Positions 1 through 37,949 of a DNA stretch of 37,949 bases are shown piece after piece. A model generated the notes under the pieces. The model saw nothing but the letters and a program-made list of their open reading frames with translations, did no database searches and was not told the origin of the DNA. The stretch is from Pseudomonadota bacterium (GTDB taxonomy: Bacteria > Chloroflexota > UBA5177). Every line of letters begins with the position of its first letter. The stretch's first letter is position 1. The DNA lies in contig JAJPIP010000004.1 of NCBI GenBank assembly GCA_021324655.1, forward strand, positions 1 through 37,949, read 5' to 3'. The position numbers and the translations under genes are program-made.

Positions 1-1
1 T

Positions 2-47
2 CCGCCGGTGGAGTGCCGTCTCCTCGCTCCACCGGCGGTCCCCTTTT
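2..47 (+). terminator. Rho-independent terminator of an upstream unit
   Basis: A perfect 12-bp inverted repeat (positions 2-13 and 27-38, CCGCCGGTGGAG and its complement) encloses a 13-nt loop and is followed by TCCCCTTTT at 39-47. A strong GC stem plus T-run is the classic intrinsic terminator layout. It would end a transcript entering from the left on the + strand, so comEC at 112 likely has its own promoter in 48-111, although I cannot identify one convincingly. Confidence 0.8.
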
Positions 48-111
48 AAGGCAGCATCCCATGCTAGGCCATCGGCTAAGATGACCTAACCGGCGGCGCG
101 GTGGGGGCAGG

Positions 112-2232
112 ATGATCCTGTGGTGGCTGGCTCTAGCGTTTGTCGGCGGCGTCGCCTTTCCCCTTGCTCCGCCCATCTCGCTCATCCTGGTTCCTCTGGT
201 GGCCGGCTCGATCCTGGCGTTCTTTCGCCGCCTTTCCGGTCTACTGCTGGTCGCGTTCGGTCTCGGTCTGCTCCGTTTGGCGCTCTCGACGCCGCACGAC
301 GCGCTGGCTCCCTATCTGGACGAGTCCGTACAGGCGCGGGGCGTCGTGGCGACCGAGCCGGATATTCGGGATAGCGGCGCGAACTATGACATTCGCCTCA
401 CGGCGATTCATGTCTCAGGGCGATGGGAGACGGTCGCGGCCACGGTGGCCGTGCACACCGCGCGGAGCGTGTTGTTGCGGTACGGCGAGCTCGTCTCGGT
501 CAGTGGGCGGCTGACGGCGTTGCCCGCGCCATACCGATCAGCACTGGCGCGGCAAGGAGTCACCGCGTCCCTGTCCTATCCCCGCATCCTTGACCGGGGA
601 ACGCAGTCAAACCCGTTCTTCAGCGGCCTGATAGCGCTTCGTCAACGGATCGAGGCGGGCATTGACGAGTGGATGCCGGAACCGCAGGCCTCCCTCCTCG
701 TCGGCATTGCCATCGGAACGCACAGCGGCGATCTAGGGAACCTGTCTTCGCTGCTCGTCTTGACGGGCTTGATTCACATCATCGCCATCTCTGGGATCAA
801 GGTCGCCATCGTCGCCGGCACGGTGCATGCCCTGGCCCGCCGCCTCCCCGGCCGCGCGACGGCCCTCGCCGCCTCACTCATTGCGGTCTGGAGCTACGTT
901 GCCCTGACTGGGCTGACGGTGTCCGGCGAGCGGTCGGCCGTCATGTGGACACTGGTGTTTGCCGCCGGGTACCTGGGGCGCAATACCGTTGCGTTGGTCT
1001 CGCTTGGTGTGACGGCTGCCGTTATGGTTGCGCTGCAGCCGCCGCTCCTCACCGACCCGAGCTTCCAGATGTCGACCCTGGGCACGTTCGGGATTGTCGC
1101 GCTGACGAATCCGGTTCTGCGCGCCGTTCGCCGGCTCCCATCTCCCCTGGCGGAGTCGCTGGCGGTAACCGTCGCGGCACAGATCGCCACCCTGCCGGTC
1201 GTTTTCGCATCGTTTCATGTCTTGCCTGCGGTATCGCCAATCGCCAACGCGCTGGTGTTGCCGTTGCTCCCGTTCTTGATCGTCGGTGGTTTGGCCCTGG
1301 GTCTGGCCGCGCCGCTTCCCGCGCTGGCCGCTCCTCTGGGCGTCATTCTCGGCGTCCTGCTCCAGGCGGTTCTCGCTCTGGTACACGTCCTGGCAGCTCT
1401 GCCCACCGTCAACCTTGCCGGGATTGGTCCGGTGGCGTCGGTCCTCTACTATGCGGTCCTGGCGGCGCTCGCCTGGCTGGTCCTCCGACATGCCGGCTGG
1501 GCGCCGGCAGCGCAGCGGCCGCATGCTGCCCGCGAAATGGTCCTTGGGGTGGCAGCCGCCCTGTCTCTCTCGCTGGTGTCGCTGGCGGGGGCGCGCGGCG
1601 CCTCTGCACCCACGTTGACGCTCCTGGGTGTCGGCGACGCTCTTCTCTTGCGGTCCGGTGGTCATCTCGTTCTGATCGACGGTGCCGCCAGGCCGTATCA
1701 GTACCTGGAAAGGCTGGGGTCGGTTGTCGGACTGGACCGCACCATCGACGCCGTCATCGTGACGGACCCGCGGGCGACGCACATCGCGGGGTTCGATGAG
1801 GTCATCCGGCGCTACCGGGTGGGTGAGGTGCTCGACGTGGGAAGTGAGTATCCCTCCGCCACTTACGCACGGTGGCGCGATGACGTTCGCTCGCGACAGA
1901 TCCCGGCCTACCTCGTGCGAACGGGCACGACGCTCTCGCTCGGCACGGTCACTCTCACCGCCCTCGGTCCCGACGCGCTCTATCCCAACCCACGAGATTG
2001 CATCGCCTTGCTGCGTGTGCGGGCCGGGACCCAGACGCTCTTGATCGCCGGCGCGGCCAGCCGGCGCGAGCAGCTGGAAGCGCTGTTTCGGCGCGTCGAC
2101 CTGCGGGCGCAGTTTCTGGTGGCGGATACCACGAACGGGGTGCTTCCGGCATTCCGGAGACGCGTGGGCGGTCACCTCGTGGCAGAGAACGAGAAGCAGA
2201 TTCATCCCCCGGTCACGATTCCGCTGCGTTAG
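112..2232 (+). CDS. comEC: ComEC/Rec2-family DNA uptake channel, degenerate MBL domain
   Basis: The 706-residue product matches the ComEC architecture. Hydrophobic N-terminal segments are followed by an OB-like region (about 65-160), the multi-spanning Competence domain (about 185-470), and a C-terminal metallo-beta-lactamase-like domain (about 500-690) that opens with LGVGDALLLRSGG and LVLIDG. ComEC forms the inner-membrane channel that passes one DNA strand into the cytoplasm during transformation. The MBL domain looks catalytically dead. The usual HxDxDH metal motif is replaced by TDPRATHIAG (about 551-560), keeping only the last His, and the later conserved GDA reads AGA. The ATG at 112 follows a G-rich stretch (GGGGGCAGG). 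A ComF homologue lies far away at 33970-34623 (-). The family call is firm; transport activity is inferred. Confidence 0.9.
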   Translation: MILWWLALAFVGGVAFPLAPPISLILVPLVAGSILAFFRRLSGLLLVAFGLGLLRLALSTPHDALAPYLDESVQARGVVATEPDIRDSGANYDIRLTAIHVSGRWETVAATVAVHTARSVLLRYGELVSVSGRLTALPAPYRSALARQGVTASLSYPRILDRGTQSNPFFSGLIALRQRIEAGIDEWMPEPQASLLVGIAIGTHSGDLGNLSSLLVLTGLIHIIAISGIKVAIVAGTVHALARRLPGRATALAASLIAVWSYVALTGLTVSGERSAVMWTLVFAAGYLGRNTVALVSLGVTAAVMVALQPPLLTDPSFQMSTLGTFGIVALTNPVLRAVRRLPSPLAESLAVTVAAQIATLPVVFASFHVLPAVSPIANALVLPLLPFLIVGGLALGLAAPLPALAAPLGVILGVLLQAVLALVHVLAALPTVNLAGIGPVASVLYYAVLAALAWLVLRHAGWAPAAQRPHAAREMVLGVAAALSLSLVSLAGARGASAPTLTLLGVGDALLLRSGGHLVLIDGAARPYQYLERLGSVVGLDRTIDAVIVTDPRATHIAGFDEVIRRYRVGEVLDVGSEYPSATYARWRDDVRSRQIPAYLVRTGTTLSLGTVTLTALGPDALYPNPRDCIALLRVRAGTQTLLIAGAASRREQLEALFRRVDLRAQFLVADTTNGVLPAFRRRVGGHLVAENEKQIHPPVTIPLR

Positions 2233-2277
2233 CCGCGGATAGTCGACGATCGCCTGCCGCTAGTATCGGTTGACGCC

Positions 2278-3597
2278 ATGACACAGACCACGGAACGCAG
2301 AAAGGGCCGCCGTCCACCGCTCGTCCTGGATCTCGAAACCGCAGACTGGTCGGCTCGCGGTGCGGTGTCGGCGACCGCAGCAGACCGCACGATCCCCGTG
2401 CAGCGAGCCCTGCCCGGTGAGCACGTGATTGCCGAAGTGCACCGCGGCCGCCCCTGGCGCGGCATTGCCCGAGACGTCCTGCGCCCCGCCCCAGAGCGCA
2501 TCGAGCCGCCGTGTCCGTACTACGCCCGGGATTGTGGAGGCTGTCAGTGGCAGCACATGACGTACGACGCGCAGGTCATAACGAAGCGGCGGCTGGTCGA
2601 CCGCGAGATGGAAAGGGCGGGTGTCGATATCCGAGTCGGGCGCGCGGAACGGATGAAGGAACCATGGCGCTACCGCCGTACCGCTGCGTTGGCCATTGGC
2701 TGGGAGGCCGGGTTTCGTCCGCTGCTGCGGCGGGGTATCGTCGAGATCCATGATTGCCCAATCTCTCACTCATCGATCGGCGGCCTGGCGGACGAGATCA
2801 ACCGGCTGTTGCGATCCGGGGCGATACCGAACTATCACGGCAGAGTCTGGCTCGACTGCACCGTGGTCGGTTCGGATACGGAGCCGGCACTGCAGGTGCT
2901 GATTCAGGGGATCAGCGGCCTGACGCTCGAAGAGCATCCCGAATTGCCGGACGTGGCGCAGCGCGTGGCGTCATTGCCTGGCGTCGCGTCCGTCGCGTAC
3001 CGTCACCGCTCGGGCCGGCCGGTCCCGCTCGTCGGTGATCTGATGAGCCGGATCGAAATCGGCGGCCGCGACATGTGGCTGCCGGCCGGCTCGTTTGTTC
3101 AGACCAACCTGGTCATGGTTCCCCATGTCATGCAACGGATGCAGGCGCTGCTCCAGGAGCGGGCCGCCACAGAAGCGGCTGATATTTATGGAGGCGTGGG
3201 GACCTTTGGATTGACTCTCGCGCCGTCAGTCGGCCATATGACACTGATCGAGCTGGATCCACTGGCGGTCGAGGCGGCGCGCCGCACGGCGGGAGAGTGG
3301 AGACTTGAGAACGTCTCCTTTGTGAGCAGGCATGCGGAACGGGCTCTCCCCGAGCTCCCGCCACTCGATGCCGCCATCGTGGATCCGCCCCGCTCCGGTC
3401 TCGGAGTCACCGTCACGTCCGCTCTCACCGCGAATCGCGTGCCGCTCATCCTGTACGTGAGCTGTGCGCCGCCGTCACTCGCCGACGATCTGGCCGCCTT
3501 CCAGGGGGACGGTTATCGCATCACGTCGTTGGACATCTTCGACTTTTACCCGCAGACCTATCACGTCGAGAGTCTGGCCGTGCTCGAGCGATGTTGA
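2278..3597 (+). CDS. rlmD: 23S rRNA/tRNA m5U methyltransferase, RlmD/TrmA family
   Basis: This SAM-dependent RNA uracil-C5 methyltransferase has 439 residues. A TRAM-like N-terminus (about 30-70) precedes the iron-sulphur cysteines C79, C86 and C89 (CPYYARDCGGCQWQH) and the fourth ligand C160 (HDCPIS), as in 4Fe-4S RlmD enzymes. The SAM-binding loop reads DIYGGVGTFGL. Motif IVDPPRSGL and the catalytic Cys C396 in YVSCAPPS complete the active site. Whether the target is rRNA (RlmC/RlmD-like) or tRNA (TrmA-like) cannot be decided from sequence; the symbol is by closest motif resemblance. There is no clear Shine-Dalgarno; TAGTAT lies at 2261-2266, 11 nt before the ATG, so the mRNA may be almost leaderless. 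The stop overlaps the maf start by 7 nt. Confidence 0.88.
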   Translation: MTQTTERRKGRRPPLVLDLETADWSARGAVSATAADRTIPVQRALPGEHVIAEVHRGRPWRGIARDVLRPAPERIEPPCPYYARDCGGCQWQHMTYDAQVITKRRLVDREMERAGVDIRVGRAERMKEPWRYRRTAALAIGWEAGFRPLLRRGIVEIHDCPISHSSIGGLADEINRLLRSGAIPNYHGRVWLDCTVVGSDTEPALQVLIQGISGLTLEEHPELPDVAQRVASLPGVASVAYRHRSGRPVPLVGDLMSRIEIGGRDMWLPAGSFVQTNLVMVPHVMQRMQALLQERAATEAADIYGGVGTFGLTLAPSVGHMTLIELDPLAVEAARRTAGEWRLENVSFVSRHAERALPELPPLDAAIVDPPRSGLGVTVTSALTANRVPLILYVSCAPPSLADDLAAFQGDGYRITSLDIFDFYPQTYHVESLAVLERC

Positions 3598-4196
3598 TTC
3601 TGGCGTCGGGCTCGCCCCGCCGCCAAATTCTGGTGCGTGCGTTGGGCGTGCCGGCCGAGATCGTGCCGAGCGACGCTCCAGAGCGCCGGGCACGCGGTGG
3701 AGAGGACCCGACACAGTACGCGCTCGACGTCGCACGCGCCAAGGCGCAAGCAGTAGCCCGAGTCCGTCCCGGTGACACCATCCTGGCGGCCGACACGGTG
3801 GTCGCCGTGGGGGGAGAGATCCTGGGCAAGCCGGCTGATACCGAGGACGCCCTGCGCATGCTCCGCCTCTTGCGGGGCCGCGTGCACCAGGTGACGACCG
3901 CCGTGGTGGTGCGTTGCGGCGAGACCGTCTGGGACGGCGCGGTCACCAGTGACGTGCGCATGCGCCCGTTCAGTGACGAGGAAGCACGCGACTACATCGC
4001 CACGGGTGAGCCGATGGACAAGGCCGGCGCGTATGCCGTTCAGGGATTCGGAGGGACGTTTGTCGAGTCGGTCGACGGTTGCTACCACGCCGTCGTCGGA
4101 CTGCCGTTGTGCCTCGCCGCATCCCTCCTTCACCGTTGCGGGATCCCGGCGACGCTGCCGGCGGACACGTCGTGCGCCTCGTGTGCGCCGACGTGA
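3591..4196 (+). CDS. maf: Maf-family nucleotide pyrophosphatase
   Basis: The 201-residue Maf/YhdE-type protein is expected to hydrolyse dTTP, UTP or modified nucleoside triphosphates to monophosphates, a house-cleaning role also linked to septum control. Visible family motifs are ASGSPRR at the N-terminus, AADTVV and LGKP in the middle, and DKAGAYAVQG near the C-terminal third. Length is typical (about 190-210). The ATG sits inside the 3' end of the methyltransferase gene (7-nt overlap), so translation is probably coupled. The last 20 residues, including a CASC motif, extend past the conserved core and may be lineage specific. Confidence 0.92.
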   Translation: MLILASGSPRRQILVRALGVPAEIVPSDAPERRARGGEDPTQYALDVARAKAQAVARVRPGDTILAADTVVAVGGEILGKPADTEDALRMLRLLRGRVHQVTTAVVVRCGETVWDGAVTSDVRMRPFSDEEARDYIATGEPMDKAGAYAVQGFGGTFVESVDGCYHAVVGLPLCLAASLLHRCGIPATLPADTSCASCAPT

Positions 4197-4226
4197 ATCC
4201 ACACGGTACACACGATTTTTGTGACC

Positions 4227-4235
4227 TTGTCCACG
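4227..4235 (+). promoter_or_regulatory. single DnaA-box-like 9-mer upstream of dnaA
   Basis: TTGTCCACG matches the high-GC form of the DnaA box (TTRTCCACA) at eight of nine positions and lies 130 nt before the dnaA-like start. It could serve autoregulation. It is alone: I see no cluster and no AT-rich unwinding element, so it does not make this an origin. A chance match is possible. Confidence 0.3.
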
Positions 4236-4332
4236 CCCTACCGCCGAATCGCCGCACGCTGCCGAATCTTACCGATTTATGTCCGCAATCCAGTGGTAGT
4301 TATCGTCAAGTAGGAGCACCCCGCGTGCAGTA

Positions 4333-4361
4333 CCCTTGAGTGCGAAAAAGCACTTCGAGGG
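4333..4361 (+). promoter_or_regulatory. stem-loop covering the dnaA Shine-Dalgarno
   Basis: Positions 4333-4343 pair with 4350-4361 to give about 11 bp (5 bp, one bulged T at 4355, then 6 bp including one G-U) closed by a GAAAAA loop at 4344-4349. The 3' arm contains GAGGG (4357-4361), the only Shine-Dalgarno-like sequence before the ATG at 4366. The folded form would hide the ribosome binding site. There is no T-run after it, so it is not an ordinary terminator. A regulatory role is inference. Confidence 0.55.
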
Positions 4362-4365
4362 CTGA

Positions 4366-6027
4366 ATGACGGAATCCGCCGACGTCTATCGGGTGCGCGC
4401 GGTTCCTCCTGCGGATCGTCGTGCCCCCGGGGATATTGCGCTGCTGGCGTGCGATCGCTGCAGCGTGGAGAGCCTGCCCTGGGAGTTGCGCACTTTCGGG
4501 AAGCAGTCTATTTGCGGCAGGTGTTACGGCGCCACGCTGGAGTTGGCCGGCGCTGCCATCCGTTCCATGCCGGCGGATGGAGCAAGGCGATGCGCTCAGT
4601 GTCGCGCCATGCGTGACCCGCAATTCGGGAGCGCCTGGTGCGGAGCGATCGAGCTCGGCGATGAGCGGGCCCTGATCTGTGCCAACTTTGTCTCCTTGCG
4701 CAGCGAAGAGCTGCGCCCCCGTCTCAACGGGGGCAGGAGCCGCGCGCTGGAGGTCTGGCGCGACGTCACCGACGAACTGCGGACGGCGCTCGGAGAAGCG
4801 AACTTCGGCACCTGGTTTGGCCGGGTCGAAGTACTGTCCCTCGATGGGGACGAGCTGACGCTCTCGGTTCCCGACGAGTACACCGCGGATTGGTTATCGC
4901 AGCGCTTCGGCCCCGTGATCCACCAGGCGTTCGTCGCGCGCGGCCATGCCGGCATCGAGCCCGTCTACCTCGTCGGCGAGGTCGGCGAGCGTCCGCCCCT
5001 TCCCTCGGAGGTGGTGCGTGCCAAGGTCGGGTTCAATCCACATTACACATTCGAGGAATTCGTGGTCGGCGCGGGGAACCGGCTGGCTCATGCCAGCGCG
5101 CAGGCCGTGCTCCGCAAGGTGGGCACCGCCTATAACCCGCTGGTGCTGTATGGCGGGGTCGGCGTCGGCAAAACGCATCTTTTGCAGGCCATCGGACAGG
5201 CGGCCATCGACGGTGGCAAGGACGCCCTGTACGTCACCTCTGAGATGTTTACCAATGAGCTCATCCTGGCGATTCGCGACGGGGTGACGCAGGACTTCCG
5301 CGATCGCTACCGCACGGTGGACTTTCTCCTCATCGACGACGTGCAATTCATTGCCGGCAAGGAAGCGACGCAGGAGGAATTCTTCCACACGTTCAACGCT
5401 CTCCATCAGTCCGGCAAACAGATCGTCATCACCAGTGATCGGCCGCCCTCCGAGCTGCGCGGGCTGCAGGACCGTCTCGTTTCTCGCTTTACCTGGGGAA
5501 TGGCAGCGGACATGCAGGCCCCGGATCTCGAGACCCGGATGGCGATCTTGCGGCGGAAGGCGGCACAGCGTGCCCTGCCGGATGACGTGCTCAGCGCCGT
5601 GGCGACGCGGATTGGGAGCAATGTTCGGGAGCTGGAGGGCACGCTGAATCGTGTGCTGGCGCAGGCCGACTTGCTGGGCACGGAGCCCAGCCTCGACGTC
5701 GTCCGCGGTGTGCTCGGCGACGGCGTCGTCCCGGGCAGTGCTCGTCCCGACGCGATTCTCGAGGCAGTGGCGTCCTACTTCCGTATCAGGGGATCGGAGC
5801 TATGCGGGCCGCAGCGCGAACGTGCCATCGCCTACGCGCGTCAGATCGCCATGTACCTGCTGCGGGAGGAGTCCAAGCTCTCTCTGCTCGAAGTCGGCAA
5901 TCATCTCGGCGGACGCAATCACAGCACAGTGATTTACGGCTGCAGCAAGATCGAGAAAGAGGTCAAGCACAAGGGCCGCGTCCGTCAGGACATCCTCGCC
6001 GTCAAGCAGCTCTTGTACGGCTCATAG
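4366..6027 (+). CDS. dnaA: DnaA replication initiator with two N-terminal Cys4 modules
   Basis: From about residue 127 this 553-residue protein is a normal DnaA: domain I (about 127-200), a short linker, AAA+ domain III with Walker A GGVGVGKT (about 263-270), Walker B LLIDDVQF (about 321) and LVSRFTWG with the arginine finger, and helix-turn-helix domain IV (about 455-553) ending in GNHLGGRNHSTVIYG. DnaA binds origin boxes and opens the duplex. Two features are odd. First, residues 1-120 add two four-cysteine modules, C29/C32/C50/C53 and C76/C79/C92/C105, likely zinc binding. Second, the box-contact motif has Asn where most DnaAs have Asp (GRDHTTV). The gene is not beside dnaN, recF or gyrB. 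A hairpin covers its Shine-Dalgarno. It could be the sole DnaA or a second paralogue. Confidence 0.9.
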   Translation: MTESADVYRVRAVPPADRRAPGDIALLACDRCSVESLPWELRTFGKQSICGRCYGATLELAGAAIRSMPADGARRCAQCRAMRDPQFGSAWCGAIELGDERALICANFVSLRSEELRPRLNGGRSRALEVWRDVTDELRTALGEANFGTWFGRVEVLSLDGDELTLSVPDEYTADWLSQRFGPVIHQAFVARGHAGIEPVYLVGEVGERPPLPSEVVRAKVGFNPHYTFEEFVVGAGNRLAHASAQAVLRKVGTAYNPLVLYGGVGVGKTHLLQAIGQAAIDGGKDALYVTSEMFTNELILAIRDGVTQDFRDRYRTVDFLLIDDVQFIAGKEATQEEFFHTFNALHQSGKQIVITSDRPPSELRGLQDRLVSRFTWGMAADMQAPDLETRMAILRRKAAQRALPDDVLSAVATRIGSNVRELEGTLNRVLAQADLLGTEPSLDVVRGVLGDGVVPGSARPDAILEAVASYFRIRGSELCGPQRERAIAYARQIAMYLLREESKLSLLEVGNHLGGRNHSTVIYGCSKIEKEVKHKGRVRQDILAVKQLLYGS

Positions 6028-6069
6028 CGTGAGGCGCACGATGGTGCGGCGCGGGTGTACTCTGGCGTC

Positions 6070-6408
6070 ATGCAGTGGATTCGCCGCGTCTTGTTGGGGC
6101 CTCCCGGCCGCTACCGGCGCTCAGCGCTGATCTCGCTGGGTATTGCGGGTCTCGGCCTTGCCGAGTTGGTCGTGCTGTTCGCGATCCTGGCGCTTGCCTT
6201 CGTCGTCCAGATCTTCGTTCTGTGGGGCCGGTACGGCGACAATCCCCAGCACGGCGCACTCCATTTCTGGGCCGCCGAACCGCCGTTTTCCTCGCTGTTC
6301 ACCATCCTCTACTACCAGGCTGGTGCCGTGATCGCCGTTGGCGTGATCCGGGCCGCCGTCATTGGCGTGGTGGCCATGCTGGGCACCATGCGCTGGCGCC
6401 GTGCCTGA
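6070..6408 (+). CDS. small two-span membrane protein, unknown function
   Basis: I do not recognise this 112-residue protein. It has a basic N-terminus (WIRRVLLGPPGRYRR), one long hydrophobic segment at about 21-48 and a second at about 80-105, joined by a loop containing WGRYGDNPQHG and ending in RWRRA, so two membrane spans with both ends cytoplasmic are likely by the positive-inside rule. A GTG at 6055 would add five residues. There is no Shine-Dalgarno, and TACTCT at 6058-6063 lies six nt before the ATG, which would suit a leaderless transcript. It follows dnaA by 42 nt and precedes a convergent hairpin. Confidence 0.6.
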   Translation: MQWIRRVLLGPPGRYRRSALISLGIAGLGLAELVVLFAILALAFVVQIFVLWGRYGDNPQHGALHFWAAEPPFSSLFTILYYQAGAVIAVGVIRAAVIGVVAMLGTMRWRRA

Positions 6409-6433
6409 GCGCGTCCCTGGTTACGGACTGGAT

Positions 6434-6471
6434 CGAGCAGGCCGACAACTGTCGCTGTGCCGGCCTGCTCG
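6434..6471. terminator. hairpin between convergent genes
   Basis: A perfect 11-bp inverted repeat (6434-6444 and 6461-6471, CGAGCAGGCCG) with a 16-nt loop sits between the + strand membrane protein (stop 6408) and the - strand peptidase (stop 6477-6479). Its position suits a bidirectional terminator. Neither side has a clear T-run, so it may need Rho or act mainly as an mRNA 3' stabiliser. Confidence 0.55.
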
Positions 6472-6476
6472 CCCGA

Positions 6477-7535
6477 TTACGGGGTGAAGTCGCTGTCGCT
6501 CCCCAGATCCTGGACGAAGCGAGTCAGGATGGCCACGGCGGCATCGACATCGTCGGTGGAGAGGAGTTCCGAGTTGGTATGCAAGTACCGTGTCGGCACG
6601 CTCATGAGGCCCGTTGCCACACCGCCGCGCTCCGTCTGAATCACGTTCTCGTCGGTGGGCGTTCCTCCCGGTAGCGCGTCGACCTGGTACGGCGCACCCG
6701 CTGCCCGGGCGGCAGCGACCAGGCGCTCGAAGACTTTGGGGTTGGTGTTGGCGCCCCGGAAGATGACCGGACCCGCGCCGACCTTGATCTCGCCCAACTC
6801 GGTTTTGGACGACTCGGGATGATCTGACGTCCACGTCACTTCGAGTGCAACCGCGACGTCGGGGTTGATCTCGTACGCGGCAGCGCGAGCGCCGCGCAGT
6901 CCGATCTCTTCCTGCACTGTCGAGGCGGCAAAGACGGCGGCGGACGGCCGGCCCGCGGTCAGATTGCGGAACGTCTCGGCCACCATATAGCAGCCGACGC
7001 GGTCGTCCAGTCCGGCAGCGGTGACCAGGCTGCCCTGCAAACGTTGCATGCGCGATTCGCGTCCGCCGGCATCCCCGATACCCAGCAGTTTCTCCGCCTC
7101 CTCCTTGCTGGACGCTCCAATATCGATCCAGAGGTTCTTCAGTTGCGGCGCCTTCTTGCGTTCTTCCTGTTCGAGGAGGTGAATCGGCTTTCGCCCGATC
7201 ACGCCGAGTACGGGACCGCCGGTGCCCATGATTGTGACGCGATTGCCGGCGAGAGTGACCGGGTCGAAGCCGCCGATGGGCGACCAATAGATGTAGCCGT
7301 TCTCGTCAATGTAGCGGACGAGGAACCCGATCTGGTCGACATGGGCATCGAGCATGACACGGGGACGACCATCGGCGTTGAGCGAGGCGATGACGTTTCC
7401 CATGGCGTCCGTTTTGACGTCGACTCCGCTGCCCTGTACCCGGTCGCGCCACACCTGCTGTGCCGCCTGCTCGTATCCCGACGGCCCGATGGTTTCTACC
7501 AACTTCTGAAAGAACGCGTACTGATCCTGATCCAC
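6477..7535 (-). CDS. M42-family (glutamyl/FrvX-type) metalloaminopeptidase
   Basis: The 352-residue protein belongs to peptidase family M42, cytosolic dinuclear-metal aminopeptidases that assemble into large tetrahedral shells and trim peptides. Recognisable ligands and catalytic residues are H65 and D67 in LDAHVDQIGF, the bridging Asp in GLDDRVG (about 177), E209 and E210 in VQEEIGLRG, and H319 in VPTRYLHT. The position that is usually Asp (VDVT) is E232 here (LEVTW), a conservative change at a metal ligand. The GTG start is preceded by a good GAGGAG. The gene is convergent with the dnaA unit and separated from the next - strand gene by about 220 nt in which I see no feature. Confidence 0.88.
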   Translation of the reverse strand: MDQDQYAFFQKLVETIGPSGYEQAAQQVWRDRVQGSGVDVKTDAMGNVIASLNADGRPRVMLDAHVDQIGFLVRYIDENGYIYWSPIGGFDPVTLAGNRVTIMGTGGPVLGVIGRKPIHLLEQEERKKAPQLKNLWIDIGASSKEEAEKLLGIGDAGGRESRMQRLQGSLVTAAGLDDRVGCYMVAETFRNLTAGRPSAAVFAASTVQEEIGLRGARAAAYEINPDVAVALEVTWTSDHPESSKTELGEIKVGAGPVIFRGANTNPKVFERLVAAARAAGAPYQVDALPGGTPTDENVIQTERGGVATGLMSVPTRYLHTNSELLSTDDVDAAVAILTRFVQDLGSDSDFTP

Positions 7536-7754
7536 CTGATCTCCTCACCCGCGCCGACGTTCGACGGCGCCTCAATATGTGACGCTCCAACCGGTCGCCC
7601 CGAAACGACCTTCCCGTCGATGGTCCGGTACGGACTGTCCCTCCGAGTTTGTCCGCCCACCCTATGGCCCCGGGCAGGGGGACGGACTCAGAGCTACATT
7701 CCCTACCGGCGCACTCGGGCGACGCCGGAGTCCTGCCTCAATAATAAGCGGTTG

Positions 7755-7910
7755 TCAGGGAAGGGCCGTGAGGGTCGGTAATGGGGGTGCGGTCGGATCC
7801 AGGGGCGCGGCGTGCGAGACGTGGAGGTGCGCCGGCGCGTGGGGCTGGAATCGTATCACGGTGAGAGTGGCGGCCACGGCCAGCAGGGCCCCGACAATGA
7901 CGTGCCTCAC
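7755..7910 (-). CDS. 51-residue membrane/secreted peptide coupled to the HIT gene
   Basis: A GTG at 7910-7908 overlaps the TGA of the HIT gene as GTGA, the same 4-nt coupling used by several pairs in this window. The product has an RH N-terminus, a hydrophobic stretch at about residues 4-19 (VIVGALLAVAATLTVI) and a Pro/Ala/His-rich tail to residue 51. It looks like a signal-anchor peptide exposed outside the cell, or a small exported protein. No family is recognised. Overlap geometry and the clean hydrophobic segment support it; its short length leaves real doubt. Confidence 0.45.
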   Translation of the reverse strand: MRHVIVGALLAVAATLTVIRFQPHAPAHLHVSHAAPLDPTAPPLPTLTALP

Positions 7911-8398
7911 TCGGCGCTAAGTCGTTGAAAGACGGGGCGAAGCCGCTCGGCGGTCGTGACCAGGAGCTCCGGCATAACCTTGGTATCAGCCAGAACCGGC
8001 ATGAAATTGGTGTCCCCGCCCCAGCGCGGCACGACGTGCAGGTGGATGTGGTCGGCGATGCCGGCCCCGGCCGGCTCCCCTTGATTCACGCCCAGATTGA
8101 AACCCTGGGGGTGCATCACCTCGTCAAGCACCCGGACTGCCAGCTGTGCGGTATGAAACACATCCGCTCCGACTTCGGGCCGTAGCGCCGCGATTTCGCC
8201 CGTGTGTTGATAGGGGGCGACCATGAGATGGCCGGAATTGTACGGATAGAGATTCAACATGACCAGGCACTGCAGCCCGCGGTGGACCACGTAGTGCCTC
8301 TCGTCCGCCGCCGAGGCCGCTTCGCAAAAGAGGCAGCCGGTCGCCTCGTCACCGCTCTGGATGTAGTGCATCCGCCAGGGCGCCCACAGTTGTTCCAT
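7907..8398 (-). CDS. HIT-family nucleotide hydrolase/phosphorylase
   Basis: The 163-residue histidine-triad protein starts MEQLWAPWRMHYIQ, typical of the Ap4A-phosphorylase/FHIT-like branch. CLFC near residue 23 is the usual N-terminal zinc pair. The catalytic triad HIHLHVVPRW lies at about residue 118-127. NLYPYNSGHLMVAPYQH is another hallmark segment. It probably splits dinucleoside polyphosphates or nucleoside phosphoramidates in the cytosol. A GGAG precedes the ATG, and TATAAT on the - strand (8422-8417) gives a very short leader. The gene is divergent from the GT2 glycosyltransferase and its stop overlaps a small coupled reading frame. Confidence 0.88.
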   Translation of the reverse strand: MEQLWAPWRMHYIQSGDEATGCLFCEAASAADERHYVVHRGLQCLVMLNLYPYNSGHLMVAPYQHTGEIAALRPEVGADVFHTAQLAVRVLDEVMHPQGFNLGVNQGEPAGAGIADHIHLHVVPRWGGDTNFMPVLADTKVMPELLVTTAERLRPVFQRLSAE

Positions 8399-8416
8399 GC
8401 CGTCACTCCACGGGCG

Positions 8417-8442
8417 ATTATAGGGACCGGCATGCCTATAAT
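8417..8442. promoter_or_regulatory. back-to-back -10 elements between HIT and GT2 genes
   Basis: Two perfect TATAAT hexamers stand in the 72-nt divergent gap: one on the - strand (8422-8417) facing the HIT gene and one on the + strand (8437-8442) facing the glycosyltransferase. In DNA this GC-rich both are conspicuous. I cannot find good -35 hexamers for either. The implied start points are roughly 8410 (-) and 8449 (+). Confidence 0.5.
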
Positions 8443-8470
8443 TGGCCCGATTTTGTCCCGGGAGTGAGAG

Positions 8471-9226
8471 ATCACCAGCGCAGAGCCCGGAGAGCTTGAT
8501 CTCTCCATCGTTATTCCGGCCTTTAACGAAGAGAAACGTCTGCCGCCGACCCTTGATCGACTGCAAAGCTACCTCTGCGACCAGCCCTATCGCTGGGAAA
8601 TCATTGTCGTGAGCAATGGCAGTACGGACCGAACCGAGGAGGTGGTGCGGACTGCCGCGGCGGAGAATTCCCTCATCCGCCTGCTGGTGTCGCCTGCTCG
8701 TGGCAAGGGTATCGCGTGCCGGCTGGGCGCTCTTCAGAGCACGGGACGGGCGGTGTTTCTCTGTGATGCCGATCTCTCGATGCCGCCCGACCACATCGGC
8801 GCTTTTCTGGGGCTGTTGAAGGCGGCCGACGTCGTGGCAGGCTCGCGTGAGGCGATCGGGGCCGCCCGCTACGACGAGCCCTGGCATCGACACCTCATGG
8901 GGCGCGTTTTCAACCGGCTGGTCCAGAGAATCATCGTGCGGGGTATCAACGACACGCAGTGCGGCTTCAAGGCGTTCCGCCGCGAGGCCGCCGACGATCT
9001 CTTCAATCGGCAGACTATCAGGGGTTTCGGCTTCGATGTCGAGCTCATTTACCTGGCGTACAAATTTGGTTATCGGGTGGTTGAATTGGGAATAGATTGG
9101 CATTTCGATCCGGACACGCGGGTACGCCCGGGAGTGGATACGCTGGCCATGGTTCGTGAGTTGCTGTCGATCAGGCTTCGTGACTGGCGGGGAGGGTACG
9201 GCCGGCCGGAGGTCATCAGTGGGTGA
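8471..9226 (+). CDS. GT2 glycosyltransferase (dolichyl-phosphate glucosyltransferase-like), AUC start
   Basis: The family is GT2, closest in motif layout to polyprenyl/dolichyl-phosphate sugar synthases (Alg5/DPM-like), which load a nucleotide sugar onto a lipid carrier at the cytoplasmic membrane face. Motifs in order are LSIVIPAFNEEKRLP (N-terminal nucleotide fold), VVSNGSTDRT, ARGKG, the DAD metal motif in LCDADLSMPPDH, and NDTQCGFKAFRR. The reading frame is open from 8468 after a TGA at 8465, and no ATG, GTG or TTG occurs before the GTG at 8609, which would remove the first nucleotide-binding strand. An ATC at 8471 has GGGAG (8460-8464) at ideal 6-nt spacing and lies downstream of TATAAT at 8437. 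I therefore favour a rare AUC start (251 residues); a sequencing or assembly indel is the main alternative. Confidence 0.75.
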   Translation: MTSAEPGELDLSIVIPAFNEEKRLPPTLDRLQSYLCDQPYRWEIIVVSNGSTDRTEEVVRTAAAENSLIRLLVSPARGKGIACRLGALQSTGRAVFLCDADLSMPPDHIGAFLGLLKAADVVAGSREAIGAARYDEPWHRHLMGRVFNRLVQRIIVRGINDTQCGFKAFRREAADDLFNRQTIRGFGFDVELIYLAYKFGYRVVELGIDWHFDPDTRVRPGVDTLAMVRELLSIRLRDWRGGYGRPEVISG

Positions 9227-10061
9227 TCTGCGGCCGATCGGCGTTTTCGATTCCGGCGTGGGCGGCCTCACGGTGCTCCTGGAGCTGCAGCGTGTCCTCG
9301 ATCGGGAGCCGACCGTCTATCTGGGCGATCTGGCCCGTTGTCCCTACGGTCCGCGCCCTCAAGCGGAGGTGCGGGCCTTCGCCATCCAGGTCGGCGACTA
9401 CCTGGCCTCACTCGGCATAAAGTTGCTGGTCGTCGCGTGTAATACGGCGACGGCGGCCGCTTATCAAGTGCTGCGCGATCGCTACCCCTTTCCCTGCGTG
9501 GGCGTTGTTGCTCCCGGCGCGGCGGCCGCCGCGCGCGCTACCCGCAACGGACGTATCGGGGTGGTCGCGACGGACGGCACAGTGGCAAGCGGGGCGTACC
9601 GGCGCGCGATCCTCGAGTGCCGGCCGGATGCCGTTGTCGTGGAGCATGCCGCCTCGTGGCTGGTCCCACTTATCGAGAGTGGACCGCACCACGACGTCGC
9701 CATCGAGGATCGTCTGACGGCCGAAATGACGGAGCTGCGTCGCACGGGCATCGACACCCTCATTCTGGGTTGCACGCACTTCCCCCTCGTCCGCGCTATC
9801 TTTCAGCGTGCCGTCGGCCCTGACGTGACGCTACTTGACTCGGCCGGCACGACCGTGATGGAAGTCGCCCGGCTCCTGCGGGAGTTTGGTCTCGAGGCAG
9901 ACGGTGTACCGGGCCACCGCGTCCTGGTGACGGGTCCGGCCGGCGCCTTCGGGGCCCGAGCTGAGACCATGTTCCGGACGTCGCCCGCGATCGAGACGGT
10001 GAACTTGAGCGGTACAGTGTGGGACGCCAGGGAAAACAACGACTTGATGCGCTCGTCGTAG
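9219..10061 (+). CDS. murI: glutamate racemase
   Basis: The 280-residue MurI converts L- to D-glutamate for peptidoglycan. The two catalytic cysteines sit in VACNTATA and LGCTHFPL, and the N-terminal GVFDSGVGGLTVL supplies the conserved Asp/Ser loop. The GTG at 9219 has a full GGAGG at 9208-9212 with 6-nt spacing and lies inside the 3' end of the glycosyltransferase gene (8-nt overlap). Its own 3' end overlaps tlyA by 43 nt. Presence of MurI argues for a peptidoglycan wall in this organism, which not all Chloroflexota have. Confidence 0.95.
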   Translation: MGDLRPIGVFDSGVGGLTVLLELQRVLDREPTVYLGDLARCPYGPRPQAEVRAFAIQVGDYLASLGIKLLVVACNTATAAAYQVLRDRYPFPCVGVVAPGAAAAARATRNGRIGVVATDGTVASGAYRRAILECRPDAVVVEHAASWLVPLIESGPHHDVAIEDRLTAEMTELRRTGIDTLILGCTHFPLVRAIFQRAVGPDVTLLDSAGTTVMEVARLLREFGLEADGVPGHRVLVTGPAGAFGARAETMFRTSPAIETVNLSGTVWDARENNDLMRSS

Positions 10062-10825
10062 AGCGTGGGCTGGCGGAAACGCGGGCTCGTGCTCAGACGA
10101 TCATTCAGGGCGGCGGGATCACCGTCAACGGAACGGTCGTCACCAAACCGGCGGCATCCGTTGCGCCCGACGTTGAACTGGCACTGGTTCGTCAGCCCCT
10201 CCCCTATGTCAGCCGGGGCGGCCTCAAGCTGAAGCACGCTCTCGATGCGTTCGATGTCTCTGCCGCGCACAAAGTCTGTGCCGATATCGGGGCGTCCACG
10301 GGCGGCTTTACCGATGTCTTGCTGCAGGAGGGAGCGGAGCGCGTCTACGCCATCGACGTGGGGTACGGCCAGCTCGCCTGGACGCTTCGCAACGACCCGC
10401 GGGTCGTGGTCATGGAGCGCGTCAATATCCGCCATGTCGAGAGCCTGCCGGAGCCGGTCGCGCTCGCCGTGGTCGACGTTTCTTTCATCTCGCTGCGGCA
10501 GGTGCTGCCCCCGGTGCGGGCACTGCTGGCGGCGGAAGCGAACGTCGTGGTCCTGATCAAGCCACAGTTCGAGGCGGGGCGCGACCAGGTGGGGAAGAAA
10601 GGTGTCGTTCGCGACCCCGCCGTGTGGGCCGACGTCCTCGGAGGCATCCTGGGGTGGGCCGAGCAGCACGGCTGGTCGGTCCTGGGGCTGGAGCCGTCTC
10701 CCATTCGTGGGCCGGCGGGGAATGTCGAGTTTCTGGCGCACTTGCGCCCGGTGACGGGCGCAGGCATTGATGTGCCGGGAGCGATGGCGCGTGTCGTTCG
10801 CGACGCGAGCAGGCACTCGTCATAA
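10019..10825 (+). CDS. tlyA: TlyA-family rRNA 2'-O-methyltransferase
   Basis: The 268-residue protein has an N-terminal S4 RNA-binding domain (RLDALVVERGLAETRARAQ, about 7-65) and an FtsJ/RrmJ-like SAM domain with ADIGASTGGFTD, VVDVSFISL and LIKPQFE. The K-D-K-E catalytic set appears in RGGLKLKHAL, DVSFISL and IKPQFE. TlyA methylates ribose 2'-OH of 16S C1409 and/or 23S C1920 and sets capreomycin sensitivity. The GTG at 10019 is needed because the S4 domain begins only six residues later, so the 43-nt overlap with murI is real. RecN and NAD kinase follow, a common order in many bacteria. Confidence 0.93.
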   Translation: MGRQGKQRLDALVVERGLAETRARAQTIIQGGGITVNGTVVTKPAASVAPDVELALVRQPLPYVSRGGLKLKHALDAFDVSAAHKVCADIGASTGGFTDVLLQEGAERVYAIDVGYGQLAWTLRNDPRVVVMERVNIRHVESLPEPVALAVVDVSFISLRQVLPPVRALLAAEANVVVLIKPQFEAGRDQVGKKGVVRDPAVWADVLGGILGWAEQHGWSVLGLEPSPIRGPAGNVEFLAHLRPVTGAGIDVPGAMARVVRDASRHSS

Positions 10826-10858
10826 CTCAGTACACTCAGGCGTCCATTCGACACACAC

Positions 10859-11692
10859 TTGAGTGCCTCGTTGCTCCATCACGTCGCCATTCTTTATCAC
10901 CCGCACCGTAAGAAAGCCGTCTCCGTCGCGGAGTGGCTTGCTGTGGAGTTGCACCGTCACGGCGTCTCCTCGACGGTCGGCAACGCCTGGGATCCTGACC
11001 TGGTGGCAGAGGTCGGTCCGATATCGGACCTGCTGGTGGCGCTGGGTGGCGATGGAACGATCATCCAGGTGGCGCGCACGGCGGCGCCCGTGGGTGTGCC
11101 GCTGCTCGGCATCAACCTCGGCCGCGTGGGATTTCTCGCGGAGCTGACGCCGGAATCTCTGCGCAACCAGGTCGCATGCATCGTCGAGGAGCGATTCTGG
11201 ATCGAGGAGCGGACCATGCTCGACGTGCGGCTCCAGGGAACGCACGCCTGGGATTCCGCTCTGTCCTTGAATGAGGTGTCGGTCGCTCGGGGTGCATCTC
11301 CCCGCGCCGTGCACGTCAGGACCTGCCTGGGAGGCGAGGACTTCATGACCTACACCGCCGACGGCGTGCTCGTTTCGACGGCAACCGGATCGACGGCGTA
11401 CTCCCTGGCGGCCGGCGGGCCGATCCTGTATCCGGAATCGCGCGACCTGCTTCTCACGCCGGTCGCCCCGCACCTGCACATCGGCCGGTCGGTCATCCTG
11501 TCGGGGGATACGCACGTCTGCTTGACGCTGGATAGCGACCGCCCGGCGGTGGTCACGATCGACGGGACGCAGGAAACGGGTCTGGAACCCGGCCATATGG
11601 TCGAGGTGGTGCGCAGCGAGACCGTGGCGCGTTTCGCCCGAGTCGCTCCGCGCCGTTACTTCTACACGGCCATCGCCGACCGTCTCAGATAG
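10859..11692 (+). CDS. nadK: NAD kinase
   Basis: NAD kinase (277 residues from TTG 10859) phosphorylates NAD to NADP. The diagnostic GGDGT motif is at about 63-67, followed by LGINLGRVGFLAEL and STATGSTAYSLAAGGPILYPE, the NAD-binding conserved block. A second TTG at 10871 is an equally possible start because neither has a convincing Shine-Dalgarno; TACACT at 10831-10836 may be a -10. It sits 33 nt after tlyA and 7 nt before recN, an order found in many bacterial genomes. Confidence 0.93.
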   Translation: MSASLLHHVAILYHPHRKKAVSVAEWLAVELHRHGVSSTVGNAWDPDLVAEVGPISDLLVALGGDGTIIQVARTAAPVGVPLLGINLGRVGFLAELTPESLRNQVACIVEERFWIEERTMLDVRLQGTHAWDSALSLNEVSVARGASPRAVHVRTCLGGEDFMTYTADGVLVSTATGSTAYSLAAGGPILYPESRDLLLTPVAPHLHIGRSVILSGDTHVCLTLDSDRPAVVTIDGTQETGLEPGHMVEVVRSETVARFARVAPRRYFYTAIADRLR

Positions 11693-11699
11693 CGACATC

Positions 11700-13409
11700 A
11701 TGCTGATTGAGCTCTCCATCGAAAACTTCGCCATCATCGATCGCCTCCGCCTACAGCTCGGATCGGGATTCACCGTGCTCACGGGCGAAACCGGCGCCGG
11801 AAAATCCATCATCATCGACGCCCTCCAGGCGGCGCTCGGCGCTCGCGTCGGCGCCGACGTTATTCGCGGCGATGCCGCCGCCGCATCGGTTGAAGCCATC
11901 TTCGAGCTGGAGTCCGGCGAGCGCGATGCGCTCGGGGATTTGCTGGGTGACTACGGCGTCGAGGAAGACGACACGCTCATCCTGCGCCGCGAGGTCAATG
12001 CGTCGGGACGCGGGACGGCACGCCTCAATGGGCGGGCCGTGCCGGTGGGAGTTCTATCGGCAGTGGGCGCGGCTCTGGTTGACATTCACGGGCAGTCCGA
12101 TCATCTCTCCATCCTGCGACGAGATCGGCAGCTGGATATCCTCGACCGGTTCGGCGACCTCCTTCCCCTCCGGAGCGAGGTGGCGACGGCAGTTCGCCGG
12201 TATGCGTCGGCGCGGCGCGACCTGGAGGCGCTGGCCGCCGGGCGGCGTGAGGCGGAGCAGCGGCTGGATTTATTGCGCTTCCAGGTGGGGGAGATCGAGG
12301 CGGCGAGCCTACGCGCGGAGGAAGAGGACGACCTGGCCGCCGAGAGGAATCTGCTGGCCAATGCCGAGCGCCTGACCCAGTTAGCGGCCGGCGCCTACGA
12401 GGCTCTCCACGAAGAAGGGGCTGCTATCGAACGAGTGGGCGAAGCCGGTGCCGCGGCGCGTGATCTGGCCGCCATCGACGCCGCGCTGGCGCCGCTCTCC
12501 GAGCGGCTCGATGCCGCGATGGTCGAATTGGACGACGTGGCGCAGGAAATTCGCCGGTACCGGGATGCCGTCGAGTACGATCCCGGGCGGCTGGCGGAGA
12601 TCGAGGAGCGGCTGGACGTGCTCATGCGTCTGAAGCGCAAATACGGGCCAACCCTGGACGACGTGATCGCGTTCGGGCGGCAGGCACGGGCCGATCTGGA
12701 GGGAGTTGAGCACATTGACGAACGCCTGGACGAGCTTCAGGCGGACGTTGCGAGCGCGGAAGCAGAAGCGGGGCGGCTGGCGGAGGATCTCTCGCACGCG
12801 CGAGCGGAGGCCGGTCAACGTCTCACCGACGAAATGGGCGCCGCGCTCCAGGGTTTGGGGTTGAAGGGAACTGCCTTCTCCGTCGAGCTCGCCCGAACGG
12901 AGCGGCCCGACGGACTGCCCGTCGGTGCCCAGAGCTATGCCTACTCCGCGTCCGGCATTGATACCGTGACCTTCCTGGTGTCGTTCAATCCCGGCGAGCC
13001 CCTGCGTCCCATGGAGCGCGTCGCATCGGGCGGCGAGACCTCTCGCTTCCTGCTGGCACTGAAGAGCGTGCTGGCGGAAGCGGACCGCACGCCGACACTG
13101 GTCTTCGATGAGGTCGACGTCGGTGTCGGTGGCCGCCGTGCGCATGACGTGGGGCAGCGCATGCGGCGGCTGGCAGCCGGCCATCAGGTTCTGTCCATTA
13201 CCCACATGCCGCAGATTGCCGCCCTGGCCGACCGGCATCTGACTGTCGTCAAGGCGATCCGCGAGGGACGGACGGCGGTGGATGTGCGCGGCCTGGAACA
13301 CGAGGAGCGTGTGGCGGAGATCGCCGAGATGATGAGCGGCACGGGGACGGAGGCGGCGCGCCGCAACGCGGCGGAGCTGTTGGCGGCGGCCCGCCGCGAC
13401 ATCGCTTAG
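11700..13409 (+). CDS. recN: DNA repair protein RecN
   Basis: RecN (569 residues) is an SMC-like ATPase acting early in double-strand break repair. Walker A TGETGAGKS lies at 28-36, the coiled-coil arms (Arg/Glu/Ala rich) span about 150-360, the signature is ASGGETSRFLLALK, and Walker B is TLVFDEVDVGVGG. The signature carries SGGET where SGGEL is usual. It follows nadK by 7 nt. Its TAG stop (13407-13409) overlaps the convergent rqcH stop (13406-13408), leaving no room for a terminator between them. Confidence 0.95.
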   Translation: MLIELSIENFAIIDRLRLQLGSGFTVLTGETGAGKSIIIDALQAALGARVGADVIRGDAAAASVEAIFELESGERDALGDLLGDYGVEEDDTLILRREVNASGRGTARLNGRAVPVGVLSAVGAALVDIHGQSDHLSILRRDRQLDILDRFGDLLPLRSEVATAVRRYASARRDLEALAAGRREAEQRLDLLRFQVGEIEAASLRAEEEDDLAAERNLLANAERLTQLAAGAYEALHEEGAAIERVGEAGAAARDLAAIDAALAPLSERLDAAMVELDDVAQEIRRYRDAVEYDPGRLAEIEERLDVLMRLKRKYGPTLDDVIAFGRQARADLEGVEHIDERLDELQADVASAEAEAGRLAEDLSHARAEAGQRLTDEMGAALQGLGLKGTAFSVELARTERPDGLPVGAQSYAYSASGIDTVTFLVSFNPGEPLRPMERVASGGETSRFLLALKSVLAEADRTPTLVFDEVDVGVGGRRAHDVGQRMRRLAAGHQVLSITHMPQIAALADRHLTVVKAIREGRTAVDVRGLEHEERVAEIAEMMSGTGTEAARRNAAELLAAARRDIA

Positions 13410-15112
13410 ATCCGGTCCCAGCCGTCTGTGGCCGGCGCGACGCGCACGGTGCGAACCGCCCGGTAGGTCACCCGACCCGGAGCCGCTCCCGGGATCTTCC
13501 GCACGTCGCGCACCCGGGCGACATCGACGTCAACACGCGTGTCGGCGCGCGCTTCGCTCAGGTGAGCCGCCAACTGCGCAGCGCTCAGCACGTCCTCCTC
13601 GGCCGCCGTGCCGGGGATGATGACGTGGGCGCCGGTGCGCTCACGGGCGTGGAGCCACAGGTCGTCGCGGCCGGCCAGGCGGAAGGTCACCTCCTCGTTC
13701 TCGCGGGCGCTACGTCCCGCCAGGGCCGTGACCGACCCGTGTCGGTACCGCGCCGGCCCCCTTTTCGGCTGCTTTTTCGCCGCGGCCTTGCCGGACGGCG
13801 GCGTGGCGGGCTTGAGGTCACGCTGAATAGCCCGCAGGTCGGCCTCTGAGATGGCGAGCGGCACGAAAGCTTTCAGGTCCGCGAGGCGTGCGATCTCCTT
13901 TTCCGCATCGGCCACCATGGCAGGAAGCCGAGCTCGCGCGTCACGCAGCTTCCGATAACGGCGAAAGAGGCGTTCGGAGTTCTGCTGGGCAGTGAGGGCG
14001 GGGTCGAGTGGAATCGTGATTCCCAGGTCGGGTAGGTCGAGGCTAGCCGCCCCCGCCGGGATCGCGTGGAGATAGGCCAGAACCAGCTGCCCGCGTGCCA
14101 TCACATCTTCCGCCGCCGCCGCCGCCTCCAGCCCCGCCGCGAGAGATGCGGCCCGCCGCTGGGCCTGGATCAGCGCTTTCTCGATCTCGCCGGTGACCTC
14201 GCCTCGCAGCGTTCCCAGCGCGTCATGGCTCTCCGTGCCGGCAACGGCTGCTTCCATCGCCTCACTGATGGTCGGCCACTCACTGATATCGGCGGCAACG
14301 GCCGGCACGAAGGGCGCAAAGTCAGGCTTGCCGCGCGCATTCAGGAAGGTCACGGGCTGCCACTCGCGACTCCGCCAGAGACTGTACCGAATCCGTGCGG
14401 CGGTGACGAGATCACCCAGTGGTGCCTCTCCGATCTGTGCCGCAGGGGTGGCTACCGAGGAGAGGAGATCGTCGGCCAGAAATGGACTGCACCCGGCGAG
14501 AAGTCCGAGAAGCGCCTGGCGAGCCGGGATTGACGGAGGAAGCGCTGCCAGCGATTCAGCCACCTCCGATGGGCACGCGGCGGGATCGAGACGCGGTCCC
14601 GGTGGGAACACGGGGTCGCGCGGCTGCGCCGGCGGCGGGACATACAGACGTCCCGGCGTGACGGGACGTACGCGGCTCTCCGAGGGCCTCACGACCTTGA
14701 TGGCGCCCAGAATGCGCTCGCCCTGGCCCACCAGAATGATGTTGCTGTGCTTGCCCATGATTTCCACGACGAGGCGGGCGGCGTCCGGCTCTGCTCCCGT
14801 CGTGAAGGTGAGGACGCGCTCGTACGGCATCTGCTCGAGGGAGATGATGCGCTTCCCCTCCAGATGCTTGCGGAGAAGCATGATGAAGGGACTGGGCGTG
14901 GCGAACGCCTTGGCCAGCGTGTCCTCGACTATCGCGACCCGTCCGGCACGGGCATCGGCCGACAGCAAGATCCAGCGGCGCCGGCCGTCACGATAGACAG
15001 AGAGGCCCACCGCCAGGGGAGCAGGCTGTAGAATCTTCTGTATCTGCCCGCCTTCCGCTGCGGCGGCGAGGTCATCTCGGGCAGCAGCCATCGTCAGCGC
15101 GTCAAACGGCAT
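13406..15112 (-). CDS. rqcH: RqcH/NFACT-family ribosome quality control protein
   Basis: The 568-residue protein has the NFACT architecture: NFACT-N with the E117-I118-M119 motif in VVEIMGKHSNIIL, a coiled-coil middle (about 300-420) and C-terminal NFACT-R with DLWLHARERTGAHVIIPG. In Bacillus RqcH these elements recruit Ala-tRNA and add C-terminal Ala tails to peptides stalled on the 50S subunit. The neighbouring DR pair is E98-R99 here. The family is often labelled fibronectin-binding protein FbpA, but quality control is the better-supported role. It stands alone on this strand, divergent from gmk with only 23 nt between starts. Confidence 0.9.
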   Translation of the reverse strand: MPFDALTMAAARDDLAAAAEGGQIQKILQPAPLAVGLSVYRDGRRRWILLSADARAGRVAIVEDTLAKAFATPSPFIMLLRKHLEGKRIISLEQMPYERVLTFTTGAEPDAARLVVEIMGKHSNIILVGQGERILGAIKVVRPSESRVRPVTPGRLYVPPPAQPRDPVFPPGPRLDPAACPSEVAESLAALPPSIPARQALLGLLAGCSPFLADDLLSSVATPAAQIGEAPLGDLVTAARIRYSLWRSREWQPVTFLNARGKPDFAPFVPAVAADISEWPTISEAMEAAVAGTESHDALGTLRGEVTGEIEKALIQAQRRAASLAAGLEAAAAAEDVMARGQLVLAYLHAIPAGAASLDLPDLGITIPLDPALTAQQNSERLFRRYRKLRDARARLPAMVADAEKEIARLADLKAFVPLAISEADLRAIQRDLKPATPPSGKAAAKKQPKRGPARYRHGSVTALAGRSARENEEVTFRLAGRDDLWLHARERTGAHVIIPGTAAEEDVLSAAQLAAHLSEARADTRVDVDVARVRDVRKIPGAAPGRVTYRAVRTVRVAPATDGWDRI

Positions 15113-15135
15113 CGGGGCAGTCTCGAAGGGGTGTC

Positions 15136-15870
15136 ATGCCGCAGCGTACACCGGACCACGTGGCAGCATCAGCAGATGAGATGGATCCGGCGAGCGGGTC
15201 TGGCCCGGTGACGCGGTCCGATGACGCCGCGGTGCCGGTGACGATCTTCCCCGGCCGGTCGCCCATGTTGATGGTCCTGAGTGGACCGTCCGGCGCCGGC
15301 AAGGACGCCGTGCTCCAGCACCTTCGCGTGCGCCGGCCCGATGTGCACTATGCGGTGAGCGTGACGACGCGACGTCCGCGCCCCGGCGAGATTCCCGGCA
15401 TCAGCTACGACTTCGTCAGTCCCGAGGAATACCACCATCTCAAGGACCGCGGCGAGCTGCTGGCTGCCGACTGCGTCCACGGCAATTGGTACGGCGTGCC
15501 TATTCCGCAGATACGGAGCGCGCTGCAACTGGGACGAGATGTCCTGCTGAAAATAGACGTGCAGGGCGCGGCTGAAGTGCGGAACCGGTTACCGCATTCC
15601 GTATCGATCTTCCTGGCTCCGCCCTCGTTTGAGGAAATCTCGACACGCTTGATGCAGCGCCGGACCGAGTCGCCGACCGAGTTCGATCGGCGCGTGAACG
15701 ACGCTCGGTCCGAGATGGCGCAAATATCGCGGTACGACTACGTCGTCCTGAATCCGGCCGGTGCTCTCGGTTCCGCGGTGTCGGACATCGAATGCATCAT
15801 CACGGCCGAGCGACACCGCGTGCATCGCGAGCCCGTCGACCTGCAGCGTCTTGACAGCTATCAGCCGTAG
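15136..15870 (+). CDS. gmk: guanylate kinase
   Basis: Guanylate kinase phosphorylates GMP to GDP. The core begins near residue 43: LMVLSGPSGAGKD (P-loop, about 46-57), SVTTRRPRPGE (GMP binding), YDFVS and the lid region around RRTESPTEFDRR. The P-loop ends in Lys-Asp instead of Lys-Ser/Thr. The first ATG (15136) has AAGGGG upstream and gives 244 residues with a 43-residue non-conserved leader; the ATG at 15265 would give a normal 201-residue enzyme. I keep the upstream start for its ribosome binding site, with moderate certainty. Confidence 0.92.
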   Translation: MPQRTPDHVAASADEMDPASGSGPVTRSDDAAVPVTIFPGRSPMLMVLSGPSGAGKDAVLQHLRVRRPDVHYAVSVTTRRPRPGEIPGISYDFVSPEEYHHLKDRGELLAADCVHGNWYGVPIPQIRSALQLGRDVLLKIDVQGAAEVRNRLPHSVSIFLAPPSFEEISTRLMQRRTESPTEFDRRVNDARSEMAQISRYDYVVLNPAGALGSAVSDIECIITAERHRVHREPVDLQRLDSYQP

Positions 15871-15983
15871 GGCTATGCTGCGCCTTACAGGCCGGTTCCT
15901 CACCCCCCGAGATCACCGCTCCCGCCCCCGCCGTCGCGACCGACACTCCAGTGTCCACCCAGGAAAGAGAGGACCATCCCCCG

Positions 15984-16991
15984 ATGGGTAGCGAGCATCC
16001 GCTTGAGCGGAATCTGGCGCTCGAGTTGGTGCGTGTCACGGAAGCCGCTGCTTTGCACGCGGCACGCTGGATGGGACGAGGCGACAAGGAGGCGGCGGAT
16101 CAGGCAGCGGTCGATGCCATGCGCAATGCCCTTCGCTTCGTCGATATGGACGGCGTCGTGGTGATCGGCGAGGGGGAAAAGGATCAGGCTCCGATGCTGT
16201 ACATCGGAGAGCGTGTCGGGACGGGACGCCCGCCCAAGGTGGATGTGGCAGTCGATCCGATTGACGGCACGAACCTGACTGCCAAGGGTCTTCCCAACGC
16301 CATCACGGTCGTGGCGCTCGCCGAGCGCGGCTCTATGTACTTCCAGCCGCATGTGTACTATGCCGACAAGATCGCGGTCGGGCCGCAGGCCAAGGGAGCA
16401 ATCGATATCAACGCTCCGGTCAAGGACAACCTGATTCGCATCGCACGATTCATGGACCGAAACGTCGAGGATCTGACGGTCGTGGTCCTGGACCGGCCGC
16501 GGCACGAGGATCTCATTCGGGAGATTCGCTGTGCCGGCGCGCGCATCAAGTTGATCACCGACGGCGATGTGGCCGGGGCCATCATGGCGGCGATGCCGGG
16601 CGACACCGGGGTGGATGTCCTGATGGGCATTGGGGGGACGCCGGAAGCGGTGCTCGCCGCCTGCGCTCTCAAGTGCCTCGGCGGTGAGATGCAGTGCAAG
16701 CTCTACCCGCGCAACGACGAGGAGCGAGAAAAGTCCATCGCCGCCGGCAACACCGATCTCGACCGCGTGCTCACTCTCGACGATCTGGTCGCGAGTGATG
16801 ATGTCTTTTTTGCTGCGACCGGCATCACCAACGGTGAATTCCTGCGCGGCGTGCGCTACTCCGGCGATTTTGCCCAGACCTACAGCATCATGATGCGGTC
16901 CCGCTCCGGCACCATGCGCCGCTTCGAGACCAACCACCACATCGGATTGAAGCGCAATCTGCCCTCCGGTGCGGCCTACGTCCCTGACTGA
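15984..16991 (+). CDS. glpX: fructose-1,6-bisphosphatase class II
   Basis: The 335-residue GlpX-type phosphatase removes the C1 phosphate of fructose-1,6-bisphosphate, the gluconeogenic step; some members also act on sedoheptulose bisphosphate. It shows ERNLALELVRVTEAAALHAARWMGRGDK-type N-terminal sequence in two overlapping blocks, the metal motif GEGEKDQAPMLY and DPIDGTNLTAKG. The usual Glu of DPIEGT is Asp here. The ATG at 15984 follows AGAGGA; an upstream GTG at 15951 has no ribosome binding site. The stop overlaps the rho start by one base (TGATG). Confidence 0.93.
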   Translation: MGSEHPLERNLALELVRVTEAAALHAARWMGRGDKEAADQAAVDAMRNALRFVDMDGVVVIGEGEKDQAPMLYIGERVGTGRPPKVDVAVDPIDGTNLTAKGLPNAITVVALAERGSMYFQPHVYYADKIAVGPQAKGAIDINAPVKDNLIRIARFMDRNVEDLTVVVLDRPRHEDLIREIRCAGARIKLITDGDVAGAIMAAMPGDTGVDVLMGIGGTPEAVLAACALKCLGGEMQCKLYPRNDEEREKSIAAGNTDLDRVLTLDDLVASDDVFFAATGITNGEFLRGVRYSGDFAQTYSIMMRSRSGTMRRFETNHHIGLKRNLPSGAAYVPD

Positions 16992-18139
16992 TGGCCACCA
17001 TGGAGTCCGTTCCGCCGCGGCCGGAAGAGACGATCCACGCCTTCGGGATTCTGGACATTGGAGAGGAGGGGTACGGCTTTCTGCGCCGCCGCCGCTTCCT
17101 CCCCGGCCCCGACGACATCTACGTCTCCGTCTCCCAGATTCGCCGCTTCGCTCTGCGCACCGGAGACCTCATCGCGGGACAGATACGTCCCCCGAAGGAG
17201 AGCGAAAAGTATCTGAGCTTGTTGCGCGTCGAGACCGTCAATGGTGTCGACCCGGACGTCGCCCGGCTGCGCCCGCACTTTGATTCCCTGGTTCCCATCT
17301 ATCCGGATGAGCCGTACCGGCTCGAAGCGGAACAGAGTGAGCTTTCGGCGCGTATCGTCGACCTGGTATCTCCGGTCGGGAAAGGACAACGGGGCCTCAT
17401 CGTCGCGCCGCCAAAGGCCGGCAAGACGACCCTCCTCCAGCACATCGCGAACGGGCTCAGCGCGAACCATCCCGAAGCGCACCTGATGGTTCTGCTGGTG
17501 GGGGAGCGGCCGGAGGAGGTGACGGATATGGCCCGGCACGTGCGTGGCGAGGTCCTGGGTTCGACGTTCGACGAGCCGATCGAGAATCACATCCACGTTG
17601 CCGAGATGACGCTGGACCGGGCGAAGCGGCTGGTCGAGACGGGCGGTGATGTCGTCATTCTCCTGGACAGCATCACGCGGCTGGCGCGGGCTTATAACCT
17701 GGCGGTCGCGCCGAGCGGGAGAACCCTGTCCGGCGGATTGGATCCCGCGGCCCTTTATCCGCCCAAGAAGTTCTTCGGCGCCGCGCGCAATATCGAAGAC
17801 GGCGGGAGCTTGACGATCATCGCGACCTGCCTGGTGGAGACCGGCAGCCGCATGGACGACGTGATCTACGAGGAGTTCAAGGGGACCGGTAACATGGAGT
17901 TGACGCTGGACCGCAAGCTACAGGAGCGGCGGATCTTCCCGGCCATCGACATTCAGCGCTCCAGCACGCGGCGGGAGGAGATGCTCCTCGAGCCGCGGGT
18001 TCTGCAGAAGGTCTGGCTGATGCGGCGCATGCTGGGCGCGGTCGGCCTGGTGGAAGGCACCGAGCTCCTGCTGAACCGGCTCAGAATGACGGAGGACAAT
18101 CAAACGTTCCTGGAGTCGCTCAACAAAGACGTGGCATAG
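16991..18139 (+). CDS. rho: transcription termination factor Rho, lacking N-terminal domain
   Basis: Rho is the hexameric RNA helicase that ends transcription. The 382 residues begin almost directly with the cold-shock-like RNA-binding domain ([22 protein letters not shown], about 15-90), followed by the ATPase core with Walker [10 protein letters not shown] (139-147), [12 protein letters not shown], Walker [14 protein letters not shown] and the Q/R-loop region [24 protein letters not shown]. The N-terminal helical bundle of the 419-residue E. coli protein is missing, and no in-frame start upstream could supply it because glpX occupies that sequence. One-base overlap with glpX suggests coupled translation. 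Confidence 0.95.
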
Positions 18140-18195
18140 TTCTGAGGAACGTCAAGCACGGAAGGCGCCACTCCGGCGCATGGGAAGGACGAATC

Positions 18196-18672
18196 GTGGC
18201 AAACGTCAGTGTCATCTTGCAGCAGGATGTGCCCAATCTGGGCCATGCCGGTGACGTCAAACAGGTCTCGCCAGGGTACCTGCGGAACTATCTGCTTCCG
18301 CGCGGGCTCGCGGTGGAGGCGAGCCAGAGCAATCTGAAGAATCTCACGTCGAACAAGCGTATTCGCGAGGCACAGGCGGTGCGCGCCAAGGAATCAGCCG
18401 ACTCGCTCGCCCGGCACCTCCAGGGAACGACCATCGCGATTCCGGTCCGTCTCGGCGAGCAGGGCCGCATCTATGGGTCGGTTACCAGCAAAGACATCGT
18501 GGACGCCCTACAGCAGCAGGCATCGGTCACCGTCGACCGGCACGATATCGAGCTGAAAGAGCCGCTCAAGTCGATCGGAGTCCATTCCGTGCCGGTGAAG
18601 CTGGGTAACGGCATCGAGGGGCACGTGCAGGTCGAGCTGGTGCCGGAGAATCAGGAAGCGCCGGTCTCCTAG
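18196..18672 (+). CDS. rplI: 50S ribosomal protein bL9
   Basis: bL9 (158 residues) has the N-terminal RNA-binding domain with the hallmark VSPGYLRNYLLPRGLA, a central helix (about 42-75, rich in Ala/Lys/Arg) and a C-terminal domain containing GRIYGSVTSKDI. It binds 23S rRNA near the L1 stalk base and limits frameshifting. The GTG start follows GGAAGGA. The gene lies between rho and dnaB; association with dnaB is common, but the usual rpsF, ssb and rpsR are absent. A strong stem-loop follows the gene. Confidence 0.95.
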   Translation: MANVSVILQQDVPNLGHAGDVKQVSPGYLRNYLLPRGLAVEASQSNLKNLTSNKRIREAQAVRAKESADSLARHLQGTTIAIPVRLGEQGRIYGSVTSKDIVDALQQQASVTVDRHDIELKEPLKSIGVHSVPVKLGNGIEGHVQVELVPENQEAPVS

Positions 18673-18718
18673 CCCCCGCGCCGGCCTTCCCGGTGCGTCC
18701 ACATCTCGTACACGACTT

Positions 18719-18772
18719 TGGCGGGATCATCCACATCGGCGTCTCGACGCCAATTCCGGGTGATACCCGCCA
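18719..18772 (+). promoter_or_regulatory. two-stage stem-loop between rplI and dnaB
   Basis: Positions 18719-18732 pair with 18758-18772 (14 bp with one G-U and one bulged A), and inside the loop 18738-18742 pairs with 18747-18751 (GGCGT/ACGCC) across a CTCG loop. No T-run follows, so it is not a standard terminator. It may be an attenuator, RNA processing site, or mRNA stabiliser separating bL9 from helicase expression. A weak promoter-like pair, TTGCGT (18773) and TACGCT (18796) with 17-nt spacing, follows directly. Confidence 0.55.
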
Positions 18773-18832
18773 TTGCGTTTACGCCTAACCTTCGCTACGC
18801 TCTTGATGACCCCGAATCATCTGGAGCGATAC

Positions 18833-21472
18833 TTGGCGACACCCGCGTACCGTCCCGATGACGGGGCGCTACCGCAAGACATAGAGGCGGAGCAGGCTGT
18901 CCTGGGCAGCCTGCTCATCGATCCCCATGCGATCGAGCGGGTCGCCTCTTTCCTGCGGCCGGATGACTTCTTCCTGCCGGTCAACGCCGAGATTTTCGGT
19001 AGCATGCTGGCGCTGTACGAGCACAACCGGCCGGCCGATACCGTCATTCTGGCCAACCATCTGCAAGCGCAGGATCGCCTGGATGACGTGGGCGGCGTTG
19101 CGTACCTGGCGTCGCTCTCCGCGCTGGTGCCGACCTCGATCAACGTGGAGTACTACGCGCGCATCGTCGAGCGCCTGGCCGTGCTCCGGCGGCTCGTGGA
19201 GGCGGGCACCCGTATCTCGGCGATCGGACGGGATGAGCGCTATGAGGCAGACGAGGCGCTGGAAGAGGCGGAGCGTGTCCTCTTCGACATCTCGCGCCTC
19301 CGCGTCACGCGCGACTTCGAGCCGCTGGCTGAGGTCCTGAATCAGGTCTACGAGAAGATCGACCACATCCACAACTCGGACGAGTCCATTACCGGCGTCA
19401 CGACCGGTTTCGTGGATCTCGACCGCCTGACGAGCGGTCTGCAGCGCTCTGATCTGGTCATCCTGGCCGCTCGGCCCAGTATGGGGAAGACCTCGCTGGC
19501 CCTCAACATCGCCCACGCGATTGCCACTAAGGAAAAGCTTCCCGTCGGCATCTTCAGCATCGAGATGGCCGCCGAGCAGATTGCCCAGCGCCTGATGTCT
19601 CTGCAGTCGCAGGTCGAAATGCAGCGCATTCGGAGCGGCCGCATGACCGACGCCGACTGGGAGCGGCTCGTCCACGCCGTCGGTCAGCTGTCGGAGACTC
19701 CGATCTTCGTCGACGATACGCCCGGCCTCTCTATCGTCGAGATGCGCAGCAAGGCGCGACGCCTGCACGCCGAGCAGGGACTCGGGCTCCTCATCGTCGA
19801 CTACCTTCAGCTCATGCAATCCACGACGACCGAAAGCCGCGTGCAGGAGATTTCGGCCATCTCGCGCGCGCTCAAAGGGGTGGCCCGCGACCTCGACATC
19901 CCCGTCCTCGCCCTCTCTCAGCTCTCCCGCGCCCCCGAGCAGCGACCCAATCACGAGCCAATGCTGTCGGATCTTCGCGAGAGCGGTTGCCTGACCGGAG
20001 ACACGATGGTGTACTTGTCAGACCAGGGGACGTATCGCCGAATTGACGAGCTGGTCGGCGACGCCCATCATCGCGTGCAGGCTCTTGACACGGCATCGTG
20101 GCGCATGAAGGAGTGCCGAATCAGCCGTGCCTTCTCGACCGGCCGCAAGCTCGTGTACCGGCTAACGACGCGTAGCGGCCGCACCATTCGGGCGACCGCG
20201 AACCACCAGTTCCTGACGATCGATGGATGGCATCCCCTTGCTCAGTTACAGCCGGGACGGGAAATCGCGTTGCCGCGTCGGACGATCAATGGGTTGCCGC
20301 CCTCGATGGCTGATGCGGAACTCTCGCTTCTGGCTCACTTGATCGGTGATGGCTGTACCTTACCGCGCCATGCCGTCCAGTACGTGACGACCGATCCTGC
20401 CCTTGCGCGCCGAGTCGCCGACGATGCACGGGCTCTCTTTGGAGATCGCGTCGTGGCGAGGATTCATGAGGAGCCCGCGGCGGGACGCGCGGTCCGATAT
20501 GTGGACTTAGCCGCGGCCGAGCACCTGACCCACTCCGTTCGCAATCCGATTGCCGAATGGTTACGCAGCCTGGGGGTATTCGGATTGCGCTCCTGGGAAA
20601 AGCGTGTGCCGAACAAAGTATTTGCGCAGCCGGATAGCGGTGTCGCGCTGTTTCTGCGTCACCTCTGGGCAACTGACGGGTGTGTTCGTCTCGTCGAGCG
20701 GCACGCGCCCGCCGTCTACTACGCGACATCGAGCGACGGCCTCGCTCGGGATGTTCAATCACTTCTGCTCCGACTCGGCATCATGGCCACTCTGCGAAGA
20801 GTTGCACAGAGTGGGAAGGGACGTGATCAGTTCCACGTCGCCGTGACGGGCAAGCCCGATCTCCTCCGGTTCCTCGATGTGGTTGGAACCGAAGGAGAGC
20901 AGAGGACGCGCCACGGCGGGTTAATTCGGCACGCGTTGGAGGGGACCGATGCGAATACCAACCGGGACATCATTCCCAAGGCGACGTGGACGAGTATTGT
21001 TCGTCCTGCCATGGCCGAGGCGGGCGTAACGACACGCAAATTGCAGGGTGCAATAGGGACAAGTTATTGCGGCTCGACACTCTACAAGTCCAATTTGAGT
21101 CGAGAGCGGGCTACTCGCGTCGCCACCGCCGTGGCATCCGAAACACTGGCCCGGCTCGCGCAGAGCGATGTTTATTGGGACCAAGTCGTGTCTATCGAGC
21201 CGGGCGGCGAGGAGGAGGTCTTCGACCTGACAATCGAGGGGCTTCATAACTTCGTCGCCAATGACATCGTCGTGCACAACAGCATTGAGCAAGACGCGGA
21301 TGTCGTCATGTTCGTTTACCGCGATGTCATCTACAACGCCGACACCGAGCGGCCGCATGTGGCAGACATCATCGTCGCCAAGCATCGCAACGGTCCCACC
21401 GGCAAGGTGCACCTGTTCTTCCAGGATTCCCTGATGAAGTTCGCCGATCTGAGCATTCGCGATGGCGACTGA
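18833..21472 (+). CDS. dnaB: replicative DNA helicase DnaB with intein
   Basis: The precursor has 879 residues from TTG 18833. DnaB unwinds DNA at the fork as a hexamer. The N-terminal domain begins PQDIEAEQAVLGSLL; the RecA-like domain has Walker A ARPSMGKTS (about 213-221), VGIFSIEMA and LLIVDYLQLM. At C386 an intein interrupts the sequence and the helicase resumes at S817 with SIEQDADVVMFVYRD. The spliced protein would be 448 residues, a normal length. TTG 18833 has GGAG at 18823-18826 with 6-nt spacing; ATG 18806 and TTG 18773 are in frame upstream but lack a ribosome binding site. A dnaD-like and a dnaI-like gene follow by overlap. Confidence 0.95.
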   Translation: MATPAYRPDDGALPQDIEAEQAVLGSLLIDPHAIERVASFLRPDDFFLPVNAEIFGSMLALYEHNRPADTVILANHLQAQDRLDDVGGVAYLASLSALVPTSINVEYYARIVERLAVLRRLVEAGTRISAIGRDERYEADEALEEAERVLFDISRLRVTRDFEPLAEVLNQVYEKIDHIHNSDESITGVTTGFVDLDRLTSGLQRSDLVILAARPSMGKTSLALNIAHAIATKEKLPVGIFSIEMAAEQIAQRLMSLQSQVEMQRIRSGRMTDADWERLVHAVGQLSETPIFVDDTPGLSIVEMRSKARRLHAEQGLGLLIVDYLQLMQSTTTESRVQEISAISRALKGVARDLDIPVLALSQLSRAPEQRPNHEPMLSDLRESGCLTGDTMVYLSDQGTYRRIDELVGDAHHRVQALDTASWRMKECRISRAFSTGRKLVYRLTTRSGRTIRATANHQFLTIDGWHPLAQLQPGREIALPRRTINGLPPSMADAELSLLAHLIGDGCTLPRHAVQYVTTDPALARRVADDARALFGDRVVARIHEEPAAGRAVRYVDLAAAEHLTHSVRNPIAEWLRSLGVFGLRSWEKRVPNKVFAQPDSGVALFLRHLWATDGCVRLVERHAPAVYYATSSDGLARDVQSLLLRLGIMATLRRVAQSGKGRDQFHVAVTGKPDLLRFLDVVGTEGEQRTRHGGLIRHALEGTDANTNRDIIPKATWTSIVRPAMAEAGVTTRKLQGAIGTSYCGSTLYKSNLSRERATRVATAVASETLARLAQSDVYWDQVVSIEPGGEEEVFDLTIEGLHNFVANDIVVHNSIEQDADVVMFVYRDVIYNADTERPHVADIIVAKHRNGPTGKVHLFFQDSLMKFADLSIRDGD
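19988..21280 (+). other. DnaB intein with LAGLIDADG homing endonuclease domain
   Basis: This 431-codon in-frame insertion starts with Cys (CLTGDTMVYL, block A) and ends VANDIVVHN, followed by Ser as the first C-extein residue. Block B has GRTIRATANHQFLTIDGWH with the TxxH pair, and block F/G has FDLTIEGLHNFVANDIVVHN. The endonuclease part keeps both acidic LAGLIDADG-like helices, LLAHLIGDGC and FLRHLWATDGC, each with its catalytic Asp. Terminal Cys, penultimate His, final Asn and following Ser are all present, so splicing should work. The insertion point RESG/SIEQDAD is the one used by the Synechocystis DnaB intein. Base composition looks somewhat less GC-rich than its surroundings, as expected for a transferred element. 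Confidence 0.93.
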
Positions 21473-22079
21473 TGCCGCGATCTCCGTCACGGAGGACTTC
21501 TTCCGGCTGACGGTGCCGCGCATCACCGACCTGTCGGAGCTGAAGCTCGTCCTGCAGCTGCTGTATCTGACGGAGCGCCGTGGCGGGCCAGTGCCGGAGA
21601 GTGTGCTGCTGAGTGCACAGATTCCCGGGTCCGTGGTCGGCCTCGACAGCCCCGAGCCTGCCGAGGTCCGAATGCGCCGGGTCATCGAGCGAGCAGTGGC
21701 CAACGGCACACTCATTCGCCTCACGACGGCCGGCGCGGTCGCCTTCCTTCCCGGAACAGAGCGGTTTCGCCGCCAGGTGGATCAGGCGCGGGACGGCGAG
21801 CCAGCCATGCCGGGGCGTGCCGGCATCGCCGATGCCGACGACGTCGCCGTCTATCGCCCCAACGCTTTTGCCCTGTATGAGCAGAACATTGGGCCGCTGA
21901 CGCCGCTGATCGCGGAGCGCATCCGGGATGCCGAGCGAACCTATCCGCGGACGTGGATCGAGCGAGCCATTGAGGAAACAGTTGGCTACAATAAGCGCAA
22001 TTGGCGCTACGTGGAGGCGATCCTGGCGCGGTGGGAAGAGATAGGGGGTCCGGATGAGGCGAGTGGGCGACGTTCTTAA
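21462..22079 (+). CDS. DnaD-like primosome protein
   Basis: The 205-residue protein ends in a DnaD/DnaB-II domain (PF07261 type, about 135-195): YEQNIGPLTPLIAERI followed by GYNKRNWRYVEAILARW. The N-terminal 110 residues look like a winged-helix region. In Bacillus, DnaD bridges DnaA and the helicase loader DnaI during primosome assembly. Its position between dnaB (10-nt overlap) and an AAA+ helicase loader (26-nt overlap) fits that role strongly. Interaction with the helicase is inference. Confidence 0.85.
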   Translation: MATDAAISVTEDFFRLTVPRITDLSELKLVLQLLYLTERRGGPVPESVLLSAQIPGSVVGLDSPEPAEVRMRRVIERAVANGTLIRLTTAGAVAFLPGTERFRRQVDQARDGEPAMPGRAGIADADDVAVYRPNAFALYEQNIGPLTPLIAERIRDAERTYPRTWIERAIEETVGYNKRNWRYVEAILARWEEIGGPDEASGRRS

Positions 22080-22869
22080 GGACGTCCGGCTGCAGCGCGC
22101 CGGTGAGGTGCCTACTCCGCCCGCCGATGCGTGTCCGCATTGTCACGGCGCCGGCTATCTCCGCTACGACGTTTCGGTCGACGATCCGCGCTTCGGCCAG
22201 TTGGTGGCGTGTGAGTGCACCGTCCGCGCTCTGGAGAGACGGCGCATCGAGCGCCTGGTCGAGCGCAGCAACCTGGGTGCGCTCCGCCGCCTCACCTTCG
22301 ACAGCTTCATCCTCAAAGTGCGGGAGGGGACGCCGCCGGTGCGGACTCCCGATGCGGCATGGCGCATCGCACGCAGCTATGCCGAGAACCCCCACGGATG
22401 GCTGGTTCTGTACGGCGCCTTCGGGACCGGTAAGACCCACCTGGCCGCTGCCGTTGCCAATCACCGCATCGAGGCGGGGCATCCCGCCGTGTTCATCGTC
22501 GTGCCCGACCTGCTGGATCATCTCCGGTCGACGTTCAGTCCGAGCAGCGAAGTCACCTACGACGAGCTCTTCGAGACGGTTCGCGACACGCCGCTTCTGA
22601 TCCTGGATGATCTCGGCACACAGACGTCGACGCCGTGGGCGCAGGAGAAGCTGTACCAGATCCTCAATCACCGCTACAACACTGCCCTTCCGACCGTGAT
22701 CACCACCAACCTGTCTCCCGACGAGATCGAACCACGTTTGCGGTCGCGTCTGGGCGATTCCCACCTCTCAAAACTGGTGGAGATTCGCGACATCGACAAG
22801 CGGTTGGGAGTGACCCACGAGGCGGGACGCCGTACCACCCGCCGCCCGCGCGACGATCACCGTCTCTGA
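22054..22869 (+). CDS. DnaC/DnaI-like AAA+ helicase loader
   Basis: This 271-residue ATPase resembles DnaI/DnaC. The N-terminus has a zinc-ribbon-like set, CPHCHGAGYL and ACEC (about residues 28-53), as in DnaI. The AAA+ domain follows with Walker A GAFGTGKTHLAAA, Walker B LLILDDLGTQ, sensor 1 VITTNLS and the Arg-finger region PRLRSRLGD. It is expected to load DnaB onto single-stranded DNA. The ATG overlaps the DnaD-like gene, with GGGGG just upstream. IstB-type transposon ATPases are relatives, but the zinc ribbon and dnaB operon context make a helicase loader more likely. Confidence 0.88.
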   Translation: MRRVGDVLKDVRLQRAGEVPTPPADACPHCHGAGYLRYDVSVDDPRFGQLVACECTVRALERRRIERLVERSNLGALRRLTFDSFILKVREGTPPVRTPDAAWRIARSYAENPHGWLVLYGAFGTGKTHLAAAVANHRIEAGHPAVFIVVPDLLDHLRSTFSPSSEVTYDELFETVRDTPLLILDDLGTQTSTPWAQEKLYQILNHRYNTALPTVITTNLSPDEIEPRLRSRLGDSHLSKLVEIRDIDKRLGVTHEAGRRTTRRPRDDHRL

Positions 22870-22921
22870 CGGCGGTCCCTTTCCTGCATGTAGGCGGCAC
22901 TAGCCCACTTCAGGAGTCATT

Positions 22922-23731
22922 GTGTCCTTTGTGACCTTCGCGCAGGCGGTCGTCCCCGACGCGCTATTTCGCTGGGCGCGAGATCTGCCGCTGGATGTGC
23001 GTCGCTTCGATACGCGCGTCCTCGATCTGCCGGATGCGCTCGACGGCCTCCTCATTGCCCAGGTCTCCGACTTTCACGTCGGCTCCGGGCCGCTCTGGCA
23101 CCCGCAACGGCTGGACGAGGTCGCGCGTTGCGTCGCGGAGGAACGGCCTGATCTAATCATCAACACCGGCGACTTCCTGGCCGATGTCGCTCCCCTCGAG
23201 TGGGTTGGCGGGGCGGTCGCGCGCGTGCAAGTGCCGGACAGCCGGGTCGTCGGGGTCCCGGGGAACCACGATTACGTGGCCGGACCGGAGGTGATGGCCG
23301 GCCTGCGTTCAACACTGGCGGCAGCGGGCATGGACGTGCTGGAGAATCGCGGCACGTGTTTGACGAGAAACGGCGCGGGGATCTCGGTCTTTGGACTCAC
23401 CGCGGACATGGCGGGCTGGGAAGATGCCGTCGACTGGTTGCTGCGTTCGGACCGGCCGCGCCTTGTGCTCATCCATGAGCCCGACCTGGCCGAACGCCTG
23501 CCGCCCGGCTGCGCGGATTTGGTGCTGGCAGGGCACACCCACGGCGGTCAGATCGCGGTCCCCGGCCTGAAAGGTCCGATCGTCCGCCGCATGTGCGGCA
23601 GCCGGTATGTGGAAGGCATGTACGAGATCAACGGTAACCCCGTGTATATCAACCGGGGCCTCGGCTGTGTCGGCCTGCCGCTGCGCGTCTGGGCCAACCC
23701 GGAGCTAACCTTCATCCGCCTGGTTCGTTGA
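22922..23731 (+). CDS. calcineurin-like metallophosphoesterase (YkuE/YaeI type)
   Basis: The 269-residue protein has all metallophosphoesterase motifs in order: VSDFHVG, NTGDFLAD, GNHDY, LIHEPD and AGHTHGGQ, ending with NRGLGCVGLPLRVWANPE typical of the YkuE/YaeI subgroup. Members hydrolyse phosphodiesters at the membrane; the true substrate is unknown. No transmembrane segment or signal peptide is obvious, although the first 15 residues are mildly hydrophobic. The GTG is preceded by AGGAG. It stands alone before the secDF promoter. Confidence 0.85.
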   Translation: MSFVTFAQAVVPDALFRWARDLPLDVRRFDTRVLDLPDALDGLLIAQVSDFHVGSGPLWHPQRLDEVARCVAEERPDLIINTGDFLADVAPLEWVGGAVARVQVPDSRVVGVPGNHDYVAGPEVMAGLRSTLAAAGMDVLENRGTCLTRNGAGISVFGLTADMAGWEDAVDWLLRSDRPRLVLIHEPDLAERLPPGCADLVLAGHTHGGQIAVPGLKGPIVRRMCGSRYVEGMYEINGNPVYINRGLGCVGLPLRVWANPELTFIRLVR

Positions 23732-23757
23732 CCCGTGTCGGAGGGCCGCCCTATACT
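23728..23757 (+). promoter_or_regulatory. sigma70-type promoter for secDF
   Basis: TTGACC (23728-23733) and TATACT (23752-23757) are separated by 18 nt and lie 60 nt before the secD ATG. The -35 hexamer overlaps the stop of the upstream phosphoesterase gene. This is the best consensus promoter I found in the window; a start near 23764 would give a leader of about 50 nt. Confidence 0.6.
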
Positions 23758-23816
23758 GGTGCGCCCGACGACCGGCAGTCGCGCGGCCAATCCACCTACT
23801 AGATCCGGAGATCTGC

Positions 23817-25208
23817 ATGCGCCACATCTGGTGGACGTTTATCGGTATTGTCGTTGTCTTTCTCATCGCGGCCTACATCGATCTGCCGCGCACCAGCCAG
23901 GTTTTTGGGCAACACGTTCAGATCTATAAGGGCATTGACCTGGCCGGCGGCGTCCGTGTGCTGGAGTGCGCGAACAAGGGGACGCACCCGACGCAGTCGG
24001 ACATGTCCACCGCCGTCAACGTGATGGAGAGTCGCGCGGGTGGGGCCGTGGGCGTGACGGCCCCGCAGGTGTCGCAGGTTGGTGCGCGCTGTATCTCGGT
24101 TGAGTTGCCGGGTGTCAAGAACCAGCAGCAGGCTATCAACACCATCGGAGCCACGGGATACCTCGCGCTCACCGACAGCGGGAGCACGAACCTGGCTCCC
24201 CAAACGAAGGTCCAGTTGGTCTGCCCGGCTAACCATCCTCACTGCGCGCCGGGTGCTCCCGTCGGGACGACGGATACGACGGCGAAGGTGCCGCGGCTGC
24301 AAGTTATCGTGCCCGGATCAGAGGTGAGTCGTGGTAGTGCACAAGTCGGCACCGACCAGACGGGCTCACCAGCGGTGAACTACACGCTGAACAGTACGGG
24401 CTCCAGCGCCTGGTGTTCGTACACCTCGGCGAACGTCAACAAGTTCTCGGCGATTGTTCTTGACGGAAAGATCGTCAGTGACCCGTCGATCGCGGGTCCG
24501 ATTTGCGGTGGGCAGACGCAGATCACGGGCGTCACGTTTTCACTGGCAAAATCCATCGCTGTCGACCTGAACTACGGCGCTTTGCCGGTGGCTTTGCACG
24601 TCGACTCGTCTCAGACCGTCGCGGCGAGCCTTGGCCCGATCTACGTCAACCAGGCGATCAAGGCCGGCATCATCGGTCTCATCATCGTCGCTCTCTTCAT
24701 GCTCCTGTACTACCGTCTACCCGGTCTGCTGGCCGACGTCGCGCTCGTGATGTATGCGGCCGTGGTCTTCGCCATCTTCAAGATCATCGGCGTGACCATG
24801 ACGCTGGACGGCATTGCCGGTTTCATCCTCTCCATCGGCATGGCGGTCGACGCCAATGTGCTGATCTTTGAGAGGATGAAAGAGGAGCTCCGTTCCGGCA
24901 AGACCCTCGGAGCGGCGGTTGAATCGGGCTTCTCTCGCGCCTGGCCGTCGATCCGGGACTCGAACGCCTCAACAATTCTCACGACCATCATCCTGTTCTG
25001 GTTCGGCCATAATTTCGCCGCCACGACTATTACCGGGTTCGCCACCACCCTCTTCATCGGTGTGGTGACCAGCTTCATTACGGCCTACTTCGTGTCGAAG
25101 ACCTTCCTGCGGCTGCTCGTTCACTCGGGCGCTTTCCGGAACCCGACACTGTATGGCGTCGAACCGCAGCAACAGTCGATCGCAGCCACGGGGGGAAGCG
25201 TTGCTTAA
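23817..25208 (+). CDS. secD: protein translocase subunit SecD
   Basis: SecD (463 residues) works with SecF as a proton-driven RND-type motor that pulls preproteins through SecYEG. The N-terminal span (about 5-21) is followed by the D1 motif YKGIDLAGGVRVL, a long extracytoplasmic P1 region, and five spans from about 283 on, including GIAGFILSIGMAVDANVLIFERMKEEL with the conserved functional Asp. All six cysteines (C51, C92, C136, C143, C200, C230) lie in the extracytoplasmic region. CGGAG precedes the ATG, and a consensus-like promoter lies upstream. SecF overlaps its 3' end by 8 nt. Confidence 0.93.
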   Translation: MRHIWWTFIGIVVVFLIAAYIDLPRTSQVFGQHVQIYKGIDLAGGVRVLECANKGTHPTQSDMSTAVNVMESRAGGAVGVTAPQVSQVGARCISVELPGVKNQQQAINTIGATGYLALTDSGSTNLAPQTKVQLVCPANHPHCAPGAPVGTTDTTAKVPRLQVIVPGSEVSRGSAQVGTDQTGSPAVNYTLNSTGSSAWCSYTSANVNKFSAIVLDGKIVSDPSIAGPICGGQTQITGVTFSLAKSIAVDLNYGALPVALHVDSSQTVAASLGPIYVNQAIKAGIIGLIIVALFMLLYYRLPGLLADVALVMYAAVVFAIFKIIGVTMTLDGIAGFILSIGMAVDANVLIFERMKEELRSGKTLGAAVESGFSRAWPSIRDSNASTILTTIILFWFGHNFAATTITGFATTLFIGVVTSFITAYFVSKTFLRLLVHSGAFRNPTLYGVEPQQQSIAATGGSVA

Positions 25209-26154
25209 TATCGTCGGGAAGCGCTACTGGTACTTCCTTCTCTCGCTCATCATCATCGTTCCAGGAACGATCTCGCTGCTCGTCAACGGACTGAAGCTCG
25301 GCACCGACTTCACCGGCGGGACCGAGATGACAATCCAGATTCCGCAGGCCAGTGCTACGAGCCCGCTGACCGGTGTCGTCGCTCCCATCGCCGGGGGTGT
25401 CAGTTTCGTACAGCCCGTTCTCGGTACCAAGTGCCCCACGACCTGTCAGTACATCGTGCGGACCAAGTCATTGGATCCAAACAAGCTGCACGCCGTGAAG
25501 GACGCGGTGGCGAGGCGCTGGCCGGGCAGTAAGGGCCTGATCACCGAATCGACGGTGAGCGGCACCATCAGTAAGTCGCTGACGCAGCAGGCGTTCATCG
25601 CCGTCATCGCCGCGTCGATCGTCATCTTGCTCTACATCAGCTTCGCCTTCCGTAACGCGCCACATCCGGTCCGTTTCGGCGTGGCCGCCCTCACCGCCAT
25701 GCTGCACGACGTCCTCGTCGTGCTCGGCATCTTCTCGATTCTGGGCGCCCTTCTCAACGTCGAGGTCGATGCGCCATTCGTGACGGCCATGCTGACGATC
25801 ATCGGCTTCTCCGTGCACGACACGATCGTCATCTTCGACCGAATACGCGAGAACTCGGCGCGGCGGACCGGGGAGCCGTTCGACGTCATCGTCAACCACA
25901 GCATCCTGCAGTCCTTCGTGCGGTCGATCAACACCTCCTTCACGGTGGTACTGACCCTGCTGGCGGTCTTCCTGTTCACCGGCGAGTCGATCCGCTTCTT
26001 CGTTCTCGCCATGCTGATCGGCATCATCAGCGGGACGTACAGCTCGATCTTCAACGCCAGCCAGATTCTGGTGGTCTGGCACAACCACGAGATCCGACAT
26101 TTCGTCGAGCGGCTGCTCGGGCGTAGTCCCGCCGAGCCGGCGCGTGCCGCGTAG
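25201..26154 (+). CDS. secF: protein translocase subunit SecF
   Basis: SecF has 317 residues from TTG 25201, which follows a G-rich ribosome binding site (GGGGGGAAG). It shows the first span (about 10-28), the motif GLKLGTDFTGGTEM, a P4-like external domain and five further spans including TIIGFSVHDTIVIFDRIREN, the conserved SecF signature. The external domain holds the only two cysteines, C78 and C82. The frame is open further upstream, but no better start is seen and the conserved N-terminus begins here. Confidence 0.93.
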   Translation: MLNIVGKRYWYFLLSLIIIVPGTISLLVNGLKLGTDFTGGTEMTIQIPQASATSPLTGVVAPIAGGVSFVQPVLGTKCPTTCQYIVRTKSLDPNKLHAVKDAVARRWPGSKGLITESTVSGTISKSLTQQAFIAVIAASIVILLYISFAFRNAPHPVRFGVAALTAMLHDVLVVLGIFSILGALLNVEVDAPFVTAMLTIIGFSVHDTIVIFDRIRENSARRTGEPFDVIVNHSILQSFVRSINTSFTVVLTLLAVFLFTGESIRFFVLAMLIGIISGTYSSIFNASQILVVWHNHEIRHFVERLLGRSPAEPARAA

Positions 26155-26181
26155 GAGAGTCGGGCGCCAAACCGACGAATT

Positions 26182-26393
26182 CACCCAACAGGCGACTGTC
26201 GTGGTTCGATTCATCGAAACGCTGGGCCGCGGCCCAGCCCTCGCCCCCTGTCCGAGCCACTAATGGGAACGAGGACGCTGTCGGTCGGGAATGAGGGTGC
26301 CGGATCGTGGCTGTGATCGTAGCCAGACGGCACCAATGGAGCGCCGCGGCGCACCCTTTCGATTCATCGAACCCCGACATGGGCGTGTGGGTG
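26182..26393. repeat. palindrome-rich non-coding element with imperfect terminal inverted repeats
   Basis: The 417 nt between secF and the GT4 gene hold no convincing coding sequence. They carry a symmetrical set of palindromes: TTCGATTCATCGAA at 26205-26218, GCTGGGCCGCGGCCCAGC at 26221-26238, a two-stage hairpin at 26296-26334 (GGTGCCG/CGGCACC outside, TGGCT/AGCCA inside), GCGCCGCGGCGC at 26341-26352 and TTCGATTCATCGAA again at 26358-26371. The left and right parts match each other as inverted repeats over about 60 nt, imperfectly, from near 26182 and 26393. It could be a MITE-like non-autonomous element, an extragenic repeat, or a structured RNA. No target-site duplication is evident. Confidence 0.55.
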
Positions 26394-26432
26394 GCGACCC
26401 GCGCGTGTCATTGTCAGGATGGCGAGGCCGGT

Positions 26433-26497
26433 GTAGACGCAGGGCCTGCCTTCGCCCGTGCGGCATCGTGTGTAGGCGCAGGCCTTGTGCCTGCCCG
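26433..26497 (+). repeat. two degenerate GTAG-type REP copies in direct orientation
   Basis: Two copies start with GTAG at 26433 and 26472 and continue as GACGCAGGG and GCGCAGGCC respectively. The second has a hairpin GCAGGC/GCCTGC (26478-26483 and 26489-26494). They are diverged relatives of the cleaner copies at 33198-33365. REP elements with a 5' GTAG followed by a palindrome are known to be spread by RAYT/TnpA-REP transposases; none is encoded in this window. Confidence 0.6.
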
Positions 26498-26571
26498 TTT
26501 CGAACAGATGCATGCCCCGCGCCTGTGCGTACCCCGTGTTCGCCGCCCGGCGACGCCGACGGGGGTTTGAT

Positions 26572-27741
26572 GTGACTGCGCCGGTGCCCGACCAACAGCA
26601 GAGTGGAAACGTGACGATGCCCGACGCACTGCGCGGCGCGCGGGTGGCCATCGTGCACGATTTTCTCAACCAGCCGGGTGGCGCCGAGAACGTTGTCGAG
26701 GTCTTTGCCGATATGTTCCCCGGGGCGCCGGTCTACACCTCGGTCTACGACGCGGATCGCATGCCGGACTCCTGGCGCAAACTGGATATCCGCACCAGTT
26801 TCTTGCAGCGATTCTCGCCGCGCCTCTCCATTGCCAAGGCGGTGGTTCCGCTCTATCCCACCGCTTTCGAGTCGTTCAACCTGTCCGGGTACGACGTCGT
26901 ACTCAGCAGCACGACCTCATTCGCCAAAGGAGTCATCACGCGGCCCGAGACGTGTCATATCTGCTACTGCAACAACCCGACACGCTTCGTCTGGATGTAC
27001 CACGACTACGTCGCCTATGAGCGCCTGCCGGCGGCGGCGCGATACATCCTTCCCTGGATCATGACTCCGCTCCGTACCTGGGATTACGTGGCGGCGCAGC
27101 GCGTGGATTACTTCGTGGCCGGCTCGCACAACGCGGCTCGCCGCATCGCCAAGTACTATCGCCGGGAGAGCGATGTCTTGCAGGCACCCGTGGACGTCTC
27201 GCGGTTCACTCCCACCACGGAGATCGGCGACTACTTCCTCGTCGTGTCCCGCCTGCAACCCTATAAGCGAATCGACATCGCCATCGAGGCGTGCAATCGG
27301 CTCGGACTGCCGCTTCACATCGCCGGCGATGGGCCGGATCGCGAACGGCTGGAGTCATTGGCCGGTCCAACCGTGTCCTTCCTGGGCCGGGTGAGCACGG
27401 ACGAGCGGGCTGCCCTGATGGCCTCCTGCCGCGCCTTTCTTCTGCCGGGCGAAGAAGACTACGGATTGACGCCCCTGGAAGCGATGGCGTCCGGCCGACC
27501 CGTTATCGCGTACCGCCGGGGTGGTGCGCTGGAAACCGTGCAGGAGGGTGTCACCGGCACCTTCTTCGACCGCCCGTGTGCCGACTCGTTGGCTTGCAAA
27601 CTGGCGTCCTTTGACGATGGCTACGATCCGGCAGCGCTGCGTGCCCATGCCGAGAACTTCGATAAGGTGCATTTCAAACAGCGGCTCTACGAGATCATTG
27701 CCCGCCACTATGTCGAGCACCGTGAGTCATTCGTGACGTGA
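26572..27741 (+). CDS. GT4-family glycosyltransferase
   Basis: The 389-residue GT-B fold protein has N-terminal VAIVHDFLNQPGGAENVV and C-terminal GT4 motifs: LVVSRLQPYKRIDIAI, IAGDGPDRERL, FLGRV and LPGEEDYGLTPLEAMASGRPVIA with the E-x7-E pair. GT4 enzymes transfer sugars from nucleotide donors, commonly in polysaccharide or glycolipid synthesis; the acceptor is unknown. GTG 26572 follows GGGGG; GTG 26611 or ATG 26617 would remove only a non-conserved leader. The stop overlaps the next start as GTGA. Confidence 0.88.
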   Translation: MTAPVPDQQQSGNVTMPDALRGARVAIVHDFLNQPGGAENVVEVFADMFPGAPVYTSVYDADRMPDSWRKLDIRTSFLQRFSPRLSIAKAVVPLYPTAFESFNLSGYDVVLSSTTSFAKGVITRPETCHICYCNNPTRFVWMYHDYVAYERLPAAARYILPWIMTPLRTWDYVAAQRVDYFVAGSHNAARRIAKYYRRESDVLQAPVDVSRFTPTTEIGDYFLVVSRLQPYKRIDIAIEACNRLGLPLHIAGDGPDRERLESLAGPTVSFLGRVSTDERAALMASCRAFLLPGEEDYGLTPLEAMASGRPVIAYRRGGALETVQEGVTGTFFDRPCADSLACKLASFDDGYDPAALRAHAENFDKVHFKQRLYEIIARHYVEHRESFVT

Positions 27742-28715
27742 CCGAGCGATTCGGGCTGGGTGTCGGCAACTGCCGGCCGGTGGGTGAGGTCGTCGCCAGT
27801 GTGGAGGAGGCTGAGCGGCGCGGAGCGGAAGTCGCCTTTATCGCGGAAGACATCAATTGCCGCAACGCCTTTGAGATCGCTGCCGTTGCCGCAACGCGCA
27901 CCGAGCGCATTCGCCTGGCGACCGGTGTGGTCAACCCCTACACGCGCAATCCAACCTCTCTGGCCATGGCGATCGCGACGCTTGACGAGATCAGTGATGG
28001 GCGCTCCATCCTGGGAATCGGGACCAGCTCCCCGTCGCTCATCGAGGACCAGATGGGGCTGATCGGCGGACGGTCCGTTCAGGTGATGCACGAGACGACC
28101 GACGTGGTGCGTGCCCTGCTGTCAGGAGAGGCAGTGACTTTCGCCGGCGAGTATCACCGCTACCGTGAGGCACGCCTTGAGGTGCCGACCATTCAGCCCC
28201 ACATCCCGATTTTCTTTGCCGCCATGGGCCCGCGTATGCTGCGGCTCGCCGGGCGCATCGCCGACGGCGTGCTGCTCAATGTCGGCGCGTCCATTGAGTA
28301 CGTGCGGTGGGCGGTTGGCGAGATTCACGACGGGGCATTGGCAGCCTCGCGTGATCCGTCGGAGATCACCATCGCTGCCTGGATGAGCGTGTATGTGGGC
28401 GATCGCGAGCAAGTCCTTCCTCGGGCTCGTGCCTGGCTGGCGGGCATGCTGTCCATTCCCCGCCAGGGCGAGCTTCTGCTGGAGAAGACGGGTCTGGACA
28501 CAGACATCCTGACCGGTATCCGCGCTCACTATCGGGCGTATCCGCATCAGGGTGATCCGGTTAGGGCGGCGGAGTATGTGCCGGACGAGGTGGCCGAGCG
28601 TCTGGCGCTGGTCGGGCCCCCTGGCCGGATACAGGAGCGTATCGGCGAGTACCGGGCGGCCGGAGTGCAGGTGCCCGTCGTCGGTCCCTCAGCCCTCGCC
28701 ATGTTACTGCCGTGA
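27738..28715 (+). CDS. LLM-class F420-dependent-type oxidoreductase
   Basis: The 325-residue luciferase-like monooxygenase fold protein resembles F420-dependent methylenetetrahydromethanopterin reductase-like enzymes. It shows AERRGAEVAFIAEDINCRNAFE, TERIRLATGVVNPYTRNP, DEISDGRSILGIGTSSP and FFAAMGPRMLRLAGRIADGVLLN, characteristic of the F420/FMN-binding barrel. The substrate is unknown and FMN cannot be excluded as cofactor. GTGA overlaps link it to the glycosyltransferase before it and the HAD phosphatase after it, so the three are co-translated. Confidence 0.85.
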   Translation: MTERFGLGVGNCRPVGEVVASVEEAERRGAEVAFIAEDINCRNAFEIAAVAATRTERIRLATGVVNPYTRNPTSLAMAIATLDEISDGRSILGIGTSSPSLIEDQMGLIGGRSVQVMHETTDVVRALLSGEAVTFAGEYHRYREARLEVPTIQPHIPIFFAAMGPRMLRLAGRIADGVLLNVGASIEYVRWAVGEIHDGALAASRDPSEITIAAWMSVYVGDREQVLPRARAWLAGMLSIPRQGELLLEKTGLDTDILTGIRAHYRAYPHQGDPVRAAEYVPDEVAERLALVGPPGRIQERIGEYRAAGVQVPVVGPSALAMLLP

Positions 28716-29380
28716 GGGCACGCGCTCTCATCTTCGACTTCGACGGCTTGATCCTTGACACGGAAACGGCTGCCCTGCGCTCCTGGCAGGAGGTCTTCGA
28801 AGAGCACGGCTGCCTTCTCGACGTCGATCGGTACTGCCGTACGCTCGGCACTGCCCCGGGTTCTTCGGACACCTTCGATCTGCTGCAGACCGCAGCCGGA
28901 CGGCCGCTCGACCGCCTGGGTATTGAAGAGCGCCGTCTGCGCCGGAAGGCGGAGCTGACTGCCGGAGAGAAATTGCTGCCCGGTGTCGAAGACTATCTGG
29001 CCGAGGCGCAGCGCATGGGCCTTCGCCTTGCCGTCGCCTCCAGCTCGCCGCGGTATTGGGTCGCCGGTCACCTGGAGCGTCTTGGGGTTCTATCGCCTTT
29101 CGATGCCATCGTCACGCGCGATGACGTCGCTCACGCCAAACCGGCGCCCGATCTCTATCTCAAAGCCGTTGCGACGCTCGGCATTCCGGCGTCCGCCTCC
29201 ATCGCGATCGAAGACTCGGCGAACGGGATTGCGGCGGCACGGGCGGCCGGTCTCTTCGTGCTCGCTGTCCCCAACAGTCTCACCGCGCGCATCCCGCTCG
29301 GCGATCCCGACGTCACGGTCGACTCCCTGGCTGCCCTGCCGCTCCCGAAACTGCTCGGTCTTCACGACGCGACCTGGTAG
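28712..29380 (+). CDS. HAD-superfamily phosphatase/beta-phosphoglucomutase-like
   Basis: The 222-residue HAD protein has catalytic DFDGLILDTE (Asp9 and Asp11), SSSP (motif II), AKPAPD (motif III Lys) and IEDSANGIAAARAAG (motif IV), with the alpha-helical cap of the beta-phosphoglucomutase/DOG phosphatase group between motifs I and II. It could be a sugar-phosphate phosphatase or mutase. Position just before a GH3 glycosidase and after a glycosyltransferase supports a sugar-phosphate substrate, but this is inference. The GTG overlaps the upstream stop as GTGA. Confidence 0.88.
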   Translation: MRARALIFDFDGLILDTETAALRSWQEVFEEHGCLLDVDRYCRTLGTAPGSSDTFDLLQTAAGRPLDRLGIEERRLRRKAELTAGEKLLPGVEDYLAEAQRMGLRLAVASSSPRYWVAGHLERLGVLSPFDAIVTRDDVAHAKPAPDLYLKAVATLGIPASASIAIEDSANGIAAARAAGLFVLAVPNSLTARIPLGDPDVTVDSLAALPLPKLLGLHDATW

Positions 29381-29409
29381 AGTGCCAGCAGGAGAAGGAG
29401 GGCGGAGCC

Positions 29410-32088
29410 GTGGACGAGCGAATCCAGGACCTGGTGGCAGCGATGACGCTGGAAGAGAAGGTCAGCCTGCTGGCTGGGGCATCGATGTGGGAGACGGTTG
29501 CCATCGACCGACTCGGCATCCCGTCCATCAAGGTGACGGACGGACCGAACGGGGCACGGGGTGGTGACTTCTCCGGCGGGGTGACGGCCGCGGCCTTCCC
29601 CGTGGGTATCTCGCTGGCCGCGACCTGGAACCCGGAGTTGGTCCACGAGGTTGGTGAGGCGCTGGCCGAAGAAACCCAGACTAAAGGGGCGAGCGTCCTG
29701 CTTGGGCCGACCGTCAACATGCACCGTTCTCCCCTCAATGGACGGAACTTCGAGTGCTACTCCGAGGACCCCTACCTGACGGCCCGCCTGGCCGTGGCCT
29801 ACATCACCGGGCTCCAGTCGCGCGGTATCAGCGCCACGGTCAAACACTTCATCGCCAACGATTCGGAGTATCAGCGCAACACGATCAGCTCCGATGTCGA
29901 CGAGCGCACGCTCCGCGAGATCTATCTCCCGCCGTTCGAGGCTGCGGTGCGCGAAGCCGGTACCTGGGCCGTCATGGCCTCGTACAACAAGCTCAACGGC
30001 ACCTACACGGGCGAGAGTGCGGATCTCCTGCGGCGCATCCTGAAAGAGGAGTGGGGCTTCGACGGCATCGTGATGTCCGACTGGTTCGGGACGAAGAGCA
30101 CCGAGGATGCCGCCAACAATGGCCTGGATCTCGAGATGCCCGGTCCGCCCGCCTGGCGTGGCAACAAACTGCTGAGGGCAGTGGAGGAGGGGCGCGTCGA
30201 TCCGGCCGCGATCGACGAGTCAGTGACCCGGCTGCTGCACTGGTTTGAGCGGCTGGGGGCCCTTGAGAATCCCCGGCCGCACGAGGAACACGCGGTGGAC
30301 CGTCCCGAGCATCGCTCCCTTATCCGGCGCGCGGGGGCTGAGGGAATCGTGCTGCTCAAAAACAACGGCGTTCTCCCGCTCGCGCTCGACGGACTGCGCT
30401 CGGTCGCGATCATCGGACCGAACGCGAAGACGGCGCAGATCATGGGTGGAGGCAGCGCCCAAATCAATCCCCACGACGCGGTGACCCCGTTTCATGCACT
30501 GTCGTCGGCGCTCGGCGACCGGGTCGAGATCGGCTACGCCCTGGGTGCGACGAATCACCGTTATGTACCGCGGGTGGCCGGTACCTTCCACGTGCGTCAC
30601 ACGGCAGAAGGTTCCGGCTCCTCGGTGGAGGAAGAGATTCAGGGCGGGGAGAAGATCTGGTTTCAGTCTCCGGCCGGTCCGGACGGCGCTGCGTCCGATA
30701 TCGTGGCGACGGCCGATTTCACGCCGGACGAGTCGGGCGTGTACACCTTCGGGCTGGCCAGTGCCGGCCCGAGTCGTCTCGTCGTGGACGGCCGGGAGGT
30801 GATCGACAACTGGACGCGCCAGCAGCCCGGTTCGTACATGTTCGGCATGGGGAGCGCCGAGGTGACCGCCGAGATCCCGATGGAGGCCGGCCGGACGTAC
30901 CACCTCACTGTGACCATCGGGCAGCGCGAGGGGCCCGGTCCGCGCGGTTTCCGTCTCGGGTATCTACCGCCCGCGCCTGACGACTTGCTGCAGCAGGCGG
31001 TAGACCTGGCGGCCGCGTCCGATGTCGCTCTCGTGTTCGTGGGACTGAACGGGGAATGGGAGAGTGAGGGCTTCGATCGGCCGGATATGGACCTGGTCGG
31101 CCGGCAGAATGAGCTGGTCAGCCGCGTGGCGGCGGCGAATCCGCGGACGGTCGTCGTGGTACAGACGGGCTCGCCGATCACGATGCCCTGGCTGGATGAG
31201 GCCGCGGCCGTGCTGCAGGCCTGGTACCCGGGGCAAGAGTGCGGCCATGCCATCGCCGATGTCTTGCTGGGGCGTGTCGTGCCCTCCGGCAAGGTGCCGC
31301 AGACGTTCCCGCGCCGGCTGGAGGATAATCCTGCCTTCATCAACTACCCCGGCGTGCACGGCCACGTGCGCTACGGCGAGCGCATCTTCATCGGGTACCG
31401 CTACTACGACACCAAGGATGTGGAGCCGCTCTTTCCCTTCGGCTACGGGCTCTCCTACACGACCTTCGCGTATGACCACCTCAGACTGAGCGCGCCGGAG
31501 ATCGGCGCCGGTGAGACACTGACGGCGCACGTTACCGTCACGAACACCGGCGGTATCGCCGGACAAGAGATCGTCCAGCTCTACGTGCGTGACCGCGAAG
31601 CGTCGGTGTCCCGGCCGGAGAAGGAGTTGAAGGGCTTCGTCAAGATCGCACTGAAGCCGGGCGAGAGCCGCGAGGTCACGTTCGAGCTGGAGCCGGCGGC
31701 CTTCGCCTTCTGGGATGATCAGAGGCACGCCTGGGTTGCCGAGGAAGGGGAGTACGACATTCTCGTGGGCGCCTCATCGCGCGACATCCGCGGCAGCGCC
31801 ATAGTTCGCCTGACCGAGACGTCACGTCTCGGCGGGTCAGCGGAGGAAAAGCCGCCCCTCAACCTACAAAGTCCGCTGCGCGCCATCCTCGATGACGACG
31901 TGGCAAAGGCCGTGGTCGAGCGCCATCTGCCCGGCTTCGTCCAGCACCCGATGCTGCAGATGGCGCTGGACATGACGCTACCCCAGGTCGCGGCCTTCGC
32001 CCCGGACACGATCACGGACGAGATCTTGCGGGCCATCGCCGCAGATCTCGGTGCCGGAGCCGCTCCCGCCGCAGCGCACGCACTGTAA
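29410..32088 (+). CDS. GH3 beta-glycosidase with PA14 insertion
   Basis: The 892-residue glycoside hydrolase family 3 enzyme contains an N-terminal barrel with KVTDGPNGAR, GPTVNMHRSPLNGRNFE, ATVKHFIANDSE and the nucleophile D224 in IVMSDWFG. The second GH3 domain is interrupted by a PA14 domain (about 390-520). EWESEG (549-554) carries the likely acid/base Glu, by analogy with PA14-bearing GH3 beta-glucosidases. A fibronectin III-like domain (about 670-800) and an extra C-terminal helical tail of about 80 residues follow. There is no signal peptide, so it likely acts on imported oligosaccharides in the cytosol. AAGGAGG precedes the GTG. Exact sugar specificity cannot be read from sequence. 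Confidence 0.9.
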   Translation: MDERIQDLVAAMTLEEKVSLLAGASMWETVAIDRLGIPSIKVTDGPNGARGGDFSGGVTAAAFPVGISLAATWNPELVHEVGEALAEETQTKGASVLLGPTVNMHRSPLNGRNFECYSEDPYLTARLAVAYITGLQSRGISATVKHFIANDSEYQRNTISSDVDERTLREIYLPPFEAAVREAGTWAVMASYNKLNGTYTGESADLLRRILKEEWGFDGIVMSDWFGTKSTEDAANNGLDLEMPGPPAWRGNKLLRAVEEGRVDPAAIDESVTRLLHWFERLGALENPRPHEEHAVDRPEHRSLIRRAGAEGIVLLKNNGVLPLALDGLRSVAIIGPNAKTAQIMGGGSAQINPHDAVTPFHALSSALGDRVEIGYALGATNHRYVPRVAGTFHVRHTAEGSGSSVEEEIQGGEKIWFQSPAGPDGAASDIVATADFTPDESGVYTFGLASAGPSRLVVDGREVIDNWTRQQPGSYMFGMGSAEVTAEIPMEAGRTYHLTVTIGQREGPGPRGFRLGYLPPAPDDLLQQAVDLAAASDVALVFVGLNGEWESEGFDRPDMDLVGRQNELVSRVAAANPRTVVVVQTGSPITMPWLDEAAAVLQAWYPGQECGHAIADVLLGRVVPSGKVPQTFPRRLEDNPAFINYPGVHGHVRYGERIFIGYRYYDTKDVEPLFPFGYGLSYTTFAYDHLRLSAPEIGAGETLTAHVTVTNTGGIAGQEIVQLYVRDREASVSRPEKELKGFVKIALKPGESREVTFELEPAAFAFWDDQRHAWVAEEGEYDILVGASSRDIRGSAIVRLTETSRLGGSAEEKPPLNLQSPLRAILDDDVAKAVVERHLPGFVQHPMLQMALDMTLPQVAAFAPDTITDEILRAIAADLGAGAAPAAAHAL

Positions 32089-32732
32089 TGCGCCCCTCAC
32101 CGCCGGAGCAGCGTGACATATCCAACGCGCCGGCCCTCGGTGCCGTGAATCATCTCAACTGGGACGAGGTCACCCTCCGGTACGAAGGACTCGAGTCCGT
32201 CGACCCTACGGCCGACAACCTGCCCTCCTGGCTTGAGGAGTGGAGCGACCTGCGCAAGATCGTGTGGGAGCGGTGGTCGGTCGTGAAGTCGGCCGAGGGA
32301 CGCGATCTCGGGAACGAGACGGCGCAGGACGCACTTGGGCATTCGTGGAGGGTGTCATGACGCCGGCCGAGGCGGCGGACCAGCGGCTGAGAAGACGCCT
32401 CCTATCGGTTCAGGGCTGGGAGACGGGTTCGGAGGATTGCCGGTTCGTGCGTGGGGTGCGATGGGCTGACGCGATCGCCGGGGAGGACACCGTGGCGGCG
32501 GCAGAGATTACCCGGATTGCCGAGAAGCACGCCGAGATCGCGAGCGGGACGACGACTGTTGTGGGCAGCATCGATCGATCGCCCGGAGGAGACGTGGCAG
32601 CGTTACCGCCCCGCTCTCACTGTGGGCAATACGCTATCGCTGCCTCGCCTCTACGGGGCCGCCGGGGCCTCACTGCCCTTCGACCCGAAGATCGTGTGCG
32701 ACGTCGTCGGGTGGCCGGAGTCGCAGATCTGA
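32088..32732 (+). pseudogene. decayed M3-family oligoendopeptidase (PepF-like)
   Basis: Three pieces of an oligoendopeptidase F-like protein appear in order but in different frames. Piece 1 (32088-about 32335) encodes VNHLNWDEVTLRYEGLE and LPSWLEEWSDLRKIVWERWS. Piece 2 (about 32340-32565, shifted frame) encodes FVEGVMTPAEAADQRLRRRL. Piece 3 (about 32577-32732, another frame) encodes WQRYRPALTVGNTLSLPRLY, which looks like the C-terminal end of the family. The whole central catalytic region, including HExxH, is missing. The ATG overlaps the GH3 stop (TAATG). The family is from memory of M3B sequences, so moderately certain; the broken state is plain. Confidence 0.65.
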
Positions 32733-32765
32733 AGCGCCAACGCCGGATGGCCGAGCCACGGCCGG

Positions 32766-32999
32766 TCATCTGACCAGAGTGCGGGTCGCCAAGCCGCCCA
32801 GACGTCCCGGCACCTGCTGAGCATCCCGCATCGCGCGGACGATGTGGCCGGCAAGTGCAATGGAGATCGAGGGGACCGGCACCCCTCGCCTGCGCCGTGC
32901 CGGCATGGCTTCCTGCAGGAGGAAGGCGCGCTCTCCGTGCCGCTGCAATTCCCATTGACGCTCTCGCGCTGCTCTCGCAATCAGGTCCGGCGGTATCAT
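32766..32999 (-). CDS. 77-residue arginine-rich hypothetical protein
   Basis: A small reading frame opposite the decayed peptidase starts MIPPDLIARAARERQWELQ and continues with a basic ARRRRG stretch. It has an amphipathic helical first half, a weakly hydrophobic middle (VPVPSISIALAGHIV) and a basic end. CGGAG stands 8 nt before the ATG. I recognise no family and cannot assign a function. Small Arg/Glu-rich proteins of this style are common in GC-rich genomes. Confidence 0.4.
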   Translation of the reverse strand: MIPPDLIARAARERQWELQRHGERAFLLQEAMPARRRRGVPVPSISIALAGHIVRAMRDAQQVPGRLGGLATRTLVR

Positions 33000-33197
33000 C
33001 GCACTACTCCGTTGCAGCCTGCACACGTCCCGGCACTCGCGCCTCAAGAGCAGAGCTGCCTTCACTCTTGATTGCACGGTACCGTGGCGTGGACGCCCTC
33101 GCTTGACCGTTTTTGCCCTGTTTACCGACACCATCGATGTCCGCAAGAACGATCAAATACCGAAAACGAATCAACGTAGGATGACCGCAATCGTGAT
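33000..33197. other. non-coding stretch before REPIN, no feature seen
   Basis: Between the small hypothetical gene and the REP repeats (33198 on) I see no convincing coding sequence, RNA gene or terminator. Together with the repeats that follow, about 360 nt (33000-33361) are non-coding, which is unusual for this gene-dense window and fits a decayed region. Confidence 0.5.
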
Positions 33198-33331
33198 GTA
33201 GGCGCAGGGCTTGTCCCTGCCGGTGGTCTTGTCGACAGGTCCGGGACGTCGTGGCCGCCCGCCGGTAGGGGGTCTGGCGTGCGGCGGACCGCGGCCCTAC
33301 CGTCACGTGCAGGGACAAGCCCTGCGCCTAC
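33198..33331. repeat. REPIN: two GTAG-REP sequences in inverted orientation
   Basis: A 23-nt REP (33198-33220) begins GTAGGCGCAGGG and folds as GCAGGG/CCCTGC around CTTGT. An exact inverted copy lies at 33309-33331, and the 88 nt between them include a second, shorter inverted pair (CCGGTAGGG and CCCTACCG). Two head-to-head REPs of this kind form a REPIN, a non-autonomous element mobilised by RAYT transposases. A third copy follows at 33343. Confidence 0.75.
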
Positions 33332-33342
33332 AGATCCACCGT

Positions 33343-33365
33343 GCAGGGACAAGCCCTGCGCCTAC
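33343..33365 (-). repeat. third GTAG-REP copy, supplying the stop codon of the next gene
   Basis: This inverted 23-nt REP is identical to the copy at 33309-33331, 34 nt away. Its GTAG end (CTAC on the + strand, 33362-33365) contains the TAG stop (33364-33362) of the - strand kinase gene. The repeat has therefore landed exactly at, or replaced, the gene's original end. Confidence 0.7.
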
Positions 33366-33973
33366 CGACGGATAATCGTCCCGTCGACGGTGGCGATCAC
33401 GCGCTGCAGTACCGTCTCCCATGGACGCGCCGGCACCACGGGCAGCCCCAGCTCACGCGCACGATCCCCCAGCCATCTGCTGAGCAGGTAGCTAATGTGG
33501 GCTCTCTCCGGCTGATCGATGCCGTCGCGCAGGAGGAAGTTTCGCCGAATCTGCGGCTTCTCTTCGTGCAGGAAAACCGCACGTACCTGCCCTCCGGCGG
33601 CGAACCCGGCGTACTCCGGCTGTGTGGCCAGGGAGGGCAGGATGAAGTCGCCCTCCAGAATGATCGGCGTGTGTGTCTCGATGTGGTTCCCGATGACGAG
33701 GGTGAGAGCGCGGCTCATCACCTCGGCATAGCGGATGAAGAAGTCCAGTTGAGCGTCGTCGTCCATGGCACGCGCCTCATCGAAGTGGGTGCGCCAGTAA
33801 TGGAGGACGGGATACTGCTCCGGCGTCGTCATCCCTTCCAGTACGACCTGGAAGTCGTCGACCTCGGTGAGCGCCACGCCGTAATGCTGGGCCAGCCGGT
33901 AGCTGATGCTGGTCTTCCCCACACCGCTCGCACCGCCGAGCAACAGTACGGTCCAGGCGCACTCCTCCCTCAT
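33362..33973 (-). CDS. P-loop kinase, 2-phosphoglycerate-kinase-like
   Basis: This 203-residue protein has a Walker A loop GGASGVGKTS near residue 13-22 and ALTEVDDFQVVLEGM soon after, resembling small P-loop kinases of the 2-phosphoglycerate kinase/zeta-toxin-like kind. IILEGDFILPSLA provides a Walker B-like segment. The substrate is unknown. Its ATG overlaps the comF stop as ATGA, so it is last in a four-gene coupled operon (ubiA-PHP-comF-kinase). The stop codon lies within a REP repeat, so the last residues may differ from the ancestral protein. Confidence 0.7.
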   Translation of the reverse strand: MREECAWTVLLLGGASGVGKTSISYRLAQHYGVALTEVDDFQVVLEGMTTPEQYPVLHYWRTHFDEARAMDDDAQLDFFIRYAEVMSRALTLVIGNHIETHTPIILEGDFILPSLATQPEYAGFAAGGQVRAVFLHEEKPQIRRNFLLRDGIDQPERAHISYLLSRWLGDRARELGLPVVPARPWETVLQRVIATVDGTIIRR

Positions 33974-34623
33974 GTGGCACGCGCGAAAACCAGACCCCGG
34001 ACTCTAGCCGCCCCTGCTGCTCGCAGCGCCTCGGCCGCCGCTTCCAGGGTCGCGCCGGTCGTGCTGACATCGTCCACCAGGATGATGGTCTTCCCCGTCA
34101 GATCCTGCCGTGCCATGAACGCGCCCCGCACGTTGTCGGCACGCCGGTCGCGGTCCAGGCTCGCCTGCTGCTCAGTGCGGCGGGTACGGAGCAGCGCGTT
34201 GTCGCGCCTGAGCCGTCCCGCGCTCGCGATGACGTCGGCCAGCATCGCCGACTGATCGTAGCCACGCTCGCGGCGCCGCGAGCGGTGCAGGGCGGCATGA
34301 ACGACGATGGCATCGGTGTCGCTCACGGCCTCCGCCATCAGCCGGCCCATCAGCCCGGAGATGGCGTGGTGACCCTCGTACTTCAGAGCGTGGACCGCCT
34401 CGCGTGCCGAGCCCGTGAAGTTGGTGACGGCGGTGATGCTCTCCAGCGGAGAGCCGGCACGACGGCGCGTCCGGTCTGCCGGGTCGAGCCACTCGACGTG
34501 TGGCCAGCAGCGGTCACAGATCCAGCGTCCGACGCGGCGGCAGCCGACACACAAGGGCGGAAAGAGGAGGTCGAGTAGCTGCTCGCGGCGCGGCCGGTCC
34601 GGGTAGAGCGGCGCGCTGCCCAC
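33970..34623 (-). CDS. comF: ComF-family phosphoribosyltransferase-like protein
   Basis: ComF (217 residues) has an N-terminal four-cysteine zinc motif, CVGCRRVGRWICDRC (about 25-39), then an ALKYEGH segment, HRSRRRERGYDQSAMLA and a PRPP-binding loop IILVDDVSTTGATLE typical of type I phosphoribosyltransferases. ComF proteins take part in DNA uptake, working with the ComFA helicase or DprA. ComEC is encoded at the other end of the window. The GTG start overlaps the PHP stop by one base (TAGTG). Confidence 0.9.
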   Translation of the reverse strand: MGSAPLYPDRPRREQLLDLLFPPLCVGCRRVGRWICDRCWPHVEWLDPADRTRRRAGSPLESITAVTNFTGSAREAVHALKYEGHHAISGLMGRLMAEAVSDTDAIVVHAALHRSRRRERGYDQSAMLADVIASAGRLRRDNALLRTRRTEQQASLDRDRRADNVRGAFMARQDLTGKTIILVDDVSTTGATLEAAAEALRAAGAARVRGLVFARAT

Positions 34624-35273
34624 TACCGGTTCGCCAGAATCTTGCGCGTTCGGTCGAGACGGGTGCGGACGTGCACGAGCGGACCGGTCAGGCGGCCGTG
34701 CCAGGTGCCGTGTTGCAACGCATCGCGAAAGCCTTGCGGCCCCTCGAACGGCGGCACGTCGATGTAGGCGGCGCCGTACTCGTCATAGGTATGCGCGTCA
34801 CTGCCGGCGCCGGCCGGGATCCCGTGCTCACGGGCGTAGGCGAGCGCCCGGCTGTTGAATTGCGGCAGCGCGTTGCGGGCATTGAACACCTCGAGCAGAT
34901 CGATATGGGGTGTCACCTTCACCAGGGCGTCGCGGGTGATATGACTCCCGCGCAGCCGATCGAAGGGGTGAGGGACATAGGCCAGTCCGCCCTGGGCGTG
35001 GATGCGATCCACCGTCTCGATCGGATCGAGATCCGGCTCGATCCACTCCTGCAGAAAGAGGCCGATGATCTCTCCTTCCGCCGTCTTGATCTCCTCGGCC
35101 GGGATCACGAGGAACGGCGCCCGGCGCTGCATCTCCAGGGCACCGTCGAACTCGTTGTGATCGGTGACCGCGATCCCATCCAGCCCGGCGCGCTGCACCG
35201 CCTCAATGATACGGTCGTACTCGTTAAGCGAGTCCTTGGAGTGCAGGGTGTGCGTATGGAGGTCGATCTTCAT
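34623..35273 (-). CDS. PHP-domain metal-dependent phosphoesterase
   Basis: The 216-residue PHP-family protein begins KIDLHTHTLHSKDS, the HxH metal motif, and has AVTDHNEFDGA, VIPAEEIK, YVPHPFDR and AGSDAHTYDE, the remaining metal-binding motifs. Relatives hydrolyse nucleotides such as 3',5'-bisphosphates or act as histidinol-phosphate phosphatases; the specific substrate is unknown. ATG 35273 overlaps the ubiA stop as ATGA and begins just before the first motif, so I prefer it to the in-frame ATG 39 nt upstream at 35312. Confidence 0.87.
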   Translation of the reverse strand: MKIDLHTHTLHSKDSLNEYDRIIEAVQRAGLDGIAVTDHNEFDGALEMQRRAPFLVIPAEEIKTAEGEIIGLFLQEWIEPDLDPIETVDRIHAQGGLAYVPHPFDRLRGSHITRDALVKVTPHIDLLEVFNARNALPQFNSRALAYAREHGIPAGAGSDAHTYDEYGAAYIDVPPFEGPQGFRDALQHGTWHGRLTGPLVHVRTRLDRTRKILANR

Positions 35274-36187
35274 GGGCCCAGATAGAGCACGGCTGCCGCC
35301 GCCGTCACCCACAGTACGACGTCGACGAGGAGGGCCGGGTCACGCCACACCGCCTCTTCCGGAGTCCCGGCGATATCCGTCCGATGGATCAGCAAGAGGT
35401 AGCGGAAGATGCCGTATAGGACGAAGGGGATCGTCACCATCATGAGATGGCTGTGTCGGCCGGCGGGACCGAAGAAGGTGTACAGCGAGTAGGCGATGAT
35501 GGTCGCGCCGGCCACGATGTTGATCATGTCGTCGAGCAGCGGGCCGGTGTACTCGTCGAGGTTGCGCCGATGTCCTCCGGCCTCACCCTCCAGCAACAGC
35601 AGCTCGTGCCGCCGCTTGCCGAAGCCGAGGAAGAGGGAGATGAGGATGGTGCACAGGTACAGCCAGGGCGAGATCGAGACGTGGATGGCATAGGCGCCGC
35701 CGGCGGCGCGCAGCACAAAGCCGCCGGCGATCGCGAAGACGTCGATCAGCACCAGGTGTTTGAGGATGACGGTGTACGCCAGCATCAGAGCCACATAGCC
35801 GGCCGCCACCAGTCCGAACTGCCAGGCGAGCACGACGCTCAGACTGAGGCCGACGGCGAACGCCGCTATGGCGACCGCCACCGCCAGACGCGACGACAGT
35901 TTGCCGGATGCGATGGGACGTCGTCGCTTGAGGGGGTGCTTGCGGTCAGCCTCGGCGTCGGCGACGTCATTCAAGAGATAGATGCCGGACGTCAGCAGGC
36001 AAAAGAGCAGGAAGGCAGCGACACTCCGCGCGATGAGTCCGGGGTGCGTCAGGCTATCAGAGAAGACGAGAGCGGCGAAGACAAAGGCGTTCTTGACCCA
36101 CTGTTTGGGGCGCACGGCCCGCAGTAGATCGGTCGGGGCAAAAGCCGGCTGGGCGCGCGTGTCGGCGCCGGTCAGAGAGTGCTGCAT
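35270..36187 (-). CDS. UbiA prenyltransferase (polyprenyl-phosphate phosphoribosyltransferase-like)
   Basis: This 305-residue, eight-or-nine-span membrane protein belongs to the UbiA superfamily. The first Asp motif is LLNDVADAEADRKHPLKRRR, and YTVILKHLVLIDVFAIAGGF follows; this pattern and RPKQWVKNAFVFAAL match the decaprenyl-phosphate phosphoribosyltransferase (DprE-pathway, Rv3806c-like) branch more than quinone prenyltransferases. The expected reaction moves phosphoribose from PRPP to a polyprenyl phosphate at the cytoplasmic face. It is first in the four-gene - strand operon. There is no Shine-Dalgarno before the ATG. Confidence 0.85.
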   Translation of the reverse strand: MQHSLTGADTRAQPAFAPTDLLRAVRPKQWVKNAFVFAALVFSDSLTHPGLIARSVAAFLLFCLLTSGIYLLNDVADAEADRKHPLKRRRPIASGKLSSRLAVAVAIAAFAVGLSLSVVLAWQFGLVAAGYVALMLAYTVILKHLVLIDVFAIAGGFVLRAAGGAYAIHVSISPWLYLCTILISLFLGFGKRRHELLLLEGEAGGHRRNLDEYTGPLLDDMINIVAGATIIAYSLYTFFGPAGRHSHLMMVTIPFVLYGIFRYLLLIHRTDIAGTPEEAVWRDPALLVDVVLWVTAAAAVLYLGP

Positions 36188-36308
36188 CGGCTAAATCGCG
36201 TCATGCTAGCACGCTCCGTGGCCCCCGTCATGCTGTCCGGGGACTGATGGAGCTTGAGGTCCATAATATGAAGTGAGGCACCGGAAAGGTGCTCTCCGGA
36301 GGCTGTTC

Positions 36309-37436
36309 ATGACTCAAACATCAACTGCAACGAAGGGGCTGGAGGGCATCGTCGCCACGACCAGCGCCATCAGTTCCATCATCGGCACCACCCTGACTTA
36401 TCGCGGCATCGACATCAACGAGCTGGCCGCGCACTCGACCTTCGAGGAGGTCGCCTACCTCCTCTGGTACGGCGAGCTGCCCACGCAGGACCAGCTGCAA
36501 GCGTTCAAGCAGGATCTTGCCCGGAATCGGCAGCTGTCGCCGCAGATTCTCCAGGACATCAGCAATTACCCGCGCGACGCCAACACCATGGTCGCGCTGC
36601 GCACTGCCATCTCCTCGCTCGCCTTCTACGACCCCGAGGCCGGCGAGATGAGCCCCGACGCGAACCACGACAAGGCGGTACGCCTCCTTGCCAAGTTCCC
36701 AACCGTGGTCGCCGCCATCCAGCGCTACCGGGAGGGCGAGCAGCCGGTCCCGCCGCGCCAGGATCTCGACGAAGCCAGCAACTTCCTCTACATGCTTAAA
36801 GGCGAGATGCCGTCCGAGCTCGACGCGCACGTCATGGACGTCGCGTTGATCCTCCATGCCGACCATGAGCTGAACGCGTCTACATTCACGGCGCGTGTGG
36901 CCGCCTCGACGCTCTCCGATATGCACTCGGCCGTGGTTGCCGCCATCTGCACGCTCAAGGGTCCCCTGCACGGCGGTGCCAATGAGGCGGTGATGCGGAC
37001 TCTCGAGCAGATCGGCGAGGTGCAAAACGTGACGGGATACGTGCGTCAGGCGCTGGAGCGCAAGGAGCGCATCATGGGCTTCGGACACCGTGTCTACAAA
37101 GAGGGTGATCCGCGGGCCAAGTGGCTGAAGAAGATGTCTGAGCAGCTGGCCCAGGCCAAGGGCGACCCGAAGTGGTTCGACATGTCGAACCGCATGGAGG
37201 AGGAGGTGACGCGTGAGAAGGGTCTCCTTCCCAACGTCGACTTCTACTCGGCCTCGGTCTACACCTATCTCGGCATCCCGCGCGACCTGTTCACGCCGAT
37301 CTTCGCCATGAGCCGGGCCTCCGGGTGGATCGCCCACATCCTCGAGCAGTACGCGGATAATCGCCTCATTCGTCCCCGCGCCGAGTACGTCGGCCCGCAG
37401 GCGCGGCGGTACGTGCCCCTCGATCAGAGGTCGTAG
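36309..37436 (+). CDS. gltA: citrate synthase
   Basis: Citrate synthase (375 residues) condenses acetyl-CoA and oxaloacetate; short bacterial forms of this size may also act as 2-methylcitrate synthases. The three catalytic residues are visible: H221 in PLHGGANE, H260 in GFGHRVYK and D311 in VDFYS. The N-terminal TTLTYRGIDINELA is the usual oxaloacetate-side segment. The ATG follows CGGAGG with 7-nt spacing, and a TAATAT hexamer at 36264-36269 may be the -10. The stop overlaps the tatA-like start by one base. Confidence 0.95.
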   Translation: MTQTSTATKGLEGIVATTSAISSIIGTTLTYRGIDINELAAHSTFEEVAYLLWYGELPTQDQLQAFKQDLARNRQLSPQILQDISNYPRDANTMVALRTAISSLAFYDPEAGEMSPDANHDKAVRLLAKFPTVVAAIQRYREGEQPVPPRQDLDEASNFLYMLKGEMPSELDAHVMDVALILHADHELNASTFTARVAASTLSDMHSAVVAAICTLKGPLHGGANEAVMRTLEQIGEVQNVTGYVRQALERKERIMGFGHRVYKEGDPRAKWLKKMSEQLAQAKGDPKWFDMSNRMEEEVTREKGLLPNVDFYSASVYTYLGIPRDLFTPIFAMSRASGWIAHILEQYADNRLIRPRAEYVGPQARRYVPLDQRS

Positions 37437-37753
37437 TGCTCGGCCACATCCCTGAACTGCTTCTCGTTCTCGGCATCGCGCTCATCGTCTTCGGCCCCGA
37501 GAAACTTCCCGAGGTCGCCGCGAACACGGGCAAGATGTATCGCGAGCTCCGGCAGATCATGGATGACGCGCTGCACCCTCAGGAGACGCACGTCCCCGAG
37601 GACTTTTCGACGTACTACCACGAGGCCATGTGGCGCTCCGGCGAGGACGCGCCGGCTCCGGTGGAGACGGAGATCGACCTGGCGAAGGTGAGAGAGTTCA
37701 CGCCACACGACGAGCCGAGGGAGGGCGAACCGCCCTCCGATTCCCCTGTATAA
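37436..37753 (+). CDS. TatA/TatB-like twin-arginine translocase subunit
   Basis: The 105-residue product has a short N-terminal hydrophobic span (GHIPELLLVLGIALIVF, about 3-19) followed by FGPEKLPEVA, the TatA/B hinge motif, an amphipathic helix (ANTGKMYRELRQIM) and an acidic tail. TatA/B proteins form the pore or receptor part of the twin-arginine export system. A or B identity cannot be set from the length alone; no tatC is in the window. The GTG overlaps the citrate synthase stop (TAGTG), so it is probably co-translated with it. Confidence 0.85.
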   Translation: MLGHIPELLLVLGIALIVFGPEKLPEVAANTGKMYRELRQIMDDALHPQETHVPEDFSTYYHEAMWRSGEDAPAPVETEIDLAKVREFTPHDEPREGEPPSDSPV

Positions 37754-37765
37754 GCGCCAGTTCCC

Positions 37766-37845
37766 CCCGTAGCAGAGGCCTTCAGGCCGGCGGTGTCGTA
37801 ACGGACGGCTTCCCGTAGCAGAGGCCTTCAGGCCGGCGGTGTCGT
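37766..37845 (+). repeat. tandem 34-nt GTAG-type palindromic repeat
   Basis: Two identical 34-nt units lie at 37766-37799 and 37812-37845, 46 nt apart. Each contains GTAGCAGA followed by the palindrome GGCCT-TC-AGGCC and then GGCGGTGTCGT. This is a different sequence from the REPs at 33 kb but has the same build, GTAG plus hairpin. It may act as a terminator for the citrate synthase-tatA unit as well. Confidence 0.7.
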
Positions 37846-37907
37846 TACAGACGGCGGGCTAAAACGCTTGGTGTGAATTGAAGACGAAGGTGTCGATGGT
37901 CCAAGAA

Positions 37908-37923
37908 GGAGGTGAACACCTCC
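37908..37923 (+). promoter_or_regulatory. short hairpin upstream of the window-edge gene
   Basis: GGAGGT and ACCTCC (37908-37913 and 37918-37923) form a 6-bp stem around GAAC. The 5' arm is itself a strong Shine-Dalgarno-like GGAGGTG, but a second, AAAGGAG, lies just after the hairpin and 8 nt or so before the ATG at 37939. It may be a leader element of the next gene. Confidence 0.4.
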
Positions 37924-37938
37924 CAAAGGAGCCTCCCT

Positions 37939-37949
37939 ATGGATCCCGA
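37939..37949 (+). CDS. possible 5' end of a gene cut by the window edge
   Basis: ATGGATCCC follows AAAGGAG at suitable spacing, so a gene probably starts here and continues beyond the window. Only three codons are visible and nothing can be said about its product. Confidence 0.35.

Follow-up and report, generated by a model that had tools for sequence, protein, structure and literature searches.

DnaA is usually encoded by a single-copy gene, and the protein starts at domain I. The stretch of Chloroflexota DNA analysed here (the window, 37,949 nucleotides) holds a dnaA gene whose product, hereafter Cys-DnaA, carries approximately 115 residues before domain I, and the locus raises the question of whether this cysteine-rich extension is a genuine part of the protein and what role such a DnaA might play. 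The gene and its parts are the following:

4357-4361, plus strand: GAGGG, Shine-Dalgarno-like, 4 nt 5' of the ATG at 4366 (direct sequence reading)
4366-6027, plus strand: Cys-DnaA, a DnaA paralogue with a cysteine-rich N-terminal extension, 553 residues (uninterrupted frame, Pfam, TIGR00362)
4447-4563, plus strand: module 1, residues 28-66, C29-x2-C32-x17-C50-x2-C53 and then a predicted helix, resembling a treble clef (cysteines invariant in 6/6 orthologues; AlphaFold2)
4585-4689, plus strand: module 2, residues 74-108, C76-x2-C79-x12-C92-x12-C105 (cysteines invariant in 6/6 orthologues)
4744-4965, plus strand: DnaA domain I, residues 127-200 (PF11638, E=5e-13)
5032-5718, plus strand: AAA+ domain III, residues 223-451 (PF00308; alignment to B. 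subtilis DnaA, 8btg)
5746-6024, plus strand: DnaA domain IV, residues 461-553, with recognition loop GRN518HSTV(I/L)Y (PF08299)

The first-pass annotation had described one frame that runs from residue 1 into a complete DnaA, and a single ORF does lead from the ATG at 4366 to the stop at 6027 (553 codons), taking in domains I, III and IV. Pfam places DnaA_N at residues 129-189, Bac_DnaA at 224-381 and Bac_DnaA_C at 461-529, and the DnaA equivalog model TIGR00362 gives the protein 452.9 bits (cut-off 343.9), with a match that spans residues 131-548 only. The pair of four-cysteine modules proposed to precede domain I is present at exactly the positions claimed, C29/C32/C50/C53 and C76/C79/C92/C105, and comparison with orthologues, together with the divergence of codon positions, identifies it as real, translated and conserved.

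The orthologue set comprises six proteins from six genera, distributed over two families (five from f1, one from f2) of a single order. All eight cysteines of the extension are invariant in the six proteins, an outcome with a chance probability of approximately 1e-5 (hypergeometric; invariance extends to 27 of the 99 gapless columns); C480 and C526, further along the chain, vary. Identity among orthologues lies between 41 and 69% over the extension, and in comparisons between the window and f1 members it amounts to 59-72% in module 1 and 63-83% in module 2, where the extension is best conserved, against 69-74% in the AAA+ domain and 39-47% in domain I, which is the least conserved domain of Cys-DnaA (27-47% between orthologues). 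In conservation, both modules come close to the AAA+ domain and exceed domain I. In each module, third codon positions have diverged further within family f1 than first and second positions, evidence of translation and of selection acting on the extension. It had been envisaged that close relatives might start internally, near residue 120, or that the cysteines might not be conserved; such an internal start is not common to the orthologues, all of which begin with [AG]TG-Thr/Ala-Glu at residue 1, and the second possibility is contradicted by the eight invariant residues.

The extension probably binds zinc. The C-x2-C-x17-C-x2-C spacing of module 1 is that of a classic Cys4 site, and in the AlphaFold2 model residues 21-60 (pLDDT 76-87) fold into two hairpins and then a helix, which begins at the second pair of cysteines, the arrangement of a treble clef. 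Module 2 is modelled with pLDDT below 50, and the mean pLDDT is 57.8 for the extension and 58.2 for the full protein; confidence is low because the alignment is only six sequences deep. A Foldseek search of the extension model against the PDB returned 140 matches, mostly of the treble-clef type (LIM, RING, FYVE and ClpX zinc domains), of which none is significant (none at E below 0.001); the ClpX zinc domains are matched over almost their full length (TMt 0.66-0.68) with E about 0.9. As a homologue of module 1, the ClpX zinc domain was rejected at an hhalign probability of 3.8%, and zf-C4_ClpX (PF06689) has no Pfam match in Cys-DnaA; without profile homology, ClpX serves as an analogy of arrangement only. 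PDB profile matches to YfiR, cytochrome and LIM entries were also insignificant. ClpX-type zinc domains do occur outside ClpX elsewhere in the genome to which the window belongs (G000: C72:110459-110734, C78:27879 and C18:24199), one protein having two copies.

The C-x2-C-x12-C-x12-C pattern of module 2 departs from the standard spacing of a zinc ribbon, and a module so atypically spaced could hold another metal centre, such as an iron-sulfur cluster. HiPIP proteins, with the pattern C-x2-C-x14-16-C-x13-C (C-x2-C-x14-C-x13-C in 1cku), were considered as homologues and discarded, given the differing 2-12-12 spacing, the lack of a HiPIP match in Pfam and an hhalign probability of 7.5% to 1cku. 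No meaningful Pfam match was obtained for module 2; DUF7685 (PF24734) reaches 17.1-17.6 bits for the window protein, below its gathering cut-off of 27, with a best E-value of 0.0014 among the six members. The zinc motif of YabA, H-x-C-x11-C-x2-C (PMC4705661), has a different ligand pattern and is absent from Cys-DnaA.

The AAA+ domain of Cys-DnaA, aligned to B. subtilis DnaA (8btg) and to the orthologues, keeps Walker A K269, Walker B D324/D325, the arginine finger R374 and sensor II R421. In B. subtilis, DnaA captures single-strand bases of the origin via N187, I190, I193, R202 and E228 (PMC10721633), and the base-capture residues N297, I300, I303, R312 and E338 are likewise kept in Cys-DnaA, I300 being replaced by Val in f2. 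With its ATPase and base-capture residues retained, Cys-DnaA looks able to oligomerise and to open DNA. The recognition helix, compared with the motif GRDH[ST]TV, reads GRNHSTV in f1 and GRDHSTV in f2, and its remainder is intact. The Asn that had been noted in place of the usual Asp is thus correctly read, Asn518 being present in 5/5 f1 copies, whereas the f2 orthologue has Asp; among 67 Chloroflexota DnaA-like sequences, Asp is found in 56, and Asn only in the five f1 copies of Cys-DnaA. At a second position, Tyr524 replaces the usual His in all six orthologues. The Asp position corresponds to D433 of E. coli DnaA, which contacts base 7 of the box (PMC8235120). A box-contact loop lacking Asp-His altogether (GRSASTV or DRTAATV) is seen in some other Chloroflexota DnaA proteins (L081, L086, L090 and L100, of family f9).

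Full-length orthologues of Cys-DnaA were recovered, among 61 genomes searched, from all four other genomes of the family (58-64% identity) and from one genome of a second family in the same order. A search of the extension against Chloroflexota, which had been suggested along with its discovery, gave matches in six of 400 sampled genomes and in none of the other 394; these six are all of the sampled genomes of the one order. When one conserved peptide was used to scan 84,980 GTDB species genomes, the same five relatives were recovered; such a single-peptide scan detects close relatives only, so that distant ones may exist. Four of its matches are labelled Chloroflexi (the MAGs LS_FP_2_bin.70, CRAIB_MAG58, RRmetagenome_bin17 and UBA5177), and the fifth, Centralia_MAG_67, is labelled Proteobacteria, yet clusters with the Chloroflexi-labelled MAGs. 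The carriers are uncultured soil-type Chloroflexota, and UBA4733/UBA5177 has been described as a class-level lineage of the phylum with very few genomes (PMC10608941). The viral contigs and plasmids searched held no relative of the extension. One relative has two further, very divergent DnaA-like proteins on a small contig, possibly a mobile element (G004:C28, L042; 7614-8753, plus strand, and 3235-4584, minus strand).

The first-pass annotation had also proposed looking for a second, standard dnaA elsewhere in the genome. One is found, without the extension, on the minus strand of contig C68 (G000:C68:61616-62947), so that Cys-DnaA is a paralogue and not the sole initiator. Five of the order's six genomes carry both types; the remaining one (G003, 84% complete) shows the cysteine form only. 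Each type forms one clade (ZN 100/99; standard 99/96); the first tree separates the two clades, yet by the AU test a joint clade remains acceptable (p-AU 0.85). Within the family, orthologues of the standard DnaA share 80-84% identity in the AAA+ domain and 81-85% in domain IV, versus 69-74% and 62-65% for Cys-DnaA. Five genomes have box-like sites 3' of the standard dnaA at near-fixed spacing (21 and 29 nt), directly after the gene:

L034, 7540-7611: box-like sites
L036, 5035-5093: box-like sites
L038, 4164-4193: box-like sites
L041, 8133-8170: box-like sites
L044, 8053-8110: box-like sites

These sites are a candidate origin or DnaA-binding locus, and both they and the slower evolution of the standard copy fit a role for the latter as the main initiator.

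Cys-DnaA is itself preceded by conserved sites:

4195-4203, plus strand: weaker box-like site GAATCCACA, containing TCCAC, 32 nt (about 3 turns) 5' of the first box
4227-4235, plus strand: DnaA box TTGTCCACG, 139 nt 5' of the start codon (TTKTCCAC[AG] in 5/5 f1 members)
4299-4310, plus strand: GTTAT[CG]GTCAAG element, a candidate -10 region with a putative promoter role (upstream-region alignment)

In all five f1 members a same-strand TTKTCCAC[AG] box lies at -139 to -171, and a second TCCAC site is located 32-33 nt upstream of it; a one-mismatch box is expected by chance in about 1% of cases in a given 35-nt stretch. The f2 orthologue has its box-like sites farther upstream. An origin adjoining the Cys-DnaA gene was considered and rejected, one strong and one weak box being present there and GC skew being weak and uninformative for placing an origin. 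Exact DnaA boxes form no cluster anywhere in the genome, and dnaN is located away from the Cys-DnaA gene.

The gene order ComEC-(rRNA methyltransferase-Maf)-dnaA-GT-MurI-TlyA-NADK-RecN is kept in both families, and this shared synteny indicates that Cys-DnaA has been vertically inherited. In G006, considered for an empty site, the contig ends at RecN. A dnaB-dnaD-dnaI cluster lies 13-18 kb downstream of Cys-DnaA in the window and in G001, and the same cluster is found downstream in G005. In the window, dnaB (18773-21472, plus strand) harbours an intein that includes an endonuclease domain of the LAGLIDADG type (residues 413-836, nt ~20009-21280; PF14890, PF14528), which is missing at that point in G001 and G005. 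Downstream of dnaB, at 21462-22869 on the plus strand, come a DnaD-like gene and one for a loader resembling DnaI/DnaC, whose ATPase domain is of the DnaA type. The three genes make up a helicase-loading set like that of Firmicutes, and G001 and G005 have it too.

The reading that we prefer, and to which we would give an even chance of being right, is that of a second DnaA, competent for unwinding and active alongside the standard protein, whose Cys4 modules provide a metal-stabilised platform for docking or dimerisation. Such a protein would bind DnaA-box-like DNA through its slightly altered recognition helix, would form ATP-dependent oligomers, either alone or mixed with standard DnaA, and could join in strand opening. 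Domain I is the usual docking domain of DnaA, and the two modules would form a small metal-stabilised domain joined directly to it, most likely a platform for dimerisation or partner recruitment, by analogy with the service that the N-terminal zinc domain of ClpX provides to its AAA+ ring. The gene is probably under DnaA control via its conserved upstream boxes, and the net effect would be that of a co-initiator or modulator which adjusts when the standard DnaA fires, and not of a replacement.

The metal centres could have a more active part. It is conceivable, if unlikely, that the two proteins are division-of-labour initiators of which one is metal-gated, Cys-DnaA reading a slightly different box and either firing a second origin or licensing or vetoing standard DnaA at a shared origin according to metal or redox state. 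A decidedly unlikely explanation places in one module, most likely module 2, either labile zinc or a [4Fe-4S] cluster, the loss of which would change oligomerisation and tie replication to oxidative or metal stress. The spacing of module 2, non-standard for a zinc ribbon and reminiscent of HiPIP (1cku), speaks for such gating, as does its rank as the best-conserved part of the extension; however, neither Pfam nor hhalign supports the HiPIP resemblance, and invariance of all eight cysteines is equally expected for purely structural sites.

DnaA is also a known transcription factor, and Cys-DnaA might mainly regulate genes through box recognition, its extension contacting RNA polymerase or a co-regulator. 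The substitutions in the recognition helix (N518 in f1 and Y524 in all six) and the pair of boxes in its own promoter region are consistent with this idea, which is nonetheless improbable: the single-strand capture residues, which a pure transcription factor should lose, are all kept. That Cys-DnaA could be the principal initiator of the order, with the standard copy as an accessory, is suggested by its distance of ~13-18 kb from the conserved helicase-loading cluster and by a local minimum of cumulative GC skew near the gene in G005, but the skew signal is weak, only one strong box adjoins Cys-DnaA, and it is the standard copy that is better conserved and followed by conserved box-like sites, all of which makes this arrangement very improbable. 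Lastly, other DnaA-like genes of unclear origin in a relative (G004:C28) could evoke a DnaA acquired recently from a mobile element or phage, or else a chance or artefactual in-frame extension; such an origin is hardly credible, given that six independently assembled genomes share extension, start and synteny, and that viral contigs and plasmids contain no relative of the extension.

With canonical DnaA (TIGR00362; B. subtilis 8btg, E. coli), Cys-DnaA shares domains I, III and IV and the catalytic and base-capture residues, and it differs in its 115-residue extension with two Cys4 modules, its short domain II, its changed recognition loop and the coexistence of a standard copy. Families f18 and f11 of the Chloroflexota also have two full-length DnaA proteins per genome (L022/L048, L023/L046, L033/L051, L085/L093 and L089/L091), but these belong to separate clades and are without cysteine modules. 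The zinc domain of ClpX (PF06689) is likewise a Cys4 domain (C-x2-C-x~19-C-x2-C) located N-terminally on an AAA+ protein, with a topology similar to that predicted for module 1, although ClpX has one module where Cys-DnaA has two, and the profile similarity is insignificant (3.8%); the zinc domains of ClpX form dimers and also bind adaptors (PMC9035409). YabA, a regulator of DnaA in low-GC Gram-positives, also employs a small metal-binding domain for replication-initiation contacts, its zinc domain bearing DnaA- and DnaN-contact surfaces (PMC4705661). This likeness is one of analogy only: YabA is a separate protein with an HCCC motif and a coiled-coil tetramer, whereas the modules of Cys-DnaA are fused to DnaA itself. 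No description of such a DnaA architecture was found in the open-access literature searched, which does not prove its absence.

An order-wide second DnaA that combines the full unwinding machinery with a conserved eight-cysteine domain and changed box contacts represents a natural experiment on initiator diversification. The extension hints at a second mode of action on replication or on DnaA sites that differs in recruitment or regulation, and Cys-DnaA allows one to ask whether the activity of DnaA can be coupled directly to a metal-bound domain.
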